DNA of 64,000 nucleotides from Oscillospiraceae bacterium (GTDB lineage: Bacteria; Bacillota; Clostridia; Oscillospirales; Ruminococcaceae): positions 1 through 64,000 of the forward strand of contig JAEEIA010000060.1 of the NCBI GenBank assembly GCA_016281125.1, written 5' to 3'. The position numbers and the translations under genes are program-made. Of the stretch, positions 1 through 64,000 are shown piece after piece. The notes below the pieces were generated by a model. That model was given only the letters and a program-made list of their open reading frames with translations, had not been told where the DNA came from and did not search any database. Within the stretch, counting starts at the first letter, position 1. Each line of letters opens with the position of its first letter.

Positions 1-1223
1 GAAAGAACCAGGTGACCTGTGATAGCGGCGCGGATACCGATTTCAGCGGTCTCGCCGTCACGCATCTCACCGATCATGATAACGTCAGGGTCCTGACGGA
101 GAATGGAACGAAGTGCTGCCGGGAAGGTCATACCGGACTTGACATTGATCTGGCACTGGTTGATGCCGTCAATCTGCTTTTCAACCGGATCCTCAACCGT
201 AACGACGTTGACTTCCGGTCTTGCAATAGCACCGAGCGCTGCGTACAGCGTGGTGGACTTACCGGAACCGGTCGGGCCGGTAACGAGGATAACGCCGTGC
301 GGGCACTTGATCATGCTCTCGAACAGGCGGAAGTTGTAGTCGGACATACCGAGCTCATGGAGGCCTCTGGTCTTGATTGCGCCGGTGGAAAGGATTCGGA
401 TAACGATCTTTTCACCGTGAACCATCGGCAGGGAAGAAACACGGACGTCGAGCGGGATGCCGTCAACGGTCTGGGAGAAACGGCCGTCCTGCGGGATACG
501 CTTTTCAGCGATGTTCATGCCGGAAATCAGCTTCAGACGAGTGGAGAGCTGGTTCTGCACGTTACTGGAAACATTCATCAGTGTCATCAGGTCGCCGTTG
601 ACACGGACACGGATCTGCGTGTACTTTTCAAACGGCTCGATATGAATATCCGTTGCTTCCATACGGAATGCATTTTCAACAATCTGTGTTGCGAGCTTAA
701 CAATCGGGGCGCTCTCAACACGGTCTCTGGACTCTTCATCATCCAGGATTTCGCCCTGTGTGGTATCGGCGCCGAGGTCGCCGAGGTCGGTCATCTGATA
801 AGCCTTACCGATTGCCTTCTTGATTGCCATTCTGGTTGCGAGCACCGGAATGGTATCATAACCGGTCTTGACCTTGATGTCTTCCAGAATATTGAAGTTG
901 ACAGGGTCATCCGTAGCGACAGTCAGACGGCGTCCGGTCTGGTTGATCGCAATGACACAGTTGCGCTCAGCAAGATCCTGCGGGACCTTACGTGCAATTT
1001 CGCCGTCGATCTCAACGTTATTCAGGTCAACGAACGGAACCTGCAGCTTTACAGAAAGCGCCTGCGCGAATTTAATGTCGGACATGAAGCCCATCTCGAC
1101 GATGACCTCACCGAACTTTTTCTGATCGGTGGACTCGCGCTGTCTCTGCAGAACCTGCTGCAGCTGTTCCGGGGTGATGTGACCTTCCTCAACAAGGTAG
1201 TCACCGATTCGGATGTTTCTCAT
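1..1223 (-). CDS. pilB: Type IV pilus assembly ATPase PilB/GspE (partial, C-terminus outside window)
   Basis: Cytoplasmic hexameric ATPase that powers pilus extension. About 407 codons are visible; the C-terminal end lies beyond the left edge. The N-terminus reads MRNIRIGDYLVEEGHITPEQ, typical of the MshEN domain that binds the platform or a nucleotide signal. The core shows Walker A GPTGSGKST near residue 315, the Asp-box EDPVE near 342 and Walker B RQDPDVIMIGEMRD near 380, all intact. The start at 1223 is supported by GGAGG seven bases upstream. It is transcribed away from pilD, with an 84-bp intergenic region between them; I could not find a convincing promoter for pilB in it. Family assignment is secure; whether it serves a pilus, a pseudopilus or competence cannot be told from this gene alone. 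Confidence 0.95.
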   Translation of the reverse strand, partial: MRNIRIGDYLVEEGHITPEQLQQVLQRQRESTDQKKFGEVIVEMGFMSDIKFAQALSVKLQVPFVDLNNVEIDGEIARKVPQDLAERNCVIAINQTGRRLTVATDDPVNFNILEDIKVKTGYDTIPVLATRMAIKKAIGKAYQMTDLGDLGADTTQGEILDDEESRDRVESAPIVKLATQIVENAFRMEATDIHIEPFEKYTQIRVRVNGDLMTLMNVSSNVQNQLSTRLKLISGMNIAEKRIPQDGRFSQTVDGIPLDVRVSSLPMVHGEKIVIRILSTGAIKTRGLHELGMSDYNFRLFESMIKCPHGVILVTGPTGSGKSTTLYAALGAIARPEVNVVTVEDPVEKQIDGINQCQINVKSGMTFPAALRSILRQDPDVIMIGEMRDGETAEIGIRAAITGHLVL

Positions 1224-1243
1224 ACTCAACCTCCAAAAAACTC

Positions 1244-1272
1244 TTGAAAAATATGCTGATCTGTGATACAAT
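1244..1272 (+). promoter_or_regulatory. Sigma-A promoter of pilD
   Basis: TTGAAA (1244-1249), 17-bp spacer, TACAAT (1267-1272). It sits 36 bp before the pilD start and faces away from pilB. Confidence 0.75.
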
Positions 1273-1307
1273 AGAATAACAGTACAAACCAAAAAGGAGG
1301 TACCGTT

Positions 1308-2201
1308 ATGTACCAAATATTATCAGTCGCTGCCTTGGCAGCACAAAAGGGGTGGAAGGAGTGGCGCTTTTATAACGCATCCTTCTTTCTGATGGCCGTA
1401 CCGATTATCTTCCTGTACGGCATCTGTATCGGCAGCTTTCTGAATGTTGTCATCATCCGGCTGCCGCGCGGGGAATCCTTAATCAAGCGCTCCTCGCACT
1501 GCATGTCATGCGGTGCCAAGATTCGTCTGATTGATCTGATTCCGGTGTTCAGCTGGCTTTTCCTGCGCGGAAAATGTCACAGCTGCGGGGAAAAGATTTC
1601 CGCCCGTTATCCGATCGTTGAAGCACTGAACGGCTTCCTTTACCTGGCATGCTTTGCTGCATTCGGCATGAACGCAAACACATTCATCATGTGCATCTTT
1701 GCTTCCCTGCTTGTCTGTGTCGCATTCATTGACTGGGATACCATGGATATGTACATCCCGATGCTGCTTCTAATCGCTGCTTTAACGATCCCCTCTCATT
1801 TTGCAACACACATGCCCTGGATGGAACGCATTATCGGCATGTTTGTCATCAGCGTTCCGTTTTTCCTGATCGGTGAGATCAGCGGTGCTGTCATCAAGAA
1901 GAAAACCGGTGAAAAGATCCGCGGGGTGGAACTGGGTGATACGATCCTGATGGCATGTGCCGGGTTGCTTCTTGGCTGGAAGGCCATGATTCCGGCGGCA
2001 TTCATCGGTATTATTCTTGGTGCAGTCTGCGGTTTAATCTTAAAGAGATCCAGCGGCGAATCCAAAATGGCATTCGGACCGTTCCTCTGTATCGGACTTC
2101 TGCTTGGTGCAATGTTCGGTGAAGAAATCACCAGATGGTACATCCGAACCTTCCTTCAGGAGCCTGACATTTACATGCTCCTGACATCGCTGGTCGGATA
2201 A
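1308..2201 (+). CDS. pilD: Type 4 prepilin peptidase PilD (A24 family)
   Basis: Integral membrane aspartyl protease that cleaves the positively charged leader of type IV prepilins and N-methylates the new N-terminus. The 297-residue protein has the N-terminal methylase segment YGICIGSFLNVVIIRLPRGE followed by the two zinc-type pairs CMSCG and CHSCG, and the catalytic aspartates in FIDWDTMDMYIP and in ELGDTILMACAGLLLGW; many hydrophobic segments follow. A strong AAAAAGGAGG precedes the ATG at 1308, giving an N-terminus about 30 residues longer than usual. It has its own promoter and its own terminator, lies between pilB and the pilin operon and is the only plus-strand gene of the pilus locus. 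Its substrates are presumably the two prepilins at 2270-3595 and 3674-4729. Confidence 0.95.
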   Translation: MYQILSVAALAAQKGWKEWRFYNASFFLMAVPIIFLYGICIGSFLNVVIIRLPRGESLIKRSSHCMSCGAKIRLIDLIPVFSWLFLRGKCHSCGEKISARYPIVEALNGFLYLACFAAFGMNANTFIMCIFASLLVCVAFIDWDTMDMYIPMLLLIAALTIPSHFATHMPWMERIIGMFVISVPFFLIGEISGAVIKKKTGEKIRGVELGDTILMACAGLLLGWKAMIPAAFIGIILGAVCGLILKRSSGESKMAFGPFLCIGLLLGAMFGEEITRWYIRTFLQEPDIYMLLTSLVG

Positions 2202-2216
2202 ATCAGCTTGAAATAC

Positions 2217-2247
2217 GGGCAGCCGGCAACACCGGCTGCCCTTTTTT
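2217..2247 (+). terminator. Terminator of pilD
   Basis: Ten-base-pair stem GGGCAGCCGG/CCGGCTGCCC with a five-base loop followed by six T. It lies between the convergent pilD and the last prepilin gene; the T-run serves the plus strand. Confidence 0.9.
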
Positions 2248-2269
2248 CATACGCTTGTGAAATTGTGTC

Positions 2270-3595
2270 TTACGTCGGAGCAGTGGTATACGCTGCATCC
2301 GCCTGGGACAGGTATCCGCCGTCATCAATGTTGTCTGTCGGATCATTCGGGTTGATGTAACCGAAGGTTGTTTCCGGCAGCGTGTAGATGAAGTAGAAAC
2401 CGCGCACGTTCTCGACGCCGTCGAGCGATCCTGCGAAGTGATCATCAGCCGCCGCAATCGACTGGAAACCTTCACCGAACGGATATCCGGTATAAGGCTC
2501 AGGATATCTTGCGGTGCTGTAATCCTCGCCGTTGATGAACGCGTTGTAATACTTCGGAATCGGATAGGCATTATCCTGGAAGAACTCCTGGAAGCCGCCC
2601 TCACGACCCTTGACATAGCCCGGATGTGCAAGATCACGGAAGATCTTGAACTCCGTTGCAGAAGCGCTGTAATTGTGCTCCTCATCCGTACCGCGATCCA
2701 GAACGTTCTTCATGGAGAAGGTCACGCTCTCACGCTTCGGGATGACGTTTCTTGCAAGCGCAGTTCCGAGCATCGTGTAATCCGGTGCAACCGTTTCCGT
2801 GCCTGCTTTTCTGACCTCATACATCCGGAGGGTAATTGCAAAGTTGCCGGGCTGGAATTCAGCCGGTGCTTCCGGCGTTTCGGGTGTTTCCGGTGTTTCG
2901 GGCTCCGGATCCTCCGTCAGATGCGTCGGATCAAAGGCATCTTCTGCATTGAGAATGAACTGGTAATCGAAATTACCGTACATCTTCTGGTTCACATACC
3001 ACGGATGCACCGTGTAGGATGCCGATGCGGCATTGAACTCCACAGGTGTATCGCCGGTGTTGTCAAACGGGAACTCATACAGAACGATCTTTCCGGTGTT
3101 CTCCGCATTCTCGTTGAAATTGATCAGCGATGCGCTGGAGTACGATGTAGGCGGACGGTTGTCGAATACCATGACATAAATCGTACCGCGGCAGTCCGTA
3201 TACTGTCTGAGTGCTGTTTCGCCAGCGGCTCCAAGGGTATTCACCGCTTCACTGGACTTGTTTCTGCCGAAGAACTCATCGTAAAAGTTCTGAACATGAC
3301 GCTGAAGTGTGGCTGTCGGTGCATAATCGCCGGGGTCCATACTGCTGTGCTCCGCCGTATACGGCAGGTAGTCAACATAGCAGCGCACGCGGTTCGCAAA
3401 TTTGAGGTTGCCTTCGATCGCACGCTTCATATTATCCACGCAGGCGGTCGTATTTTCAAAATTGGAACTGCGCACAAAGAACTTTGACACCGGAGTCAGC
3501 AGCTGTAAGATGCTGAACATGATCAGTGAGAACAGCGCCATGACGATGATCAGCTCGACCAGAGTAAAGCCCTTTACTCTGTGCTTCATTTTCAT
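2270..3595 (-). CDS. Type IV prepilin-like protein, large (PilW/minor pilin type)
   Basis: Predicted minor pilin of 441 residues. The N-terminus MKMKHRVKGFTLVELIIVMA is a class III signal: short basic leader, cleavage after Gly, then F and the conserved Glu at +5, and a hydrophobic helix (FSLIMFSILQLL). The rest is a long, presumably extracellular globular part with a Pro/Glu/Thr repeat (PETPETPETPEAP) near residue 255. I place the start at 3595, with AAAGGAG upstream, not at the further upstream GTG/ATG codons in frame. It is the last gene of the minus-strand operon, about 78 bp after the preceding prepilin. Much longer than a major pilin (usually 130-180 residues), so a minor, tip or adhesive pilin is more likely. 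Confidence 0.85.
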   Translation of the reverse strand: MKMKHRVKGFTLVELIIVMALFSLIMFSILQLLTPVSKFFVRSSNFENTTACVDNMKRAIEGNLKFANRVRCYVDYLPYTAEHSSMDPGDYAPTATLQRHVQNFYDEFFGRNKSSEAVNTLGAAGETALRQYTDCRGTIYVMVFDNRPPTSYSSASLINFNENAENTGKIVLYEFPFDNTGDTPVEFNAASASYTVHPWYVNQKMYGNFDYQFILNAEDAFDPTHLTEDPEPETPETPETPEAPAEFQPGNFAITLRMYEVRKAGTETVAPDYTMLGTALARNVIPKRESVTFSMKNVLDRGTDEEHNYSASATEFKIFRDLAHPGYVKGREGGFQEFFQDNAYPIPKYYNAFINGEDYSTARYPEPYTGYPFGEGFQSIAAADDHFAGSLDGVENVRGFYFIYTLPETTFGYINPNDPTDNIDDGGYLSQADAAYTTAPT

Positions 3596-3673
3596 GATTT
3601 CTCTACTCCTCTCCTTTGACGTTCCTGCTGAGGGCATGCCTCAGCAGGTTCGCCAAAACATTTCAGTATCAGA

Positions 3674-4729
3674 TCATTCCGGTGTTTCGCCCGGGTCTTC
3701 CGGTGTTTCGCCTGGTTCTTCCGGTGTCAGCAGCGGCGGGTTGATTTCATTTGCGGTGTATCCGTCATCGCCGATCTTGCTGCGGCAAACGCGGATTGCA
3801 GTCTGTCTTACCGTAGGATCTTCCGAAAGTGCCTTATGCAGATCCAGCGCAACTGCACACTGCTGGTAATACGATTCCGTCGAGCCGCGCTTGACATACA
3901 TGTACACCTGCTCCGGATGAACCTCGACAAGCTTTTCATTGGAAGCGTTATAGAAGGTCACGACAATATCGTATGTATCCTTGTTGGAAACCTGATTCTC
4001 AGTCGGATGCGATGCAAGGTTCTCGATATTGAAGTGAATCCATTTTGTCATGCTGGAATCACCTTCAGCGTCGAATTTGACGTATTCCTTTGCTGCATCG
4101 TCATTGGCCAGCGTTATGACAGTATCGTCAGCGACAACTTCATCTTCACCGAGTTCATTGCTTTGTACCAGGTGACCGTTTGCTGTAATCACGATCTTGC
4201 GGGCAGTCTTGATAATCGCATCCGCTTTTGCCTGTGCATCCCTTTCCTGTGCAACAGTCAGACCGTCTGCTTGCGTGTACGGCAGCAGCATCACATGCAT
4301 GCTGAACGCAAGACCGGGATATTCAGCTGTTTCCTCCTCGCGGTAACGGAATGTCATAAAGCGGAAGTTCACTTCCTCCACATAGTTGACCGCCGCATCA
4401 GAGCTTGCATGCGTGTAAATACCGGAATACTCATTGAACTGCAATTCTGACGTATCATCGTCTTCGAACATCCGGTTAAAGCTGCCGACCGTGGTGTCAT
4501 TGTCGCCGTAGCTGACAGTCAGATGGCCTGTGGTGTTGAGGTTCGCGCCGTTCGTCATCTTATTGTCAGCGAATTTCGCCTGGAACGCCATGCGTTCATT
4601 CAGCTGATTGGTTGCTGTCATGGTGTTGTTCACGACCGACATAATTTCAGCGAGCAGCAGCGCAAGCAGCGCATATACGCCCATTGAAATGACGATCTCG
4701 AACAGGGTCATGCCTTTCACTTTCTTCAT
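3674..4729 (-). CDS. Type IV prepilin-like protein (minor pilin)
   Basis: 351-residue predicted prepilin. It begins MKKVKGMTLFEIVISMGVY: basic six-residue leader ending in Gly, hydrophobic helix, Glu at +5 of the mature form. A globular part of unknown fold follows, and the C-terminus is a short acidic Pro-rich repeat (PEEPGETPEDPGETPE), similar to the Pro/Glu/Thr run in the neighbouring prepilin. Start at 4729 follows AAGGGGGG. It lies only 14 bp from the PilX-like gene, so the two are cotranscribed. PilV/PilW/GspI-J-like minor pilins are the nearest functional analogues by position and length; no adhesive domain was recognised. Confidence 0.85.
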   Translation of the reverse strand: MKKVKGMTLFEIVISMGVYALLALLLAEIMSVVNNTMTATNQLNERMAFQAKFADNKMTNGANLNTTGHLTVSYGDNDTTVGSFNRMFEDDDTSELQFNEYSGIYTHASSDAAVNYVEEVNFRFMTFRYREEETAEYPGLAFSMHVMLLPYTQADGLTVAQERDAQAKADAIIKTARKIVITANGHLVQSNELGEDEVVADDTVITLANDDAAKEYVKFDAEGDSSMTKWIHFNIENLASHPTENQVSNKDTYDIVVTFYNASNEKLVEVHPEQVYMYVKRGSTESYYQQCAVALDLHKALSEDPTVRQTAIRVCRSKIGDDGYTANEINPPLLTPEEPGETPEDPGETPE

Positions 4730-4743
4730 GATGCATTCCCCCC

Positions 4744-7527
4744 TTAGTTATAGCCTTGGACGTCGGGAGTGAAGTACGGATTCTTGTTGTTGCCAAGTGC
4801 CTGGCTGTTTCCGCCGCTCTGACTCGGAGTAATCTCTGTCGGCGGGGTTTCAATACGGTCACCGATACCGCCGATATACGCGCAGAGTGCGTTCTGGTCG
4901 TTGGTCGTGTCCATATTGGCAATCATCACAGAACCGATCGCCCAGACGTAGCTCTTACCGAACGATGTCATAGAGTCGCTGTACTCACGGTAGGTCACGC
5001 TCTGATCGCCCTTGTAGTTGAACGTACCGACGCTGATGGTGGTCAGCGGCATGACGAAGTCACAGTTGAAGATCGCTGCATTACAGCCGCTGCAATCGAA
5101 GTTCGCGCCTGCATCGCCGAACACAGTGAAGTTCGGAACGAGCTCATACGCGTACTTGATATCCAGCAGGTTTGCCGGCCATGCATCAAGCTCGGCCTTG
5201 CTTGCCGGGAAGGTCGGGTTCTGGACAACGGACAGCGTATTGCTGTTGTACTGTGCATATGCACCGGTTGTCATGAACATCGGGTTTGCCTTGCCCATGC
5301 TGCAGTCGCCCTTCAGCATCACCTGAACCTGGGAACTGTTGACTGCCTTGAATGCATCTTCTTCCTCGCAGTATGCTGCCGGATCAGAATAGTCGCCTTC
5401 GAGGTAGTATGCGGTGTTGTTCACGATAAAGTAGAATGGCTTACCGTCAACCTGACATCTTCCCTTCATACCGATCTTGAGCGGCAGGGAAGTTGCATTG
5501 CTCGGATCAATAAAGAATCCGCTGAAGTTATCGTTGTTGTACTTGGCATCTGTGAGGTCGATCTCACAGCTTTCGGTAATGACGTAGAGGTTGCTGATGG
5601 TCGGAGCCGTATCTGTACCCTCGGTATTATGCGACACGAGCTTAACACTCGTCTTGAAACCTGCTGCCGCCTCCAGACCGGTCACAAAGGTGTCGTAGTC
5701 AGCCGGTCTTGAAACACCGTTTGCAACGATCCGTCCGACTGCATCAGCCGGCTTGTAGTACGGATGCTGCGGAATGATCCACATATCCTTGAGCGGATTC
5801 GTGAACGGAACGTACTTAATGCCGCCCGTGGTATCAATCGCTGCAACATCCCAGCCGTGACCGGCCGCGATGCTCTCGCGGATCAGGTTATCTCCGCTCG
5901 ACGGGTCAATATATGCGCGTGCTGCTGCATCAGAGTCCTGCGTCAGATCCCAGCGGTAGTAAACCTCAAAGATCTCATCAATGCGGTAACCGAACGGCAT
6001 CAGAGAGTAGTCATAATCTGCACTCGGAATGCTGGCCAGATAGCCGTCGCCGTACACCTCAGGATTGCGGTTGTTACGGCCGGTCGCACCCTGCTGAATT
6101 CCGCGGCCGACAGTGCCTTCGCCGGTCACTCTGCCAGCGGAAATCACGCGGCCGTTGACAGTAACATTGCTGCTCAGAACCAGCTCGCTCTTCGGGTTGG
6201 ACATGACAACGTCACCGTCAACAATGAATTCACCGTTGCCGCCGCCGAGCGTCAGCTTCTTGTTGTTGCAGAAGATATTGCCGCCGATTGAGTTGCCGTA
6301 GCCTGCATAAATCTCTTTATTCAGCTGAGTTGCAACAAATTCCGCGAGGAAGGACGGACCCGTCGTTTCAATCCAGGTGGACTCCGCATCCGGGTTGTAC
6401 AAGATCGCATCGCCCTGTTCAACGACCAGCGAGTTGCCCTTGTTCGGGATATACACGCTACCGCAGTACAGGTTAATCGGTCTGTTGGTTGTTTCGGCAG
6501 CTTCGCCGTCATAGGCATCTCGTTTGCCAATATCGATGTAGCCGCTGTTGCCCTCAGTTCTCAGGACGCCGTCCACATAAACATAGTTGGAGTTCTGGTG
6601 GAGTGCAGTGCCGTTGAAGCCGTTCACCTTGGAAATAAAGCTGTAACCTGAATTCTCAATTGCAAGGTTGCCGTAGAAAATTGCACCTTCACGCGCAGAC
6701 TGGAAATCAGTTCTTGCCTTGACCTTGCTGAGAATGTTGTTGACATAGATCGTGTTGCCGACAGAGCGTGCTCTGTTGTTCACGATCGTGATATTATAGC
6801 CAGCCGGCGCATCGTTGTAATTGCCCCAGCCGCGCGGCAGAGTATCGAGGTTTGCGTAGATCGGGCCGAGGTTGACCATGTTGTTCGCGTAACCCTTGTT
6901 GCCGAACATCAGGGTCGAAGGAGAAGAAGCCAGCGGGATATTGTGGACCACAGTACCCGGCGTTGTCGGAATCGTGCGGTCCCAGACTTGCCAGTCTGCG
7001 GCGTTTGTAGCGCGATCCGGCAGTTCCTCTGCGGGAAGCTGGAAGTTCTCGTAGAGATACTGGCTGAGCGTTGCCTCGGTTTCATTGCGGCCGTGGCCGA
7101 CTCTTGCGGTTGCAGTGATCTTCCACATTGCACGGCTGTGCAGCGCAGATGTTGCTTCGTCCCACTTTGCATCCGGATGCAGTCTTTCAATGGTACACTC
7201 GACCACAGGCTGATCGTTGGAATACTGAATGCGGGAGCCGTCGAATTCAAGGTTGATGAAATGTCTGTCTGTATCGCCCTCGGTGACATTGTTCACAACC
7301 CACTCGTGGAAGTCTGCACGGTTGTAAGCACTGTATGTAATTGCGTCAATCGCATTCTGCGCAGCATACTGTGCCTGTGACTCAAAGTAATTGTAGTACG
7401 ATCTGCGGTTTGCAGCCGATGTCAGCGTAAGCGTTGTCATCAGCAACACGACCATCACCATCATTACCGTGATAACGGTGAACAGGATCGTACCCTTCGC
7501 CTTTCCTTTCCCCATAATTCGTTTCAT
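4744..7527 (-). CDS. Large PilX-like pilus assembly protein with long repetitive ectodomain
   Basis: 927 residues. The first 60 residues (MKRIMGKGKAKGTILFTVIT, then a very hydrophobic stretch VMMVMVVLLMTTLTLTSAAN and a helix with Q/A-rich heptads) resemble the N-terminal domain of PilX-type minor pilins, which lack the prepilin cleavage motif. The remaining ~860 residues contain Gly/Asn/Val-rich strands such as GGGNGEFIVDGDVVMSNP and SSNVTVNGRVISAGRVTGEG, suggestive of a right-handed beta-helix or a polymer-forming fold. No catalytic motif seen. Start at 7527 has AAAGGTGG seven bases upstream; the longer reading frame upstream lacks a ribosome-binding site. Its place between pilO and two prepilins says it belongs to the pilus. 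The large ectodomain is likely surface exposed (inference). Confidence 0.75.
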   Translation of the reverse strand: MKRIMGKGKAKGTILFTVITVMMVMVVLLMTTLTLTSAANRRSYYNYFESQAQYAAQNAIDAITYSAYNRADFHEWVVNNVTEGDTDRHFINLEFDGSRIQYSNDQPVVECTIERLHPDAKWDEATSALHSRAMWKITATARVGHGRNETEATLSQYLYENFQLPAEELPDRATNAADWQVWDRTIPTTPGTVVHNIPLASSPSTLMFGNKGYANNMVNLGPIYANLDTLPRGWGNYNDAPAGYNITIVNNRARSVGNTIYVNNILSKVKARTDFQSAREGAIFYGNLAIENSGYSFISKVNGFNGTALHQNSNYVYVDGVLRTEGNSGYIDIGKRDAYDGEAAETTNRPINLYCGSVYIPNKGNSLVVEQGDAILYNPDAESTWIETTGPSFLAEFVATQLNKEIYAGYGNSIGGNIFCNNKKLTLGGGNGEFIVDGDVVMSNPKSELVLSSNVTVNGRVISAGRVTGEGTVGRGIQQGATGRNNRNPEVYGDGYLASIPSADYDYSLMPFGYRIDEIFEVYYRWDLTQDSDAAARAYIDPSSGDNLIRESIAAGHGWDVAAIDTTGGIKYVPFTNPLKDMWIIPQHPYYKPADAVGRIVANGVSRPADYDTFVTGLEAAAGFKTSVKLVSHNTEGTDTAPTISNLYVITESCEIDLTDAKYNNDNFSGFFIDPSNATSLPLKIGMKGRCQVDGKPFYFIVNNTAYYLEGDYSDPAAYCEEEDAFKAVNSSQVQVMLKGDCSMGKANPMFMTTGAYAQYNSNTLSVVQNPTFPASKAELDAWPANLLDIKYAYELVPNFTVFGDAGANFDCSGCNAAIFNCDFVMPLTTISVGTFNYKGDQSVTYREYSDSMTSFGKSYVWAIGSVMIANMDTTNDQNALCAYIGGIGDRIETPPTEITPSQSGGNSQALGNNKNPYFTPDVQGYN

Positions 7528-7601
7528 AATGAAACCACCTTTCTCAACTGCGGATAGCCTTCTTAAAGTTCCCTCTAAGAAGGCCGCCGCCATGACCCGG
7601 G

Positions 7602-8498
7602 TTATTCAGCAACCTTCTGTCTCCACTCGTTGCCGTCCCAGATCGTTTCGTCGTAATCAGGACCCACATCCGGCTTTTTCGGCTCCTGGATATACAGCGC
7701 CTTATAGGTAATGGTGACTTCGGAATAGCCTCTCTTCACCTTTTCCTGGGCGTTGGGGTTCTGCTGCTGCTGCTGGTTGTTGTTGTCATCTTCGTCCTCG
7801 TCGTCCTGGGCGTCCTGATTCTTTTCATCGTCGCCCTTCTTGGTACCGTCGTTGAAGGCAGCGTCCTTCACCTTGATACCGGTAATCAGCATGGTATCGT
7901 CTTTTTCCTTTGCCACGGAATTGACCTTGTTCAGGAATTCCATCAGATCCTGATACTTGATCAGAACGGTAAAGGTCTGCTCGCCGCCGCTGATGGTCTG
8001 AGACTTTCTGGCTGCCAGAATATTAGCCTCCTTCAGCTTTTCGGCTGCTTCCTTTGCAAGCGAACCGTCCAGATCAGCCGCTTCATACAGCGGATAGGTC
8101 ACGATGTTCGGTGTGTAGTAGAAGTAACTGATCGAAGTGGTGCTCTCGTCCTTCACCGAAGTGGTGTCCTTGGCACTTGCCTTGTTCTTAATGAACTCCT
8201 CATTGTTCATCAGGGACTGAATGAACTCATCCATTTCAACAGAGGTCATCTCAGGAGTGAAATGCTCAGACATTTTCAGGCCCTTCTGATAGGTCTGGTT
8301 GACAGTGTCCTGTCTTTCCGGGATTTCCTTGAACTTGGTCAGCTGAACCTGCCATTCTTTTTCGAGCTTCTCGCAAAGCTCCTTGTTCTGGGTCATTCTC
8401 TCATACTTCGGCTTGATGAAGACGAAAATGCCCACGCCGAAAATCACGATGACAATCGCAATAATCAGGATAATTCTCTCACGATAGCTTAATTTCAT
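7602..8498 (-). CDS. pilO: PilO-like inner-membrane pilus alignment protein
   Basis: 298 residues: short cytoplasmic N-terminus, one membrane helix (IILIIAIVIVIFGVGIFVFI, residues 9-28), a coiled-coil stretch (residues 30-70) and a ferredoxin-like C-terminal part interrupted by an acidic, Gln-rich low-complexity insert (QDDEDEDDNNNQQQQQ, around residue 245). This layout matches PilO/GspM, which pairs with PilN to link the ATPase platform to the pseudopilus. The stop codon of the upstream pilM-pilN fusion overlaps its start (TAATG), so translation is coupled. Sequence similarity in this family is weak; the call rests mainly on topology and gene order. Confidence 0.75.
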   Translation of the reverse strand: MKLSYRERIILIIAIVIVIFGVGIFVFIKPKYERMTQNKELCEKLEKEWQVQLTKFKEIPERQDTVNQTYQKGLKMSEHFTPEMTSVEMDEFIQSLMNNEEFIKNKASAKDTTSVKDESTTSISYFYYTPNIVTYPLYEAADLDGSLAKEAAEKLKEANILAARKSQTISGGEQTFTVLIKYQDLMEFLNKVNSVAKEKDDTMLITGIKVKDAAFNDGTKKGDDEKNQDAQDDEDEDDNNNQQQQQNPNAQEKVKRGYSEVTITYKALYIQEPKKPDVGPDYDETIWDGNEWRQKVAE

Positions 8499-10186
8499 TA
8501 CTGTTCTCCCTCCTGTGCGCCAATATCCTTCATGGTAAAGCTGTCGCCCTTCATCATAATATTCAGCGTCAGCTTGACTCTTTCCTTGTCGTCCACTTTA
8601 CCGTTCTTGTTATCGGCCTGGTTGGGAGCTGCCTGAACTTCCTGCTCTTCGTCGTCCTCTCCCTGCTGCTGAGCCTGCTGCTGCTGTGCGCCGAGCTTCT
8701 GAACTTTTTCAATGCTGTACCCGACGTACGGAACATCGTAGACATCCGGCAGTGCGCGCAGCTTGTTGGTCAGCTTGGTCGGAATCGTCGGCATCGGAGT
8801 GTCCTTTTCCTTCAGGTGGAACACTTCGATGGCGTAATAGCCGTTGGAGTATTCCAGCTTATTGAAGGTGATGGCCTCCTTCTTTGCATCCTCATCCTCC
8901 AGCTCAAGCACTTCAGCAATCGTATCCACGATGGTGTTGTGGAGTTCTGCGAACTGCTCCTTGCTCGGCTTCGGCTGGGAAACATAGGAGTAATATGCAT
9001 CCGTTGCACCGTTGGTATAGGTCTTAGTCGTTGTGATCTTGGCAGCAAGCATCTTCAGCTGCTCATTGAGCTGCTCGCACAGCGGCGAAGCCTGCTTATC
9101 TCTGATGGTTTCGATCTTCTTCTCATAGCTTCTGTTGCGCATCGTCAGATAGAACCAGCCGCCGAAGCAGATGCCTGCGGAAAGCAGTGCGCAGAGGCCG
9201 AGGATCAGCAGATAGGAGCTGTCGGAGCGGATCTTGTTGTTGTTGACCGTATCGGTTTCCAGCAGGTTGATGCGCTCGGTATCCTTGTTGCGCTTGAACA
9301 TCGCGCCGATTGCGTTGGCGTAGGAGGAGAACTCCAGGTTCTCGTAGCCGTGAATCTGCGGCGGAACATTGATGATGCTGGTGCGGATGCCCATTTTCTC
9401 CAGCTCATTGGTGAGTCGGACATACTCGCGGGTATCGCCGTAGAAGACCACGTTCTCGATCGGATCGCTTCCGGTCTTGGACTTCTGGAACTGCAGCATA
9501 CGGAAGATGTTCTCGTTGACTGCCTCGAACACGTAATCTTCGGAATCGTCATAGTCTTCCGCGGAGATCGAAGCGAAACGGGAGAACGACAGCTGGCTGT
9601 TCTCATACAGGTTCAGCGAAATGAAGTTGTTGTCGATCTGGACAGCAAGCAGCGGCATCTTCGCCTTTGTCTTGGTATCTGCAAGCAGAACCTTGGTGAT
9701 GCAGTTGCAGCCGATCATAACGCTGCGCAGGCTGATCTGGAGCATGTTGAACACGCGCTTGTAGCAGTCAACAACCTCATACGGACAAGCCGTTGCGAGC
9801 ACCTTGACAGCGCCGCTGGTCTGATCGGAATCACCGACCACGATGTAGGAAACGGAGTAGGACTCGTCGATGCCGAGCGCCGCAGCCATTTCCGCACGGA
9901 CCATCTTCATGAAGTCCTGCTGCTTTTCCGCTCTCTGGATATGCAGTTCCTTGAAGATCGTCATGTTCGAGGAAATGCTGACGATTGCCTCTTTGTCGGG
10001 CATCTTCTTTTCGCGGAGCGCCTGGTTAATCATGGTAGCCAGTCTTGCGACATCGCGGACATGACCGTTCACGATAATCTCCGGCTCAAGGTTCAGGGTC
10101 GTAGCGGAGCTGATACGGATTTTGCCGTTGCTCTCGGAGCCCTTAATGATCCTGATAATTCGATCAGTAATGTCAAAAGAAAGCAT
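8498..10186 (-). CDS. PilM-PilN fusion protein (actin-like platform protein fused to PilN)
   Basis: 562 residues. Residues 1-300 have the layout of PilM, the actin-like cytoplasmic protein (MLSFDITDRIIRIIKG at the start, VSISSNMTIFKELHIQ near residue 70). At residue 306 the sequence INLLETDTVNNNKIR resembles the cytoplasmic PilM-binding motif INLLP found at the N-terminus of PilN, followed by one membrane helix (about 324-348), a coiled coil and a PilN-like fold, ending in a Gln/Glu-rich tail (QQQQAQQQGEDDEEQE). In most bacteria these are two proteins joined by exactly that INLLP peptide. Start at 10186; no frameshift is needed to explain the fusion. It is followed immediately by pilO and preceded by pilC. 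Confidence 0.85.
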   Translation of the reverse strand: MLSFDITDRIIRIIKGSESNGKIRISSATTLNLEPEIIVNGHVRDVARLATMINQALREKKMPDKEAIVSISSNMTIFKELHIQRAEKQQDFMKMVRAEMAAALGIDESYSVSYIVVGDSDQTSGAVKVLATACPYEVVDCYKRVFNMLQISLRSVMIGCNCITKVLLADTKTKAKMPLLAVQIDNNFISLNLYENSQLSFSRFASISAEDYDDSEDYVFEAVNENIFRMLQFQKSKTGSDPIENVVFYGDTREYVRLTNELEKMGIRTSIINVPPQIHGYENLEFSSYANAIGAMFKRNKDTERINLLETDTVNNNKIRSDSSYLLILGLCALLSAGICFGGWFYLTMRNRSYEKKIETIRDKQASPLCEQLNEQLKMLAAKITTTKTYTNGATDAYYSYVSQPKPSKEQFAELHNTIVDTIAEVLELEDEDAKKEAITFNKLEYSNGYYAIEVFHLKEKDTPMPTIPTKLTNKLRALPDVYDVPYVGYSIEKVQKLGAQQQQAQQQGEDDEEQEVQAAPNQADNKNGKVDDKERVKLTLNIMMKGDSFTMKDIGAQEGEQ

Positions 10187-10277
10187 TGAATATATCCACC
10201 TCTCTGAATTTTAGTTGACGCGGTATCTTTTTCTGCTGCGGCAGGTTCTGCCGCAGCAAGGATCGCCGGTTTTCGGA

Positions 10278-11471
10278 TTAGCCGATCTGGCCGATAGAAT
10301 CGTACAGTGCCGGGAAGAACGCAGCACACACAAGACCGATCACAATACCCATGACAATGAGCATGACCGGCTCGAGCAGTGAGCACAGACGCTTCACAGC
10401 GGAATCCGATTCTTCATCGTAATAATCAGCGGTCTTCGCAAGAATTTCATCCAGCGCACCGGATTCCTCACCGACGAAGATAATGGAGCAGAACATGGAG
10501 TCGAAAATGTCGGCTCTCTGAATCGAGGAGCTGAGCGTTTCACCGCTCTTGACCTCGTCAATGATATCGCGGAACTTCATCGAGATGTAGGTGTTGTTCA
10601 GGGTATCCGCGGAACGCTTCAGGCACTCGACCATCGGCAGACCGGAAGAATACAGCGATGCCATTGTCTGCGCAAAGCGGGCTGTGTAAATCTTCACAAC
10701 CAGCTTGCCGAAGGCAGGTCCCTTGATTATGAACCTATCCCATTTCATTCGGACATCCGGCAGCTTCATCGCGTACACAATCGCAAAAATCAGCGCCGCA
10801 AGTCCGAGCACCAGAATCAGCCAGTGTGCAACCATGAATTCACCGATCTTCATCATGGCTCTGGACAGTGCAGGCATCTGGGTCGGATCAGTGTACAGGT
10901 CACGGAAGGCCGGCATGATGAACACGAAAACGCCGATGACGACTGCAACTGTCAGAATAGCCAGGATCGCCGGATAGACCATTGCGCTCTTGATCGTATT
11001 GGAGATCTTGTTCTGGTTTGCATAGTAGTCGCTGAGTCGCTGCATGATGATATCCAGCTGACCGGACGCTTCACCGGCGCCGACCATGGACGTCAGCAGC
11101 GTGGGGAATACGCTACCGTGTACTTCCAGTGCATCGGAGAAGGATTCACCTTTCTGCACGTTCTCATACACATCGCGCCAAACATTTCGAGCAGCTTCGC
11201 TCTCCTGCTCTTTGCAGAGAATATCCAGCGCCTTGACCAGTGTCAGACCGGAAGTCAGCATTGCTGCCATCTGACGGGTCGCGAAAGCCAGATCCTTGGT
11301 ACGAAACTTTTTAACAGTCTTCGTATTGGACTGACGTTCCTTGTAATCGGTGACGTACATTCCCTTTTCTCTGATTTTTGCCAGAAATTCCTGCTCATCC
11401 TCTGCCGTCATGACACCCTTTCGGATGTTGCCGGCCGCATCCTTTGCCGTATAAGCAAAACTCATTGGCAT
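10278..11471 (-). CDS. pilC: Type IV pilus inner-membrane platform protein PilC/GspF
   Basis: 397 residues, the usual length. Two GspF domains (about 65-190 and 270-390) and three hydrophobic segments (around 165-190, 220-245 and 370-390). Typical signatures are LAFATRQMAAMLTSGLTLVK in the first half and FAQTMASLYSSGLPMVECL in the second, plus FVGEESGALDEIL. It is the rotor/platform on which PilB acts. Start at 11471 with GGAGG seven bases upstream. First gene of the pilus operon, 92 bp before the pilM-pilN fusion, preceded by a long leader and a strong promoter at 11670-11698. Confidence 0.95.
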   Translation of the reverse strand: MPMSFAYTAKDAAGNIRKGVMTAEDEQEFLAKIREKGMYVTDYKERQSNTKTVKKFRTKDLAFATRQMAAMLTSGLTLVKALDILCKEQESEAARNVWRDVYENVQKGESFSDALEVHGSVFPTLLTSMVGAGEASGQLDIIMQRLSDYYANQNKISNTIKSAMVYPAILAILTVAVVIGVFVFIMPAFRDLYTDPTQMPALSRAMMKIGEFMVAHWLILVLGLAALIFAIVYAMKLPDVRMKWDRFIIKGPAFGKLVVKIYTARFAQTMASLYSSGLPMVECLKRSADTLNNTYISMKFRDIIDEVKSGETLSSSIQRADIFDSMFCSIIFVGEESGALDEILAKTADYYDEESDSAVKRLCSLLEPVMLIVMGIVIGLVCAAFFPALYDSIGQIG

Positions 11472-11669
11472 AAAACCACCTCCTGCAAGCCTGTATTTGG
11501 GTTTCGGAGCACCGGGGAGCGACCCGGAAATCTCCTTGTATTTTATCCGTGTGCAACCCGTGCACCCAGAACAGACTTCACTGCTTCACGCAGCGGGCAA
11601 ACCGGATCGCTCCGGCGCACCGTTTCTGCAAATGGGCATAGCAATAGCCACACATAGATCCATAGGGAT
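11472..11669 (-). promoter_or_regulatory. Long structured 5' leader of the pilus operon
   Basis: About 190 nt lie between the promoter -10 box and the pilC start. Read on the minus strand the leader contains a hairpin CCGGA-GCGA-TCCGG with a GNRA loop, a second CTGC-GTGAA-GCAG hairpin, a long-range GTGTG/CACAC pairing, and a CCGGG...CCCGG hairpin about 40 nt before the ribosome-binding site. No known riboswitch class could be matched. A regulatory role is inferred from length and structure only. Confidence 0.4.
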
Positions 11670-11698
11670 ATTATACCACAGATAATTGATGATTGCAA
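11670..11698 (-). promoter_or_regulatory. Sigma-A promoter of the pilus operon
   Basis: On the minus strand TTGCAA (11693-11698), 17-bp spacer, TATAAT (11670-11675). Near-consensus; about 200 bp upstream of pilC. Confidence 0.8.
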
Positions 11699-11743
11699 CT
11701 ATCTATGCGTCCAAAATTTCGCGTTTTTTTTTAGGCGTTTCGC

Positions 11744-12775
11744 CTAAAACGCGCACGGTTCCTTCATTGATTGCTTGATGATGATTCTTCCCGGAATCAC
11801 ATGTCTTGCGGCAGGCTTCTGCGGATCCTCCAGACGCGCCAGAAGCAGCGTCACCGCCGTATGCGCCATCTCCGTCAGATCGACCTCGACGGTCGTGATG
11901 GCCGGGACGCACATATCCGAAACCGTGTAGTTGTCATAGCCCGTCACGGAGATGTCCTCCGGCACGCGCAGACCTTTCCGCTGAAGATCCCCGATCACGC
12001 GGAAAGCCGTTTCGTCGCAGTTGCAGACGAACGCCGTCGGCATCTCCTTCGGGAAATCGAATTCGTTGAGGCTTCTGCCGTCCGGGAGCCGGTCCTCAAG
12101 CGTCCATTCCTTCCGGTACGGGAGCCCGCGCTCCATCAGGCATTTGACATAGCCGAGGAAGCGGTCATGAATGCTGCTCGTCGCCGTCACCGTGCCGATG
12201 AAGCCGATGTCCTTATGACCGAGCGCCGCCAGCTGATCGGTGATCAGGTAGCTGTCGTAGAAATTATCGGAAATCACGGCGTCGATTTCGCTGTGCTTGT
12301 CGTAGAAATCCAGAAACAGCATCGGGATATGGAGCGAAGCCAGCAGCTCCAGATAATCGGAGGCCAGCTGCCCGACGATAATCAGTCCGCGCACCTGCCG
12401 TTCGGAGGCTACGCGTGGCAGAATGCCGTCCTTTTCATCGGCAGCGGAAATGCTCTCGTAGATCGAGTACAGATTGCAGCGCGTCAGTTCCTTGGAAACG
12501 CCTGCGGTCAGATACCAGTAGAAGGTGCCGCGCACCCCGGCAAAGCGCTCGCTGGTCAGGATGCCGATGTTTCCGCCCTCGGTTTCAATCTCCGGCGCAG
12601 CCTTGCGCGGCGTTCTCGGGGCAGAGGGTCTGTACCCGAGCTCCGAGGCGCGGTCGCGGATCCGTTTTTTCATTTCCTCGCTGACGCCGCCGCGGTCATT
12701 GAGCGCATTGGAAACGGTCACGACACTGACGCCGAGTTCCTTCGCAATATCCGACATCCGGACTCCGTTCTTCAT
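11744..12775 (-). CDS. LacI/PurR-family transcriptional regulator
   Basis: 343 residues. N-terminal helix-turn-helix (MSDIAKELGVSVVTVSNALN, residues 7-26) with the hinge-helix region just after it, and a periplasmic-binding-protein-like sugar-sensing domain from about residue 70. SVTGYDNY and PAITTVEVD are typical C-terminal subdomain motifs. Start 12775 has GGAGGG upstream; MSDIAKEL six codons in is an alternative start. The neighbours are a pilus operon and a lipoprotein gene, neither of which names the effector; a carbohydrate is the usual ligand in this family. Two TAGTATAC boxes in the upstream region may be its operators. Confidence 0.9.
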   Translation of the reverse strand: MKNGVRMSDIAKELGVSVVTVSNALNDRGGVSEEMKKRIRDRASELGYRPSAPRTPRKAAPEIETEGGNIGILTSERFAGVRGTFYWYLTAGVSKELTRCNLYSIYESISAADEKDGILPRVASERQVRGLIIVGQLASDYLELLASLHIPMLFLDFYDKHSEIDAVISDNFYDSYLITDQLAALGHKDIGFIGTVTATSSIHDRFLGYVKCLMERGLPYRKEWTLEDRLPDGRSLNEFDFPKEMPTAFVCNCDETAFRVIGDLQRKGLRVPEDISVTGYDNYTVSDMCVPAITTVEVDLTEMAHTAVTLLLARLEDPQKPAARHVIPGRIIIKQSMKEPCAF

Positions 12776-12826
12776 GCGTGCCGCCCTCCGTTTCTTTCTG
12801 TGAACGCCTCATGCAATATATATAAA

Positions 12827-12918
12827 TAGTATACACTGCGCAGACATATTTTTTCTTTATTATATCACATTTCTTTTGATTTGTAAATACCTGTCGAAAA
12901 AAAACATATAGTATACTA
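12827..12918. promoter_or_regulatory. Pair of TAGTATAC boxes flanking the lacI-family promoter
   Basis: TAGTATAC occurs at 12827-12834 and, as the perfect palindrome TAGTATACTA, at 12909-12918, spaced 82 bp apart on either side of the promoter at 12859-12887. Palindromes flanking a LacI-family gene's own promoter are commonly operators; that role is inference here. The stretch 12776-13223 otherwise holds only the two promoters listed and A/T-rich sequence. Confidence 0.35.
12859..12887 (-). promoter_or_regulatory. Sigma-A promoter of the LacI-family gene
   Basis: Minus strand TTTACA (12882-12887), 17-bp spacer, TATAAT (12859-12864). Confidence 0.7.
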
Positions 12919-13102
12919 GATAAAATAACATAAGCGGAACCCAGCTCTCAGTATCCTTTCTGTATTGAAAAACACTGTTATTTATCTGAAATTACCGTTA
13001 TTATTCCCCGTTTTCTGCGATATTGCACCGCAAAATCCGCACTGTTGTGCAAAATGCTCGGAATCGGCACGGTTTTTTTATGAACATTCGTCTTTTTTCC
13101 AC

Positions 13103-13131
13103 TTGCGATTTTACAGAAAACGTTGTATGAT
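13103..13131 (+). promoter_or_regulatory. Sigma-A promoter of lipoprotein gene
   Basis: TTGCGA (13103-13108), 17-bp spacer, TATGAT (13126-13131), about 90 bp before the start codon. Confidence 0.6.
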
Positions 13132-13223
13132 AAATATATGAATGTGAAACGGGGAAGAATCCTGCAAAAAGCAGCATTTTTACCGGAATCCGAACGAATC
13201 ATCCGATGAAAGAGGTACAAATC

Positions 13224-13958
13224 ATGACCAGAAAGCTGCTTGCCGCAATTCTCGCGGCTGCCGCTGCAATGACCGTCTGTACGGCCTGCGGCGCGAAAGA
13301 CAAAAAGGGCGGGAACGCGGACGGTACATCCTCTGCCGCAGACGCTGCCTCCGGCGACGCTGCCGGAGATGCATCCCGGAACGGCTCCGCAGAGAACAAC
13401 GCCGCGGAAACGGAGGAGCCGACCGTCGCAAAATCCGGCGATGCCATCCTGATCATCACGGACGGCCAGTGGTATGCAAAATATTTCGGCACGGCGGAGG
13501 ATCTGCTCTCCTACGGTGCAGGCGCCGTACAGATCACCGGAAACGGCGATTACACCGTCAGCGTCAATGCGGGCTCCGCAGGCACACAGAAGGAAATCAC
13601 CGGCGACCCGAACGGCTCGTATCAGTGCAGCGGGCTCGGCTTTGCGGCAGTCAAGGTCATGGACGGCACCAAGCTGTTCCCGGAAATGAGCATCGAAATC
13701 CGCGAGATCCGCGTGGACGGCAATCCCGTTCAACTGTCCGCGAAGAACTATACCTCCTCGGACGACAACACCGAAATGCGTGCCAATATCTATAATGAAT
13801 ACGTCAGCCGCTTCCCGGACGACGCCCACAATGCGGACGGCAAGCTGACCGGTGAATTCGGTGAATACTCCTCCCAGATCGTCGATCCTGCTGCGTTCAG
13901 CAAGTGGCAGAAGGTTGAGGTTGATTTCACCGTTTCCGGCATCGGCGCACAGGAGTAA
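13224..13958 (+). CDS. Secreted lipoprotein of unknown function
   Basis: 244 residues. MTRKLLAAILAAAAAMTVCT is a lipoprotein signal with lipobox VCTAC-G; the acylated Cys is followed by a Ser/Ala/Gly/Asp-rich linker to about residue 65 and then a compact domain rich in beta-strand patterns (DGQWYAKYFGTAEDLLSYGA, later VEVDFTVSGIG). The domain could be a carbohydrate-binding or jelly-roll fold but no family was recognised. Start at 13224 uses AAAGAGG at 13208-13214; the upstream in-frame ATG at 13206 would place the ribosome-binding site inside the gene. Monocistronic: own promoter and a strong terminator behind it. Confidence 0.75.
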   Translation: MTRKLLAAILAAAAAMTVCTACGAKDKKGGNADGTSSAADAASGDAAGDASRNGSAENNAAETEEPTVAKSGDAILIITDGQWYAKYFGTAEDLLSYGAGAVQITGNGDYTVSVNAGSAGTQKEITGDPNGSYQCSGLGFAAVKVMDGTKLFPEMSIEIREIRVDGNPVQLSAKNYTSSDDNTEMRANIYNEYVSRFPDDAHNADGKLTGEFGEYSSQIVDPAAFSKWQKVEVDFTVSGIGAQE

Positions 13959-14042
13959 CCGCTTCGCCGCCGGATTTTCCGTACCGAAAACCGAACCCGG
14001 CTCCGGCCGGTTATCCCCTTTGAAATGACACAGCCAGAAACA

Positions 14043-14081
14043 AATGAGGCGCTGAACTTTTGCGGTTCAGCGCCTCATTTT
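14043..14081 (+). terminator. Terminator after lipoprotein gene
   Basis: Fifteen-base-pair stem AATGAGGCGCTGAAC/GTTCAGCGCCTCATT with a seven-base loop and T-rich end. It directly abuts intergenic repeat copy A. Confidence 0.85.
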
Positions 14082-14290
14082 GTCGATTAAGCGGTATCTC
14101 CGATGGATTGATAATGGGGCGCTGCCCCATACCCCGCCAAAGGGATAAATCCCTTTGGAATCCCGCAACAATAAAATCAATGCAAATACATTATTTTCAC
14201 CATAATGGGATGCTTAAGGGACATTGTCCCTTAAGCAGGGGCTTGGGGACGGAGTCCCCGATTCTGATCCGCCGGAGGCACTTTTTACAG
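14081..14290 (+). repeat. Dispersed multi-hairpin intergenic repeat, copy A (full length)
   Basis: About 210 bp starting TGTCGATTAAGCGGTATCTC. It contains, in order, the hairpins ATGGGGC/GCCCCAT, CCAAAGGGAT/ATCCCTTTGG, GCTTAAGGGACA/TGTCCCTTAAGC and GGGGAC/GTCCCC, and ends GGAGGCACTTTTTACAG. The same order of elements recurs at 35444-35687, and shorter copies lie at 20851-20990 and 50990-51142 (inverted). No open reading frame, no terminal inverted repeat and no obvious target duplication. It fills the gap between the terminator and the superoxide reductase stop codon. Confidence 0.85.
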
Positions 14291-14302
14291 AAATCCGGTT
14301 TA

Positions 14303-14641
14303 TTACGCCATCCAGAGCCCGTGCAGATTGCACCATGCATATGCCGCAACGATTTCGTCATCCTCCGCGGCAAAAAACTGCGCGACAGGCTCCTCGCCCG
14401 GCTTCAGCTCCTTGCGCTCCTCGCCGTTCTTTGTTTCAAGCAGAATCCAGCCGATATAATGATTGTCGAGCATCGGGTGCAGCACCTCGCCGACGGTGAC
14501 GGTCACGGTCTGTCCCTCGCGGGAAACGACCGGAACATGCTTTTCCTTTGCGGCATCCACGGTGTTCGGGATGATTTCCTCATAGCCCGGACATGCCTCG
14601 GTGACGATCTCGCCGGTTTCCTTGTTCTGATAGAACTTCAT
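14303..14641 (-). CDS. Superoxide reductase (neelaredoxin / desulfoferrodoxin iron domain)
   Basis: 112-residue cytoplasmic non-haem iron protein that reduces superoxide to peroxide without making oxygen, typical of anaerobes. All five ligands of the Fe(His)4Cys centre are visible: His in EKHVPV, the two His of HPMLDNHYIGWI, and Cys and His of WCNLHGLW. The rubredoxin-like N-terminal domain of two-iron desulfoferrodoxins is absent. The start at 14641 is preceded by AAAGGAG; the longer in-frame extension is not supported. It is the third gene of a short operon with an alpha/beta hydrolase and a Zn-ribbon protein (gap 28 bp to the hydrolase). Confidence 0.92.
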   Translation of the reverse strand: MKFYQNKETGEIVTEACPGYEEIIPNTVDAAKEKHVPVVSREGQTVTVTVGEVLHPMLDNHYIGWILLETKNGEERKELKPGEEPVAQFFAAEDDEIVAAYAWCNLHGLWMA

Positions 14642-14669
14642 AGTATTTACGCTCCTTTGCATTATATTA

Positions 14670-15446
14670 TCAGAGCTGCTTGCCCTGATTTGAACCGTTT
14701 GTGCGCAGCATTTTCCGCCACGCGCGCAGAATTCTCGCCTCATCGGCAGGCGGATAATAAAAATGGGAGGACGCCCGCAGGACATGCAGCCGGACAGCCG
14801 GATCTGCATGAAGCAGCGGCAGCGTCCGCAGGGAAACAAGCTCATCCTTTGCGGACTGGAACACCGTGCAGGGAACCGTCACACGGGGCAGGATGCCGCG
14901 GACGCGCCGCATCTCGCAGAACAGCTCCTGATAGCGCGGCAGCCAGCACAGATACGGCAAAATCCGCCGGTCCGGCCGGATGCTGAACGACTCCCGCATG
15001 GCAAACGCGCGCGGCTCCTGCGGCTCTGGCTTCAAGCCTGCACCGATCATCGCCCCCCAGAATGCGCCGTATGCGGTCAGATGCGCATACAGCGGCACAC
15101 CGAGCAGCAGCATCGAGCGGATCTGCTGCGGATGCTCTGCGGCAAGCTTCAGCGCAAACAGCGTTCCCATAGAGTGCGCCGCGATGATGATATGCGGGTA
15201 TTTGGCGGAAAGATGTGCAAACTGTGCCTGAACCTGCCTGCGCCACGACTGCATATCGGTTTCCGCGAGCGAGGCCGTACTGCCGCCGTGCCCCTCCAGC
15301 AAAATGCCGGAAACGGCATATTCCTGCGGGATGTCATCGAGCAGAAAGCGGAAATACTGCGGCGCGCTCAGGATGCCGTGCAGCAGCAGCACTGCGGTAT
15401 CGGCGTGCTCCGGTTCCCGGAAAATGTGGTGATAGCGTCCGTTCAT
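14670..15446 (-). CDS. Alpha/beta hydrolase (lysophospholipase/monoacylglycerol-lipase-like)
   Basis: 258 residues. Oxyanion motif LLLHGILSAP near residue 22, nucleophile elbow AHSMGT near residue 95, acid in SAKDELVS near 213 and His in ASSHFYYP near 237 give a complete Ser-Asp-His triad. Substrate unknown; the fold and the elbow resemble carboxylesterases and monoacylglycerol lipases. Its ATG overlaps the stop codon of the upstream Zn-ribbon gene (ATGA), so translation is probably coupled, which also explains the weak ribosome-binding site. The link to superoxide reductase downstream is positional only. Confidence 0.85.
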   Translation of the reverse strand: MNGRYHHIFREPEHADTAVLLLHGILSAPQYFRFLLDDIPQEYAVSGILLEGHGGSTASLAETDMQSWRRQVQAQFAHLSAKYPHIIIAAHSMGTLFALKLAAEHPQQIRSMLLLGVPLYAHLTAYGAFWGAMIGAGLKPEPQEPRAFAMRESFSIRPDRRILPYLCWLPRYQELFCEMRRVRGILPRVTVPCTVFQSAKDELVSLRTLPLLHADPAVRLHVLRASSHFYYPPADEARILRAWRKMLRTNGSNQGKQL

Positions 15447-15625
15447 CGGAAGAATTCAACCTTGCCGCACTGCTTGCAGTGGAAAATGCGGACATTTGCG
15501 CCGTCCACGATTTTTTGCAGCTGCTTCAGCAGAATATTGCTCGGGTACCAGTCCTCCACGCGAACGCGCTTCATCGGAACATTGCAGTGAATGCAAATCG
15601 GTTCTTTGGTTACGGGATTGATCAT
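15443..15625 (-). CDS. Small zinc-ribbon protein
   Basis: 60 residues with two knuckles, CIHC (residues 11-14) and CKQC (50-53), separated by a basic linker; the expected zinc-ribbon layout. MINPVTKEPICIHCNVPMKR is the N-terminus. No enzyme domain. First gene of the hydrolase/superoxide reductase operon, with an overlap of four bases to the next gene. Start at 15625 is preceded by GAGGAA. A cytoplasmic nucleic-acid- or protein-binding role is possible, but nothing in the sequence specifies it. Confidence 0.7.
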   Translation of the reverse strand: MINPVTKEPICIHCNVPMKRVRVEDWYPSNILLKQLQKIVDGANVRIFHCKQCGKVEFFR

Positions 15626-15681
15626 TCTGGTTCCTCATTTCGTCAAAAACGGTACCGGCCGTGCCGGCTGACCTGATTTAT

Positions 15682-15710
15682 ATTATATCATATTATACGG
15701 CAAAAAGCAA
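15682..15710 (-). promoter_or_regulatory. Promoter of the Zn-ribbon/hydrolase/superoxide reductase operon (inner tandem copy)
   Basis: Minus strand TTGCTT (15705-15710), 17-bp spacer, TATAAT (15682-15687). The promoter falls almost wholly within the first unit of a 103-bp tandem repeat. Confidence 0.8.
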
Positions 15711-15922
15711 GCTGAGAGGAGCAGACTTTATGCAGCAGCTGACTGACCGGAGAACTTTAGATCAACGGAGGCGGGCGCTGCCCGCTTATATCATATTATA
15801 CGGCTAAAAGCAAGCTGAGAGGAGCAGACTTTATGCAGCAGCTGGCTAACCGGAGAGCTTTAGATCAATGGAGGCGGGCACTGCCCGCGAGCTTTAGACC
15901 AACGGAGGCGGGCGCTGCCCGC
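15684..15922. repeat. 103-bp tandem duplication carrying a promoter, 2.3 units
   Basis: Unit 1 is 15684-15786, unit 2 15787-15889, and a 34-bp partial third unit ends at 15922. The units differ at only a few positions. Each full unit contains a TTGCTT-N17 promoter, a conserved ~50-bp middle section and the hairpin GGCGGGC-GCT-GCCCGCC. The duplication fills most of the 446-bp gap between the Zn-ribbon gene and rpmB. Confidence 0.9.
15785..15813 (-). promoter_or_regulatory. Second, duplicated promoter (outer tandem copy)
   Basis: Minus strand TTGCTT (15808-15813), 17-bp spacer, TATAAG (15785-15790). It is the unit-2 equivalent of the promoter at 15682-15710, with a last-base change in the -10 box that should weaken it. 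Confidence 0.55.
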
Positions 15923-16005
15923 CCGCACATTTTGTTCCGTTTTGCGGACGCGCAGGCGATTTTTTCGTGAAAACTGATAAATTTTCACGAATCTGCAAAA
16001 AGGGC

Positions 16006-16034
16006 TTGATTTTTTTCGCAATATCTGTTACAAT
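16006..16034 (+). promoter_or_regulatory. Sigma-A promoter of rpmB
   Basis: TTGATT (16006-16011), 17-bp spacer, TACAAT (16029-16034), 37 bp before the rpmB start. Confidence 0.8.
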
Positions 16035-16071
16035 GTATCTTGTTGACAAGTCTGTAAAGGAGGTGCCAGCT

Positions 16072-16263
16072 ATGGCGAAATGCGAAATCTGCGGCAAGGG
16101 CGTTACTTTTGGTATTAAGGTTTCTCACTCTCACCGTCGTACCAACCGTACATGGAAGCCCAATGTCCAGCGCGTCAAAGCAATCGTGAAGGGTTCTCCC
16201 TGCCACATCTATGTTTGCTCCAGATGCCTGCGCTCCGGCAAGGTAGAGCGTGCAAACGGCTAA
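16072..16263 (+). CDS. rpmB: 50S ribosomal protein L28
   Basis: 63 residues, the normal length for L28 with zinc-binding pairs. MAKCEICGKGVTFGIKVSHS opens the protein, the second pair is CSRC near the C-terminus, so this is the zinc-carrying (C+) form. Basic throughout, as expected for a large-subunit rRNA-binding protein. The start at 16072 follows AAAGGAGG by eight bases; the in-frame upstream ATG at 15967 lies before the promoter and is discarded. Single gene with its own promoter and a strong terminator. The C+ form is zinc dependent; a zinc-free paralogue, if present, is not in this window. Confidence 0.97.
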   Translation: MAKCEICGKGVTFGIKVSHSHRRTNRTWKPNVQRVKAIVKGSPCHIYVCSRCLRSGKVERANG

Positions 16264-16280
16264 GTCTTATGAAACAGCAA

Positions 16281-16325
16281 CGGAGTATCCGCGCATTGCA
16301 GGCGGATACTCCGTTTGTTTTTTCT
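16281..16325 (+). terminator. Terminator of rpmB
   Basis: Stem CGGAGTATCCGC/GCGGATACTCCG followed by TTTGTTTTTT. Confidence 0.9.
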
Positions 16326-16403
16326 ACGCTGCATTTTCTCATGCCCGGACGGTTTTCGCCGGGCGTTTTTCATAATACAGAGCCCGCAATTTTTTCTGAA
16401 TCC

Positions 16404-16432
16404 TGTGATATTTTGCGTGCTGCGGTGTCTTA
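16404..16432 (+). promoter_or_regulatory. Possible ECF-type promoter of first sigma-factor gene
   Basis: TGTGAT (16404-16409), 17 bp, GTCTTA (16427-16432). The -10 part matches the promoters of the two dockerin genes, but the -35 lacks the AAC core, so this is tentative. No sigma-A promoter was found in front of the gene. Confidence 0.35.
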
Positions 16433-16453
16433 TATGCAGAAGGGAGGTGCAGG

Positions 16454-16945
16454 ATGAACGATTTTGATGCGGTTTTCCGCGAATATTACGACGACGTGTT
16501 CCGCTTTCTGCGCGGACTGTCCGCGAACGAATCGCTCGCAGAGGAGCTGACGCAGGAAACGTTCTTCCGCGCCTTTCGCTCCATCGGACAGTACCGCGGA
16601 GAATCCGAGCTGCGCGTGTGGCTCTGCTCCATCGCGCGCAATCTGTACTTCACGCACTGCAAAAAGGCCAAGCGCTTCACCGGCAGTGAGCTCCCGGAGG
16701 ATACCGCAGAGGACGGCGCCGGTCTGACCGAGCTGATCGAGGACAAGCAGACGGCCATGCAGATTCACCGCATCCTGCACACCATGCGGGAGCCGTACAA
16801 GGAGGTTTTCTCCCTTCGGGTTTTCGGAGAGCTTTCCTTTGCGGAGATCGGCGAGCTGTTCGACAGGAACGCGCACTGGGCATGCGTCACGTATCACCGC
16901 GCCAAAACGATGATACAGGAAATGATCGGAGGAGAAACAACATGA
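16454..16945 (+). CDS. ECF-type RNA polymerase sigma factor
   Basis: 163 residues, the size of a minimal ECF sigma factor. Region 2 (about 1-75) holds FREYYDDVFRFLRGLSANES and the -10-binding helix LRVWLCSIARNLYFTHC; region 4 (about 105-160) holds EVFSLRVFGELSFAEIGEL and a helix-turn-helix ending NAHWACVTYHRAKTMIQ. GGGAGG precedes the ATG. The stop overlaps the next gene's start (ATGA), and the next gene encodes a membrane zf-HC2 protein, the usual anti-sigma arrangement. The signal it answers is unknown. It is clearly paralogous to the sigma factor at 28518-29033. Confidence 0.95.
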   Translation: MNDFDAVFREYYDDVFRFLRGLSANESLAEELTQETFFRAFRSIGQYRGESELRVWLCSIARNLYFTHCKKAKRFTGSELPEDTAEDGAGLTELIEDKQTAMQIHRILHTMREPYKEVFSLRVFGELSFAEIGELFDRNAHWACVTYHRAKTMIQEMIGGETT

Positions 16946-17778
16946 AACTGGAATGTGAGGTCATCCGCGACCTGCTGCCGCTTTACGCGGAAAACATGGT
17001 CAGCCCGGCATCGCGGAAGCTGACGGAGGAGCATCTGGCGGAATGTGAGCCGTGCAGACAGTATCTGAACGGACTGACTGCACCGGCGCCGGATGTGCAG
17101 TTCCGCCTGGACAGCGCACAGCAGTTCGTGCGGTTTGAAAAAAAGAAAAAGTGGCGGTTCGGGACAAAGATCGCGCTTGGCACGCTGCTGATTGTCTGCG
17201 CCGTTCTGCTTGTTATCGGCATCAAGTTCTTCAATATCGCTGCTCTGCTGATTTACAGCATTGTCAGCCCGACGGTGCAGGTGGATTCGGATCCCGCACA
17301 TTATGCGCAGTATATGGGGGAACAGGCAGAGCAGGAATACCGCATCAAATGCGGCATGGACGAAAGCATCTTCCCCGCCGCACTGACAGACAGCATGGAT
17401 GTGCAGGACTATAAAATGGTGTACTATAATCCGTGGGATCCGCAGTATCTCAGCTATCTGACCGTGACCTATCCGCCGGAGGCGTATGAGGCGGAGCTGA
17501 AACGGCTGGAGGCCTGTCCGCATACGGAATACAAGGGATATTACGATGTGACGGGCTTTGCAGGCGGCGAGCCCCTGGCGGTCAGTGCAGACAGCTATTT
17601 CGGCTTTGTCTACGCGATCAATACACCGGGCATGGAATATTCCGTCACCTACGCGGAAATCATCTTCTGCAACAGCCTGATGGATCTGGATTACAGGAAA
17701 TACATTCCCGCAGCGTATCTGCCGGATAATTTCAATGTCCGGATGAGCGTCATGCCGTTTGTACGGGAAGGGGAATAA
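16942..17778 (+). CDS. Membrane anti-sigma factor with zf-HC2 domain
   Basis: 278 residues. Cytoplasmic zinc-binding anti-sigma domain with the pattern EEHLAECEPCRQYL (H-x3-C-x2-C, residues 30-43) preceded by MKLECEVIRDLLPLYAENMV; one membrane helix (about 78-108, IALGTLLIVCAVLLVIGI); then a ~170-residue extracytoplasmic domain rich in Tyr and acidic residues with no recognised fold, presumably the sensor. Start 16942 overlaps the sigma gene by four bases. It should hold the sigma factor at 16454 at the membrane until a signal arrives (family knowledge). Confidence 0.9.
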   Translation: MKLECEVIRDLLPLYAENMVSPASRKLTEEHLAECEPCRQYLNGLTAPAPDVQFRLDSAQQFVRFEKKKKWRFGTKIALGTLLIVCAVLLVIGIKFFNIAALLIYSIVSPTVQVDSDPAHYAQYMGEQAEQEYRIKCGMDESIFPAALTDSMDVQDYKMVYYNPWDPQYLSYLTVTYPPEAYEAELKRLEACPHTEYKGYYDVTGFAGGEPLAVSADSYFGFVYAINTPGMEYSVTYAEIIFCNSLMDLDYRKYIPAAYLPDNFNVRMSVMPFVREGE

Positions 17779-17901
17779 TATCCCGGTGCATCTCACTGCG
17801 GGCAAACTGCCGCGAAACAAAGCAAACAAAAGAGCATGAGAAGCAATCAGGCTTCTGCGGCGGACTGTGCATGTCAAGTTCCGGAAATAAGGATAAAATA
17901 A

Positions 17902-17936
17902 GGGCGCTGACTGCTTCTGTCAGCGCCCGTTTGTTC
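17902..17936. terminator. Bidirectional terminator between anti-sigma and CPBP genes
   Basis: Stem GGGCGCTGAC/GTCAGCGCCC with T-rich flank on the plus strand and A-rich flank (T-rich on the minus strand), between two convergent genes. Confidence 0.75.
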
Positions 17937-18870
17937 ATGTTGCGGGATATTCCGATTTGCGCTGCGGGACAAGGAACAGCAGAATCAGGATCAGCACAGC
18001 ATTGACAACCGTCGTGCCGATACCCGCCTCCAGACCGAACGCACCGCCGCCCATCCAGCTTGCCGCGCCGGTCTGCTCGAAACGCAGCACGGAGGGGCCT
18101 GCGTCCAGACCGCTGACCTTCAGACCGAAAAAGCTGCCCTGCGCCCAGTTCCATACCGTATGCAGTGCCGCCGGTCCCCAGATGCTGTCTGTGCGGAGCA
18201 TAAACAGCGACATCGTCACGCCGAACAGTGCAACATTCAGCACCCCGCTGACCGAAGCCCCGTCGTTTCCGATGTGTACGGCACCGAACACAAGTGCATT
18301 GAACAGCACTGCAATCCACGGCTTGTGATGCGTGCCTGCGGACATCATCATAAAGCCGCGGAACGCGAATTCTTCCGAAAAGCCCTGAATAATCCAGCCG
18401 CCTGCAATCACAAGCATCAGCGGGATATTCCGAACCGCATCCGGCGTACCGGGCTTCACGGCTCCGGCTGCTTCCGCCATGCCGACCGTTGCGGCGAACA
18501 TCGCAAACCCAAGCACCATACCGAGCAGATAATCCCGCACACAATGATGCTTTGTGAGGCCCATTGTGCGCAGCGTGCGGCACTCAATCAGCCTGCTGAT
18601 CAGCAGCGTCACGCCGATACTGACCATTGTCAGATACAGCTGAAACGCAAAGAATTCCGGCGTCGCCGTCACATCCTGAACCAGATGCCCGGTCACCTGT
18701 GTCACCATGACAAAGGGCAGCAGCACGATCAATGTGCCGAGATGCGTGCCGCCCCAGTAGGCGGCTGCGAGCAGCAGCAGGAGCAGGATGTTTTCCGGCA
18801 CGCGCTGATCCCGCAGACTGCGGATCCGTTCAAACTGCGGCTGTGTTTGCTTTAATTTCCAGTCTATCAT
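17935..18870 (-). CDS. CPBP-family intramembrane metalloprotease (paralogue 1)
   Basis: 311 residues with about eight hydrophobic segments. CPBP/Abi signatures: EEFAFRGFMM near residue 175 (EExxxR), FGAVHIGN near 205 and LHTVWN near 245, which together carry the catalytic Glu and His residues. Some members process prenylated proteins or confer bacteriocin self-immunity; the substrate here is unknown. Start set at 18870 (MIDWKLKQTQPQFERI) by alignment to the adjacent paralogue, with GAGGAA upstream. It is the downstream half of a tandem duplication, 63 bp from its sister, and the last gene of the RluA operon. Confidence 0.9.
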   Translation of the reverse strand: MIDWKLKQTQPQFERIRSLRDQRVPENILLLLLLAAAYWGGTHLGTLIVLLPFVMVTQVTGHLVQDVTATPEFFAFQLYLTMVSIGVTLLISRLIECRTLRTMGLTKHHCVRDYLLGMVLGFAMFAATVGMAEAAGAVKPGTPDAVRNIPLMLVIAGGWIIQGFSEEFAFRGFMMMSAGTHHKPWIAVLFNALVFGAVHIGNDGASVSGVLNVALFGVTMSLFMLRTDSIWGPAALHTVWNWAQGSFFGLKVSGLDAGPSVLRFEQTGAASWMGGGAFGLEAGIGTTVVNAVLILILLFLVPQRKSEYPAT

Positions 18871-18933
18871 GATTCTGTTCCTCATTCTGTGTCCGGAATC
18901 AGACCGTCTGCATGCGCAGCTTTCCGCAGACGG

Positions 18934-19887
18934 TTACGCCGCTGCCGAGTCCGCTGCGGCAGGAAACGTCGTTATTTTGCGCTGCGGGACGAGGAACAGC
19001 AGAATCACACCGACAACAATCAGAATAATCGTTGTCCCGAGGCCGCCCTCCAGACCGAAGCTGCCGCCGTTCATCCACGCTGCGCTGTCGGTCTGCTCAA
19101 AATGCAGCACGGACTGTCCGACATCCAAACCGCTGACCTTGAGGCCGAAAAAGCTGCCCTGCGCCCAGTTCCAGACTGTATGCAGTGCGGCAGGTCCCCA
19201 GATGCTGTCCGTGCGGAGCATATACAGCGACATGACAACGCCGAACAGCGCGACATTCAGCACACCGGTCACGGTTGCGCCGCTGTTGCCGATGTGTGCC
19301 GCACCGAACATAATCGCGCTGAAAATCACCGCGATCCATGGCTTTTTATAGGTGCCTGCGGACATCATCATGAAGCCGCGGAATGCAAATTCCTCGGAAA
19401 AGCCCTGAATCATCCAGCCTGTGAACATCATGATCATCATCGGGATGCTGCGCACCGCATCGGACGCATCGCTGACGCGCACGGCACCGGCCGCATAATT
19501 GATGCCAATGACGGCGGAGAACATGGCCAGACCCAGCACGGCGCCGATCAGGTAATCCGGAAGGCAGAGATGCTTCGTCACACCCATTGTGCGGAGGGTG
19601 CGGCGCTCGATCAGCTTGCAGATCAGAATGTTGATGATGATGCTGACCACGGTCAGATACAGCATAATCCACATCTTATCGGGACTGTCCAGATCAATCG
19701 GCTGCCCTTTCACCGTGTTGACGACCATAGCGGGCAGCAGCACGATCACCGAGCCGAACTGCGTGGCGAGCCAGTAGGCAAGCGCCAGCAGAAACAGGAT
19801 AAAAATATTCTTCGGGACGCGCTGCTTCGGCAGGCTGCGGATCCGCTCAAACTGCGGTTGTGTTTCATGTAATTTCCAGTCATTCAT
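18934..19887 (-). CDS. CPBP-family intramembrane metalloprotease (paralogue 2)
   Basis: 317 residues, very similar to its neighbour at 17935-18870 from first to last residue (MNDWKLHETQPQFERIRSLP at the start, then identical EEFAFRGFMMMSAGT and LHTVWNWAQGSFFGLKVSGL blocks). Same catalytic motifs. Its ATG overlaps the stop codon of the rluA-like gene (ATGA), so the three form one operon. The high identity over the C-terminal half points to a fairly recent duplication or gene conversion. Confidence 0.9.
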   Translation of the reverse strand: MNDWKLHETQPQFERIRSLPKQRVPKNIFILFLLALAYWLATQFGSVIVLLPAMVVNTVKGQPIDLDSPDKMWIMLYLTVVSIIINILICKLIERRTLRTMGVTKHLCLPDYLIGAVLGLAMFSAVIGINYAAGAVRVSDASDAVRSIPMMIMMFTGWMIQGFSEEFAFRGFMMMSAGTYKKPWIAVIFSAIMFGAAHIGNSGATVTGVLNVALFGVVMSLYMLRTDSIWGPAALHTVWNWAQGSFFGLKVSGLDVGQSVLHFEQTDSAAWMNGGSFGLEGGLGTTIILIVVGVILLFLVPQRKITTFPAAADSAAA

Positions 19888-20765
19888 AATTCTGTTTTCC
19901 TTTCTGTTTCCGTGTTGTTCTGATACAGGAGCATCTGCATTTCATGCCGCAGCGGCGCGGTCACCGAGATCTGTTCTCCGGTGATCGGATCCGGGAAGCA
20001 CATCTGCCCGCAGTGCAGCGCATGGGTTTGCAGCAGCGAGCAGTCGCCGCCGTACAGCGCATCCCCGAGCAGCGGGAAGCCGATATGCGCCATGTGTACG
20101 CGGATCTGATGCGTGCGCCCGGTTTCCGGAATCAGCTCCAGCAGCGTGCAGAGCGGCGTCTGCCGGATCACGCGGTAATGCGTGACGGCGGGCTTGCCGT
20201 CTGCGCGGACACAGCGCGTAATCACCGATTCGCGTTCCCGCGCAATCGGCGCATTCACCGTGCCGGAGCCGGTCAGTCCGGGGCGGACAAGCGCATAATA
20301 GCGCTTCTGCACCTGACCGCGCAGCCGGTGCGCAGCGTAGACGGTGCGTGCAATCAGGCAGAGCCCGGAGGTATTGCGGTCGAGGCGGTTCACCAGATGA
20401 AATCCGCTGCCGGGATACGCCGCGGCATACCAGTTTGCAAGCGTATCCGTCCGGTGCAGCATCGACGGATGTGCCGGAATTCCGACGGGCTTATCGCAGA
20501 CCAGCACATGCGCGGATTCGTACACCGCAGACACTTGCAATTCATGGTTCGGCGTGTGATCGCAATGCTCCGGCAGATGCAGTTCAATCAGATCTCCGTC
20601 CGAAACAGGATCGACCGTGCGCAGATGCTGTCCGTTCCGCGTGATGCCGTCCGGCACAGCCTTGAGCCGTTTCAGCATTCCGGCGGAAATGCCCGCACGC
20701 TGCCGCAGATAGGTTCCCAGCGGCATTTCTCCGCTGCAATCCACGCGGATCTGCAATCTGCTCAT
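19884..20765 (-). CDS. RluA-family pseudouridine synthase
   Basis: 293 residues. N-terminal S4-like domain (TYLRQRAGISAGMLKRLK, residues 18-35) and the catalytic RluA domain with LVNRLDRNTSGLCLIA near residue 124, where the Asp of RLD is the catalytic residue; GRTHQIRVHMAHIGFPLLGD near 216 is the second hallmark. Modifies uridines in 23S rRNA or tRNA; the exact site cannot be called. Start 20765 with GGAGGAGG. First gene of an operon with two CPBP proteases, driven by the promoter at 20797-20825. Confidence 0.93.
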   Translation of the reverse strand: MSRLQIRVDCSGEMPLGTYLRQRAGISAGMLKRLKAVPDGITRNGQHLRTVDPVSDGDLIELHLPEHCDHTPNHELQVSAVYESAHVLVCDKPVGIPAHPSMLHRTDTLANWYAAAYPGSGFHLVNRLDRNTSGLCLIARTVYAAHRLRGQVQKRYYALVRPGLTGSGTVNAPIARERESVITRCVRADGKPAVTHYRVIRQTPLCTLLELIPETGRTHQIRVHMAHIGFPLLGDALYGGDCSLLQTHALHCGQMCFPDPITGEQISVTAPLRHEMQMLLYQNNTETERKTEL

Positions 20766-20796
20766 ACGGCGCCTCCTCCGTTTCAGTATCCGGTAT

Positions 20797-20825
20797 ATTG
20801 TAGCATATGTTTATCTTTTTGTCAA
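20797..20825 (-). promoter_or_regulatory. Sigma-A promoter of the rluA-CPBP operon
   Basis: Minus strand TTGACA (20820-20825), 17-bp spacer, TACAAT (20797-20802). Confidence 0.85.
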
Positions 20826-20850
20826 GTGTGCGGAACAGGGCAGCGCCGGA

Positions 20851-20990
20851 TTGTCGGAAACAAGGTATCTCCGATGGATTGATAATGGGGCTCTGCCCCA
20901 TACCCCGCCAAAGGGATCAATCCCTTTGGAATCCCACGACACAGGATAATGCAGAAAATGCATCACTTTCGCCATAATGAGATTCTTATT
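20851..20990 (+). repeat. Dispersed multi-hairpin repeat, copy B (5' part)
   Basis: Begins TTGTCGGAAACAAGGTATCT and keeps the first two hairpins (ATGGGGC/GCCCCAT and CCAAAGGGAT/ATCCCTTTGG) and the ATAATGAGATTCTTA segment, then stops; the later hairpins of copies A and C are missing. It lies between the rluA promoter and the dockerin peptidase stop codon. A palindrome AAGCGCCGGCTG/CAGCCGGCGCTT follows at 21004-21031 and may end the dockerin gene transcript. Confidence 0.8.
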
Positions 20991-21063
20991 TCCCGGCAGC
21001 ATGAAGCGCCGGCTGTTTTCAGCCGGCGCTTTGATTGTTCTTTCACGGGTTCACAGTTCAGCT

Positions 21064-21858
21064 TCATATCAGCTTTTCCCAGGGAACATTCTGCTGGGAA
21101 ACGACGTTTCTGGTGTAGTAGAGCAGAATCAGCTGGGCATCCTCCACGCTGATCTGACCGTTCAGGTCGGCATCCGCACGTTTGGTCTGTGTATCGTCAA
21201 AGCCTGTCCCCTGCCCGGACACCTTTCTGGTATATGCTTTCAGCACAATCTGCGCATCCTCAACGGAAACCTGTCCGCTGCCGTCCACATCCCCGCGCAG
21301 TCCGGATACGGCGGCGGATGATTCTGTATACCGCGTATAGAAATAGATCTTATTGTTTTGCAGCTCGGTGAAGCTGATGGTTCTGCCCCATTTCACCCTG
21401 CCGATCCGGTCACTTCCTACAACATTGGCCTCCGCGACTTCAACGGAATCCGAAAGCCGCCGCAGCACGATGACGGAGTGCTGATTGCTGCCCGCGTAAT
21501 AGCGCAATACGTCACCGGCGCGTGCATCACGGACATTGGCAAATTCCTTCACGCTTCCGGATGTCCCGAACGCCGCGTCACTGAGAATCGCAGCAAATGC
21601 AGCACAGCCGGCAGTGCGCTGTCTGGCAGCCTCCCATGTATACGGGTTCGATTGCAGGCTGTACGGCGTATTGTTGTCAAACTGCCTGCCGTCCGGATAT
21701 TGGGATTTCATTGCAAGCAGCTTCTGATACACAGCCTGCTCCTCACTCACGGTGACCGCAGCAGCAGAAAGACTGTTCTGCCGTTCCGGCGCAGAAAAGG
21801 CCGAAAGCGTCATGACCGCACAGAGCAGCACAGCCAGATATTTTGCGATCTGTTTCAT
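21064..21858 (-). CDS. Secreted dockerin-bearing cysteine peptidase/amidase
   Basis: 264 residues. Signal peptide MKQIAKYLAVLLCAVMTLSA; a ~150-residue papain-like/CHAP-like module with a probable nucleophile in TAGCAAFAAILSD (near residue 84) and His in GSNQHSVIVLR (near 126); then a type I dockerin made of two calcium-loop repeats, GDVDGSGQVSVEDAQIVLKA and DADLNGQISVEDAQLILLYY. The dockerin implies anchoring to a cohesin on a scaffoldin or the cell surface. Peptidoglycan amidase or peptidase activity is inferred from the Cys/His layout only. It has its own near-perfect sigma-A promoter, unlike the two larger dockerin genes of this window. Confidence 0.85.
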   Translation of the reverse strand: MKQIAKYLAVLLCAVMTLSAFSAPERQNSLSAAAVTVSEEQAVYQKLLAMKSQYPDGRQFDNNTPYSLQSNPYTWEAARQRTAGCAAFAAILSDAAFGTSGSVKEFANVRDARAGDVLRYYAGSNQHSVIVLRRLSDSVEVAEANVVGSDRIGRVKWGRTISFTELQNNKIYFYTRYTESSAAVSGLRGDVDGSGQVSVEDAQIVLKAYTRKVSGQGTGFDDTQTKRADADLNGQISVEDAQLILLYYTRNVVSQQNVPWEKLI

Positions 21859-21902
21859 GTTATCACATCTCCTTTTGTTCAGAAACAGGATCCGTCATAA
21901 CT

Positions 21903-21931
21903 ATTATACATAATCGCACTGCATTTGTCAA
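21903..21931 (-). promoter_or_regulatory. Sigma-A promoter of the dockerin peptidase gene
   Basis: Minus strand TTGACA (21926-21931), 17-bp spacer, TATAAT (21903-21908): both boxes consensus. Confidence 0.85.
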
Positions 21932-21946
21932 TGCATTCGCAACATC

Positions 21947-22477
21947 TTACATAAATTCCCGCCTAAGCACTGCCCTGATCCAGCGGCCTGCCTCCTCCGG
22001 CGTCGTTCCGAGGGAAAATGCAAACTCCTCCTCCAGCATTCTGACAGCGTCCCTGCGGGCATTGTCATCCGCAGCGTTGAGATGCCGTCCCGATTTGAGC
22101 AGAAGTGCCCGCTGCCGCAGAATGCACCGGATCATGCGCAGAAGCTCGGCGGCTTCGCCGCCTGCCAGAACCTGCCGGAATTCGGCCGCGCGCAGCTTGC
22201 GGTCCTCCGTCCAGAGCGGAATGTCATCCTGCCCGGATGCTTCCAGCATTTGCTCGATCTCTGCTTTTGTACGCAGCGGCTGCATTTTTCCGCACAGGGT
22301 TTCATTGTCCAGCGGAACGGAAACCTCCATGCAGGCATTGCGCACGGGCTTTAAAACGTAGCAAAGCCGCATCATCGGCTCCGCGCCCGGATAAGGCACC
22401 TCCTCAAACCGGTCAATCAGGCAGATCCCGGCACCGCCGTAGCGGATATATGTCCCGGCTTCGTATTTCTGAGTCAT
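21947..22477 (-). CDS. CarD/CdnL-like transcriptional regulator
   Basis: 176 residues. The N-terminal ~60 residues (YEAGTYIRYGGAGICLIDRF, then a region with YPGAEPMMRLCYVLKP) match the RNA-polymerase-interacting Tudor-like domain of CarD/TRCF proteins, and a mostly helical basic C-terminal domain follows (ILRQRALLLKSGRHLNAADD), as in CarD. CarD proteins bind the RNA polymerase beta subunit and stabilise open complexes, mainly at rRNA and growth-rate-controlled promoters. Start placed at 22477 with AAGGAGG eight bases upstream; the 46-residue in-frame extension overlaps the promoter and is rejected. Divergent from the mgtC pair. Confidence 0.85.
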   Translation of the reverse strand: MTQKYEAGTYIRYGGAGICLIDRFEEVPYPGAEPMMRLCYVLKPVRNACMEVSVPLDNETLCGKMQPLRTKAEIEQMLEASGQDDIPLWTEDRKLRAAEFRQVLAGGEAAELLRMIRCILRQRALLLKSGRHLNAADDNARRDAVRMLEEEFAFSLGTTPEEAGRWIRAVLRREFM

Positions 22478-22531
22478 GATGCGAGCCTCCTTCCTCTGCA
22501 TCGGCGGACGTTCCATAATAACGCTACTATT

Positions 22532-22560
22532 ATTATAGCATAGATTCCGGATCGGCTCAA
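22532..22560 (-). promoter_or_regulatory. Sigma-A promoter of the CarD-like gene
   Basis: Minus strand TTGAGC (22555-22560), 17-bp spacer, TATAAT (22532-22537). Confidence 0.7.
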
Positions 22561-22634
22561 GGGACATTTTTACCAAAATTTGCTTATTTTTAAGGAAAAT
22601 CGCAAGGATTGACACTTCTTTTGCAATTCCCCCA

Positions 22635-22663
22635 TTGCAAAATGCGACAAATTATGATACAAT
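22635..22663 (+). promoter_or_regulatory. Sigma-A promoter of the mgtC pair
   Basis: TTGCAA (22635-22640), 17-bp spacer, TACAAT (22658-22663), 33 bp before the start codon. Confidence 0.75.
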
Positions 22664-22696
22664 AATTTATAGTATGGCTACAGGGGAGGAAATCGA

Positions 22697-23431
22697 ATGA
22701 AAGCTGTGTTATTATACCTGCGGGAATTCAACGTACTGTCCGTTGTTGTGCGGATGCTGCTCGCGGTTCTTGCAGGCGGCGTTGTCGGCTACGGACGTGC
22801 GCGCATGCAGCGGAATGCCGGACTGCGAACCTATATGCTGGTCAGCCTCGGCGCTGCACTGACGCTGATGATCTCCGCATATGAGCAGGAGATGCTGACA
22901 GGACAGTGGGCATGGCTTTTTTCAGTTGCTGATGTCAAATTCGACGGCACGCGATACGCCGCGCAGGTCATCAGCGGCATCGGCTTCCTTGCGGCAGGTA
23001 CGATCATCGGAACGGAGCATCAGCAGGTTTCCGGCCTGACCTCTGCGATCGGACTGGTTGCCTCCGCCGCACTCGGTATCGCCGCCGGTGCGGGCTTTTA
23101 TGAGTGCGTGCTGATCGGTCTGATCCTGCTCGTCATCACCATGGAATGCATGAAGCCACTGGAGGTCAGCTTCAAACGCAAGCTGCAAAACATTACGATT
23201 TTTGTGGAGTTTTATTCCATCGACGATGTCGGAACGATCTCTGATACGGTCAAGGCACACGGCGCACAGATCTTCGATATTGATATTGAACGCACAGAGC
23301 AGGAGGGTGACAAGCTTCCCTCTGCGATCATGACATTGAAGCTCTCCCGCACGCAGAGCTCGCACTCCGCAATGCTTTCTTCGGTCGCGGAGCTGGAATG
23401 TGTTGACGCTGTACGCGAGCTGATCTCGTGA
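22697..23431 (+). CDS. MgtC/SapB-family membrane protein (paralogue 1)
   Basis: 244 residues: four membrane helices in the first ~150 residues (VVRMLLAVLAGGVVGYGRAR; GLRTYMLVSLGAALTLMIS; QVISGIGFLAAGTIIGTEHQ; GLVASAALGIAAGAGFYECV) and a C-terminal ACT-like cytoplasmic domain. The RxxAGLRT and GIGFLxAG motifs define the family. MgtC proteins are linked to Mg2+ limitation, membrane potential and ATP synthase control, but the activity is unsettled. Start at 22697 after GGGGAGG. Cotranscribed with a second copy 22 bp downstream. Confidence 0.9.
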   Translation: MKAVLLYLREFNVLSVVVRMLLAVLAGGVVGYGRARMQRNAGLRTYMLVSLGAALTLMISAYEQEMLTGQWAWLFSVADVKFDGTRYAAQVISGIGFLAAGTIIGTEHQQVSGLTSAIGLVASAALGIAAGAGFYECVLIGLILLVITMECMKPLEVSFKRKLQNITIFVEFYSIDDVGTISDTVKAHGAQIFDIDIERTEQEGDKLPSAIMTLKLSRTQSSHSAMLSSVAELECVDAVRELIS

Positions 23432-23452
23432 AACGGCAGAAAGGAACTGGAT

Positions 23453-24151
23453 ATGCTGCATTTTTTTGACAGCCTTCGGGATATTACTCTGCTTTCCGTT
23501 CTGGTGCGGATGCTGCTCGCCGTGGTCTGCGGTGCCGGGATCGGCCTGGAGCGATCTTACAAAAACCGTCCGGCGGGTTTCCGGACGCATATTCTGGTCT
23601 GCATTGGCGCAACAGCAGCCTCCATGACCGGTATCTATCTTGCCGTCAACCGCCAGTTCCCGACCGACCTGTCCCGTCTTGGCGCGCAGGTCGTTTCCGG
23701 ACTGGGTTTCATCGGCGGCGGCACGATCATCGTCACGAAGAAGAAGTCGATCAAGGGACTGACGACCGCGGCCGGACTCTGGGCCTGCGGTATCATCGGG
23801 CTGGCGCTCGGCGCAGGCTTTTATGAGGGCGGCATCCTCGCTGCGGTGACGGTGCTCCTGATTGAGATCTACGGCTCCGATCTCGGCAGCAGGATCCGGC
23901 GTCTGCCGGAATTTCACATCAGCCTGCGTTATCAGGACAAGGCCGTGCTGGACAACATGCTCCGCTTCTGCAAGGACAACCGCTTTGCGATCCGTAATTT
24001 GCAGATACGCGGCACCTATGATGAGGCACAACCGGTCTATATCGCTATGATCGACCTGCGCTCGCGGAAGTTTTCCACGCTGGACATGCTGCTGGATCAC
24101 GCCCGCAAGCTGGACGGTGTGCTCTCCGTCGGGGAAGGCGAGGATTCGTAA
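23453..24151 (+). CDS. MgtC/SapB-family membrane protein (paralogue 2)
   Basis: 232 residues, same architecture as the gene before it: NRPAGFRTHILVCIGATAAS, QVVSGLGFIGGGTIIVTKKK and GLTTAAGLWACGIIGLALGA in the membrane part, then an ACT-like C-terminal domain (LRYQDKAVLDNMLRFCKDNR). It keeps the canonical ERSYKNRPAG motif more closely than paralogue 1, where ERS is replaced by GRA. The pair could act as a heteromer (inference). A strong terminator follows. Confidence 0.9.
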   Translation: MLHFFDSLRDITLLSVLVRMLLAVVCGAGIGLERSYKNRPAGFRTHILVCIGATAASMTGIYLAVNRQFPTDLSRLGAQVVSGLGFIGGGTIIVTKKKSIKGLTTAAGLWACGIIGLALGAGFYEGGILAAVTVLLIEIYGSDLGSRIRRLPEFHISLRYQDKAVLDNMLRFCKDNRFAIRNLQIRGTYDEAQPVYIAMIDLRSRKFSTLDMLLDHARKLDGVLSVGEGEDS

Positions 24152-24162
24152 ATCAGAACAGA

Positions 24163-24200
24163 AAACGGGACGCCCTGCAACAGAGGGCGTCCCGTTTTTT
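24163..24200 (+). terminator. Terminator of the mgtC pair
   Basis: Fourteen-base-pair stem AAACGGGACGCCCT/AGGGCGTCCCGTTT with a short loop and T6. Confidence 0.9.
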
Positions 24201-24252
24201 GTCTGTTATGAAGCATCACCGGCAGATTCAGAACGCGGCAGCGTTCCCGTGA

Positions 24253-25032
24253 TCAATCCACCGAAGAACCCCTGTTTTTGCAGTATTGCGTGCAGAGCTT
24301 GTCGGTGCAGTTGGTACAGCGGAGCGCGGCATTCGTGTTTTCCCAGAACCGCTCCGGATACATCATGATGCACAGCTCCCAGATCAGCCAGTCCGCAATC
24401 GCCATCAGAAGCAGCGTCCGGGAAAAGAACCCGCTGACCGTCAGCATCGGGGAGAACATCATCAGGTGATCCCAGTTGAAAATCCGGCAGGTTGTGCAGC
24501 ATTTCGCCTTGACAATCAGCCGGAACGGGCACCAGATCAGCACGCAGATCAGATCACAGACATAGAACACAATCGTGATCATGAACAGCGCATCGTCGTT
24601 CAGGATGTTGAACACCCGCAGCAGCGAAACGACTGCCACGACGGCCGCCCAGATTGCAAACACCTTATACGCGGCCTTTGTAATCTCGATGATATGCCGC
24701 CGCAGTGCCTGATAGCTGAAATTCTCCTTGTCCGGCGGCTGAAAGCGGAATTTGAAATGCTTCTGTGAACCGAGTGCGATGACCAGCCGCTTTTTGACCG
24801 GCACCAGCTGCCAGAGCATATCCAGCATCCACGTCAGCCAGAGCAGGTGCAGCGGGGTAAATCTGCGGAAGAAATTCCAGCCCTCCAGCACCTCGGTCTG
24901 CTCCGGATCAAAGATCAGGATCAGAATGCACGCAATCAGAATCAGGCAGCGGATCACGAGCTGTCCGGTATACAGTTTTCGGGTTTTGGACGCGCCGTGC
25001 GGAGCATCTGCACGGCTGAGTGCCTTCTGCAT
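24253..25032 (-). CDS. Polytopic membrane protein with Cys-rich C-terminus, unknown function
   Basis: 259 residues with about five hydrophobic segments (near 27-45, 55-75, 125-145, 150-172 and 205-225) and two cysteine clusters: KCCTTCRIF in a loop near residue 178, and CTNCTDKLCTQYC near the C-terminus (four Cys in a CxxCx4CxxxC-like array). The latter could bind a metal or an Fe-S cluster; this is inference. Not matched to a known family. It ends a four-gene operon, 33 bp after the dehydratase-like gene, which suggests a role with it, for example electron transfer or membrane anchoring. Confidence 0.65.
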   Translation of the reverse strand: MQKALSRADAPHGASKTRKLYTGQLVIRCLILIACILILIFDPEQTEVLEGWNFFRRFTPLHLLWLTWMLDMLWQLVPVKKRLVIALGSQKHFKFRFQPPDKENFSYQALRRHIIEITKAAYKVFAIWAAVVAVVSLLRVFNILNDDALFMITIVFYVCDLICVLIWCPFRLIVKAKCCTTCRIFNWDHLMMFSPMLTVSGFFSRTLLLMAIADWLIWELCIMMYPERFWENTNAALRCTNCTDKLCTQYCKNRGSSVD

Positions 25033-25065
25033 GTATCACGCCTTCTTTTTCATTCCGGCGGCAGC

Positions 25066-26298
25066 TTATCCCTTCGGCTGCCTTGCATTTGCAAGCATCA
25101 GCTTGACACGGTTTTCCTGATTGACGCGGGTCGCGCCGGGGTCGTAGTCAATCGCGGTGATATTCGCGTCGGGATACGCATTTTTAATCACGCGCATCAT
25201 GCCCTTTGCGACGATGTGGTTCGGCAGACAGCCGAACGGCTGTGTACAGATGATGTTTTCGGTGCCGGATTCCACCAGCGCGGCCATTTCCGCGGTGATG
25301 AGCCAGCCCTCGCCCATGCTGACGCCCTGACTGATATACTTGTCAGCGCGGTCGCGCAGATGTTCAAAGTCATGCGGCGGATCAAAGACGCCGTGCTTCT
25401 TCACGGCTTTGATCTGCTGCTTCTGCATCGCGTAGATTGCTTTGTAGCCGAGGCCGTTGTACACAACATTCTTATCCCGGAAGTGATACAGCTTGCCGTC
25501 TACGGCGGTGCTGATGGCGCAGTACATGACAAATTCCAGCAGCGACGGAATCACCGGCTCGCAGTTTTCGGAGAGCAGATAATCCTCCAGATGATTGTTT
25601 GCGAGCGGGGAATATTTGACATAAATCTCCCCGACGATGCCGACGCGGATCTTGTTTCTCGCGGTGCGCGGAATCGCGGCGAATTCGTCCAGAATGCGCT
25701 TGTACAGCCGCTTGGTATGCAGATATTCCCGTGACTGGAACGCCTTTTCCAGACGCCGCTGCCAGGTCAGCAGCAGCTTATCCGTAGCACCGCGCTGAAG
25801 CTCATAGGGGCGGCACTGGTTCGCAACAAGCATCAGCAGGTCGCCGTACAGCACCGCGTACAGGAATTTCAGGAAGATTGCGGGGGTCATCTGCCAGCCG
25901 GAGCCCGGATCCTTTTCCAGTCCGGAGAAGTTCAGGGAGATGACCGGCACCTGCGGGAACTGCTCAGCAAGCGCTTTTCTCAGCAGATGAATATAATTTG
26001 AGGCGCGGCAGCCGCCGCCGGTCTGCGTAATCAGCAGCGCGGTACGGTTCGGATCATAGCGGCCGGATTTCAGCGCCTCCATGAACTGCCCGATGACGAG
26101 CAGCGCCGGATAGCAGGTATCATTGTGGACGTTTTTGAGTCCCTCGTCCACAACGGCGCGGCTGGCCGTCCGCAGCAGCTCGCAGTTGTAGCCGTAAGGC
26201 TTCAGAATACTGATCAACAGCTGAAAATGCACCGGCAGCATATCCGGCACGAGAATGGTATGCGTTTTTTTCATTTCCGGCGTAAACCGTGCTGACAT
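25066..26298 (-). CDS. 2-hydroxyacyl-CoA dehydratase / activase-related protein (HgdB-like)
   Basis: 410 residues. It resembles the half of the large clostridial 'CoA-substrate-specific activase' proteins that follows the ATPase part and is related to HgdB/BcrB (Fe-S protein of radical dehydratases and benzoyl-CoA reductase): HNDTCYPALLVIGQFMEALK, TQTGGGCRASNYIHLLRKAL and CTQPFGCLPNHIVAKGMM, whose three Cys could ligate a cluster. The ASKHA ATPase activase and a second dehydratase subunit, normally fused or adjacent, are not in this window. Start at 26298 (TGGAGG six bases upstream) rather than the upstream codon. The true substrate is unknown; a role in redox-driven maturation is possible. 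Confidence 0.75.
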   Translation of the reverse strand: MSARFTPEMKKTHTILVPDMLPVHFQLLISILKPYGYNCELLRTASRAVVDEGLKNVHNDTCYPALLVIGQFMEALKSGRYDPNRTALLITQTGGGCRASNYIHLLRKALAEQFPQVPVISLNFSGLEKDPGSGWQMTPAIFLKFLYAVLYGDLLMLVANQCRPYELQRGATDKLLLTWQRRLEKAFQSREYLHTKRLYKRILDEFAAIPRTARNKIRVGIVGEIYVKYSPLANNHLEDYLLSENCEPVIPSLLEFVMYCAISTAVDGKLYHFRDKNVVYNGLGYKAIYAMQKQQIKAVKKHGVFDPPHDFEHLRDRADKYISQGVSMGEGWLITAEMAALVESGTENIICTQPFGCLPNHIVAKGMMRVIKNAYPDANITAIDYDPGATRVNQENRVKLMLANARQPKG

Positions 26299-26348
26299 TT
26301 GAATCCTCCACTCTAAAAAATCATGCAAGTATGAAAAAGAGGGCGCGC

Positions 26349-26849
26349 TCAGAACCGGATCTGATACGGATACCCGATGGCTTCGGTATATTCCGGCAGA
26401 ACCGTTTCCACCGGGAACGGACGCTGCTCCAGCTTGCCCTCTCTGGTGCGTACCAGCGCGCAGAGCTCCCCGATCCGGATATTCTCTTTCCGGCAGAACT
26501 CCGCAAAGCTCGTGCAGAAGGCATCGAACAGATCTCTCTGCTTGACGCGCAGCGCAACGGTTTCATGCCATTTGGCCGTCCAGAAATTCTGCTTCTGTGT
26601 GCGCTTGAGCAGGATATCGAAATGATGCTCCTCCAGCCTGCAAAAGCCGGATACCACAGCATAGTCGCCGTCCTGCTCGTATTTGCCGGATTTGGCATCC
26701 AGCCGCGCATAGCTTTTCATCACATCGACATAGGCCTGGGCAATATCCCTGCCCTGCTGAAAATAGATGCTCTGAATGTCGATCTGCTTTGCAGTGTGCG
26801 AATCCGCATCCTGCCGGAGCGTTTCAGTCAGATCTGTCCAGAGTTCCAT
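26349..26849 (-). CDS. Conserved hypothetical protein (paralogue B of a small family)
   Basis: 166 residues, soluble, mixed alpha/beta, no signal peptide. It is a diverged copy of the gene just upstream: both have a helix with R-x-I-A-x-x-Y-V-D followed by a K/R-SG(K/N)YE motif, a SGF strand, and end in the same motif G(Y/F)PYQI(R/E)F. Start taken at 26849 with GAGGGGG upstream; the TTG further upstream would erase that site. No catalytic motif recognised and no family name can be given. Confidence 0.65.
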   Translation of the reverse strand: MELWTDLTETLRQDADSHTAKQIDIQSIYFQQGRDIAQAYVDVMKSYARLDAKSGKYEQDGDYAVVSGFCRLEEHHFDILLKRTQKQNFWTAKWHETVALRVKQRDLFDAFCTSFAEFCRKENIRIGELCALVRTREGKLEQRPFPVETVLPEYTEAIGYPYQIRF

Positions 26850-26863
26850 ACCGCCGCCCCCTC

Positions 26864-27355
26864 TCAAAACTCAATCTGATACGGAAAGCCGAAGGCCTGG
26901 ATCCGTTCCTTTTTCGGCTTTTGCAACGTCACCGGGAGCGTGTGATAGCAGGTCTTGCCGTCCTTATCCAGAATCTGCGCCTGAAACGGGTGCAGGGTAA
27001 TCTGTTCCTCTGCGCACATTTTTTTGAGTGCGGAGAGGAACACCTCAAAAAGCTCGTTCTCCGGGTTCAGGGAAATGACGCTCCGTTTGCCGTGCATGAA
27101 GCGCTTTTTCTTTTCCGTTTGCAGCACGGGCTGCTCAAAATCCTTTTCGCTGATCGTGAGGAAGCCGCTGATGAGCGCTCTCTGCTCGACGCGTTCATAG
27201 TTTCCGCTGCGCGCGGCGATGCGCGCCTCCTCCTCAATCATATCAACATACTTGGCGGCGATATTCCGCGCCTGATGATAGCGGCGGCTGCGGAAGTCCG
27301 TTTCCATGTCTCCGTGAATCTGCACCTCGGCCTTGAGCTGGTCGATAAATCTCAT
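26864..27355 (-). CDS. Conserved hypothetical protein (paralogue A of a small family)
   Basis: 163 residues, soluble. N-terminus MRFIDQLKAEVQIHGDMETD, then a helix RNIAAKYVDMIEEEARIAAR, a SGFL strand, a basic stretch EKKKRFMHGKR and the C-terminal GFPYQIEF shared with paralogue B, 14 bp downstream. I chose 27355 as the start (AGGATG six bases before) over the in-frame GTG/ATG codons upstream, which precede any good ribosome-binding site. First gene of the four-gene operon with paralogue B, the HgdB-like protein and the Cys-rich membrane protein. Function unknown. Confidence 0.65.
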   Translation of the reverse strand: MRFIDQLKAEVQIHGDMETDFRSRRYHQARNIAAKYVDMIEEEARIAARSGNYERVEQRALISGFLTISEKDFEQPVLQTEKKKRFMHGKRSVISLNPENELFEVFLSALKKMCAEEQITLHPFQAQILDKDGKTCYHTLPVTLQKPKKERIQAFGFPYQIEF

Positions 27356-27440
27356 TTGTATCATCCTTTTCGTTCGCTGCTGACGTTTCTTTTGTTTTTC
27401 TTTCGGCCGCCGATCAGATGCGGCAGCGCATATATACTTT

Positions 27441-27469
27441 ATTATAGCACATTGCAAAAAGAATTTCAA
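27441..27469 (-). promoter_or_regulatory. Sigma-A promoter of the paralogue/HgdB-like operon
   Basis: Minus strand TTGAAA (27464-27469), 17-bp spacer, TATAAT (27441-27446). Confidence 0.8.
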
Positions 27470-27629
27470 TAGGAGAAGTGCGAAAAAGTCTGAACAGAAA
27501 ACATAAAAAACACGAAACTGTGCCGGAATGCCGCCGCACACAAAGCAAAGGAATCGCTGCGCGGTGATGCACAACGGAAAACGCACGCGAAGCAGGCAGC
27601 CCCCTTGGGCATCCGTCAGAGATACCGCT

Positions 27630-28331
27630 TTACCGGGCAAAATGCATCATGAAAAGGCCGAACAGCGGCAGAACCGCAAAGCAGCACCCGAACAAAAACG
27701 TGAATCTGCGTACAGCCTTTGCGCGGATTGGTTCGTAGAGCTCGTCCAGGGAAACGGGGTCAATATAGATTTCGCGGGTTTCCCCGACTGCCGGATTGGC
27801 AAAATTGGTATAGCTGCTATCCGCAATCTGATGCTCGGCGCCCGCATACGAAAACGTATAAACCGGGGCGCGGCTTTTTCCGCTGTGCCGCAGCTCCGTG
27901 CAGACCGCCGTGACCTGCTCCGTACAGTACCGCAGCTTTCGTTTCTGCTCTGTCAGCGCGGAAGCAATCATGCCGAATCCCGCCGCGGAGAGCAGCGGCA
28001 AAACAAGCTCCGGGGCATGTGTACTGAAAAATGCGGCCGTTGCCTCCGGCTGCGTTTTCAGCAGAAGTCCGCAGACCGCCGTGATAACTCCGGCAGCAGA
28101 AAGCAGCAGCGGGAACAAAAAACTGCGTTTTCTTTCCCGGGCGCATTCTTCATGCAGGAGGATGCAGCCCAGCAGCAGAAGAAATCCGCCCGCCAGCAAG
28201 AGGCTCAGCCAGTACACATGCCGCGCCAGGGAAAGGATGAATCCGATGATCCCTGCCGTGACCGCAGCGCTGCTCAGAATGCTGAACCAGGGGAACGGTT
28301 GTTTTCCGGAATTCTGTGATTGCTCCTGCAT
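27630..28331 (-). CDS. Membrane protein with extracytoplasmic DUF3592-like domain
   Basis: 233 residues: two pairs of hydrophobic helices (about 20-65 and 75-125), a ~75-residue beta-rich segment with APVYTFSYAGAEHQIADSSY and VGETREIYIDPVSLDELYEP, and a final helix (FLFGCCFAVLPLFGLFMMHF). The middle section resembles DUF3592, also seen in the protein at 35726-36256. Function unknown. Start at 28331 (GGAGG eight bases upstream) rather than the upstream GTG. It is divergent from the second ECF sigma gene and has its own promoter. Confidence 0.7.
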   Translation of the reverse strand: MQEQSQNSGKQPFPWFSILSSAAVTAGIIGFILSLARHVYWLSLLLAGGFLLLLGCILLHEECARERKRSFLFPLLLSAAGVITAVCGLLLKTQPEATAAFFSTHAPELVLPLLSAAGFGMIASALTEQKRKLRYCTEQVTAVCTELRHSGKSRAPVYTFSYAGAEHQIADSSYTNFANPAVGETREIYIDPVSLDELYEPIRAKAVRRFTFLFGCCFAVLPLFGLFMMHFAR

Positions 28332-28367
28332 GATGCGCACCTCCTCATGATGATGTGAATTGTTTTT

Positions 28368-28396
28368 ATTATACGGGACAGCGGATAAAATGTCAA
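28368..28396 (-). promoter_or_regulatory. Sigma-A promoter of the DUF3592-like membrane gene
   Basis: Minus strand TTGACA (28391-28396), 17-bp spacer, TATAAT (28368-28373). Confidence 0.85.
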
Positions 28397-28413
28397 GCCT
28401 GCGGCGGGCGTGA

Positions 28414-28442
28414 TTGCATTTCCCCGCTGAATCTGTTATAAT
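28414..28442 (+). promoter_or_regulatory. Sigma-A promoter of second ECF sigma operon
   Basis: TTGCAT (28414-28419), 17-bp spacer, TATAAT (28437-28442). It lies upstream of the ECF-type promoter and would give basal expression. Confidence 0.7.
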
Positions 28443-28466
28443 AGCAGCAGGATCTGCAATATCCGC

Positions 28467-28496
28467 TGTAACGAATCAGCATCCTGATTCGTCTAA
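28467..28496 (+). promoter_or_regulatory. ECF-type (autoregulatory) promoter with embedded palindrome
   Basis: TGTAAC (28467-28472) and GTCTAA (28491-28496), spacer 18 (17 if CGTC is taken as the -10 core). The spacer is part of a perfect inverted repeat ACGAATCAG-CATC-CTGATTCGT at 28471-28492. The -35 and -10 boxes match those of the two large dockerin genes. Confidence 0.65.
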
Positions 28497-28517
28497 TGAA
28501 TAAAAGGAGGTGATCGC

Positions 28518-29033
28518 ATGGGGAAAATGCAGGCCGAGTTCGACGAAATCTACCGGCTTTACGCCGCGGATGTCTACCGCTATCTGCTGCGGCTGACACA
28601 AAATGAAACGCTCGCCGAGGATCTGCTTCAGGACACAATGCTCAAGGCATTCACGTCCATTGACAGATTCCGCGGGAACTGCGCCGTCAAAACATGGCTC
28701 TGCACGATTGCGCGCAACCTCTGGTGCGATCACTGCAAAAAGGCGGAAAACCGCAATCTCCCGCTGGAATCTGCCGGGGAGGTTCCCGATGCCGTCAGCT
28801 TCGAGCAGCAGCTCGCGGATCAGTCCCGCGCACTGCAAATTCACACGCTGCTGCACCGCATGAAGGATCCCTATAAGGAGGTCTTTTCGCTGCGGGTCTT
28901 TGCGGAGCTGAGCTTCCGGGAGATCGGAAGGGTGTTCGGGAAAACAGAAAACTGGGCACGCACGACCTTTTACCGCGCCAAACAAATGCTGATCGGTATG
29001 CTGGAACAGGAGGATGCTTATGAAACAGAATGA
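28518..29033 (+). CDS. ECF-type RNA polymerase sigma factor (second)
   Basis: 171 residues. Region 2: FDEIYRLYAADVYRYLLRLT with KTWLCTIARNLWCDHCKKAE as the -10 recognition helix; region 4: EVFSLRVFAELSFREIGRVF plus NWARTTFYRAKQMLIGML. AAAAGGAGG precedes the ATG. It overlaps the anti-sigma gene by 14 bases. Preceded by both a sigma-A and an ECF-type promoter, so it probably activates its own operon. The same ECF-type boxes occur before the dockerin genes at 51233 and 53818, making those likely targets (inference). Close paralogue of the sigma factor at 16454. Confidence 0.95.
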   Translation: MGKMQAEFDEIYRLYAADVYRYLLRLTQNETLAEDLLQDTMLKAFTSIDRFRGNCAVKTWLCTIARNLWCDHCKKAENRNLPLESAGEVPDAVSFEQQLADQSRALQIHTLLHRMKDPYKEVFSLRVFAELSFREIGRVFGKTENWARTTFYRAKQMLIGMLEQEDAYETE

Positions 29034-30177
29034 ATATACCTGCGCCGTCATCCGGGATCTGATCCCGCTGTGCGAGGAATCGCTTTGCAGCCCGGAATCC
29101 CGCACTGCCGTGGAGGCGCATATCAGACAATGCGAATCATGCAGAAAGCTCTGCGGCGCGCTGCCGCAGGATCCCTTTGCAGAGCCGGTGCCCGTTCCGG
29201 ATGAGGCCAGCACATTCCGGAAGGTCGGGCAGCGCATCCGGCGGAACAAGCGTGCCGCTGTGACCCTGCTGATTCTGCTGATCCTGCTGCTGGGCGCACT
29301 GGGGTATCTGACAGCCGGGCAGATTTTGAAGGAACCGGACATTCAGAGCTTTGAAACACTTGCGCAGAGCGCGGATGTCCGCCCGCTTGTCCGCAAACTC
29401 ACGGACGGCGACTATGAAGGCTTTGTCAGCAGCCTGAGCGCCGGCGTCATGGTTCCGCCGGATGTGTATCATTATTTGCAGTCATTCCGGGAAAAAGACA
29501 CGGAGCTCCTGAAAAATACGTATGAAGCTGCATTCGGCGGAACAGAGGTCAGGCGGATCCGGATCGAATCAAATTACACCGTGGCTACTGCAAGTGCAGC
29601 CCCCTTTATCATGTCGGAAGTTTTGATCAGGTACCGGAACGGCTGTGAGCTGTGTCTGGAGTTTTACCGTGAGGTTGACGGTCTGTACAACTGTGCTTTT
29701 GCGTACACCGGCGGTTTTGAGGATTCGGAAACGAATGAACGGATATTAAATGCGTTTAATTATATCTGCGATCATCAGCTGCAATCCGCATGGACCATGC
29801 AAAGAGTCATGGTCAATCAGACGCCGTTCACGGATTCCAAGGAGGATCAGAGCCGGCTGGATAACCGGTGCAGCATGATCAAAAACCGGTTTGTACCGGA
29901 CTGCGCGCAACAGGTCGGGGAGCGTCTGAAAGCCTTTTATCAGAAGGGCTATCTGATTACAAAATGCGACCTCTCCGAGGTGCGGTTTGACAATGACTCG
30001 CAGTTCCTGTACTATACGCTCTACGTGACGGCGTCGGACGGGCAGGGCACGGCGATGCTCTCCGCGGTCATGCCGTTCACATACGAGGGACTCCGCCCGC
30101 TGAGCACGTCGCTGAACACCGTCTGCACGGACGGCTGTACCCCGGCGCTCGCAGAGGATCTGCGGACACTGTTTTGA
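29020..30177 (+). CDS. Membrane anti-sigma factor with large extracytoplasmic domain
   Basis: 385 residues. The zf-HC2 domain has AHIRQCESCRKLCG (H-x3-C-x2-C near residue 35), one membrane helix follows (AVTLLILLILLLGALGYLTA, about 82-101), then a ~280-residue outer domain with helical and beta stretches and four Cys, much larger than in the first anti-sigma protein of the window. Start at 29020 follows ACAGGAGG by six bases; the ATG at 29014 is too close to that site. The outer domain is the presumed sensor; no ligand-binding fold was recognised. Confidence 0.88.
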   Translation: MKQNEYTCAVIRDLIPLCEESLCSPESRTAVEAHIRQCESCRKLCGALPQDPFAEPVPVPDEASTFRKVGQRIRRNKRAAVTLLILLILLLGALGYLTAGQILKEPDIQSFETLAQSADVRPLVRKLTDGDYEGFVSSLSAGVMVPPDVYHYLQSFREKDTELLKNTYEAAFGGTEVRRIRIESNYTVATASAAPFIMSEVLIRYRNGCELCLEFYREVDGLYNCAFAYTGGFEDSETNERILNAFNYICDHQLQSAWTMQRVMVNQTPFTDSKEDQSRLDNRCSMIKNRFVPDCAQQVGERLKAFYQKGYLITKCDLSEVRFDNDSQFLYYTLYVTASDGQGTAMLSAVMPFTYEGLRPLSTSLNTVCTDGCTPALAEDLRTLF

Positions 30178-30184
30178 TATTCAC

Positions 30185-30218
30185 CGGGCGCTGATATCAG
30201 AATCAGCGCCCGTTTTTT
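30185..30218 (+). terminator. Terminator of second sigma/anti-sigma operon
   Basis: Stem CGGGCGCTGAT/ATCAGCGCCCG followed by T6. Confidence 0.9.
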
Positions 30219-30370
30219 CCGGCGTGTTCTCCGCAGACCGCCTCCCCCGTCCGCATTTATTGCGAAACCGCGCCGCTTTTTCAACATATTGCGGAAAATC
30301 CCGCCTGCCGTACGTGTGGTTCCGTGCATCATCACCGAAAATCCTGCTGCACTGCGCGGGATTTTCGGGC

Positions 30371-30399
30371 TTGCTTTTTTTGTATGGATATGGTATAAT
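30371..30399 (+). promoter_or_regulatory. Sigma-A promoter of the transcarboxylase operon
   Basis: TTGCTT (30371-30376), 17-bp spacer, TATAAT (30394-30399). Confidence 0.8.
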
Positions 30400-30461
30400 A
30401 AATTCGTATGGATTCCAGTATGGACTGACTACGGAACCACGAAAGGATGCGTACAGAGTAT

Positions 30462-31802
30462 ATGGAAAAACTCGGAACTATTGCAAGAGAGCGTCTTGCA
30501 CTTCTGTTTGACGGCGGCACGTTCACGGAGCTGGACGGGCTTCGGCTGGAAAACGAGGAACAGGCAGCGGTTGTCTGTGCCCACGGCTATGTTGAGGGGC
30601 AGGCTGTCTGTGCATTCGCACAGGCGCCCGATGTCAACAGCGGCGTCATGGGCAAAGCAACAGCCGGAAAGATCAAGCGGCTGTATTCCCTCGCTGCAAA
30701 AACCGGTACGCCGGTCGTCGGCATCTATGATTCCAACGGCGTTTATGTGGACGGCACCGCCGATTCCCTGACCGCCTACGGCAAGCTGATCGCGGCTTCC
30801 GCAAAGCTGTCCGGCGTTGTCCCGCAGATCTCCGTGATCGCGGGCGTCTGCGCAGGCAGTGCGGCGCTGCTCGCAGCAGAGGCGGATTTCGTCCTCGCAA
30901 CCGAAAGCGCAGAGCTGTATCTGACGCCGCCGTTCGGCACCGATGCCGCAAAGCCGGAAACGGCTGCAAAGGCCGGTCTTGCCGCAGCCGTCTGCAAGGA
31001 TGATGCGGCTGTCATGGAACAGACCAAAATGCTGCTCCGCTATCTCCCGGCAAACAATCTGGTCGGCGCACCGATTACGGAATTTGCAGAGCCGGAGGCT
31101 GTTTGCAGCAAGGATTCGCTGTTCAGCGGCATTGCCGATGCAGGCTCTTTGCTCCCGCTGTATGAAACATACGGCGCTTCGGTCGGTACGGCACTTGCAA
31201 CGGTGCGCGGACAGGCTGTCGGCATCATCTCCACCTGCCGGAGCACGGAGGCACTCACTGCGGACGATTCCGCCAAGATGGCACGCTTTGTCCGCACCTG
31301 CGATGCATTCTCCATTCCGGTGCTGACCGTTGTGGATACGGTCGGATTTGCTGCGGATACCGATGCTGCAAGAAACGGCTCGCTCCGTGCCATGACGCAG
31401 CTCTGCGGCGCGTATGCCGAGGCGACAACTGTCAAGATCGCACTGATCGCTGGCGAGGCCTGCGGCGCAGCGTTCTCCGCCATTGCGGGACGCGGTGCTG
31501 GCAGCGACTATGTCATCGCATGGAACAGCGCTGCGATTGCACCGCTCAGACCGGAGGCAGCGGTTGAGTTCCTGTGGCATGATAAGCTCAAGGGCGCAGC
31601 GGATGCAAACGCAAAGCGCAAAGAGCTCGCAAAGGAATACACCGATACCCTTGCTTCTGCGGAAAAGGCTGCACAGCTCGGCGTCATTGATGCCGTGATC
31701 GCACCGGCAGAAACCCGTCAGGCCGTTTCCGCCGCACTCGATATGCTGGAGGGCAAGCGCGTTTCCAACATGCCGAAGAAGCACAGCAACATCCCGTTTT
31801 AA
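30462..31802 (+). CDS. Acyl-CoA carboxyltransferase subunit (12S transcarboxylase / MmdA-like)
   Basis: 446 residues of the crotonase-fold carboxyltransferase family (PccB, MmdA, 12S). Both halves are present: N-domain with AAKTGTPVVGIYDSNGVYVD and GVCAGSAALLAAEADFV, C-domain with IPVLTVVDTVGFAADTDAAR, GEACGAAFSAIAGRGAGSDY and AAIAPLRPEAAVEFLWHD. It moves CO2 between biotin and an acyl-CoA. Shorter than usual (about 510), with a trimmed N-terminus. The start at 30462 is 15 bp from AAAGG, a long spacing; no better start fits. Followed by a biotin carrier and a 5S-like subunit; no biotin carboxylase or membrane decarboxylase subunit is nearby, which favours a transcarboxylase. Confidence 0.88.
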   Translation: MEKLGTIARERLALLFDGGTFTELDGLRLENEEQAAVVCAHGYVEGQAVCAFAQAPDVNSGVMGKATAGKIKRLYSLAAKTGTPVVGIYDSNGVYVDGTADSLTAYGKLIAASAKLSGVVPQISVIAGVCAGSAALLAAEADFVLATESAELYLTPPFGTDAAKPETAAKAGLAAAVCKDDAAVMEQTKMLLRYLPANNLVGAPITEFAEPEAVCSKDSLFSGIADAGSLLPLYETYGASVGTALATVRGQAVGIISTCRSTEALTADDSAKMARFVRTCDAFSIPVLTVVDTVGFAADTDAARNGSLRAMTQLCGAYAEATTVKIALIAGEACGAAFSAIAGRGAGSDYVIAWNSAAIAPLRPEAAVEFLWHDKLKGAADANAKRKELAKEYTDTLASAEKAAQLGVIDAVIAPAETRQAVSAALDMLEGKRVSNMPKKHSNIPF

Positions 31803-31869
31803 GTGAAAGATCAGCGCAGGGAAAGCCCCCGTGCGCGATGCATTACATATCATTTAGGAGGATACTCTC

Positions 31870-32259
31870 ATGGGTAAGCAGTTTCGTGTTACCGTAAATA
31901 ATAAGCAGTATGATGTTGTTGTGGAGGAGCTCGGCGCAGGTGCAGCACCGACGGCGGCAGCACCCGCACCGGCAGCAGCGGCACCCGCACCGGCAGCAGC
32001 AGCGCCTGCACCGGCAGCAGCAGCTCCGGCTGCATCCGCAGCGGACGGCACCCCGGTTTCCGCACCGATGCCCGGCACCATTCTCGATGTCAAGTGCAAG
32101 GCCGGCGACAGCGTGACCAAGGGTCAGGTGCTGTTCGTCCTTGAGGCCATGAAGATGGAAAATGACATCGTCGCGCCGGAGGACGGCACCGTTCTCGCAG
32201 TCAACACGACGAAGGGCAGCTCTGTCAACCCGGGCGATGCGCTTGCAGTCCTCGGCTGA
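31870..32259 (+). CDS. Biotin carboxyl carrier protein (1.3S transcarboxylase-like)
   Basis: 129 residues: ~20 N-terminal residues ([20 protein letters not shown]) that dock to the partner subunits, an Ala/Pro linker made of repeated AAAAPAP units (about 25-57), and the biotinyl domain ending the protein, with biotinylation motif [12 protein letters not shown] (Lys near residue 95). The layout is that of the 1.3S subunit of transcarboxylase and of the carrier subunit of Na+-pumping decarboxylases. AGGAGG precedes the ATG. It lies between its two carboxyltransferase partners. Confidence 0.95.
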
Positions 32260-32278
32260 TCGGAGGAGTTGAACGAAT

Positions 32279-33679
32279 ATGGCAAAAATTGGTATTACAG
32301 AAACCGTACTGCGTGACGCGCATCAGTCCTTGCTCGCCACGCGCATGACGACTGCGGACATGCTGCCGATCCTGCCTGCACTGGATGAGATCGGCTTCCG
32401 CTCGATCGAGTGCTGGGGCGGCGCAACCTTTGATTCCTGCCTGCGCTTCCTCAATGAGGATCCGTGGGAGCGTCTGCGTCTGCTGAAAAAGAATATGCCG
32501 AAGACCCCGCTGCAAATGCTGTTCCGAGGACAGAACATGCTCGGCTACCGGCACTATGCAGATGATGTCGTCGAATATTTCGTGCAGAAGTCCATCGCAA
32601 ACGGCATCGACGTGATCCGTATTTTCGATGCGCTGAACGACATCCGCAACCTGGAAACCGCAATCAAGGCCGCCAAAAAGGAAGGCCATGCGCATACGCA
32701 GGTGGCAATGAGCTTCACGACCGGCGAAATCTTCACCGATGAATACTATGTCAAGTATGCAAAGCAGATTGAGGACGCAGGCGCGGATTCCATCTGCATC
32801 AAGGATATGGCAGCGCTGCTGACGCCCTACCGTGCGGAAACGCTCGTCAAGGCACTGAAAAAGGCAACGAAACTGCCGATCTCCGTGCATACGCATTATA
32901 CCTCCGGTCTGGCTTCCATGTGCCTGATGAAGGCCATCGAAGCAGGCGCGGACGTCATTGATACCGCAATGAGCCCGCTCGCACTCGGCACCTCCCACGC
33001 GCCGACCGAATCCATGGTCGCTGCGCTCCAGGGCACGGAGTACGACACCGGCCTTGACCTCGTCAAGCTGAGCGAGCTGCGTCCGTTCTTCATGGAGCTC
33101 CGCGAAAAGTACATCAAGGAAGGTCTGCTCGACCCGAAGATGCTCGCGGCTGACGCAAAGACCCTGATTTATCAGGTGCCGGGCGGTATGCTCTCCAACC
33201 TGCTCAGCCAGCTGAAGCAGGCAGGCAAGGAGGATCAGCTGACAACCGTTCTGGAAGAAGTGCCGCGCGTCCGCAAGGATGCAGGCTTCCCGCCGCTCGT
33301 CACGCCGACCTCCCAGATCGTCGGTACGCAGGCCGTGTTCAACGTCATCGGCGGCGAGCGCTACAAGATGGTTACCAAGGAGTTCCGCGCTATGGTCAAG
33401 GGCGAATACGGCAAGACGCCGCTGCCGATTGATCCGGAATTCCAGAAGATGATTCTGAAGGGCGACAAGCCGATTACCTGCCGTCCCGCAGATCTGCTTG
33501 AACCGGAGCTCGACAAGCTCAGAGAGGAATGTGCCGAATGGGTCACCCAGGAGGAAGATGTGCTGTCCTATGCACAGTTCGGTCAGGTTGCCGTCAAGTT
33601 CTTTGAGAAGCGGCGCGACCGGCAGTTCGGGTTGGACGGCGTCCACGGGGATGCTGCAAAGCAGATCCACCCGGTATAA
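32279..33679 (+). CDS. Oxaloacetate/pyruvate carboxyltransferase subunit (5S transcarboxylase / OadA-like)
   Basis: 466 residues. HMGL-like TIM barrel with IGITETVLRDAHQSLLATRM at the start (metal-binding Asp), GFRSIECWGGATFD, the carbamylated-Lys region DSICIKDMAALLTP, and metal-binding SVHTHYTSGLA; then the post-barrel PYC/OADA domain (PGGMLSNLLSQLKQAG onwards). No C-terminal biotin domain: the carrier is the separate gene upstream. The pairing 12S-1.3S-5S matches the methylmalonyl-CoA:pyruvate transcarboxylase layout. GGAGG precedes the start, 19 bp after the carrier gene. Confidence 0.93.
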   Translation: MAKIGITETVLRDAHQSLLATRMTTADMLPILPALDEIGFRSIECWGGATFDSCLRFLNEDPWERLRLLKKNMPKTPLQMLFRGQNMLGYRHYADDVVEYFVQKSIANGIDVIRIFDALNDIRNLETAIKAAKKEGHAHTQVAMSFTTGEIFTDEYYVKYAKQIEDAGADSICIKDMAALLTPYRAETLVKALKKATKLPISVHTHYTSGLASMCLMKAIEAGADVIDTAMSPLALGTSHAPTESMVAALQGTEYDTGLDLVKLSELRPFFMELREKYIKEGLLDPKMLAADAKTLIYQVPGGMLSNLLSQLKQAGKEDQLTTVLEEVPRVRKDAGFPPLVTPTSQIVGTQAVFNVIGGERYKMVTKEFRAMVKGEYGKTPLPIDPEFQKMILKGDKPITCRPADLLEPELDKLREECAEWVTQEEDVLSYAQFGQVAVKFFEKRRDRQFGLDGVHGDAAKQIHPV

Positions 33680-33704
33680 TTTTCCCGCGATAGAAATGTT
33701 CCGG

Positions 33705-33735
33705 GAGACCGCTGACGGATTCGCAGCGGTCTTTC
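33705..33735 (+). terminator. Weak terminator-like hairpin between transcarboxylase operon and metA
   Basis: Stem AGACCGCTG/CAGCGGTCT with only three T. It may attenuate rather than stop transcription into metA, for which no separate promoter was found. Confidence 0.4.
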
Positions 33736-33775
33736 CCCGCATTTCAGCACGGGATGCGGAAAGGAGCAAGATCCG

Positions 33776-34723
33776 TTGCCGATTTGTATATCTCCGGAGC
33801 TGCCTGCCTATCAGGCGCTCCTGAATGAGCATATTTTTGTAATGGACAGCGACCGCGCCGCGCATCAGGATATCCGGGCGCTGCGCATCCTGATCCTGAA
33901 CATCATGCCGAAAAAGCTGGAAACAGAGCTTCAGCTGCTCCGGCTCCTCAGCAATACGCCGCTCCAGGTGGATATTTCCCTGCTGCGCATGGAGTCGCAT
34001 GTGTCGAAGAACACCGCGCAGAGTCATCTGGATGCGTTTTATACAACGCTGACGGAAATCCGCGACCAGTTCTATGACGGCATGATCATCACCGGTGCGC
34101 CGGTCGAGCAGCTTCCCTTTGAGCAGGTCGATTACTGGCAGGAAATCTGCGAGCTGATGGAGTGGTCGAAAACCCATGTGTTCAGCACGCTGCACATCTG
34201 CTGGGGCGCACAGGCTGCACTGTACTATCACTTCGGCATTCCGAAATATCCGCTGCCGAAGAAGATGTTCGGCGTGTTCCCGCACCGCGCAGAGTTCAGG
34301 AAATCTCTGCTGCTGCGCGGATTTGACGATGTGTTTGATGTGCCGCATTCCCGCCATACCGAGGTTCGGCGGGAGGACATTGAAAAGCACCGCGAGCTGA
34401 TGATTCTGACCAGCTCCGAACTGTCCGGCGTGCATATCATCGCAAACAGAAACGGCAGACAGTATTTCATCACCGGTCATTCGGAATATGACCGCAACAC
34501 CCTTGCGGCAGAGTATTTCCGCGATGTCGCAAAGGGGCTGGAAATCGAAATGCCGTTCCATTACTTCCCGCACAACGATCCCGCAGAGCCGCCGCGGTTC
34601 TCGTGGCGCTGTCACGCAAATCTGATGTTTTCCAACTGGCTGAATTATTGTGTGTACCAGCGGACGCCCTATGACCTGAAAACGCTCCCGGCGCGGGACT
34701 GGGATACGGAAATGGACGTTTAA
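33776..34723 (+). CDS. metAA: Homoserine O-acetyltransferase (MetA/HTA family)
   Basis: 315 residues, full length. It acylates homoserine in methionine synthesis. The start is the rare codon TTG at 33776 (AAAGGAG upstream), giving [12 protein letters not shown], which aligns with the conserved MPI N-terminus of MetA. Catalytic Cys142 (STLHICWG), His235 and Glu237 (ITGHSEYD) are in place. Residue 111 is Glu (TGAPVEQ), the residue reported to direct acetyl-CoA use in Bacillus cereus, where Escherichia coli has Gly and uses succinyl-CoA; hence acetyl donor is preferred. Located after the transcarboxylase genes, with no evident functional link. Confidence 0.95.
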
Positions 34724-34762
34724 CGGTACAAAAAACGCGGAGCTTTCCGCAGGAGGTGCATT

Positions 34763-35395
34763 ATGGACGAACAATACAACGGCCCTGTCATGACAGGCAA
34801 TTATAACACCGGCAGCCCTGAGATTCAGAATCCGGTACCGCAGAAAAAGAGCGGCCTTGCAATCGCATCGCTCGTGTTCGGTATTCTGAGCCTGATCGGC
34901 TTCTGCTGCTGCGGCATCACGGTCATCACCGCGCCGCTCGCACTGATTTTCGGTATCATCTCGCTGGCGAAGAAGCGCAGCGGCACCGGAATGGCAATCG
35001 CCGGTGTGGTCATGGCTGTGCTGAGTATTCTGATGATCGGCGTGATGATCTATTCCGTCAAGGATTTCCTGCCGTATTCCGAGGAGATCGTACAGGATTA
35101 CGCACAGCTCATCAATGATCAGGACGATGTCTTCCCGGCTTACGAAAAGGACGGCACACTTCCGCCTTATATCGCAAAGTACAAGGAATCCCCGTACAAG
35201 GAGTTGCTGGATAAGTATGACATCTCCATTGAGCAGATCATGGATATCATGGATCAGCAGTACCAGAACGGACAGTTCCCGAAGTCCGGCTCCGTCAATG
35301 TATCAAACGGAAACTGGGCGGATGATACCGCGGACGATGAACCGGAGCTTGAAGATGAGATTGCTCCGGATGCAGACCTGAATCCTGCAATCTGA
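34763..35395 (+). CDS. Small membrane protein with DUF4190-like core
   Basis: 210 residues. Flexible N-terminus with Asn/Gly/Tyr/Pro, two membrane helices (IASLVFGILSLIGFCCCGIT and GMAIAGVVMAVLSILMIGVM) separated by AKKRSGTG, the pattern of DUF4190 proteins, and an acidic ~100-residue C-terminal part containing SPYKELLDKYDISIEQIMDI. Strong AGGAGG start. Function unknown. It is the last gene before a terminator that matches the one at 36453-36486. Confidence 0.75.
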   Translation: MDEQYNGPVMTGNYNTGSPEIQNPVPQKKSGLAIASLVFGILSLIGFCCCGITVITAPLALIFGIISLAKKRSGTGMAIAGVVMAVLSILMIGVMIYSVKDFLPYSEEIVQDYAQLINDQDDVFPAYEKDGTLPPYIAKYKESPYKELLDKYDISIEQIMDIMDQQYQNGQFPKSGSVNVSNGNWADDTADDEPELEDEIAPDADLNPAI

Positions 35396-35405
35396 ACCGC
35401 ATCGC

Positions 35406-35444
35406 AAAAGAGGCACAGGCCTGACGGCCGGTGCCTCTTTTTTT
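35406..35444 (+). terminator. Terminator after DUF4190-like gene
   Basis: AGAGGCAC(A)GGCC-TGA-CGGCCGGTGCCTCT stem with T7. The hairpin sequence recurs almost exactly at 36453-36486, and repeat copy C begins at its T-run. Confidence 0.9.
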
Positions 35445-35687
35445 GTCGATAAAGCGGTATCTCCGATGGATTGATCATGTGGCTCTGCCCCATACCCCGC
35501 CAAAGGGATAAAATCCCTTTGGAACCCCACAATATAGTAAAATGCATCAAATGCTTTACTTTCATTATGATGGGGTTCTTAAGGGACAATCCCTTAAGCA
35601 GGGGCTTGGGGTACATTTGCCTGCAAACGCATAGCGAAGCCGGTGAGAACTCCCAAATCCTAATCCACAGGAGGCATTTTTCTACAG
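35444..35687 (+). repeat. Dispersed multi-hairpin repeat, copy C (full length with altered 3' section)
   Basis: Starts TGTCGATAAAGCGGTATCTC and shares every block with copy A up to AAGCAGGGGCTTGGGG; the next ~45 bp are different and longer than in copy A, and both then end GGAGGCA(C/T)TTTT..TACAG. The first hairpin has a mismatch (ATGTGGC/GCCCCAT); the second is intact (CCAAAGGGAT/ATCCCTTTGG). A hairpin CCACCC/GGGTGG with T4 follows at 35699-35715. Apart from these the 330-bp gap 35396-35725 holds nothing else. Confidence 0.85.
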
Positions 35688-35725
35688 GCTGAAGCCACCC
35701 GTTCAACGGGTGGTTTTGATTTGAT

Positions 35726-36256
35726 TCAGCGGCCGGATGATTGCTGTTTCGCTGCCGCTTGTTCGCGCAGATGCAAAACGATGGCACAATAAGCGATCAG
35801 AGCGAAGAACCCGACCCAGACGATGCCCACGATCACGCATAGCACGTTTCCCGCATCGTCATAGCCCTTGACATATTTCTGATCGGGATCATCCGGGTTA
35901 TAGCGGATCGTGATGCGCTTGCCGGAACGAACGATTTTGGCTGTGACGAAGACATCGGTGGACGCTGTGTCATCATACTCGTAGGAATATGTTGCCCAAT
36001 ACTGGGGCTTTTTGCTGCGTTTGCCGGGCTTGTATTCGTTTTTTATGGTGACATCGGTGATGAGACCGGGGGCTTCTGCTGAGCAGCGGTATGTGAATGC
36101 GATCTCCCGGATGCCGGCGCCTATGAACGCAAAGCCGAGCAATGAAAAGATCGCACAAGCGGTCACGGCGATGATGACGCCCTTGCGTGTTGTTGCGGTT
36201 ACGGGTTTCTGCGCAGCTCTTCGCGCCTCAATTTTTTTTCGTTTTCTCTTTGCCAT
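35726..36256 (-). CDS. Membrane protein with DUF3592-like domain
   Basis: 176 residues. Very basic N-terminus (MAKRKRKKIEARRAAQK), first helix GVIIAVTACAIFSLLGFAFI, an outer beta-rich section with EAPGLITDVTIKNEYKPGKR, WATYSYEYDD, and GKRITIRYNPDDPDQKYV, then a second helix (VLCVIVGIVWVGFFALIAYC). The TVTYxYxxxG...GxxVxVxYxPxxP pattern is that of DUF3592. No known activity. AGGAAAA precedes the start. Own promoter at 36325-36353. Confidence 0.75.
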   Translation of the reverse strand: MAKRKRKKIEARRAAQKPVTATTRKGVIIAVTACAIFSLLGFAFIGAGIREIAFTYRCSAEAPGLITDVTIKNEYKPGKRSKKPQYWATYSYEYDDTASTDVFVTAKIVRSGKRITIRYNPDDPDQKYVKGYDDAGNVLCVIVGIVWVGFFALIAYCAIVLHLREQAAAKQQSSGR

Positions 36257-36324
36257 ACGGTATTTTCCTGTATCAGATGAAAGTTTAGCATGATACGCCG
36301 GGGAAGCCGGTTTGTATCTGTCAT

Positions 36325-36353
36325 ATTATAGCACGCCGCAGCCAAATTGTCAA
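36325..36353 (-). promoter_or_regulatory. Sigma-A promoter of the 35726-36256 gene
   Basis: Minus strand TTGACA (36348-36353), 17-bp spacer, TATAAT (36325-36330). Confidence 0.85.
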
Positions 36354-36382
36354 CAGCGGGGAATTATATTGAAAGGAGTACG

Positions 36383-36454
36383 GTGCTGCAGTCTGTCGAT
36401 AAACTTGCGGTGAGCAAAAAATATAAGTTTTCTGTAAGATTATCGACAGACTGA
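36383..36454 (+). CDS. Candidate short ORF inside an inverted repeat, followed by a terminator
   Basis: GTG-started frame of 23 codons, with AAAGGAG four bases upstream, ending at TGA where the terminator stem begins. The predicted peptide is basic (contains KLAVSKKYKFSV). The frame lies within the inverted repeat CAGTCTGTCGATAA (36389-36402) / TTATCGACAGACTG (36440-36453). No plus-strand promoter was found, and the spacing to the start is short, so this could equally be a small structured RNA or chance. Confidence 0.25.
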   Translation: MLQSVDKLAVSKKYKFSVRLSTD

Positions 36455-36486
36455 GGCACCGGCCTGACGGCCGGTGCCTCTTTTTT
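36453..36486 (+). terminator. Terminator-type hairpin at end of inverted-repeat module
   Basis: GAGGCACCGGCC-TGA-CGGCCGGTGCCTC followed by T6. No plus-strand gene is annotated before it except the candidate short ORF. It also lies downstream of the minus-strand gene ending at 36505. Confidence 0.75.
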
Positions 36487-36504
36487 ATAGTCTGCTTTCA
36501 GAGT

Positions 36505-36783
36505 TTATGAATGCGGATTCTGCCCGTCTGCGGCAGAGTCCTCTTTCGGCTCCGGCATATCGTAAGGCCCGCGCACCTGCTTGCAGCGGGGATCCTCCGG
36601 CGGAGCAGGCTTCTCATGCTTTTCCCGGAATCCGTCAATCCGCTTGGCAAGCCACGGCGTCAGCACGGCAATCACCGCAACCACCGCGAAAATCACAAAA
36701 AACTTTCCGATGAATTTCATCAGCACCGGCGTGACGTTCACCATGTCCGCATTGTTCTCCGAAAGGAGCATCATCACACTCAC
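36505..36783 (-). CDS. Small single-span membrane protein
   Basis: 92 residues. One hydrophobic helix (KFFVIFAVVAVIAVLTPWLA, about 26-46) and a charged Pro/Glu/Lys cytoplasmic tail. Start taken as GTG at 36783: AAGGAG lies eight bases upstream and the codon overlaps the stop of the methyltransferase gene (GTGA), so the two are coupled. Last gene of the rsmE operon. No family recognised. Confidence 0.65.
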   Translation of the reverse strand: MSVMMLLSENNADMVNVTPVLMKFIGKFFVIFAVVAVIAVLTPWLAKRIDGFREKHEKPAPPEDPRCKQVRGPYDMPEPKEDSAADGQNPHS

Positions 36784-37370
36784 AGGTCACACTCCTTCGT
36801 CACAAACACCGCAAACGGCGGGCAGCCGGTCCGGTTCGGGAACGTACACTGCAACACGGTATAATTCCGGCTGTCGAGCTTCCCGAGAAAATCCAGCAGC
36901 GCGTCACGCTCGGTAAAGCCGTTCGCGCCGCCGTAGTAAATGCACAGCACCAGCGAGCCGCCGCGTCTGAGCAGCCGCAGCCCGGCCTCCAGCGCCGCAA
37001 TGCTCGAATCTGCGTGCGTAAAAATCTCATGACTGCCGCGCGGCAGCCAGCCGAAATTGAATACAATACACGAAACAGTGCCGTGCTCGGCATACTGTTC
37101 CATCTCCGCATGGCTCTGCAAATGCAGCTCCGCATTCAGGTGATGCTCCGTCAGCAGTGCCGCCGCGGAGTCGATTGCCTCCTGCTGAATGTCAAAGCCG
37201 ATGACGCGGCCTTCCGCGCCGACCAGTTCACAGAGCAGCTTGGTATCATTGCCTCTGCCGCAGGTCGCGTCGATGCAGAGGTCGCCGGGGGAAACATGCT
37301 CCCGCAGCCAGTGATGTGCCAGATCCAGCACACCGAGTTGTCTGCCGGCGGGTTTGTCATTCCGGTTCAT
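36780..37370 (-). CDS. SAM-dependent methyltransferase, MnmM/YtqB-like
   Basis: 196 residues, Rossmann methyltransferase. SAM motif I DATCGRGNDTKLL (near residue 34), motif II GFDIQQEAID, and FNFGWLPRGSH in place of the catalytic NxGYLPxGDK of YtqB; then EAGLRLLRRGGSLVLCIYYG. YtqB (MnmM) methylates the wobble uridine of tRNA in Gram-positive bacteria that lack MnmC; this match is by motif and size. Neighbours are RsmE and a phosphoesterase. ATGA overlap with the upstream phosphoesterase gene indicates coupling. Confidence 0.8.
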   Translation of the reverse strand: MNRNDKPAGRQLGVLDLAHHWLREHVSPGDLCIDATCGRGNDTKLLCELVGAEGRVIGFDIQQEAIDSAAALLTEHHLNAELHLQSHAEMEQYAEHGTVSCIVFNFGWLPRGSHEIFTHADSSIAALEAGLRLLRRGGSLVLCIYYGGANGFTERDALLDFLGKLDSRNYTVLQCTFPNRTGCPPFAVFVTKECDL

Positions 37371-38080
37371 ACGTAAAACACCTTCATATCGTCAAGCCGC
37401 AGACATGCGAGCTTTCCGCCTGCTTCATGGAACACGGCGCCGCAGTCAATGTTGATATAGGTTTCTGTGAACAGCACCTCCGCGCGGCCGTGCATCTGCG
37501 GATAGGTCAGCGTCGGGGTATGCCCGAAGATCAGCGTGCGGTCGTCGTAGAAGCGGTCCGTCTGCTGCGGACGCGCATTGATCAGCTCGTCAATCTGATA
37601 TTCCGAAAGCGGCAGCTCCGGATCAAAATTCTCGATGCCGCTGTGCGTAAAGACAAATTTTCTGCCGTCCGGCATCGTCAGCTCCTCATAGAGGCGGAAT
37701 TCCTGCAAATAAGCGAGCAGCTCCGCGCGCGTTTCCGGCGGCAGCCCGAGATACTGGTTCAGGGTGATGGAACCGCCGTTCTGCATCCATGCGGAATAGA
37801 CCGCATAGCCTGCATCCGTATAAAAATCCGTGACATTGTCGATATTCGCTTCTGCGGGCAGACCGTTGATGCATTGCAGCATAATCGCTTCATGATTGCC
37901 GAGCAGCGGATACACATTAATGCGCTCCATACAGTCCAGCAGCAGCGGGATGGGCGTATCGCCGCGGTCAATGAAATCACCGAGGATATACAGGTCATCT
38001 TCTTCTGTAAAGTCGATTTTCTGGCACATCTTGCGGAACAGCGCATGGCAGCCGTGAATATCACTCATGACATAGATCAA
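37367..38080 (-). CDS. Metallophosphoesterase (serine/threonine-phosphatase or ApaH type)
   Basis: 237 residues with all calcineurin-type motifs: MSDIHGC at the start, GDFIDRGD, LLGNHEA, a His in FTHSGIEN and GHTP near residue 186. These bind two metals. PrpE, PphA and diadenosine tetraphosphatases share this layout; the substrate is undetermined. The start is TTG at 38080, ten bases after GGGAGG, giving MIYVMSDIHG; the ATG four codons later lacks a site. Second gene of the rsmE operon. Confidence 0.88.
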   Translation of the reverse strand: MIYVMSDIHGCHALFRKMCQKIDFTEEDDLYILGDFIDRGDTPIPLLLDCMERINVYPLLGNHEAIMLQCINGLPAEANIDNVTDFYTDAGYAVYSAWMQNGGSITLNQYLGLPPETRAELLAYLQEFRLYEELTMPDGRKFVFTHSGIENFDPELPLSEYQIDELINARPQQTDRFYDDRTLIFGHTPTLTYPQMHGRAEVLFTETYINIDCGAVFHEAGGKLACLRLDDMKVFYV

Positions 38081-38119
38081 GCAGGCTTCACCTCCCTGTA
38101 CGGTAGAATATGCGGAAAC

Positions 38120-38842
38120 TCAGTTCAGGTTTCCTGTATGGAACATCAGCACAGAGAGCGCAGTGAGCGGTGCGGTTTCGCAACGGAGAATCCGCTTGCC
38201 GAGCCAGACCGGCTGTACGCCTCTTGCCTGTAACAGTTCAATTTCTGCGGGATCGAACCCGCCCTCACTGCCGATGCAGATGCCATAGCTTTCGGCGTCG
38301 CGCCGGACAGCAGAAAATGAGATTCCGCCCTCGCCCTCGTAGAGCACGACGGGTACCTCCAGCTCAGCCATCCGGTCAGCAGCCATTTCCAGGGAATGCA
38401 GCGGCGCAATCACGGGGATGATGCCTCTGCCGGACTGCTGTGCGGCTGCCTGCGCAATCTTTTGCAGACGCGGGAGCTTCTTCTGGAATTCGCCGGAATT
38501 CGGCCGCGAGATGCAGCGCCTTGTCAGCACCGGAACAATCTCCGAAACTCCGAGCTCGACAGATTTCTGAATGATCTGCTCCAGCTTGTCCGACTTCGGC
38601 AGCGCCTGAAAGAGCGTGACTTTAATGGTCGGCTCAGCGCAGCAGGGGGCGGACGAGAGGATGCTAAGCGTGACGGCATCCTGTGAGATTTCAGCGATTT
38701 CGCATTCGTAGTCGATGCCGCAGGCGCAGATCGTCAGGCGCTCCTGCGGACGCATTCTGAGCGCGTATCCGATGTGGCGCAGATGTTCGCCGGTCAGCAC
38801 CGGATGCGCCGGTGAGAAAGCATCGTCAAAAAACTTCGGCAT
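38120..38842 (-). CDS. rsmE: 16S rRNA m3U1498 methyltransferase RsmE
   Basis: 240 residues. N-terminal PUA-like domain (MPKFFDDAF... LTGEHLRHIGYALRMRPQER) and C-terminal SPOUT trefoil-knot domain: FQALPKSDKLEQIIQKSVEL, IGSEGGFDPAEIELL and LGKRILRCETAPLTAL, all diagnostic. Methylates U1498 of 16S rRNA at the decoding centre. Start 38842 with AAAGGAG nine bases upstream; the TTG at 38863 would bury that site. First gene of an operon with phosphoesterase, MnmM-like methyltransferase and a small membrane protein. Confidence 0.96.
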   Translation of the reverse strand: MPKFFDDAFSPAHPVLTGEHLRHIGYALRMRPQERLTICACGIDYECEIAEISQDAVTLSILSSAPCCAEPTIKVTLFQALPKSDKLEQIIQKSVELGVSEIVPVLTRRCISRPNSGEFQKKLPRLQKIAQAAAQQSGRGIIPVIAPLHSLEMAADRMAELEVPVVLYEGEGGISFSAVRRDAESYGICIGSEGGFDPAEIELLQARGVQPVWLGKRILRCETAPLTALSVLMFHTGNLN

Positions 38843-38873
38843 GAGAAGCAGCTCCTTTTGCAAAGTCCTCTAT

Positions 38874-38902
38874 ATTATACCATATTTCAGCGAAAAAAGC
38901 AA
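38874..38902 (-). promoter_or_regulatory. Sigma-A promoter of the rsmE operon
   Basis: Minus strand TTGCTT (38897-38902), 17-bp spacer, TATAAT (38874-38879). Confidence 0.8.
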
Positions 38903-39020
38903 TGGGTATTTCCCGATCTTAATATCTCGCCGGATAAATTTTATTAAAGAAACCGTATTGATTTAACAATTAGAGTATCCTTTTTCGCAGTGCAATCCGC
39001 GCAGAAAAGGACAGCGTTCA

Positions 39021-39060
39021 GAAAAAATGCCCTTTCCAGTGATCTGAAAAGGGCATTTCG
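39021..39060 (-). terminator. Terminator of purA
   Basis: Minus strand stem AAATGCCCTTT/AAAGGGCATTT followed by a T-run. Confidence 0.85.
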
Positions 39061-39073
39061 GTATATGCAATTC

Positions 39074-40351
39074 TTACTTGCGATAGATCATATCCTTGCG
39101 GTCGGGGCCGGTGGAGATCATCGTGATCGGGCAGTCAATCAGCTTTTCGATGTAGGTGACATAGTCCTTTGCTGCCTGCGGAAGTGCATCCCATTCGGTG
39201 ATGCCCCGGATGTCACACTTCCAGCCCGGAACCTTCTCGTAGATCGGCTTTGCGATGTCCAGACGGTCGCCGCTCGGGAACTCGGTGGTGCGGACGCCGT
39301 CCACATCGTAGGCAACGCAGACCGGGATTTCATCCAGATAGCCGAGCACGTCGATCAGAGAGAGTGCCACGTCGGTTGTACCCTGCACAGCCACGCCGTA
39401 CTTGGTTGCAACGGCATCGAACCAGCCCATTCTGCGCGGACGGCCGGTCGTTGCACCGAACTCGCCATCGCTGCCGCCCTTTCTGCGGAGCACATCCGCT
39501 TCATCGCCGAAGATTTCGGTCGTGAACGGACCTGCGCCGACGCAAGAGGAATATGCCTTGACAACGGTGATGACGCGCTTGATCTCGTGCGGCGGCAGGC
39601 ATGCGCCGACTGCGCCATAGCCTGCAAGCGTAGAGGACGAGGTGGTCATCGGATAAATGCCGTTGGTGATGTCGCGCAGTGCGCCGAGCTGACCTTCGAG
39701 CAGGATGTTCTTGCCCGCCTTGACAGCCTCATGCATCAGTTCTGCGAGGTTGCAGAGATACGGCTTGATGAATTCCGCAACATCCTTCAGATATGCCAGA
39801 ATCTCCTTCGGATCCAGCGGCTCTGCATCCGGATACAGGCCTGCAATCGTCGCATTCTTGATAATGCAGACGCGCTCGACCTTCTCCTCCAGGTTCTTGT
39901 TGTAGAGCTCTGCAAGCTGGAAGCCGATCTTCATGGCCTTGTCCGCATAGTGCGGCGCGATGCCGGACTGTGTGGAGCCGAAGCTGTGCTTGCCGAGACG
40001 CTTTTCCTCGAGCTTGTCAAAGAGAATATGATACGGCATAACGAGCTGTGCGCGGTCGGAGATCCGGACGTTCGGTGCCGGGACATTGTTCTCCTTCAGC
40101 ATATCGAGCTCTTTGCGGAAGGCGTCCGCATTGAATGCGGCACCTGCGCCGATGATATTGACGGTGCCCTCCTGGAACACGCCGGACGGGAGAATATGCA
40201 GCGCATATTTTCCGTACTGATTGATGATGGTGTGTCCTGCGTTTGCACCGCCCTGAAAACGAATGACGTAATCCGCATCGGCAGCGAAGACATCGGTCAG
40301 CTTGCCTTTGCCTTCATCGCCCCAGTTTCCGCCTACTATTGCAGTAATCAT
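39074..40351 (-). CDS. purA: Adenylosuccinate synthetase
   Basis: 425 residues, standard length. Joins IMP and aspartate with GTP in AMP synthesis. P-loop-like GGNWGDEGKGKLTD at residue 8, NAGHTI with the catalytic His, GSTQSGIAPHYADK, EGQLGALRDITNGIYPMTTS and TTGRPRRMGWFD are all conserved. The start at 40351 follows AAAGGAAC; the longer upstream frame lacks a site. Single gene with its own promoter and terminator. The IMP-consuming counterpart guaB is also in this window at 58681. Confidence 0.97.
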   Translation of the reverse strand: MITAIVGGNWGDEGKGKLTDVFAADADYVIRFQGGANAGHTIINQYGKYALHILPSGVFQEGTVNIIGAGAAFNADAFRKELDMLKENNVPAPNVRISDRAQLVMPYHILFDKLEEKRLGKHSFGSTQSGIAPHYADKAMKIGFQLAELYNKNLEEKVERVCIIKNATIAGLYPDAEPLDPKEILAYLKDVAEFIKPYLCNLAELMHEAVKAGKNILLEGQLGALRDITNGIYPMTTSSSTLAGYGAVGACLPPHEIKRVITVVKAYSSCVGAGPFTTEIFGDEADVLRRKGGSDGEFGATTGRPRRMGWFDAVATKYGVAVQGTTDVALSLIDVLGYLDEIPVCVAYDVDGVRTTEFPSGDRLDIAKPIYEKVPGWKCDIRGITEWDALPQAAKDYVTYIEKLIDCPITMISTGPDRKDMIYRK

Positions 40352-40434
40352 AGCTCTGCTCGTTCCTTTCACTTTGAAAAAATCGGATGAATTTATGGGG
40401 ATGCACGGAAACCGTGCCGAAATTTCCCTCATAT

Positions 40435-40463
40435 ATCATACCACAAAATCCCTGTTCTGTCAA
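40435..40463 (-). promoter_or_regulatory. Sigma-A promoter of purA
   Basis: Minus strand TTGACA (40458-40463), 17-bp spacer, TATGAT (40435-40440). No recognisable guanine/adenine aptamer in the ~80-nt leader. Confidence 0.8.
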
Positions 40464-40564
40464 GGTCGGCAGTGCCGACAGCCGATTTCCTTCGGAGAGA
40501 TTTTTGGAAGTGCTCCCAAAATGCGCGTTGCTGCACGCGGTTTCTGATATGAAACAGCTGCGGC

Positions 40565-41230
40565 TCAGCGTGTGTATGTACCGGTCAGCGTCCCGTAAGC
40601 CAGCACATTGCCGCCGTTTCCGTCCAGTGCCGTTACCATGTCGTCAAAGCCATTGTTACCGCTGTCAAATTTACTCTTATCCTCGGTGACCGGCTCTTTC
40701 AGCGCATAGATACGGATCTCGTAATCATGCGTACCGGACGGCGGATACGGCCCGACATATTCATTCGCGGGCGCCCAGCCGGCCGGAAGTGTCGTTTCCG
40801 TGACGTCGGCGGATTTCCAGTGCAGCCAGAAACTCGCCGTGGTATCGACCATGTAAACCGCATAGCAGCCAGCACCCTCGACCGGCTCCCACGAAAGCTG
40901 CGGCGAGCGGTTTGAGCCCTTGTCCGTCTTTGTGATATCCGGATCCCAGACGCCGTCATGCAGATCCTCAGAGGTTATCGTGATCTGCGGCAGCTTCGCC
41001 GGATCAAACGGCTCTGCGGGCGCTTCTGCGGCATCGGATGCTTCCTCCGGTGCAGCTTCTTCCGGTGCAGCTTCCTCTGCCGCGGATTCCGGTTCATCTG
41101 TTTCCGGCGCGGATGTCTGTGCAGGCTCCGGGGCGGAAGTCTGCGGCGCAGTCTGATTTCCGCAGGCGGTCATCCCGCAGAGCAGCATCAGAGCGGCGGC
41201 AACTGCAAAAATTTTTCTGCTGCTTTTCAT
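40565..41230 (-). CDS. PEBP (YbhB/YbcL)-family lipoprotein
   Basis: 221 residues. Lipoprotein signal MKSSRKIFAVAAALMLLCGM with lipobox MTAC-G, a ~60-residue Ala/Glu/Pro/Ser linker containing repeats EEAAPEEAAPEEA, then a phosphatidylethanolamine-binding-protein fold: GSNRSPQLSWEPVEGAGCYA, HWKSADVTETTLPAGW, GPYPPSGTHDYEIRIYALKE. The family's ligand-binding DPD-x-P and GP-x-H-x-Y type motifs are recognisable (WDPDI; GPYPPSGTHDY). Secreted PEBP proteins have no settled role. Last gene of the long alaS operon, 22 bp after the amidohydrolase. Confidence 0.85.
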   Translation of the reverse strand: MKSSRKIFAVAAALMLLCGMTACGNQTAPQTSAPEPAQTSAPETDEPESAAEEAAPEEAAPEEASDAAEAPAEPFDPAKLPQITITSEDLHDGVWDPDITKTDKGSNRSPQLSWEPVEGAGCYAVYMVDTTASFWLHWKSADVTETTLPAGWAPANEYVGPYPPSGTHDYEIRIYALKEPVTEDKSKFDSGNNGFDDMVTALDGNGGNVLAYGTLTGTYTR

Positions 41231-41252
41231 GATTCGTTTTCCTTTCACTGCA

Positions 41253-42065
41253 TTATATTTCCAAAAATGCCTTCGCATTTTCAGAGAACATTTTTTTGTA
41301 GTCCTCAAAGGTAAAGCCAAGCGACAGCAGACGCTCCGCCTCCGCCTTCGGATCCCACATCGGGAAGTCCGTCCCGAACATGCAGTTCTCGACGCCGTAA
41401 TGCCGGATCAGCCGCACGGCACGCTCCGGCGACATCAGGCAGACTGCGCTGCTCGTGTCATAGCGGACATTCTCATAGCTTTTCAGCACCGATTCCGCCT
41501 CATCCCATGCGGCAAATCCGCCGAGATGCGACGCCATCACTTTCAGCTTCGGAAAATCACGCAGGACCTTGGCAAGCATGGTCGGGTGCGAGAAATCATG
41601 CCGGTAATCGCCCATATGCATCAGCACGGGCAGCCGTCCCTCAATCGCCTCGTAGATCCGGTAGGAGCCGGGGCTGTCAATCGGCGTGCGCTGGAAGTCC
41701 GCGTGCAGCTTGATGCCCTTGAAGCCCATGCCGATTACACGGTCCACCTCTCCGGCGAGATCCGCAAAGTCACCGTGCAGCGCTGCAAACGGGATCATTT
41801 CCGGGTGCTGATCCGCCTCGCCCTTGATAAAGTCGTTGATCGAAACGACCTGCTTCGGCGTGGTCGCAACAGAGCAGACCAGCATCCGCTTTGTCCCGAT
41901 CTGCTTTTCGGCTTCGAGCAGACGTTCCGTTTCACCGATTGAATAAGCCATGCTGATGTCATAGAATTTGCCGATTGACTCGGTTGCCTTCTCACTGATC
42001 TTGTGCGGGAAGATATGCGCGTGCATATCGTAGATTTCAAAATCCTGCGGGGTAAAATGTTCCAT
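41253..42065 (-). CDS. Amidohydrolase-family protein (TIM-barrel metal hydrolase)
   Basis: 270 residues. Metal-binding DMHAHIFPHK at residue 13, KLHADFQ near 115, MHMGDYRH near 148, SHLGG near 180 and catalytic Asp in MFGTDFPMWDP near 230: the COG2159 set (aminocarboxymuconate decarboxylase-like hydrolases and lyases). Substrate unknown. Start at 42065 (MEHFTPQDFEIYD) with AAAGGAA upstream. Lies 45 bp after the MBOAT-like gene on the same strand. Confidence 0.85.
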   Translation of the reverse strand: MEHFTPQDFEIYDMHAHIFPHKISEKATESIGKFYDISMAYSIGETERLLEAEKQIGTKRMLVCSVATTPKQVVSINDFIKGEADQHPEMIPFAALHGDFADLAGEVDRVIGMGFKGIKLHADFQRTPIDSPGSYRIYEAIEGRLPVLMHMGDYRHDFSHPTMLAKVLRDFPKLKVMASHLGGFAAWDEAESVLKSYENVRYDTSSAVCLMSPERAVRLIRHYGVENCMFGTDFPMWDPKAEAERLLSLGFTFEDYKKMFSENAKAFLEI

Positions 42066-42110
42066 GGGTAAAAGATTCCTTTCCTTGATGCAGATTCTCT
42101 GCAAATAAAC

Positions 42111-43439
42111 TTACGGGCGGAGGTAGCGGCTGAGCAGCTCCGCATAGGAAAACAGCAGCATAACGAGCTCCGCTGCCGGCTGACAGACCGCGCACAGCCG
42201 TCTGCCCCATGCGTTCTCCTCCGGCAGCAGCTTTCTGAGCGGGAACAGTCCGGCAATCGCAATGCAGAGCGGCACCCAGTTCGTTCCGAGCGTATAGCCG
42301 ATGCGGTCGCTCAGCGGAATGCCGTTGATACAGAGCAGCGCGCGGTAGCAGCTGAACGCGTCGATCAGCGAATCGCTCCCCAGTGTGCCCATGCCGAGCA
42401 GGACGGCAGCGGCGGTCAGAATCCGTCTGGCTGTCACCGGGAGCTGCCCGAAGCGGCGCTTTTGTCTGCGGTAGCGCTCGGCTGTCAGAAAGACCGCCGT
42501 ACACACGCCCCAGATCATGCCGCAGCCGCCGCGGCCGAACAGCAGACCGATGCCGCCGAACAGCAGCGCCGTCCGCGCAAAATAGCCTGCTGCATCAAAT
42601 GTTCTGTCCTCCAGCAGCAGCACGCGCTTTGTCCACTGCTGCATCGGGATCAGAAAACGCGCCCAGAAGTCCTGCATGGAGTCCGCCATAACCGGCGTAT
42701 CAAAGCTGTCCGGCAGGTCGTAGCCGAGCATCCGCCCGAGCCCCTGCCCGATCTGTGCCAGCCCCTTGAGCTGATACAGCAGCATCAGATAAAATGTCAG
42801 CATCATCGCAGCCGCATCCAGCGCGGTCTGCACATAGCCGCCGGACGCAATCTGTGCATGCACCGTCCGGAGCGGCAGTGACAGACAGATCAGCTGAAAC
42901 AGACCGCGGATGCAGAGCGAAGCGCCCGATCCGATTTTCTGCCGGGAAACAGCACGCGCCGCAAGCGCCTGCTCATACTGCGGAAAGCTCAGCACAGGGC
43001 CGCCCGGCAAACGCGTCATATCGCACTGATAACAGAAAAACGAATGCAGCGGCGGGGTTTTCAGCTTATGCGCGGCATGGGAGGAGAGGCATTCCGTTCC
43101 TTGCAGCGTACAGAGCAGCATGGGCAGCACCGCCTGACTGCCGAGGAGCAGCCTCGCCAGCAGAAGCAGCAGCACCTGGAGTCCAATTCCGGCATACAGC
43201 CAGATTTCCGTGCGGTGCGGATGCCGTTCCGATCTGCGCGGACTGAGCCGCAGCGTCAGCCAGGTCAGGCTGACGGACAGCGCCAGCAGAATCAGCGCTG
43301 CGTATCCGCCGGTCACATACACCAGACAGAGCCCACCGAGCGCCAGTGCATCCCGCTTCCAGTGCGGATGCGAGAACGCCGCCAGCAGCATAAACACCGG
43401 CAGCACATAGAGGATCACAGGCAGTGAGGCAACATTCAA
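42111..43439 (-). CDS. Degenerate MBOAT-family (AlgI-like) membrane protein
   Basis: 442 residues, about ten hydrophobic segments. The layout follows AlgI/DltB O-acyltransferases: a cytoplasmic segment corresponding to SLRDFWRRWHISLSTW is present as ADSMQDFWARFLIPMQQWTK, but the His of the motif is replaced, and the usual GLWHG is replaced by a Gly-rich stretch (GRGGCGMIWG). Both catalytic-region His are therefore missing, so acyltransferase activity is doubtful. Start is TTG at 43439, with GGAGG seven bases upstream and a TTGA overlap with the toprim gene. No AlgJ-like partner is nearby. Confidence 0.65.
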   Translation of the reverse strand: MNVASLPVILYVLPVFMLLAAFSHPHWKRDALALGGLCLVYVTGGYAALILLALSVSLTWLTLRLSPRRSERHPHRTEIWLYAGIGLQVLLLLLARLLLGSQAVLPMLLCTLQGTECLSSHAAHKLKTPPLHSFFCYQCDMTRLPGGPVLSFPQYEQALAARAVSRQKIGSGASLCIRGLFQLICLSLPLRTVHAQIASGGYVQTALDAAAMMLTFYLMLLYQLKGLAQIGQGLGRMLGYDLPDSFDTPVMADSMQDFWARFLIPMQQWTKRVLLLEDRTFDAAGYFARTALLFGGIGLLFGRGGCGMIWGVCTAVFLTAERYRRQKRRFGQLPVTARRILTAAAVLLGMGTLGSDSLIDAFSCYRALLCINGIPLSDRIGYTLGTNWVPLCIAIAGLFPLRKLLPEENAWGRRLCAVCQPAAELVMLLFSYAELLSRYLRP

Positions 43440-44056
43440 TGCGGCACCTCCTCTGCATATTCCGGCAGATAGGTTCCGAGAAATGCGGGCAGCTCATCGG
43501 CGCAGGTCATCGTGCAGAGCACCTCACAGAGTCCCTTCACCGACAGATGCGGCGGCAGCTGCATCGCCCGCAGAAGCGCCTGCCGTCTTGCCGTGCAGTC
43601 CGGCGTGCCGGTCAGCCCCAGCTCATAGAGCAGCGCGGGCGTGATGTCATCCGGGCGCTCCGGGGGCGCTTCGTCAAAGACGCCTGCACGCTCCAGCGCG
43701 AACAGCAGCGTTTCATTGCTGATGCCCTCCACACCGAGCAGCCCCTCCGCAGAAGGCGCGGTTTTGCGCGGCTCCTTGCCGTGGATGCCGGGGATATACA
43801 CATGATAGATTCTGCCGGTGCGGATTGCCCCTTTCAGGTAGCCGCGGATCTGAAAGCCCGCCGCGTCCGCATCTGTCAGGATGACGATGCCCGTCGTTTC
43901 CGCATAATGCCGGATCAGCCGAAGCTGCGCATCGTTGCGGTAAATCTGAAAGCCGCCTGTTACGATAATGACCGCGTCCACGACCGATTCCAGCCGGATC
44001 TTGTCGTATTTGCCCTCCACGACGATCGCCGGCGCGATCTTCGGGCGCGGCGTCAT
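43436..44056 (-). CDS. Toprim-domain protein, ribonuclease M5-like
   Basis: 206 residues. Toprim motifs: IVVEGKYDKIRL (catalytic Glu, near residue 14) and ILTDADAAGFQIR (DxD, near 60), as in RNase M5 (RnmV), which matures 5S rRNA; a DUF4093-like C-terminal section follows. The protein lacks the glycine-rich GRT-like context that would fix its identity, so it may be a paralogue rather than RnmV itself. ATGA overlap with holA shows tight coupling. Confidence 0.8.
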   Translation of the reverse strand: MTPRPKIAPAIVVEGKYDKIRLESVVDAVIIVTGGFQIYRNDAQLRLIRHYAETTGIVILTDADAAGFQIRGYLKGAIRTGRIYHVYIPGIHGKEPRKTAPSAEGLLGVEGISNETLLFALERAGVFDEAPPERPDDITPALLYELGLTGTPDCTARRQALLRAMQLPPHLSVKGLCEVLCTMTCADELPAFLGTYLPEYAEEVPH

Positions 44057-45135
44057 CCGGCAGCCTCCGTGCCGTCCCGCCGCACGCGGAGCATCCTGAC
44101 AATCGCCTGCTCCATCAGCAGACGCGGCGCCGTGCGCGAGGATTTGCAGCTCTTGTCTGTTTCCCGCAGGATCCGGATACAGGTTCTCAGCTGCGGCACG
44201 CTCATGGAGCCGCAGTCGCGCAATGCGTTTCTGACCGCAAATTCGCGGTTCTTCGGGTATCCGAAATCCGCTGCGATGACCTCTGTCTGCTTTGCGGCGC
44301 CCTGCCCGAGCTTGGCGCGGTAGAGGTCGATGAACGTCGTGCTGAGAATCGACAGCAGACCAAGAATCGTCTTGGAATCCTCCGCTTTGGCGGTCAGCGC
44401 CTCCAGCAGACGGAAGGCCGCAGCGCCGTTTCCGCCGGTGACGGCCTTCGCCAGCCGGAATGCATCGGCATCCGGGAGTGCGGCGGTCAGCGCATCCAGC
44501 ATATCCGGCGTAATCGGCCCGCCGTCGGCACAGGCGAGGAGCTTTTCCAGCTCGGCCTGAATCAGCGCGGAATCGCAGAGGCAGCGGTTTGCCAGCTGCT
44601 CCGCATCATGGCGGCTGATCTCCGAGCCGTATTTCGCCGCGCGCTCCTGAATCTGTTTTCCGAGCTGAATCGCCGTTTTCTTCTCACAGATGCAGAGCAC
44701 GCCCTGCTTCTCAAAGAACGCGGTCAGCTTTTTGTATTTCGGCAGAAAGACCGGGGCGCCGCGCTTGACCTCATAACAGGGCAGCGCACGCATCACAATC
44801 AAAATGACCGTCCGCGGGGCGGGCTCCGCAAACATGCCGAGCATCGTATCTACCGCAGACGCCGGGTGTGCATCCGGATCAAAGTCCGGAATCAGAATCA
44901 GATTATAGGGCTGGAACATCGGGCTGAATGAACAGGCATCCGCCAGCCGGTCGAGATCGACCTCCTGCCCGTCAAACACGGTATCCGAAAGCGCATCACC
45001 GTCCGTCAGCTTTTTGCGTATGCGCTTTTCCAGCTGCGCGACGGCAAGCGTATCCTCGCCGCAGAGAAAGCACAGCTGCGGCGGATGTTCCGAACCGATC
45101 TCCCGCAGCAGATCGGCTGCTGCCAGCTTTGGCAT
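44053..45135 (-). CDS. holA: DNA polymerase III subunit delta
   Basis: 360 residues, normal length. The delta subunit is the wrench of the clamp loader that opens the sliding clamp. N-terminal Rossmann-like domain (PPQLCFLCGEDTLAVAQLEK; clamp-contact region around SFSPMFQPYNLILIPD), three-domain architecture, with the C-terminal helical collar domain (RLLEALTAKAEDSKTILGLL; RNALRDCGSMSVPQLRTCIR). No ATPase motifs, as expected for delta. AGGAGG precedes the start. Its proximity to comEC is a common arrangement in bacteria. Confidence 0.92.
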   Translation of the reverse strand: MPKLAAADLLREIGSEHPPQLCFLCGEDTLAVAQLEKRIRKKLTDGDALSDTVFDGQEVDLDRLADACSFSPMFQPYNLILIPDFDPDAHPASAVDTMLGMFAEPAPRTVILIVMRALPCYEVKRGAPVFLPKYKKLTAFFEKQGVLCICEKKTAIQLGKQIQERAAKYGSEISRHDAEQLANRCLCDSALIQAELEKLLACADGGPITPDMLDALTAALPDADAFRLAKAVTGGNGAAAFRLLEALTAKAEDSKTILGLLSILSTTFIDLYRAKLGQGAAKQTEVIAADFGYPKNREFAVRNALRDCGSMSVPQLRTCIRILRETDKSCKSSRTAPRLLMEQAIVRMLRVRRDGTEAAG

Positions 45136-45156
45136 AATAACGCACCTCCTGCGGGA

Positions 45157-45669
45157 TCAGATATACATGATCCCTGCCTGTTCCAGCTTTTTGCGCTGCT
45201 TTGCAGCCTTTTTCTCCGGCAGAACCGTTGCCGTTCCGCTGCGGACGATCCGCACGGGAATCCCGCGCTTTGATGCGCCGAGCGCCGTCGCGGTCACGCA
45301 GCCGTATTCGTCCAGCCCGCAGAGATGCAGCATATCGTAATCCTGTTCATGAATCATGGCAAGCAGCTTTTTATTTGTCAGCGCATCCCCGAACAGCTTG
45401 TCGAAGCAGTATTCGGAAACGATCTCCAGTCCGCTGTACAGCTCCGCGCCCTCCGTTCCGGCGATGGAATAGCCGAACAGCAGCCGGTTGGTCGGCAGAT
45501 TCTGGATGATATGCCGGATGTAGATCACATCGCAGCCATCTGCATCGTACTGCCGGATCAGCCGGTTGACGGCGCCGGTCAGCTTCTTAGTCTGATAGGC
45601 AAACATCTTTTTGCGCTTTTCCCACAGATAATCATTCTGCATGTCAATGACGAGCAATGCTGTTTTCAT
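45157..45669 (-). CDS. Cysteine hydrolase (isochorismatase-like family)
   Basis: 170 residues. Catalytic triad of the family is visible: Asp in TALLVIDMQNDYL (residue 9), Lys in CFDKLFGDAL (near 90) and Cys in CGLDEYGCVTATALGASKRG (near 125). Nicotinamidase and related amidases share it; the substrate cannot be told. Two Cys-type residues needed for zinc in nicotinamidase are not evident. Between holA and comEC on the same strand, with short gaps. Confidence 0.88.
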   Translation of the reverse strand: MKTALLVIDMQNDYLWEKRKKMFAYQTKKLTGAVNRLIRQYDADGCDVIYIRHIIQNLPTNRLLFGYSIAGTEGAELYSGLEIVSEYCFDKLFGDALTNKKLLAMIHEQDYDMLHLCGLDEYGCVTATALGASKRGIPVRIVRSGTATVLPEKKAAKQRKKLEQAGIMYI

Positions 45670-45686
45670 GTGATCCTCCTCTCCGT

Positions 45687-47810
45687 TTATGCAGGGTTCA
45701 TCAGGGAAGTGAGCCGTCCCCCGCCGCTGCGCGTCAGGCAGAGCAAAGTATTATTCCCCGCGGCAGTTTCCGGCGGCACGGTCGATAGCTGCACAGCGCA
45801 GCCGTCCCTGCCGTACCGGATTGCAGCCGCATTTCCGTTCAGATTCAGCGTATCCGATGCGCACACCGTCATGCCGTTCCATGTGATGCGCAGGGCATCG
45901 GCCTCCGCAGTGATCTGCGCATCCCCGCAGCGGACAGTCACCGTGCTGTTGTCATCCGCAACGGGTTCTGCGCCGAATACGGTCGTATGGCTGCGGAGCA
46001 GGTTCCCGTCCCGCAGCAGCAGCGTGCCGCAGCGGATCCCGGTCAGCTCCGCCTGATAATTCGCAGCGGTTCTGCTGCTTTGCAGGAGCATCGCGTCCAC
46101 GCGCGTGATTCCGCTGTCCTGCAAATACCGCTGCACATACTGCGCATTCCGCGGCGTATCGGTCAGATCTGCAATGACCGTCCGGTTCTCCGCGCCGATC
46201 ACCAGCACGGCATTCTGCTTTCCGCCAAGCACGGCAATCCGCAGCTCGTCGCGGGACATCCATGTCAGCAGCAGATTTTCCAGACTGAGCATCAGTGCGG
46301 CACAGACCGCCGCTGCGAGAACCGTCTGCGGCTTTGCTCTGCGGATCAGAAGGAGCGCCAGCACCGCCGTACAGAGAATCAGGATCACGCGCATTGCGGG
46401 CGCCGTGACCGTCACATGCGAAAACGGCAGTGCCGCAGCGCTTTTCGCCAGAAACCGGATCACCCGGCAGGCAAAACCGGTCACGGGCAGCAGAAAGCGC
46501 AGCACGCCGCCGGTCATCAGGAACGCAAAGCCTGCATACATCACTGCCGTACAGAGCGGCAGAATCAGCAGATTGCAGACCGGCGCCAGCAGCGAGGACT
46601 CCCCGCAGAGCAGCACCGAGGCCGGAAAGACCGTCACGGCGACGCAGCACAGCTGCATCAGATCGCGGAGCAGACCGCGCTTCATGTCTTTGGTCATATA
46701 CGGCGCAATGACGCCGATGCCGAGCACGCCGGAAACTGACAGCCAGAATGACACCGAGCCGATCACATACGGCGTAAACGCTGTGCAGAGCAGCACTGCA
46801 AGGCAAAGTGCCCGCAGCGTATTGCCGCGGCGGCCGAACAGCGGCGCCGACTGCGCAATCAGCAGCATGACGGCCGCGCGCCAGACCGCAGCCGATGCAT
46901 CCACCAGAAGAATAAACAGCAGCACCGCGGGAATCTGAATCAGAAACGCAAGCCGCCGCGGACAGCGCAGGCGCTTCAGAATCCAGCCGAGCACCGTGCT
47001 GAACAGCACCAGATGCAGGCCGGATACGACCGCGATATGCCCAACACCGGTGCGGTTCAGGCTCTGCCGCGTTTCATCGGAAAGCAGCGTTTTGTCCCCC
47101 AGGAGCATCGCACAGAGCAGTCCGGCATCCTCCGGCGGGAGCGTCATGCGGATCAGCCCCGTCATGCGCTGCCGGTAAGCAGAAACCGTCCGCCGCAGCG
47201 AAAAGCCCATATCCGGCACTGCACTGAGCAGCTCTGCATCGTAGATGCGCAGATATCTGCCCTTTCCCGCCTGACTTTCCGCGGTGTGATAGCGGTAATC
47301 CGGCTGAATGCGCGAGAATTCCGCACGGAGCTCCACGGTATCGCCGATCCGCTGCTGCGGAATCTTCTCGTCCGCATACCAGTCGATGCTGACGCGGCAG
47401 TCAGCCAGTGTTGTCCGCAGCGTATATTTTGTCCGGCCGCGGGAAAGTGGTTCCGCTTCCGTGACCGTTCCGGTGCAGATCTGCTTTGTGCCGTCCAGCA
47501 TCAGCAGCGGCTGCCGGACAAAGACATCAAACCGCGTCCAGACGGCAAGGCCGAGCAGAATTCCGGCAAAAACGCGCAGATACGCAAAAACAATACGTTT
47601 TCTCCGCAGCAGGCAGAGCCCGGCAAACAGAACCGCAGCCGTCACAGCCGCCGGTACCGCTACACCGAAAAAAGCCGACAGCAGTCCCGCGACCCATCCC
47701 AGCGTGAACAATTCCGCGCCGCAGGTGCAGGCGATGCCGCCGGCCTTCCGCTTCATTTGCCCCGAAACAGCCGGCGAAGCCTTCGCCCGTACCGTTTCAG
47801 TGTTCTTCAC
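45687..47810 (-). CDS. comEC: ComEC/Rec2 DNA-uptake channel protein
   Basis: 707 residues. N-terminal soluble OB-like region after two membrane helices, then the competence domain with RTGVGHIAVVSGLHLVLFST near residue 250 and about eight further helices (LLLIAQSAPLFGRRGN; GVLGIGVIAPYM; LAPVCNLLILPLCTAVMYAG). The C-terminal ~150 residues occupy the place of the metallo-beta-lactamase-like domain but lack HxHxDH, so this nuclease-like domain appears inactive. ComEC passes single-stranded DNA through the membrane in transformation. Start is a GTG overlapping the HIT gene stop (GTGA); an internal ATG at 47756 is an alternative. With the pilus genes it suggests natural competence. Confidence 0.93.
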   Translation of the reverse strand: MKNTETVRAKASPAVSGQMKRKAGGIACTCGAELFTLGWVAGLLSAFFGVAVPAAVTAAVLFAGLCLLRRKRIVFAYLRVFAGILLGLAVWTRFDVFVRQPLLMLDGTKQICTGTVTEAEPLSRGRTKYTLRTTLADCRVSIDWYADEKIPQQRIGDTVELRAEFSRIQPDYRYHTAESQAGKGRYLRIYDAELLSAVPDMGFSLRRTVSAYRQRMTGLIRMTLPPEDAGLLCAMLLGDKTLLSDETRQSLNRTGVGHIAVVSGLHLVLFSTVLGWILKRLRCPRRLAFLIQIPAVLLFILLVDASAAVWRAAVMLLIAQSAPLFGRRGNTLRALCLAVLLCTAFTPYVIGSVSFWLSVSGVLGIGVIAPYMTKDMKRGLLRDLMQLCCVAVTVFPASVLLCGESSLLAPVCNLLILPLCTAVMYAGFAFLMTGGVLRFLLPVTGFACRVIRFLAKSAAALPFSHVTVTAPAMRVILILCTAVLALLLIRRAKPQTVLAAAVCAALMLSLENLLLTWMSRDELRIAVLGGKQNAVLVIGAENRTVIADLTDTPRNAQYVQRYLQDSGITRVDAMLLQSSRTAANYQAELTGIRCGTLLLRDGNLLRSHTTVFGAEPVADDNSTVTVRCGDAQITAEADALRITWNGMTVCASDTLNLNGNAAAIRYGRDGCAVQLSTVPPETAAGNNTLLCLTRSGGGRLTSLMNPA

Positions 47811-48154
47811 ACACCCTGATCGGCAGACCAGCCCATTTTCTGACCGGCAATCAGGTGGAAGTGCAGATGCGGCACCGTCTGACCGGCGTCGTCACCGCAG
47901 TTCGTAATCACACGGAAGCCGGAGTCCAGCTTTTCCTGTGCCGCAACCTTTGCGATTGCAGTGAAGATCTTTCCGACGACCTCTGCATTCTCCGCGGTGA
48001 TTGCAGAGGCACCCGAAATGTGCTGCTTCGGGATAAACAGATAGTGCAGCGGCGCAATCGGGTTAATGTCCTTGAATGCGTAGACGAATTCGTCCTCATA
48101 CACCTTTGTGCTCGGGATTTCACCCGCAGCGATCTTACAGAACAGACAATCCAT
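47807..48154 (-). CDS. HIT-family protein (HinT-like)
   Basis: 115 residues, the size of HinT. MDCLFCKIAAGEIPSTKVYE starts the protein and VPHLHFHLIAGQKMGW carries the histidine triad HxHxH. Purine nucleoside phosphoramidase activity is typical; it clears aminoacyl-AMP-type adducts in vitro, which fits its place behind alaS. AAAGGAGG start. It overlaps comEC by four bases. Confidence 0.95.
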   Translation of the reverse strand: MDCLFCKIAAGEIPSTKVYEDEFVYAFKDINPIAPLHYLFIPKQHISGASAITAENAEVVGKIFTAIAKVAAQEKLDSGFRVITNCGDDAGQTVPHLHFHLIAGQKMGWSADQGV

Positions 48155-48191
48155 GATGATCCTCCTTTATTCATCCGCAGTGCGGAAAAAC

Positions 48192-50846
48192 TTATCCTTT
48201 CAGGAATTCGCCCGCGATGCTCTGGAGCATGCCGAGCGCTTCATCGACCATATAGGTCTTGCCGATGCCGCCCATTGCGCTGTCCGGACGTCCGCCGCCC
48301 TTGCCGCCGGTGATTGCAGCGATGCGCTGGATGATCTTTCCGGCATGTGCGCCCTTTGCAACGGCACTCTTGGAGCAGATGCAGTAGAAGTTGCCGCTCT
48401 CGCCGTTGACGCCTGCAAGAAGGGCAACGACATTCGGCTCACGGTCGCGGATCTGGTCACCGAGCGTGCGCAGCGTATCCGGCTTGACGTCGGACAGCAT
48501 CGCGGACACGATCTTGATGCCGTTGATTTCTGCGCTGCCGCTGAACAGACCGCTCAGCTGGCTGTTTGCGAGCTTCTGGTTGAGCTGTTCGTTCTCACGC
48601 GTGAGATTGCGCAGCTCATTTGCAACGGCCGCGCACTTTTCCGGCAGCTCGGCAGGATTTGCGAGCTTCAGCGCCTTTGCAGCCTCTGCCAGCGTGTTTT
48701 CTGCCTCCTGCATCAGCTTCAGCACATTCTCGCCGGTCGCAAGCTCGATTCTGCGGACACCTGCCGCAACAGAGCTCTCCGAAACGATCCGGCACAGACC
48801 GATCTGTGCGGTGTTCGACACATGCGTACCGCCGCAGAATTCAATCGACTCGTCGCCGGCGCTGACAACGCGGACGACATCGCCGTATTTTTCACCGAAC
48901 AGCGCCATTGCGCCGATTTTCTTCGCCTCGTCAATCGGCATTTCCTCCGTGGATACCGGCAGCGCGTTCAGAATCTCAGCATTGAGGAGCGCCTCAATCT
49001 TTGCCAGCTCCTCCGCGGACACCGCAGAGAAGTGCGAGAAGTCAAAGCGGCAGCGCTCTGCATTGACAAGCTGACCTGCCTGGTGGACATGGTCGCCGAG
49101 CACCTTGCGCAGTGCTGCCTGAAGCAGATGCGCCGCGGTGTGATTGCGCATGACCGCACGGCGGCGGTTCAGGTCGATCTTTGCAAGCACGGTATCGCCG
49201 ACATGCAGCGTACCGGTTTCCAGATTGCCCATGTGCAGGAACTGGCCGTCGCCGCCCTTCTGGGTATCCGCGACCGCAAACACGACCTCTGCCTCATTTT
49301 CCGCAAGAATCTCAATCTCGCCGGTATCGCCGACCTGACCGCCGCTCTCTGCATAGAACGGGGTGCGGTCGAGGATCAGCACGCCGTCCGTGCCGGATTC
49401 CAGCGTATCCACAGCCTGACCGTCTGCGAGAATTGCAAGCACCTTTGCCTCGCAGGCGTTCTCCGTATAGCCGGTAAAATCAGTCTTCGCAAGCCCCTTC
49501 GGCACAGCAGCATCGCCGCCCCACGAGGTCTTGACCTTGGAAGCACGGTCTGCTCTCGCGCGCTGCTTCTGCTCCTCCATGCAGCTGCGGAAGCCCTCCT
49601 CGTCAACGGTCACGCCCTGTTCGCCTGCCATTTCCATCGTCAGGTCAATCGGGAAGCCGTAGGTATCGCTCAGGTTGAACGCGTCCTGACCGGAAAGCAC
49701 GGTCTGACCGGCCTCTCTGAGCTTTGCGATCATATCATTGAGGCGGTCTGTGCCGTTGTCAATCGTGCGGGCGAAGCTCTCCTCCTCATGACGGATGATG
49801 CGGGTGATGAGCTCCTGCTTCTCTTTCAGTTCCGGATAAGCGGACGCATTCTCACGGATGACCGTTTCCGCAACCTTATAAAGGAACGGCTCCTTGATGC
49901 CGAGCAGTCTGCCGTGACGCGCCGCTCTTCTGAGCAGACGCTTGAGCACATAGCCGCGGCCGTCGTTGGCCGGGGTGATGCCGTCGCCGACCATGAACAC
50001 CGTGGAACGGATGTGGTCGGTGATGACGCGCAGGGATACGTCAGACTTTTCATCGGTGTGATACTTGATATCCGCGATTTCACAGATATGCTTCATGATG
50101 TTCTGGACGGTATCGACCTCAAAGAGGTTATCGACGCCCTGCATCACGCAGGCCAGACGCTCCAGGCCCATGCCGGTGTCGATGTTCTTATGCTTCATCT
50201 CGGCATAGTTGCCCTTGCCGTCGCTGTCGAACTGCGAGAACACGAGATTCCAGATCTCGATGACGCGGTCGCAGTCGCTGGCCTGCTCAAAGCTCTCGAA
50301 CGGGCCGTATGACTCGCCGCGGTCAAAATGAATCTCGGAGCAGGGACCGCAGGGGCCGGAGCCGTGCTCCCAGAAATTATCCGCCTTGCCGAGCCGGATG
50401 ATGCGCTCATGCGGAATGCCGATTTCCTTTTCCCAGATCTGCTCCGCCTCGTCATCGCTCTCAAAAATGGTGATCCACAGTCTGTCTGCGGGGATGGCCA
50501 GGGTGCCGGTCAGGAACTCCCATGCCCAGCTGATGGCCTCGCGCTTGAAATACTCACCGAACGAGAAGTTGCCGAGCATCTCAAAGAAGGTGCCGTGACG
50601 GGCGGTCTTGCCGACGCGCTCGATATCCGGCGTGCGGATGCACTTCTGGCAGGTGGTGACACGGACATTGGGCGGAACGGCCTGTCCGAGAAAATATTTT
50701 TTCAGCGGCGCCATGCCGGAGTTGATCAGCAGCAGGGAATTATCCCCCTTCGGGATCAGAGATGCGCTGTCCATGCGGGTATGCCCCTTGCTCTCAAAGA
50801 AGGAGAGATAGCGCTCACGCAGTTCATTCAAGCCTGTCCATTCCAT
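48192..50846 (-). CDS. alaS: Alanyl-tRNA synthetase
   Basis: 884 residues, full length. Class II catalytic core at the N-terminus (GHTRMDSASLIPKGDNSLLL; SGPCGPCSEIHFDRG), tRNA recognition domain, editing domain with HTAAHLLQAALRKVL and CGGTHVSNTAQIGLCR (the zinc/catalytic His and Cys), and a C-Ala/DHHA1 domain ending GGKGGGRPDSAMGGIG. Start MEWTGLNELRERYLSFFESK at 50846. The leader is only about 60 nt, too short for a T-box. It heads a run of nine minus-strand genes with no clear terminator until about 40.5 kb. Confidence 0.98.
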   Translation of the reverse strand: MEWTGLNELRERYLSFFESKGHTRMDSASLIPKGDNSLLLINSGMAPLKKYFLGQAVPPNVRVTTCQKCIRTPDIERVGKTARHGTFFEMLGNFSFGEYFKREAISWAWEFLTGTLAIPADRLWITIFESDDEAEQIWEKEIGIPHERIIRLGKADNFWEHGSGPCGPCSEIHFDRGESYGPFESFEQASDCDRVIEIWNLVFSQFDSDGKGNYAEMKHKNIDTGMGLERLACVMQGVDNLFEVDTVQNIMKHICEIADIKYHTDEKSDVSLRVITDHIRSTVFMVGDGITPANDGRGYVLKRLLRRAARHGRLLGIKEPFLYKVAETVIRENASAYPELKEKQELITRIIRHEEESFARTIDNGTDRLNDMIAKLREAGQTVLSGQDAFNLSDTYGFPIDLTMEMAGEQGVTVDEEGFRSCMEEQKQRARADRASKVKTSWGGDAAVPKGLAKTDFTGYTENACEAKVLAILADGQAVDTLESGTDGVLILDRTPFYAESGGQVGDTGEIEILAENEAEVVFAVADTQKGGDGQFLHMGNLETGTLHVGDTVLAKIDLNRRRAVMRNHTAAHLLQAALRKVLGDHVHQAGQLVNAERCRFDFSHFSAVSAEELAKIEALLNAEILNALPVSTEEMPIDEAKKIGAMALFGEKYGDVVRVVSAGDESIEFCGGTHVSNTAQIGLCRIVSESSVAAGVRRIELATGENVLKLMQEAENTLAEAAKALKLANPAELPEKCAAVANELRNLTRENEQLNQKLANSQLSGLFSGSAEINGIKIVSAMLSDVKPDTLRTLGDQIRDREPNVVALLAGVNGESGNFYCICSKSAVAKGAHAGKIIQRIAAITGGKGGGRPDSAMGGIGKTYMVDEALGMLQSIAGEFLKG

Positions 50847-50911
50847 AGGTACAGATTCCTTTCATTTTACAGATTCCGGCAGCTTCGCCGCCGCATAACG
50901 ATACAGGATAT

Positions 50912-50940
50912 AGTATACCGCAAAACGGCTTATTTGTCAA
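50912..50940 (-). promoter_or_regulatory. Sigma-A promoter of alaS operon
   Basis: Minus strand TTGACA (50935-50940), 17-bp spacer, TATACT (50912-50917). Confidence 0.85.
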
Positions 50941-50989
50941 GTGGCGTGATGTCAGGGGACACACCGAGCCCGCGAACGCTGCCCATATT

Positions 50990-51142
50990 CCCCCGCTTAA
51001 AGGCTGCCGGTTCTCAAGAACCTCATTGCAATGAAAGCAATGTATTTTCTTCATTTTTCTATATCACGGGATTCCAAAGGGATTTCATCCCTTTGGCGGG
51101 GTTTGGGGCGAAGCCCCATTATGAATCCATCGGAGATACCGC
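50990..51142 (-). repeat. Dispersed multi-hairpin repeat, copy D (inverted, 3' part diverged)
   Basis: Read on the minus strand from 51142: GCGGTATCTCCGATGGATTC, hairpin ATGGGGC/GCCCCA, CCGCCAAAGGGATGAAATCC hairpin, then an A-rich link, the GCAATGAGGTTCTT segment and a decayed version of the third hairpin (AAGCGGGGG). It lies between the alaS promoter and the dockerin gene; the rest of the 386-bp gap holds only that promoter and the hairpin at 51160-51195. Confidence 0.75.
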
Positions 51143-51159
51143 TTTTTCTGCAGGCAGAC

Positions 51160-51195
51160 AGCCGCAGCGCCCCGGCTGTGCGGGGCGCTGCGGCT
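51160..51195 (-). terminator. GC-rich hairpin downstream of dockerin gene 1
   Basis: AGCCGCAGCGCCCCG/CGGGGCGCTGCGGCT, 15-bp stem, six-base loop, without a clear T-run. A related hairpin follows dockerin gene 2 at 53696-53723. Confidence 0.6.
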
Positions 51196-51232
51196 GCTTA
51201 AAAGGAGTGTATTTTTTAAAGAGGATTTGTGA

Positions 51233-53500
51233 TTATGCTTCTGCGCCGGAAGGCGGCGGGGTCTTGTTCCCCATGATCTGCCGCTTCATCAGCGTCAGAT
51301 CCGCGGCATTGATGCGGTTATCATTCAGCAGATCCGCTGCAAAGAACTGTCTGCCTTCCAGTCTGCCGGTGCCGCCGAGATACTTGCTCAGCGCCACGGC
51401 ATCCTCAACGGTCATTTTGCCGTCGCCGGTAACATCGCCCATGGTGACCTTGAATTCCGTCAGCGAAAGATCCTCAGCAACATCATAATACTTGGTGTCC
51501 AGAACCGTGCCGTCGTGATATTCCCATTCCCGCGCATGCCGCGCCGTAATCTTCAGCTGTCCCTTCTGCTTCGGCTTATATACGAAGAAACGATAGGTTC
51601 TGTTGCCGCCCGTCGCGCCGTTGTTCGGTTCATAGCTGAACGATGCTTTTTTCACAAGCTCGGCGTCCGTTGTTCCGGCTGTTTCCGTCAGAATCTCGTA
51701 GCCGGTCGATACATTGGTTTCACCGCAGCAGACGATATAGCCGTCATGCACGGAAACCGCCCGGTTGTTTTCATAGAATGCCTTTGCCTCCGTGAAGTTC
51801 TCAGGCAAAAAGTCATATTCCTGCGATGCATTGCTGTCCGTAATTTTCAGATCCTCGTCCACGGCAAAGGAGAACAGTCCCTCAACCTTTTCCGGTGTGT
51901 CCCCCTTCATTCTGACCCACTTCATGCCGAGATTGCCCGCGGACGTCACCTTGAACACCATGACCTGATAGCCTTGCTCGACGTTTCTGTCATTGGACAG
52001 CAGGATCTGCCGCGTGGTGAGCAGCTCATGCTTTGCAAAATCACCGACGGTATCCGGATCGTCCAGCACATAATGCACCTTATCCGACAGTTCGTAGGGC
52101 AGGCACAGGCAGAGAATGCCGTCCTGTGCATGCCAGTCACCGCAGTTCAGGCGGAATTCCGTCGCTTTTTTCTCATTGGACGGAACCCAGCCCGGAACTG
52201 CCCCTTCCTCCTCCGCGGCAAAGCAGAGCACACCGTCTGCATCCCGCGTTACCGAAATATTCACTGTTTTATCGAATTTCTTAGATCCGTTTCGGATGTA
52301 AGCAGTGATAAGGCACGGCTCCTGCACATCAATATACTGAATATAGCATTCGCCGTCAACCGCCATGCCCGGCTCCACAACAGGCTTGCAGTCCACGCTG
52401 ACCGTTCTCAGCGATTTGCCGTCCTTCTCAAATGCGACCATCGCCATCGCCGGAGAAAGTCCGCCGTAAGATGCCGTTGCCACGATCAGATAATGTCCTC
52501 TGTTGTCAATGTTGAATTCATTGTACATCTCTGTGCTTGATACGAGTCCCTCGCTGCGCAGGAATGCATACGCCTCGCCGGAGGTATCCGGGACATATTC
52601 GCGCCATTCCTCCGCTTCCTCAACATACGAGCGCACCGTGATGCTGCCGTCGGTATCCTTCTCGGCATACAGCGTTCTGGTGACGCTGAACGGTTCATCC
52701 TCGGGCTCGCGGAATTCGTGCGTAAAGGTCGCTTTGACCGTTCCGGGCTTCGTGACCGGGCAGAACGCCACAAAATAGGTAGGCTGATCGGTCGGCTCGG
52801 GGCCTTCAAAAATATAATTGCAGCTTACATGCTTCAGCGTCAGCGCCGCGCCGTCCAGCTCAGCCTTGCTTCTCATGTAGCTGCCGCAGAAGCCGTCGTT
52901 GATCGCTGCCATGAGCAGATAATTGCTCCGGCTGTCAATGACGCACTGCGTCCAGGAGTCCCGGCCAAACCCCCACTCTGAGTTGACTGAATTCATAAAT
53001 GCAGTGTATTCCGTTTTGCAGTCCGGCACAAATACGCGCCAGTCAGTCTCGGTCACATGCAGACTCTCATCGACCGCGAAGATATACTGATCCTCGTCTT
53101 TCACCTTTTCCTCGACCGCATTGAGGTTGCAGTCATAGAGCACGACAGTTTTTGCTTCCTCCGGCTTGTAGGCCGTGACATGGAAGAACTTGTCAGCGCA
53201 ATTCATTTCCTCCGGTACGCAGTACCATTCGTCCAGCAGCGTTTCGGTGTTGCCGGAGCCGAGCAGCGGCAGACGCTCCCAGCCGTCTTTGTACCTGTGG
53301 AAGGTGACAATGCAGATCAGATCATCATCCACATACGTACTGCCGTAGGTGTTGATGAACTTGCATGCATCGCCGTAGTTCTGCGGCACCCAGTCCGGCA
53401 CTCCGAATCCGGCCACACGAATCGCCGGGATAGTCGGCAGTGCCGTGCAGAACATCACTGCGGAAAGAATCGCCGATGCTGTTTTCTTATATTTCATCAT
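51233..53500 (-). CDS. Large secreted dockerin protein built of repeated modules (paralogue 1)
   Basis: 755 residues. Signal peptide MMKYKKTASAILSAVMFCTA; then five copies of a ~120-145-residue module that begin at about 35 (VPDWVPQNYGDACKFIN), 157 (FVPDCKTEYTAFMN), 302 (YVPDTSGEAYAFLRS), 436 (VPGWVPSNEKKATEFR) and 563 (FLPENFTEAKAFYE). Each opens with a VP/LP strand, a short helix A-x-x-F and a G, then a beta-rich tail ending in PG-x-(L/V/T)-K/T-A-type strands. A type I dockerin (GDVTGDGKMTVEDAVALSKY and AADLLNDNRINAADLTLMKR) ends it. No catalytic motif. Start at 53500 or 53497 behind AAGGAG. Controlled by an ECF-type promoter at 53604-53632. Presumably a cellulosome/surface component; ligand unknown. 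Confidence 0.85.
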   Translation of the reverse strand: MMKYKKTASAILSAVMFCTALPTIPAIRVAGFGVPDWVPQNYGDACKFINTYGSTYVDDDLICIVTFHRYKDGWERLPLLGSGNTETLLDEWYCVPEEMNCADKFFHVTAYKPEEAKTVVLYDCNLNAVEEKVKDEDQYIFAVDESLHVTETDWRVFVPDCKTEYTAFMNSVNSEWGFGRDSWTQCVIDSRSNYLLMAAINDGFCGSYMRSKAELDGAALTLKHVSCNYIFEGPEPTDQPTYFVAFCPVTKPGTVKATFTHEFREPEDEPFSVTRTLYAEKDTDGSITVRSYVEEAEEWREYVPDTSGEAYAFLRSEGLVSSTEMYNEFNIDNRGHYLIVATASYGGLSPAMAMVAFEKDGKSLRTVSVDCKPVVEPGMAVDGECYIQYIDVQEPCLITAYIRNGSKKFDKTVNISVTRDADGVLCFAAEEEGAVPGWVPSNEKKATEFRLNCGDWHAQDGILCLCLPYELSDKVHYVLDDPDTVGDFAKHELLTTRQILLSNDRNVEQGYQVMVFKVTSAGNLGMKWVRMKGDTPEKVEGLFSFAVDEDLKITDSNASQEYDFLPENFTEAKAFYENNRAVSVHDGYIVCCGETNVSTGYEILTETAGTTDAELVKKASFSYEPNNGATGGNRTYRFFVYKPKQKGQLKITARHAREWEYHDGTVLDTKYYDVAEDLSLTEFKVTMGDVTGDGKMTVEDAVALSKYLGGTGRLEGRQFFAADLLNDNRINAADLTLMKRQIMGNKTPPPSGAEA

Positions 53501-53603
53501 ACTCACTCCTTCTGTTTCCTGATTAAGTTCAGCCGTTCACATGACTGTCTGCGGAGCAGCCGCTTCCGGTCAGCCGCCTGCCGTGTCAGTCCCTGCTGTT
53601 TAT

Positions 53604-53632
53604 TAAGACAAATTCCGGAGAAAAAGGTTACA
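53604..53632 (-). promoter_or_regulatory. ECF-type promoter of dockerin gene 1
   Basis: Minus strand TGTAAC (53627-53632), 17 bp, GTCTTA (53604-53609), about 100 bp before the start. It is shared with dockerin gene 2 including flanking bases; no sigma-A promoter seen in the 317-bp gap 53501-53817. Confidence 0.65.
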
Positions 53633-53695
53633 GCTTTTCCGGAAAAATTTTTTCAATTCATTGCAGGCGCAGATGCACACCGCCGGAAACAGCCG

Positions 53696-53723
53696 GAGCG
53701 CCCCGTTTTTGTGCGGGACGCTC
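53696..53723 (-). terminator. Hairpin downstream of dockerin gene 2
   Basis: Minus strand GAGCGTCCCG/CGGGGCGCTC (one G-T pair), eight-base loop, no clear T-run. Related to the hairpin at 51160-51195. Confidence 0.5.
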
Positions 53724-53817
53724 TGACTGTTTTATAGGAGTGTGTATCAAAGATGTAATGCATTAAATGTTGGTTCTCATAGAACGCCCTCTGCCGCAGC
53801 GTGCGGCTCAGCACCGC

Positions 53818-56475
53818 TTATGTTCTCTCTGCGTAAATGAGCCGCTGCTTCATCAGGGACAGATCCGCTGCATTGATGCGGTTGTCATTGTTCAGATCCG
53901 CTGCAAAGAACAGATTGCCGTCCAGCGCACCCTGACCGCTGAGGTACTTGGTCAGTGCCACGGCATCCGAAACAGTCAGGCTGCCGTCACCGGTGGCATC
54001 GCCCGCGGTGACCTGGAATTCCTTGAGGGAAAGATCCTCACCGACTGTATAATACTTCGTATCGAGAACCGTGCTGCCGTCGCTGAGATCCCACTCGCGT
54101 GCGTGCATGACCTTCACCTTCAGCTGACCTTTCTGCTGCGGCTTGAGCACAAAGAACCGATAGGTTCTGTTGCCGCCCGTCGCGCCGTTGTCCGGCTCAT
54201 AGCTGAATGAAACCTTCTTCACGATCTCTGCGCCTGCATCGCCCGCTGTTTCCGTCAGAATCTCGTAGCCGGTCGAGAGATTGGTCTGGCCGCAGCAGAC
54301 GATATAGCCGTTCTGGATGGAAATCGCACCGTTCTTTTCATAGAACGCCTTTGCATCGGCAAAGCTCTCAGGCAGGAAGGAGAAGTCATCCTCTGTCACA
54401 TGGCCGTTTCTGATGTTCAGATCCTTGTCCGCCGTAAAGAACAGCACCTTCTCGCATTCCAGATTCCGGACGTCGCCGCTCTGCGTGACCTTCACCCACT
54501 TCATGCCGACATTGCCCTCTGTCGTGACCTTGATCACGACAACACGGTAGCCCTTCCGCACACCGTTGGGTTCACCTTCCACATACTGCCGCGACCAGAT
54601 CACCTTATGCTCTGCAAAATCGCCGATCGGAGAAGGATCGTCCAGAACATGATAGTCATCGCCCTTTTCCTCGTAGGGCAGGCACAGGCAGAGAAGTCCC
54701 TTTTCCGCGCGGAAATCGCCGTATGCCTCGCGGAAGTCCGCACAGGCCTCAGCACCGACCGGAACCCATGCCGGAACAGCCTCCTCGTTTTCGCGCAGGA
54801 CAGTGATCGTGCCGTCTGTATTCTTCACAGCGTTCAGCGTGATCTGCTTTTCAAAATTCTGACGCTTGACGCTCAGGATTGCCGTATACGTGCCGGGCTC
54901 TGTGATCTTTGCATATGCGATTTCTTCTGCGCCGTCAACTATCCCGGTATTGATGATATGCAGCTCGCAGTTCACCCAGGTCAGCTCGATTTCCTCGCCG
55001 TCCTTTTCCAGCCTGCAATCCACATGCTCAGTCGAAATACCGACGTTATCCTCAAACACCACATAGCTTCCGACAGCGTCCGCGTTGCAGGCCATCACAT
55101 AGCTGTTACCCAGTCCGTACCGACCGGCCGCAATTTGGAACAGTCTGGCCTCTCTGTTGCAGTCCGGTACAAATCCGCGCCAGTCTGTTTCCGTCACATG
55201 CAGGTTTTCATCAACCGCGAACTCATATTCTTCCGTTTTTTTGTTCTTATTCGTGTCGTAATCATAGAACACAACGGTCTTTGCTTCCTCCGGCTTGTAA
55301 ACCGTAACATGATAATATGCCTGCGGCAGGTTATACGAGATCGGTCCGTCCGTTTCATACCACGCATCCAGCAGCGTTCTGCAATTTCCGGATCCGGTCA
55401 GCGGCAGGCGCTCCATGTCCTTCGACCAGTGACGCGTCACAATGCAGATCGTGTCATCCGCAACATACGTGTCACCGTGATTATTATGGAAATCACAGGC
55501 TGCACCGACAGTCTGCGGCGCCCAGTCCGGCACCTCCGTGTTTGTCAGCTCGGTCAGGAAGAACCGGTTGTTTGCCGTGATGTCAGACTGATACTTTTTG
55601 CTGACCGTTGTCTGCGTATGATCCGGATCCGCCTCTGTCCATGTGATCTTTGCCGAAATAACGCCGGTTCGTGCGATTTCATAATACTTCACATAGTCCT
55701 CGGCACTTCCGGGCGGCGCCTCTGTCATGCCCTGTGCCCGGCAGTTTGCGGTATGCTCGGCCGCCATCTTTTCGCCGTTCCACTCGACCTCCATGCTCAT
55801 GTCGGCGCCGGTGCTGTAATTGACCCTACCCGCCAGAATCAGTGCGCCGTTCTCTGTATAAAAATTGCCGTGTTCTTCGATGAATGCATCGTATTCCGTC
55901 TTGCAGTCCGGCATGACTGCCCGCCAGCCGGTTTCCGCGACCGCCAGCGTATCGTCTGCGGCAGTGAAGGTATACACCTCCTGCGCGGAAGGAGAAGCGG
56001 AAACCGTTGCGTCAGCAAACGAATACTGCCGTATGATCTCATTGTCACCGGCCTGCGTCGGCTTCCACACGCTGACGAAGTAATGCACGTCTGCGTTGTA
56101 CTGCTCCTCCATACGCCGCTGCTCCGCATTGGCTTCCCAGTCCGCGCGTTCCTTTGCGCTCATGGATTCGAGATCCGGCATGCCGTCCTGCGCCTCATAG
56201 CGGATCTCTGTCTGAAAGATGCGCTCCGCAGCACCATTCGAGAGATGCTCGTCGCATTGCGGTTTCAGGTCATTCTTCATGCGTTTTACAATACAGTAGA
56301 CGCCGTCAGCTGCATGTGTTGCGCCGTAAGTGTTCTGAAATTCCAGTGCCTTTTCAAAATCCTGCGGCACCCATGCGGGCAGGGCCGCGTCCGCCGCATA
56401 CACCGCCGGAAATGCCGGCACGGCCGCGCAGAACATCACCGCTGAGAGAAATGCTGCTGTCTTCTGTTTCTTCAT
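53818..56475 (-). CDS. Large secreted dockerin protein built of repeated modules (paralogue 2)
   Basis: 885 residues, paralogue of the gene at 51233-53500. Signal peptide MKKQKTAAFLSAVMFCAAVP; six modules starting near 32 (LPAWVPQDFEKALEFQ), 188 (VMPDCKTEYDAFIEEHG), 315 (VPDWAPQTVGAACDFHN), 435 (FVPDCNREARLFQI), 567 (VPAWVPVGAEACADFRE) and 701 (LPESFADAKAFYEKNG). The last module and the dockerin (GDATGDGSLTVSDAVALTKY; AADLNNDNRINAADLSLMKQ) are the most similar to paralogue 1, with shared TGYEILTETAG and NGATGGNRTYRFFV blocks. Start at 56475 (AAGGAG eight bases upstream). Driven by an ECF-type promoter. Confidence 0.85.
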   Translation of the reverse strand: MKKQKTAAFLSAVMFCAAVPAFPAVYAADAALPAWVPQDFEKALEFQNTYGATHAADGVYCIVKRMKNDLKPQCDEHLSNGAAERIFQTEIRYEAQDGMPDLESMSAKERADWEANAEQRRMEEQYNADVHYFVSVWKPTQAGDNEIIRQYSFADATVSASPSAQEVYTFTAADDTLAVAETGWRAVMPDCKTEYDAFIEEHGNFYTENGALILAGRVNYSTGADMSMEVEWNGEKMAAEHTANCRAQGMTEAPPGSAEDYVKYYEIARTGVISAKITWTEADPDHTQTTVSKKYQSDITANNRFFLTELTNTEVPDWAPQTVGAACDFHNNHGDTYVADDTICIVTRHWSKDMERLPLTGSGNCRTLLDAWYETDGPISYNLPQAYYHVTVYKPEEAKTVVFYDYDTNKNKKTEEYEFAVDENLHVTETDWRGFVPDCNREARLFQIAAGRYGLGNSYVMACNADAVGSYVVFEDNVGISTEHVDCRLEKDGEEIELTWVNCELHIINTGIVDGAEEIAYAKITEPGTYTAILSVKRQNFEKQITLNAVKNTDGTITVLRENEEAVPAWVPVGAEACADFREAYGDFRAEKGLLCLCLPYEEKGDDYHVLDDPSPIGDFAEHKVIWSRQYVEGEPNGVRKGYRVVVIKVTTEGNVGMKWVKVTQSGDVRNLECEKVLFFTADKDLNIRNGHVTEDDFSFLPESFADAKAFYEKNGAISIQNGYIVCCGQTNLSTGYEILTETAGDAGAEIVKKVSFSYEPDNGATGGNRTYRFFVLKPQQKGQLKVKVMHAREWDLSDGSTVLDTKYYTVGEDLSLKEFQVTAGDATGDGSLTVSDAVALTKYLSGQGALDGNLFFAADLNNDNRINAADLSLMKQRLIYAERT

Positions 56476-56590
56476 CGTGATCACTCCTTCAGGTCATCGT
56501 ATTTTATATGTTTCGTTTCATCACACGCTGATGCGGCAAAGCAGCGTGCCTCCGAACGGCTGCCCTGCCGCATCATTGCCTGCTGTCTAT

Positions 56591-56619
56591 TTAGACCGTT
56601 TTCCATACAAAAGGTTACA
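56591..56619 (-). promoter_or_regulatory. ECF-type promoter of dockerin gene 2
   Basis: Minus strand TGTAAC (56614-56619), 17 bp, GTCTAA (56591-56596). Downstream bases (GACAGCAGG..TGA..CGGCAGG) also match gene 1. Of the 483-bp gap 56476-56958, only this promoter and the parA promoter could be recognised. Confidence 0.65.
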
Positions 56620-56862
56620 GCATCTTCGGAAAAAAATACAAAAAAGAATAATTCACTGTTCCCCGTTCTATTCAATTATATCACACAATCATAGAGAATG
56701 TCATGCGGATCAGAGAATTCATGCAGACAAATCCGCATTTCCGGCACAGTTCGCAGGCCGCAGAATGCAAAACAGCAAAGTGCACGGATTTCAACAGAAA
56801 AAGCGCTGTTTTTTCTCCGGCAAAACTGTGGGCTCCGCCGCCTTTTTCCCCCGCTGCCCCTC

Positions 56863-56891
56863 TTTACTTTTTAATATGAATATGGTATAAT
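56863..56891 (+). promoter_or_regulatory. Sigma-A promoter of parA-parB-guaB
   Basis: TTTACT (56863-56868), 17-bp spacer, TATAAT (56886-56891). Confidence 0.75.
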
Positions 56892-56958
56892 GGTAAGAAA
56901 CAGAAAGCAGCCACCCCGGCGATCCGTCGCCGGATCGAAAAGGAGGTGCCTGTCCGGC

Positions 56959-57765
56959 ATGGGCAAAATCATCGCATTTGCGAACCAAAAGGGCGGTGTT
57001 GGAAAATCGACGACCGTCGTCAGCCTCGGCGCCTATCTCGGTATGCGCGGCAAAAAGGTGCTCTGCGTTGATACCGACTCGCAGGGCAACACCACAACCG
57101 GCTTCGGCGTTTCCAAGAAAGGCCTCTCCTGCTCCAGCTACGATGTCCTGATCGGACGGAGCCGCATTCAGGATGCGATTCTGGAAACCGAATTTGAAAA
57201 TGTCAGCCTGCTGCCCGCCGTTTCGGCACTCGCAGGCGCAGAGATCGAGCTGATCGAGCTGGAAAACCGTGTGCAGCGCCTGAAAATGGCACTGATGAGC
57301 TGCCGCCTGACATATGACTATATTCTGATCGACTGCCCGCCGTCGCTGAGCCTCATCACACTGAACAGCCTCGTCGCGGCTGATTCCGTGCTCATTCCGA
57401 TGACCGCGGAGTATCTTTCGCTGGAGGGACTCTCCCAGCTTTACGAAACCATCAAGCTCGTCAAGAGCAAATATAACGCGGGACTCCGCATTGAGGGCAT
57501 CCTCTTTACCATGTACGACGGCAGACTGAATCTGTCGGAGCAGGTCGTCGCGGAGGTCGAAAAATATTTCCCGGGACAGGTCTTTCAGACGAAAATCCCG
57601 CGGAATGTCCGCCTTTCGGAAGCACCGAGCCACGGCAAACCGGTCTTTTACTACGACCGCTCGTCCAGAGGCTCCGAAAGCTACGAGATGCTCGGGCATG
57701 AGCTGCTCGGCGAGCCGCTCGTCCCGGATATCAAACCCAAGCGTTTTATCTTCAGCAAGAAATAA
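56959..57765 (+). CDS. parA: Chromosome-partitioning ATPase ParA (Soj)
   Basis: 268 residues. Deviant Walker A KGGVGKSTT at residue 11, DTDSQGNTTTGFGV (Walker A'), IDCPPSLSLITLNSLVAAD (Walker B) and the C-terminal SEAPSHGKPVFYYD, all conserved in chromosomal ParA/Soj. Drives origin segregation with ParB. The start MGKIIAFANQKGGVG at 56959 follows AAAGGAGG at an unusually long 12-bp spacing; the longer frame upstream begins inside the -10 box and is rejected. Confidence 0.96.
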   Translation: MGKIIAFANQKGGVGKSTTVVSLGAYLGMRGKKVLCVDTDSQGNTTTGFGVSKKGLSCSSYDVLIGRSRIQDAILETEFENVSLLPAVSALAGAEIELIELENRVQRLKMALMSCRLTYDYILIDCPPSLSLITLNSLVAADSVLIPMTAEYLSLEGLSQLYETIKLVKSKYNAGLRIEGILFTMYDGRLNLSEQVVAEVEKYFPGQVFQTKIPRNVRLSEAPSHGKPVFYYDRSSRGSESYEMLGHELLGEPLVPDIKPKRFIFSKK

Positions 57766-57807
57766 TCCGCAGCGCGGAATCATTTGGAACAGAAGGCAGG
57801 CGAGAAC

Positions 57808-58659
57808 ATGGCAAAGGGCGGACTCGGCAGCGGGCTCGGCTCGCTGTTTGAACAGAATGCAGCTGATCCTGCAAGCGGCGTGCAGACCGTTCGGATCACC
57901 GAAATCGAACAGAACCGCGCACAGCCCCGCAAGCGCTTCGATGACGAATCGCTGACGGAGCTTGCAGAATCCATACAGGCGCACGGCATGCTCCAGCCGA
58001 TCGTGGTCAGACCGGTCGGAGAACGGCGCTATCAGATCGTTGCGGGCGAACGCCGCTGGAGAGCGGCCAAGCGCATCGGGCTGTCCGAGGTTCCTGTCAT
58101 TATCCGGGAGCTCACCGACAGCGAGGCAAGCCAGATTGCGATGATCGAAAACCTCCAGCGCGAAAACCTCAATCCGATTGAGGAGGCGCAGGGGTATCAG
58201 GCGCTCATGCAGCAGTTCGGCATGACGCAGGAGGAGGTCGCAAAGACCGTCGGGCGTTCGCGTCCGGCCGTCGCAAACAGCCTCCGGCTGCTGAATCTGC
58301 CGGTGCTCGTGCAGGACTATCTGGAAAAGGGCAAGCTCTCGGCCGGACATGCCAAGGCACTCGCCGGCATCAAAAATGAGAAGCTCCTGCTGGAATGCGC
58401 CGCACGCGCCGCGGAGGACAAAATCACCGTGCGCGAGATCGAAGCGCTCGTCCAGAAACAGAACGATCCCGCAAAGCCTGCTGAAAAGCAGAAAACGCCC
58501 GAGCAGATCTTCTATGAGGAAATGGAGATCAGCCTCGGCAGTCATCTCGGAAGGAAGGTGCATGTGTCCGGCAGCAAAAAGAAGGGCACGCTCACCTTGG
58601 AATTTTATAACAAGGAAGATTTGCAGGCGCTTTGTCAGCTGCTGACAAAGGATGCATAA
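57808..58659 (+). CDS. parB: Chromosome-partitioning protein ParB (Spo0J)
   Basis: 283 residues. ParB N-terminal CTPase domain with QPRKRFDDESLTELAESIQA, GERRYQIVAGERRWRAAK (the GERR box that binds CTP and the arginine patch) and ENLQRENLNPIEEA; HTH domain TQEEVAKTVGRSRPAVANSL; C-terminal dimerisation part. Start MAKGGLGSGLGSLF at 57808, 42 bp after parA. No canonical parS palindrome was seen anywhere in the window. Confidence 0.96.
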   Translation: MAKGGLGSGLGSLFEQNAADPASGVQTVRITEIEQNRAQPRKRFDDESLTELAESIQAHGMLQPIVVRPVGERRYQIVAGERRWRAAKRIGLSEVPVIIRELTDSEASQIAMIENLQRENLNPIEEAQGYQALMQQFGMTQEEVAKTVGRSRPAVANSLRLLNLPVLVQDYLEKGKLSAGHAKALAGIKNEKLLLECAARAAEDKITVREIEALVQKQNDPAKPAEKQKTPEQIFYEEMEISLGSHLGRKVHVSGSKKKGTLTLEFYNKEDLQALCQLLTKDA

Positions 58660-60150
<1,491 letters not shown>

Positions 60151-60171
60151 GAACAATCGCTGATAAAAACT

Positions 60172-60206
60172 GAGGGCGCTGGAATCAATCAGCGCCCTCT
60201 CTGTTT
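60172..60206 (+). terminator. Terminator of parA-parB-guaB
   Basis: Stem GAGGGCGCTG/CAGCGCCCTC with T-rich tail. It lies between guaB and the convergent coaX. Confidence 0.8.
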
Positions 60207-60224
60207 TATCTGTATTGTATTTCG

Positions 60225-60992
60225 TTACTTTTGATTTTTCCGGTAAATCAGCATCAGGCCTTTCAGCAGCAGCAGATCGTCCAGAATGATCTGCCGTTTG
60301 CAGAACGGCACGATTTTGCCCGCGTTTCCGCCGGTCGCAACCGCAGTACACGGCACGCCGAGCTCCTCCTCCACGCGTGCAATCACGCCGTCCACAGCCG
60401 AAGCCGTGCTGTAAATAATGCCGCTCTTCATACAGTCAACGGTATTCGTTCCGATGACATGCTTTGCAGGCTCCAGACTGATGGCCGGAAGCTGCGCCGC
60501 ACGGCTGGAAAGCGAATCGAGCGATACCCGCACGCCGGGGATGATCAGCCCGCCGAGGAAACGGTTATCCGCATCCACGACAGAAACCGTTGTGGCCGTG
60601 CCCATATCCACAATGATGACCGGCTTTTGATACTCCGCAGCTGCCGCAACGGCATCCGCCACGCGGTCGCTGCCGAGCGCGGCAGGATTGTCAATCAGAA
60701 TTTTCAGCCCGGTTTTGACACCGGCACCGACGACAACCGGCTCCTTTCCGGTCATGCGCAGCACCGCCGCACGGACGGTCTGCGTCACAGGCGGAACCAC
60801 CGAGGAAATGATGCAGCCCGAACAGGCGGATGCCGACATGCCGTTCAGCTCCAGCACCGTCCGGATCAGCACGGTGTATTCCAGTTCCGTGGAAAGCGGC
60901 TCTGTCGCAAGGCGCTCCGTGAACAGAATGCCGCTGTCGTCAAAGCAGCCCACAACCACGTTGGTGTTGCCGATATCAACCGCTAATACCAT
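60225..60992 (-). CDS. coaX: Type III pantothenate kinase
   Basis: 255 residues. ASKHA-fold kinase: DIGNTNVVVGCF (phosphate 1), GSDRVADAVAAAAEY and DMGTATTVSVVD (phosphate 2), GGLIIPGV; conserved ATGGNAG. Phosphorylates pantothenate in CoA synthesis and is insensitive to CoA feedback; it needs a monovalent cation (family knowledge). Start 60992 with GGAG eight bases upstream. Cotranscribed with the S component 14 bp upstream. Confidence 0.97.
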   Translation of the reverse strand: MVLAVDIGNTNVVVGCFDDSGILFTERLATEPLSTELEYTVLIRTVLELNGMSASACSGCIISSVVPPVTQTVRAAVLRMTGKEPVVVGAGVKTGLKILIDNPAALGSDRVADAVAAAAEYQKPVIIVDMGTATTVSVVDADNRFLGGLIIPGVRVSLDSLSSRAAQLPAISLEPAKHVIGTNTVDCMKSGIIYSTASAVDGVIARVEEELGVPCTAVATGGNAGKIVPFCKRQIILDDLLLLKGLMLIYRKNQK

Positions 60993-61006
60993 TGCCTGTA
61001 CTCCGT

Positions 61007-61636
61007 TCAGTCTTTCTCAATCGGGAGAATGTGCGCGCCGTAGAGCGCCGCGCCGACGCCGCCGCTGATAATCGTCGAGGTAACCATCTCCACAACGGCA
61101 TTGATTCCGACAAATGCGCAGATAAACAGAATCGTTCCGGTGAAGGTATACTGCTGGCCGAATTTTTCAAACAGACCCTGCACATAATCGGTCTTGCCGA
61201 ACAGCAGCACGAGCGTGCTCATAAAGAACGCGGTATTGAAGAACGCGGAGCAGAAGCCGGTGATAAAGCTGGCCTTGCCGCCGATTTTTTTGGAAAGTTC
61301 CTTGTGGATCAGTCCGATGAGCAGACCGTCCAGCGCACGCGGGACGAACCGCTGAATAAATGCCAGCACCGGATTGATCGAAACGAGCGTAGCGCCCATT
61401 CCGCTCGGAATGCCGATGCCGAAGCACTGCAAAAAGCTCAGAATGCCGAATACGGATCCGATGACGAGGCCGCCTACCGGTCCTAAGGCAATCGCAGCGA
61501 TTGCAATCGGGATGATGTTGAGTGTGATGGACAGCGGGCCGACCGGAATGGTGCCGATCGGGGTGAATGAAAACAGCAGCAGCAGCGCTGTCATCATGCC
61601 GAGAATCACGATGGTCTTGGTTTTGTTCTTGTTCAT
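61007..61636 (-). CDS. ECF-type transporter substrate-binding S component, probably for pantothenate
   Basis: 209 residues with six hydrophobic segments and the S-component N-terminus MNKNKTKTIVILGMMTALLL, then GPLSITLNIIPIAIAAIALG and VPRALDGLLIGLIHKEL. ECF S components bind vitamins and share a general EcfAT module encoded elsewhere. Adjacency to coaX makes pantothenate (PanT) the best guess; substrate assignment is inference. Start 61636 with AAGGAGG eight bases upstream; the longer upstream frame covers the promoter. Confidence 0.82.
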   Translation of the reverse strand: MNKNKTKTIVILGMMTALLLLFSFTPIGTIPVGPLSITLNIIPIAIAAIALGPVGGLVIGSVFGILSFLQCFGIGIPSGMGATLVSINPVLAFIQRFVPRALDGLLIGLIHKELSKKIGGKASFITGFCSAFFNTAFFMSTLVLLFGKTDYVQGLFEKFGQQYTFTGTILFICAFVGINAVVEMVTSTIISGGVGAALYGAHILPIEKD

Positions 61637-61690
61637 TTGCGTATCCTCCTTGTTATCATTCCCCTTGCGGGGATACAATACAGTATCCTT

Positions 61691-61719
61691 ATTATACCGC
61701 ATAAAGTCAGAAAAGTAAA
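61691..61719 (-). promoter_or_regulatory. Sigma-A promoter of panT-coaX
   Basis: Minus strand TTTACT (61714-61719), 17-bp spacer, TATAAT (61691-61696). Confidence 0.75.
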
Positions 61720-61788
61720 GGAATGATTCTGTTTTGTAATTCTTTTTTGCACAGATATAAAATGGGACTTCCCTTTTCCGTCAAAATC

Positions 61789-61797
61789 TGGTATAAT
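61789..61797 (+). promoter_or_regulatory. Extended -10 promoter of coaBC
   Basis: TGGTATAAT (61789-61797), an extended -10 element; no good -35 box was found. Divergent from the panT-coaX promoter. Confidence 0.6.
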
Positions 61798-61836
61798 TGA
61801 AGCATACCGATGATCACTTCACAGGAGGTATCCCTT

Positions 61837-63033
61837 ATGCTGAAAGGAAAAACCGCTGTGCTTGCCGTAACCGGCAGCATTGCCGCATATAAGATTCCGA
61901 ACCTTGTCCGGATGCTGACAAAGCTGCACTGCGACGTGCAGGTGCTGATGACGCAGAACGCGACGCAGTTTATCAACCCGATCACCTTTGAAACGCTGAC
62001 CGGCCACAAATGCCTGATCGACACATTCGACCGCAATTTCCAGTACAGCGTGGAGCATGTCGCGCTGGCCAAGCAGGCAGATATCGTCATGGTCGCACCG
62101 GCCTCGGCCAATGTGATCGGCAAGATTGCAAACGGCATTGCGGATGACATGCTCACGACAACCGTCATGGCCTGCCCCTGCAAAAAAATCATCGTGCCTG
62201 CGATGAATCATAATATGTATCACAATCCGATTGTGCAGGACAACCTGCAAAAGCTCGCGCGCTTCGGCTATGAGATTGCCGTGCCCGACACCGGACGGCT
62301 TGCGAACGGTGACATCGGGGACGGCAGAATGCCCGAGGAAAGCGTGCTGTTCCAGTACCTCATGCGGGAGATTGCCAGCGAAAAGGATCTTCTCGGAAAG
62401 AAGGTGCTCGTCACAGCGGGCGCCACGCGCGAAGCAATGGATCCGGTGCGGTTTATCACAAACCACTCCTCCGGCAAAATGGGCTTTGCGGTCGCGCAGG
62501 CCGCAATGCGCCGCGGCGCAGAGGTCACGCTGGTCGCTGCGCATACGGATATAGCGCCGCCGCTGTTCACGGAGCTCGTGCCGGTCGTTTCCGCTGCGGA
62601 TATGTTTGAGGCAGTCACCGCCCGCGCAGCGGATATGGACATCATCATCAAGGCGGCCGCCGTTTCGGATTACACGCCGGTCACGACTGCGGATCAGAAG
62701 ATTAAAAAATCTGACGGCGCATTCAGCATCGAGATGAAGCGCACGCAGGATATTCTGAAATATCTCGGCGCACACAAGCCGGAGGGACAGTTCCTCTGCG
62801 GCTTTTCCATGGAAACCGAGCATGTTCTGGAAAATTCGCGGAAAAAGCTCACCGCCAAGAACTGCGACATGATCTGCGCAAACAGCCTGCGCAGAGAGGG
62901 TGCGGGATTCGGCACGGACACCAACATCCTGACGCTGATTACCGCAGACCGGCAGGTCGAGCTGGAGAAAATGTCCAAGGAGGAGGCCGCACACCGCATT
63001 CTTGATATGATCCTGGAGCTTACTGCAAAATAA
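61837..63033 (+). CDS. coaBC: Phosphopantothenoylcysteine decarboxylase / phosphopantothenate-cysteine ligase
   Basis: 398 residues, bifunctional Dfp. N-terminal FMN flavoprotein domain (CoaC): VLAVTGSIAAYKIPNLVRML, catalytic His in SVEHVALAKQADIVMVAPAS, and PAMNHNMYHNP; C-terminal ligase domain (CoaB): VTAGATREAMDPVRFITNHS with GKMGFAVAQAAM and KAAAVSDYTP. Carries out the second and third steps of CoA synthesis. AGGAGG eight bases before the ATG. With coaX and the S component it forms a CoA cluster. Confidence 0.97.
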   Translation: MLKGKTAVLAVTGSIAAYKIPNLVRMLTKLHCDVQVLMTQNATQFINPITFETLTGHKCLIDTFDRNFQYSVEHVALAKQADIVMVAPASANVIGKIANGIADDMLTTTVMACPCKKIIVPAMNHNMYHNPIVQDNLQKLARFGYEIAVPDTGRLANGDIGDGRMPEESVLFQYLMREIASEKDLLGKKVLVTAGATREAMDPVRFITNHSSGKMGFAVAQAAMRRGAEVTLVAAHTDIAPPLFTELVPVVSAADMFEAVTARAADMDIIIKAAAVSDYTPVTTADQKIKKSDGAFSIEMKRTQDILKYLGAHKPEGQFLCGFSMETEHVLENSRKKLTAKNCDMICANSLRREGAGFGTDTNILTLITADRQVELEKMSKEEAAHRILDMILELTAK

Positions 63034-63036
63034 CAC

Positions 63037-63074
63037 AAACGGCACGGAGTCTGCACGCTCCGTGCCGTTTTTTT
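63037..63074 (+). terminator. Terminator of coaBC
   Basis: Stem AAACGGCACGGAG/CTCCGTGCCGTTT followed by T-run. Confidence 0.9.
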
Positions 63075-63198
63075 GCTTTCCGGCCATAATCCGTACCGGA
63101 ACCGGCCAATCATTAACTATCAATGGATTTTATTATAACAAATTGCATAAGCAAGGCGGGAAAATGCTGTGCATAGCGCCAAAAACCGGGCGGAAATC

Positions 63199-63227
63199 TT
63201 GCAATTTCCGGCCGGTTGTGTTATACT
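63199..63227 (+). promoter_or_regulatory. Sigma-A promoter of LRR protein gene
   Basis: TTGCAA (63199-63204), 17-bp spacer, TATACT (63222-63227). Confidence 0.75.
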
Positions 63228-63287
63228 ATATGTAATCCATTTCCATACCATCCGCCGAATTGCTTTGCTTTTCAGGAGGGACTTTCC

Positions 63288-64000
63288 ATGAAAAAACTGT
63301 TTTCTGCCTTACTGTCAATCGCCTGCCTGCTTTCCTGCGCGGCAGCGATTATGCCTGCATCGGACAGGACGGTGCAGCCGGACAGCAGCAGCACCGTGCT
63401 GACTGCATTCGCAGCCGATGCGTCGGAGCTCATCCCGGGCAAAAACGCGGCAAGCTACAAATTCAAGTATGCCGATTCCACCTGCTATAAGATCTCGGTC
63501 ACACCTGTTTCCATCTATGAAAGACTCGAGGATAACTCTATGCGCAACTGGACCCAGTGGCCGCTGGATCCGGATACGAGCAAGCCCGTCACCGACGCGC
63601 CGCTTTACAGCTACTATAAGATCGACATCACGCACACCGAGGGCAACAACCAGGTCGTGAAGGATCTGTCCGAGTACCGTATCGGTCTTTCCAAGGGCGT
63701 CACCACGGCACTGGAGGACACGCCCTGCCAGACCGTCGAGGTTCCGGAATTCGTCAAGTCGTACATGGAGAAAAACGGCGGCGGCGTGGAGATTGCGGAC
63801 AACGGCAAGGCCACTGTGATCGGCCCGAACGCCTATACCAACGCATATCTGAAAAACATTGACCTGACCGGCATCACCTACATCGGAAAGAATGCCTTTT
63901 CTTCCTGCAAATACATCACCGAGATCACGATTCCGGCTTCCGTCCGGAGCATCGGTGACGGCGCGTTCCTCTCCAGCGGTCTGAAAACGCTGGATATCAA
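63288..64000 (+). CDS. Secreted BspA-type leucine-rich-repeat protein (partial)
   Basis: 237 codons to the right edge, no stop in view. Signal peptide MKKLFSALLSIACLLSCAAA, then an N-terminal domain with RNWTQWPLDPD and LSEYRIGLSKG, and from about residue 180 leucine-rich repeats of the BspA class: AYLKNIDLTGITYIGKNAFS and EITIPASVRSIGDGAFLSSG, with the IGxxAF and xIxIPxSV signatures. These proteins are exposed adhesins or attachment proteins; in Ruminococcus they often end in a dockerin, which would be beyond the window. GGAGGG precedes the ATG. Confidence 0.88.
   Translation, partial: MKKLFSALLSIACLLSCAAAIMPASDRTVQPDSSSTVLTAFAADASELIPGKNAASYKFKYADSTCYKISVTPVSIYERLEDNSMRNWTQWPLDPDTSKPVTDAPLYSYYKIDITHTEGNNQVVKDLSEYRIGLSKGVTTALEDTPCQTVEVPEFVKSYMEKNGGGVEIADNGKATVIGPNAYTNAYLKNIDLTGITYIGKNAFSSCKYITEITIPASVRSIGDGAFLSSGLKTLDI

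Follow-up and report, generated by a model that had tools for sequence, protein, structure and literature searches.

The window, by which we mean the whole 64-kb stretch of DNA from a gut-type bacterium analysed here, contains two genes on the minus strand that encode secreted dockerin proteins. The first (51233..53506, 756 aa as translated) has a signal-peptide-like start, repeated domains and a C-terminal dockerin, and the second (53818..56484, 888 aa) has repeated alpha+beta/Ig-like domains, a weakly chagasin (I42)-like last domain and a C-terminal dockerin. Dockerin_1 was matched at the C-terminus of both with 41.5 and 42.4 bits (cut-off 22.9), and the two proteins are paralogs (50% identity over 452 aa). 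Inhibitor_I42 weakly matched the final domain ahead of the dockerin in six of eight homologs (best E 1.7e-4); the scores shown, 16.4 bits for the 888-aa protein of the window and 22.2 bits for L225, stay under the Pfam cut-off of 27.2, and inhibition is a candidate function only. A TN-x-[ST]TGY segment, which we take to resemble a chagasin loop motif, is likewise present in six of the eight homologs. A Foldseek search with the dockerin protein returned one match to EhICP2 (E 7.9e-4, probability 1.00, TM by target 0.53) and otherwise chiefly long Ig-like chains with poor rmsd, so that nothing beyond the Ig-like and chagasin hints was retained. On the plus strand, the window encodes an ECF sigma factor of 171 aa (28518..29033, Sigma70_r2 and r4_2) and an anti-sigma-like partner (29014..30177, plus strand) with a zf-HC2 zinc finger (26.9 bits, cut-off 22.2) and one hydrophobic membrane segment recognised by eye; these matches bear out the preliminary description of a sigma factor with a membrane partner. 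The best NCBIfam score of the sigma factor was with the SigM subfamily, under the cut-off of that model, while the general ECF model scored over its cut-off.

The pattern TGTAAC-N16-18-GTCTWA has three matches in the window, compared with none in 100 dinucleotide shuffles: TGTAAC-N17-GTCTTA at 53632-53604 (minus strand), TGTAAC-N17-GTCTAA at 56619-56591 (minus strand) and TGTAAC-N18-GTCTAA at 28467-28496. The coordinates reported earlier for the boxes before both large dockerin genes were thereby confirmed. The putative ECF-type promoter of the 756-aa gene (53604..53632) reads TGTAACCTTTT-N12-GTCTTA, with 17 bases from TGTAAC to GTCT, and that of the 888-aa gene (56591..56619) reads TGTAACCTTTT-N12-GTCTAA; both boxes are kept in homologs. 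Their flanks match as described, but since the two genes are paralogs this is not independent evidence. Upstream of nine homologous dockerin genes, in stretches cut around the box, invariant columns came in runs of at least four only at TGTAACCTTT and GTCT, and in the same stretches the boxes were retained in relatives despite poor alignment of the DNA further upstream. The dockerin-gene boxes are thus real and, judged by their sequence, look like ECF-type promoters. The genome search proposed in the preliminary description gave a raw count of five for the strict pattern, below the nine of the backward control, although all five sites precede ECF genes (C80:28467, C38:11908 and C71:70587) or the two window dockerin genes. 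Because they fall below the backward control (5 versus 9, and 6 versus 77 in a second scan, whose matches other than C76:7817 were inspected), bare-pattern counts were dropped as proof of enrichment. Soon after the expected transcription start of the 888-aa gene lies a leader hairpin (56529..56575, minus strand) with a 10-bp perfect stem, TGATGCGGCA/TGCCGCATCA, and a folding MFE of -39.1 (z -5.0); leaders of ten targets gave MFE values of -25 to -42 (z -0.6 to -5.0), and those of other dockerin genes a median MFE of -18.0 (z -1.1). Leader hairpins were excluded from the evidence for the promoter reading.

The dockerin boxes, TGTAACCTTTT..GTCTWA, are of the class that precedes an ECF gene on contig C4 and its orthologs. 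This gene (G000:C4:1202-1768) encodes a sigma factor of 188 aa, hereafter C4 sigma, which matched r2 with 34.7 bits (cut-off 24) and r4_2 with 39.1 bits (cut-off 25.7), and it overlaps its partner gene by 4 bases. In all nine genomes carrying the C4-type sigma gene, TGTAACCTTTT is found before it and the two-part promoter is conserved, with a -10 element that reads GGTCTA in four genomes, GGTCTT in one, GGTCAT in three and GGTTAT in one; the orthologs at 72-73% identity have GGTCAT (three) or GGTTAT (one), not GGTCTA. The partner is a single-pass protein whose short start is conserved; a membrane segment and a stalk rich in Thr and Ala follow, and the outer domain is divergent. Its position and topology suggest that it is an anti-sigma factor. 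Searches with the partner gave no Pfam match up to E 0.1, zf-HC2 included, and no NCBIfam match up to 0.01, and Foldseek with the outer domain of the G024 ortholog (model pLDDT 83) returned no match at E 0.001 or better. Separately, the ortholog in G041 showed a sub-cut-off DUF2275 match (E 0.014).

When a matrix was built from the C4-type sigma promoters of other genomes only, ranks 1-4 of 1,063,776 distinct positions, drawn from selected stretches, were occupied by the C4 gene and three dockerin genes, with the 56591 site at rank 2 and the 53604 site at rank 4. After removal of the T-tract columns, the same four sites ranked 1, 2, 3 (tied) and 5. The -10 of the 53604 box (TTGTCTTA) is a poorer fit to the C4 class. 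Whole genomes were scanned with patterns, and the model search across genomes covered 150 candidates per genome. The pattern GTAACCTTTT-N9-14-GTCT had four matches in the genome, one before the C4 sigma gene and three before dockerin genes, compared with none in the backward control. Over 30 genomes, 35 matches with GTCT or GGTCA endings, the GGTCA pattern having been selected after the sigma promoters had been seen, comprised nine before an ECF gene (eight C4 orthologs and a divergent one of 49% in G015), twelve before dockerin genes, five before LRR_5 secreted proteins, one before a small secreted protein that is followed by a dockerin gene, and eight other or unclear cases. The motif was found in all nine genomes with a C4 ortholog (at least 72% identity) and in two of the 21 others (Fisher p 3.8e-6, kinship ignored), a co-occurrence that is partly by construction, nine matches being the sigma genes' own promoters. 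Without the matches before the sigma gene itself the numbers were 9/9 versus 1/21, and with the count restricted to matches ahead of genes for secreted proteins (dockerin, LRR or other), 7/9 (not G002 and G003) versus 1/21. The raw pattern total of 24 matches over the 30 genomes, compared with 17 in the backward control, proves nothing alone; the contrast lies in which genomes carry the matches (22 versus 6 in the nine sigma-bearing genomes, 2 versus 11 in the remaining 21) and in which genes follow. The promoter class, its conservation and its cross-genome link to the C4 sigma gene are established, and from these sequence comparisons the two boxes are probably promoters of a small ECF regulon read by C4 sigma, a factor encoded on another contig.

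One or all of the dockerin promoters might instead be read by C56a or C79b, two other paralogs of the expanded ECF family, or by several such paralogs with cross-talk; we regard this as unlikely. TGTAACCTTTT is shared by the own promoters of C56a and C79b, the 53604 box is by simple identity closer to C56a (17/20) than to C4 (16/20) in a comparison of 28 ECF promoters chosen by eye, and PMC6056542 discusses cross-talk among related sigma factors, both for SigI and for Bacillus ECFs. However, the -10 elements of C56a and C79b are TTCTAA and TTCATA, not GTCTA, their sites score 21.1 and 24.1 with the C4-type matrix compared with 28.1-31.2 for the dockerin promoters, and the 56591 and C59 promoters are nearest to C4.

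According to a further reading, which we consider very improbable, the dockerin genes are transcribed by sigma-A, and conservation of the boxes has a different cause, such as binding of a regulator. The preliminary description held that neither gene has a sigma-A promoter. This was upheld for the 756-aa gene, upstream of which no sigma-A site was found, but upstream of the ECF box of the 888-aa gene a sigma-A-like site, ATGACA-18-TATAAT (56675..56704, minus strand), agrees with 11 of 12 consensus positions and has TG ahead of its second hexamer. The sigma-A scan of this upstream region gave two sites, compared with 0.7 in shuffles, and with a looser pattern two of the eight other homologous upstreams (G020_C20 and G024_C52) also showed a sigma-A-like match at about this distance. 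Sigma-A-like sites also occur before other dockerin genes, with 21 forward and 6 reverse in 75 usable upstreams; these come from 80 genes taken from the upper part of 150 listed, the 150 having been scored out of 308 first-look candidates, with the two window genes, repeats in the same frame and some frames that were very short or long skipped. Against this reading, the boxes have a two-part layout with ECF spacing, occur directly 5' of ECF genes and share their class with the own promoter of C4 sigma, and no sigma-A site was found before the 756-aa gene. In the same 75 upstreams (350 nt, starts by heuristic), TGTAAC was absent from the coding strand in every case and a loose ECF-like pattern was found twice forward and three times reverse. 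The ECF route is therefore narrow: general ECF control of dockerin genes was rejected, and control of cellulosome assembly in general was not supported.

The sigma factor of the window had been proposed as the regulator of both dockerin genes, with the same boxes before its own gene. The hexamers TGTAAC and GTCTAA are indeed there, but the spacer is 18 and not 17 bp and GAATC, not CTTTT, follows the -35. Its own promoter (28467..28496, plus strand; TGTAACGAATC..CGTCTAA) belongs to the GTAACGAA class, defined from four ortholog promoters as GTAACGAA-like..CGTCTA, and the matrix derived from these places the own promoter at rank 1 and the dockerin sites at ranks 91, 199 and 765. This mismatch is established, and the window sigma was rejected as dockerin regulator on these matrix scores. 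That it drives both genes, as hexamers common to promoters within one 64-kb window would suggest, is hardly credible on the class mismatch, and in G023 and G008 its orthologs (71% and 57% identity) occur but the dockerin-type motif is absent. The comparison suggests that ECF classes with identical TGTAAC/GTCTAA hexamers are separable by the bases after the -35 and before the -10, and the hexamers alone probably assigned the two dockerin genes to the wrong sigma factor.

In the mechanism that we infer for C4 sigma, the factor would be kept bound by its single-pass partner in the membrane, whose gene follows directly and which would act as inhibitor in its presumed orientation, and would be released from this partner by a surface signal. 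The freed sigma factor would bind at TGTAACCTTTT..GGTCTA to transcribe its own operon, and promoters of the same class would let it transcribe both window dockerin genes and a third dockerin/LRR gene on contig C59; perhaps it also drives a wall-anchored protein on C79. The purpose may be to alter which non-enzymatic dockerin/LRR proteins occupy the surface. To our knowledge, it is unclear by what means cellulosome producers without SigI/RsgI regulate their numerous dockerin proteins, and among the papers found in a literature search, judged mostly by title, none referred to dockerin genes under ECF control in Ruminococcus-like bacteria. The analysis names a sigma gene, defines a promoter sequence and proposes three to four candidate target genes, with a regulator that is likely encoded elsewhere in the genome and not adjacent to the dockerin genes.

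At least 36 ECF/membrane-partner pairs make up the array in this genome to which C4 sigma belongs, and sigma and partner genes overlap by 4 bases in 32 of the 42 cases examined. This survey took in 42 of 54 region-4 matches, some partners being cut at the locus end; L261-L263, L269, L270, L274-L276 (by judgement) and C55 were left out, as were C80:28833, C80:16757 and C38, which were examined separately. RsgI_N was matched in none of 30 genus genomes, while a control search of 14 genomes matched it in Bacillus subtilis; SigI/RsgI is therefore unlikely here, and an ECF route is plausible. The earlier proposal of an ECF-based version in place of SigI/RsgI is consistent with the failure to find RsgI_N and with the ECF-type boxes, but it does not extend to dockerin genes in general. 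One membrane partner of the array carries a serpin. Tentatively, and with more doubt than conviction, we propose that the genus replaced SigI/RsgI by a large array of ECF/membrane-sensor pairs (at least 36) with near-private promoter codes and varied outer sensor domains, the serpin among them, so that some pairs may sense gut proteases directly, and in which the C4 pair acts as a switch dedicated to non-enzymatic dockerin/LRR surface proteins.

The biomass-sensing SigI/RsgI system of Clostridium thermocellum (PMC4711584, PMC6056542) likewise has multi-copy sigma/membrane-partner pairs with overlapping genes, autoregulation, dockerin-gene targets and a partner in which a membrane segment joins an inner part to an outer domain. 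SigI is, according to PMC6056542, a sigma factor without region 4, whereas C4 sigma is a true ECF factor with region 4 present, and the promoters here are TGTAAC/GTCTA and not the AAA/CGWA of SigI. In contrast to SigI/RsgI, Pfam recognises no CBM in 18 long partners or in the C4 partner, and the candidate dockerin targets number only three. With the classic ECF/anti-sigma modules (SigM, SigX, SigV and SigW types) the C4 pair shares Sigma70_r2 and r4_2, a co-encoded membrane partner and an autoregulatory promoter with AAC in the -35 and GTC in the -10; PMC6056542 cites work (Gaballa 2018) in which a T-tract after the AAC is said to act in ECF promoters. It differs from them in that C4 sigma has 30 paralogs in one genome (E 1e-25 or better) and in that its candidate targets are dockerin/LRR surface proteins.

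The minus strand of the window carries two paralogs that encode secreted proteins with a C-terminal dockerin (756 aa and 888 aa), flanked by an alanyl-tRNA synthetase gene on one side and, on the other, by ParA/ParB-type genes (the latter named from sequence). Each dockerin gene is preceded by TGTAAC-N17-GTCTWA (at 53604 and 56591, exactly where the preliminary description had placed these boxes); the same hexamers precede the ECF sigma factor gene at 28518, as had also been proposed, with a spacer of N18 rather than N17 (TGTAAC-N18-GTCTAA). The TGTAAC/GTCTWA pattern has three matches in the 64 kb versus none in 100 shuffles. When stretches cut around the box are compared for nine homologous dockerin upstreams from six genomes, the sole runs of at least four identical columns are TGTAACCTTT and GTCT. 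Neither dockerin gene had been thought to possess a sigma-A promoter; however, the 888-aa gene carries a sigma-A-like site besides its ECF box, found at a similar distance in two homologs, so that double control by ECF and sigma-A is possible. The leaders of the ECF-class dockerin genes (window 56529-56575, minus strand, and homologs) are predicted to fold into long hairpins shortly downstream of the expected start (MFE values from -25 to -42, z from -0.6 to -5.0). In its structural model (mean pLDDT 73) the 888-aa protein consists of repeated domains; Foldseek hints at a resemblance to Ig-like chains and, in the case of one domain, to a chagasin-type inhibitor, and Inhibitor_I42 matched weakly in six of eight homologs. 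A third, small dockerin protein (264 aa, 25.0 bits) is encoded at 21064-21858 (minus strand).

Counting the hexamers over the whole genome (3.9 Mb, 98 contigs) does not identify the sigma factor involved. The strict motif has five matches, which fall before the two dockerin genes and three different ECF genes; the count lies under that of the backward control (nine), and the hexamers mark ECF promoters without telling which ECF. A looser GTAAC-N16-19-GTCTA gives six matches (one on contig C76) versus 77 in the control, and additionally finds an ECF gene on contig C4 and a gene on contig C59 encoding a 1254-aa LRR_5/dockerin protein. With GTAACCTTTT-N9-14-GTCT, the four matches are the C4 sigma gene, the C59 gene and the two window genes, versus none in the backward control.

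The window sigma gene at 28518, to which control of both dockerin genes had been ascribed, has its closest named relatives in MAGs labelled Oscillospiraceae (sheep omasum), Clostridiales and Ruminococcus sp. Promoters of its orthologs read GTAACGAA..CGTCTA in three of four cases (L066, L067, L068) and GTAATAAA..CGTCTAA in the fourth (L153), whereas the dockerin boxes read TGTAACCTTTT..GTCTWA. The spacer of its own promoter is filled by an 8-bp inverted repeat (CGAATCAG-4-CTGATTCG, 28472-28491, plus strand), which the ortholog promoters compared do not share. A second ECF sigma/zf-HC2 partner pair in the window (16454-17778, plus strand) has its own box, TGTGATATTTT..GTCTTATA, upstream.

The C4 sigma factor (G000:C4:1202-1768) is a 188-aa ECF protein. 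The next gene, overlapping by four bases, encodes a single-pass membrane protein of 435 aa for which Pfam gave no match. We scored 1,063,776 distinct positions, on both strands of fetched stretches of this genome, with two matrices trained on promoters of other genomes: one on six distinct sigma promoters of C4 type, drawn from seven genomes, the other on four of the window-sigma type. The C4-type matrix ranked highest the C4 sigma gene (33.2), 56591 (31.2), C59 (29.1) and 53604 (28.1), and without its five T-tract columns placed the same four sites at ranks 1, 2, 3 (tied) and 5. The window-sigma matrix ranked that sigma factor's own promoter first (25.6), and 56591, C59 and 53604 only at 91, 199 and 765, which argues against the window sigma as reader of the dockerin boxes. 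By simple identity to 28 ECF promoters of the genome, C4 is nearest to 56591 (18/20) and C59 (19/20); for 53604 the paralogous ECF C56a is nearest (17), with C4 at 16, tied with three others, and this assignment is therefore held less firmly. A possible fifth target, whose site also ranks fifth with the C4-type matrix (25.2), is a 311-aa surface-protein-like gene on contig C79 (L334:700-1796, plus strand) with TGTGACTTTTT..CGGTCTATATAAG upstream. As judged by eye, its product begins like a signal peptide, contains a dockerin-like calcium loop and ends in a membrane anchor. Judging from promoter sequence, its conservation and its co-occurrence with the sigma gene, the C4 sigma factor most likely drives the operon it belongs to as well as these surface genes: inhibited by its membrane partner and freed upon a signal, it would bind and transcribe both.

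Across the genus, orthologs of the C4 sigma factor with 86-89% identity (G041, G020, G024, G003) have the same promoter class, and those with 72-73% retain TGTAACCTTTT, with a -10 of GGTCAT (G001, G002, G044) or GGTTAT (G011). In 30 genomes, GTAACCTTTT-N9-14-GTCT has 24 matches versus 17 in the backward control, divided into 22 versus 6 in the nine genomes with a C4 ortholog and 2 versus 11 in the other 21; the GGTCA form, a pattern picked after the -10s of the C4 orthologs were seen, has 11 versus 0. The gene downstream of the 35 matches encodes an ECF in nine cases (including a divergent one of G015, 49% identity), a dockerin protein in 12, an LRR_5 secreted protein in five and a small secreted protein, followed by a dockerin gene, in one; the remaining eight comprise an acyltransferase, a DUF2079 protein, YfhO, two copies that overlap a start codon and three unclear cases. 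Counting genomes without regard to kinship, the motif occurs in 9/9 with a C4 ortholog versus 2/21 others (p 3.8e-6), in 9/9 versus 1/21 when the sigma genes' own promoters are excluded, and in 7/9 versus 1/21 for dockerin, LRR and other secreted targets only, where G002 and G003 drop out (the G003 dockerin promoter has one mismatch). The two exceptions are G016, only 76% complete, and G015, with the motif before its divergent ECF.

The genome contains 54 region-4 matches, 48 of them exceeding the cut-off; 30 paralogs of C4 type reach E 1e-25 or better. In a survey of 42 ECF genes, 32 have a four-base overlap with the gene that follows, and in 36 the following gene encodes a protein of at least 262 aa whose single predicted membrane segment lies among the first 132 residues, as judged on the part seen; three partners come close to this description (L007, L021, L257) and three depart from it (L010, L012, L023). 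A Pfam scan of 18 long partners left 15 without a match at E 0.01. Two carry PASTA repeats (four stretches in L328:222-1916, plus strand; two in L329:4445-5965, minus strand), which suggests a cell-wall signal, and one, on contig C25 (L321:4532-6022, minus strand), has a serpin domain behind the membrane segment (residues 143-495, covering positions 19-370 of the 370 in the profile, E 1.1e-60) and is possibly a protease-sensing anti-sigma; serpins were found in 26 of 30 genus genomes.

A survey of 80 further dockerin genes, from 150 listed dockerin matches, yielded 75 usable upstreams. TGTAAC occurs on the coding strand in none of these 75 and on the opposite strand in eight; a loose ECF-like pattern was found twice forward and three times in reverse, and sigma-A-like sites 21 times forward versus six in reverse. 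The preliminary description had envisaged an ECF version of SigI/RsgI-type control over the assembly of a cellulosome-like surface. RsgI_N was found in 0 of the 30 genus genomes and, given the 75 upstreams, the predicted ECF control is that of a narrow regulon, not of a cellulosome-wide programme.
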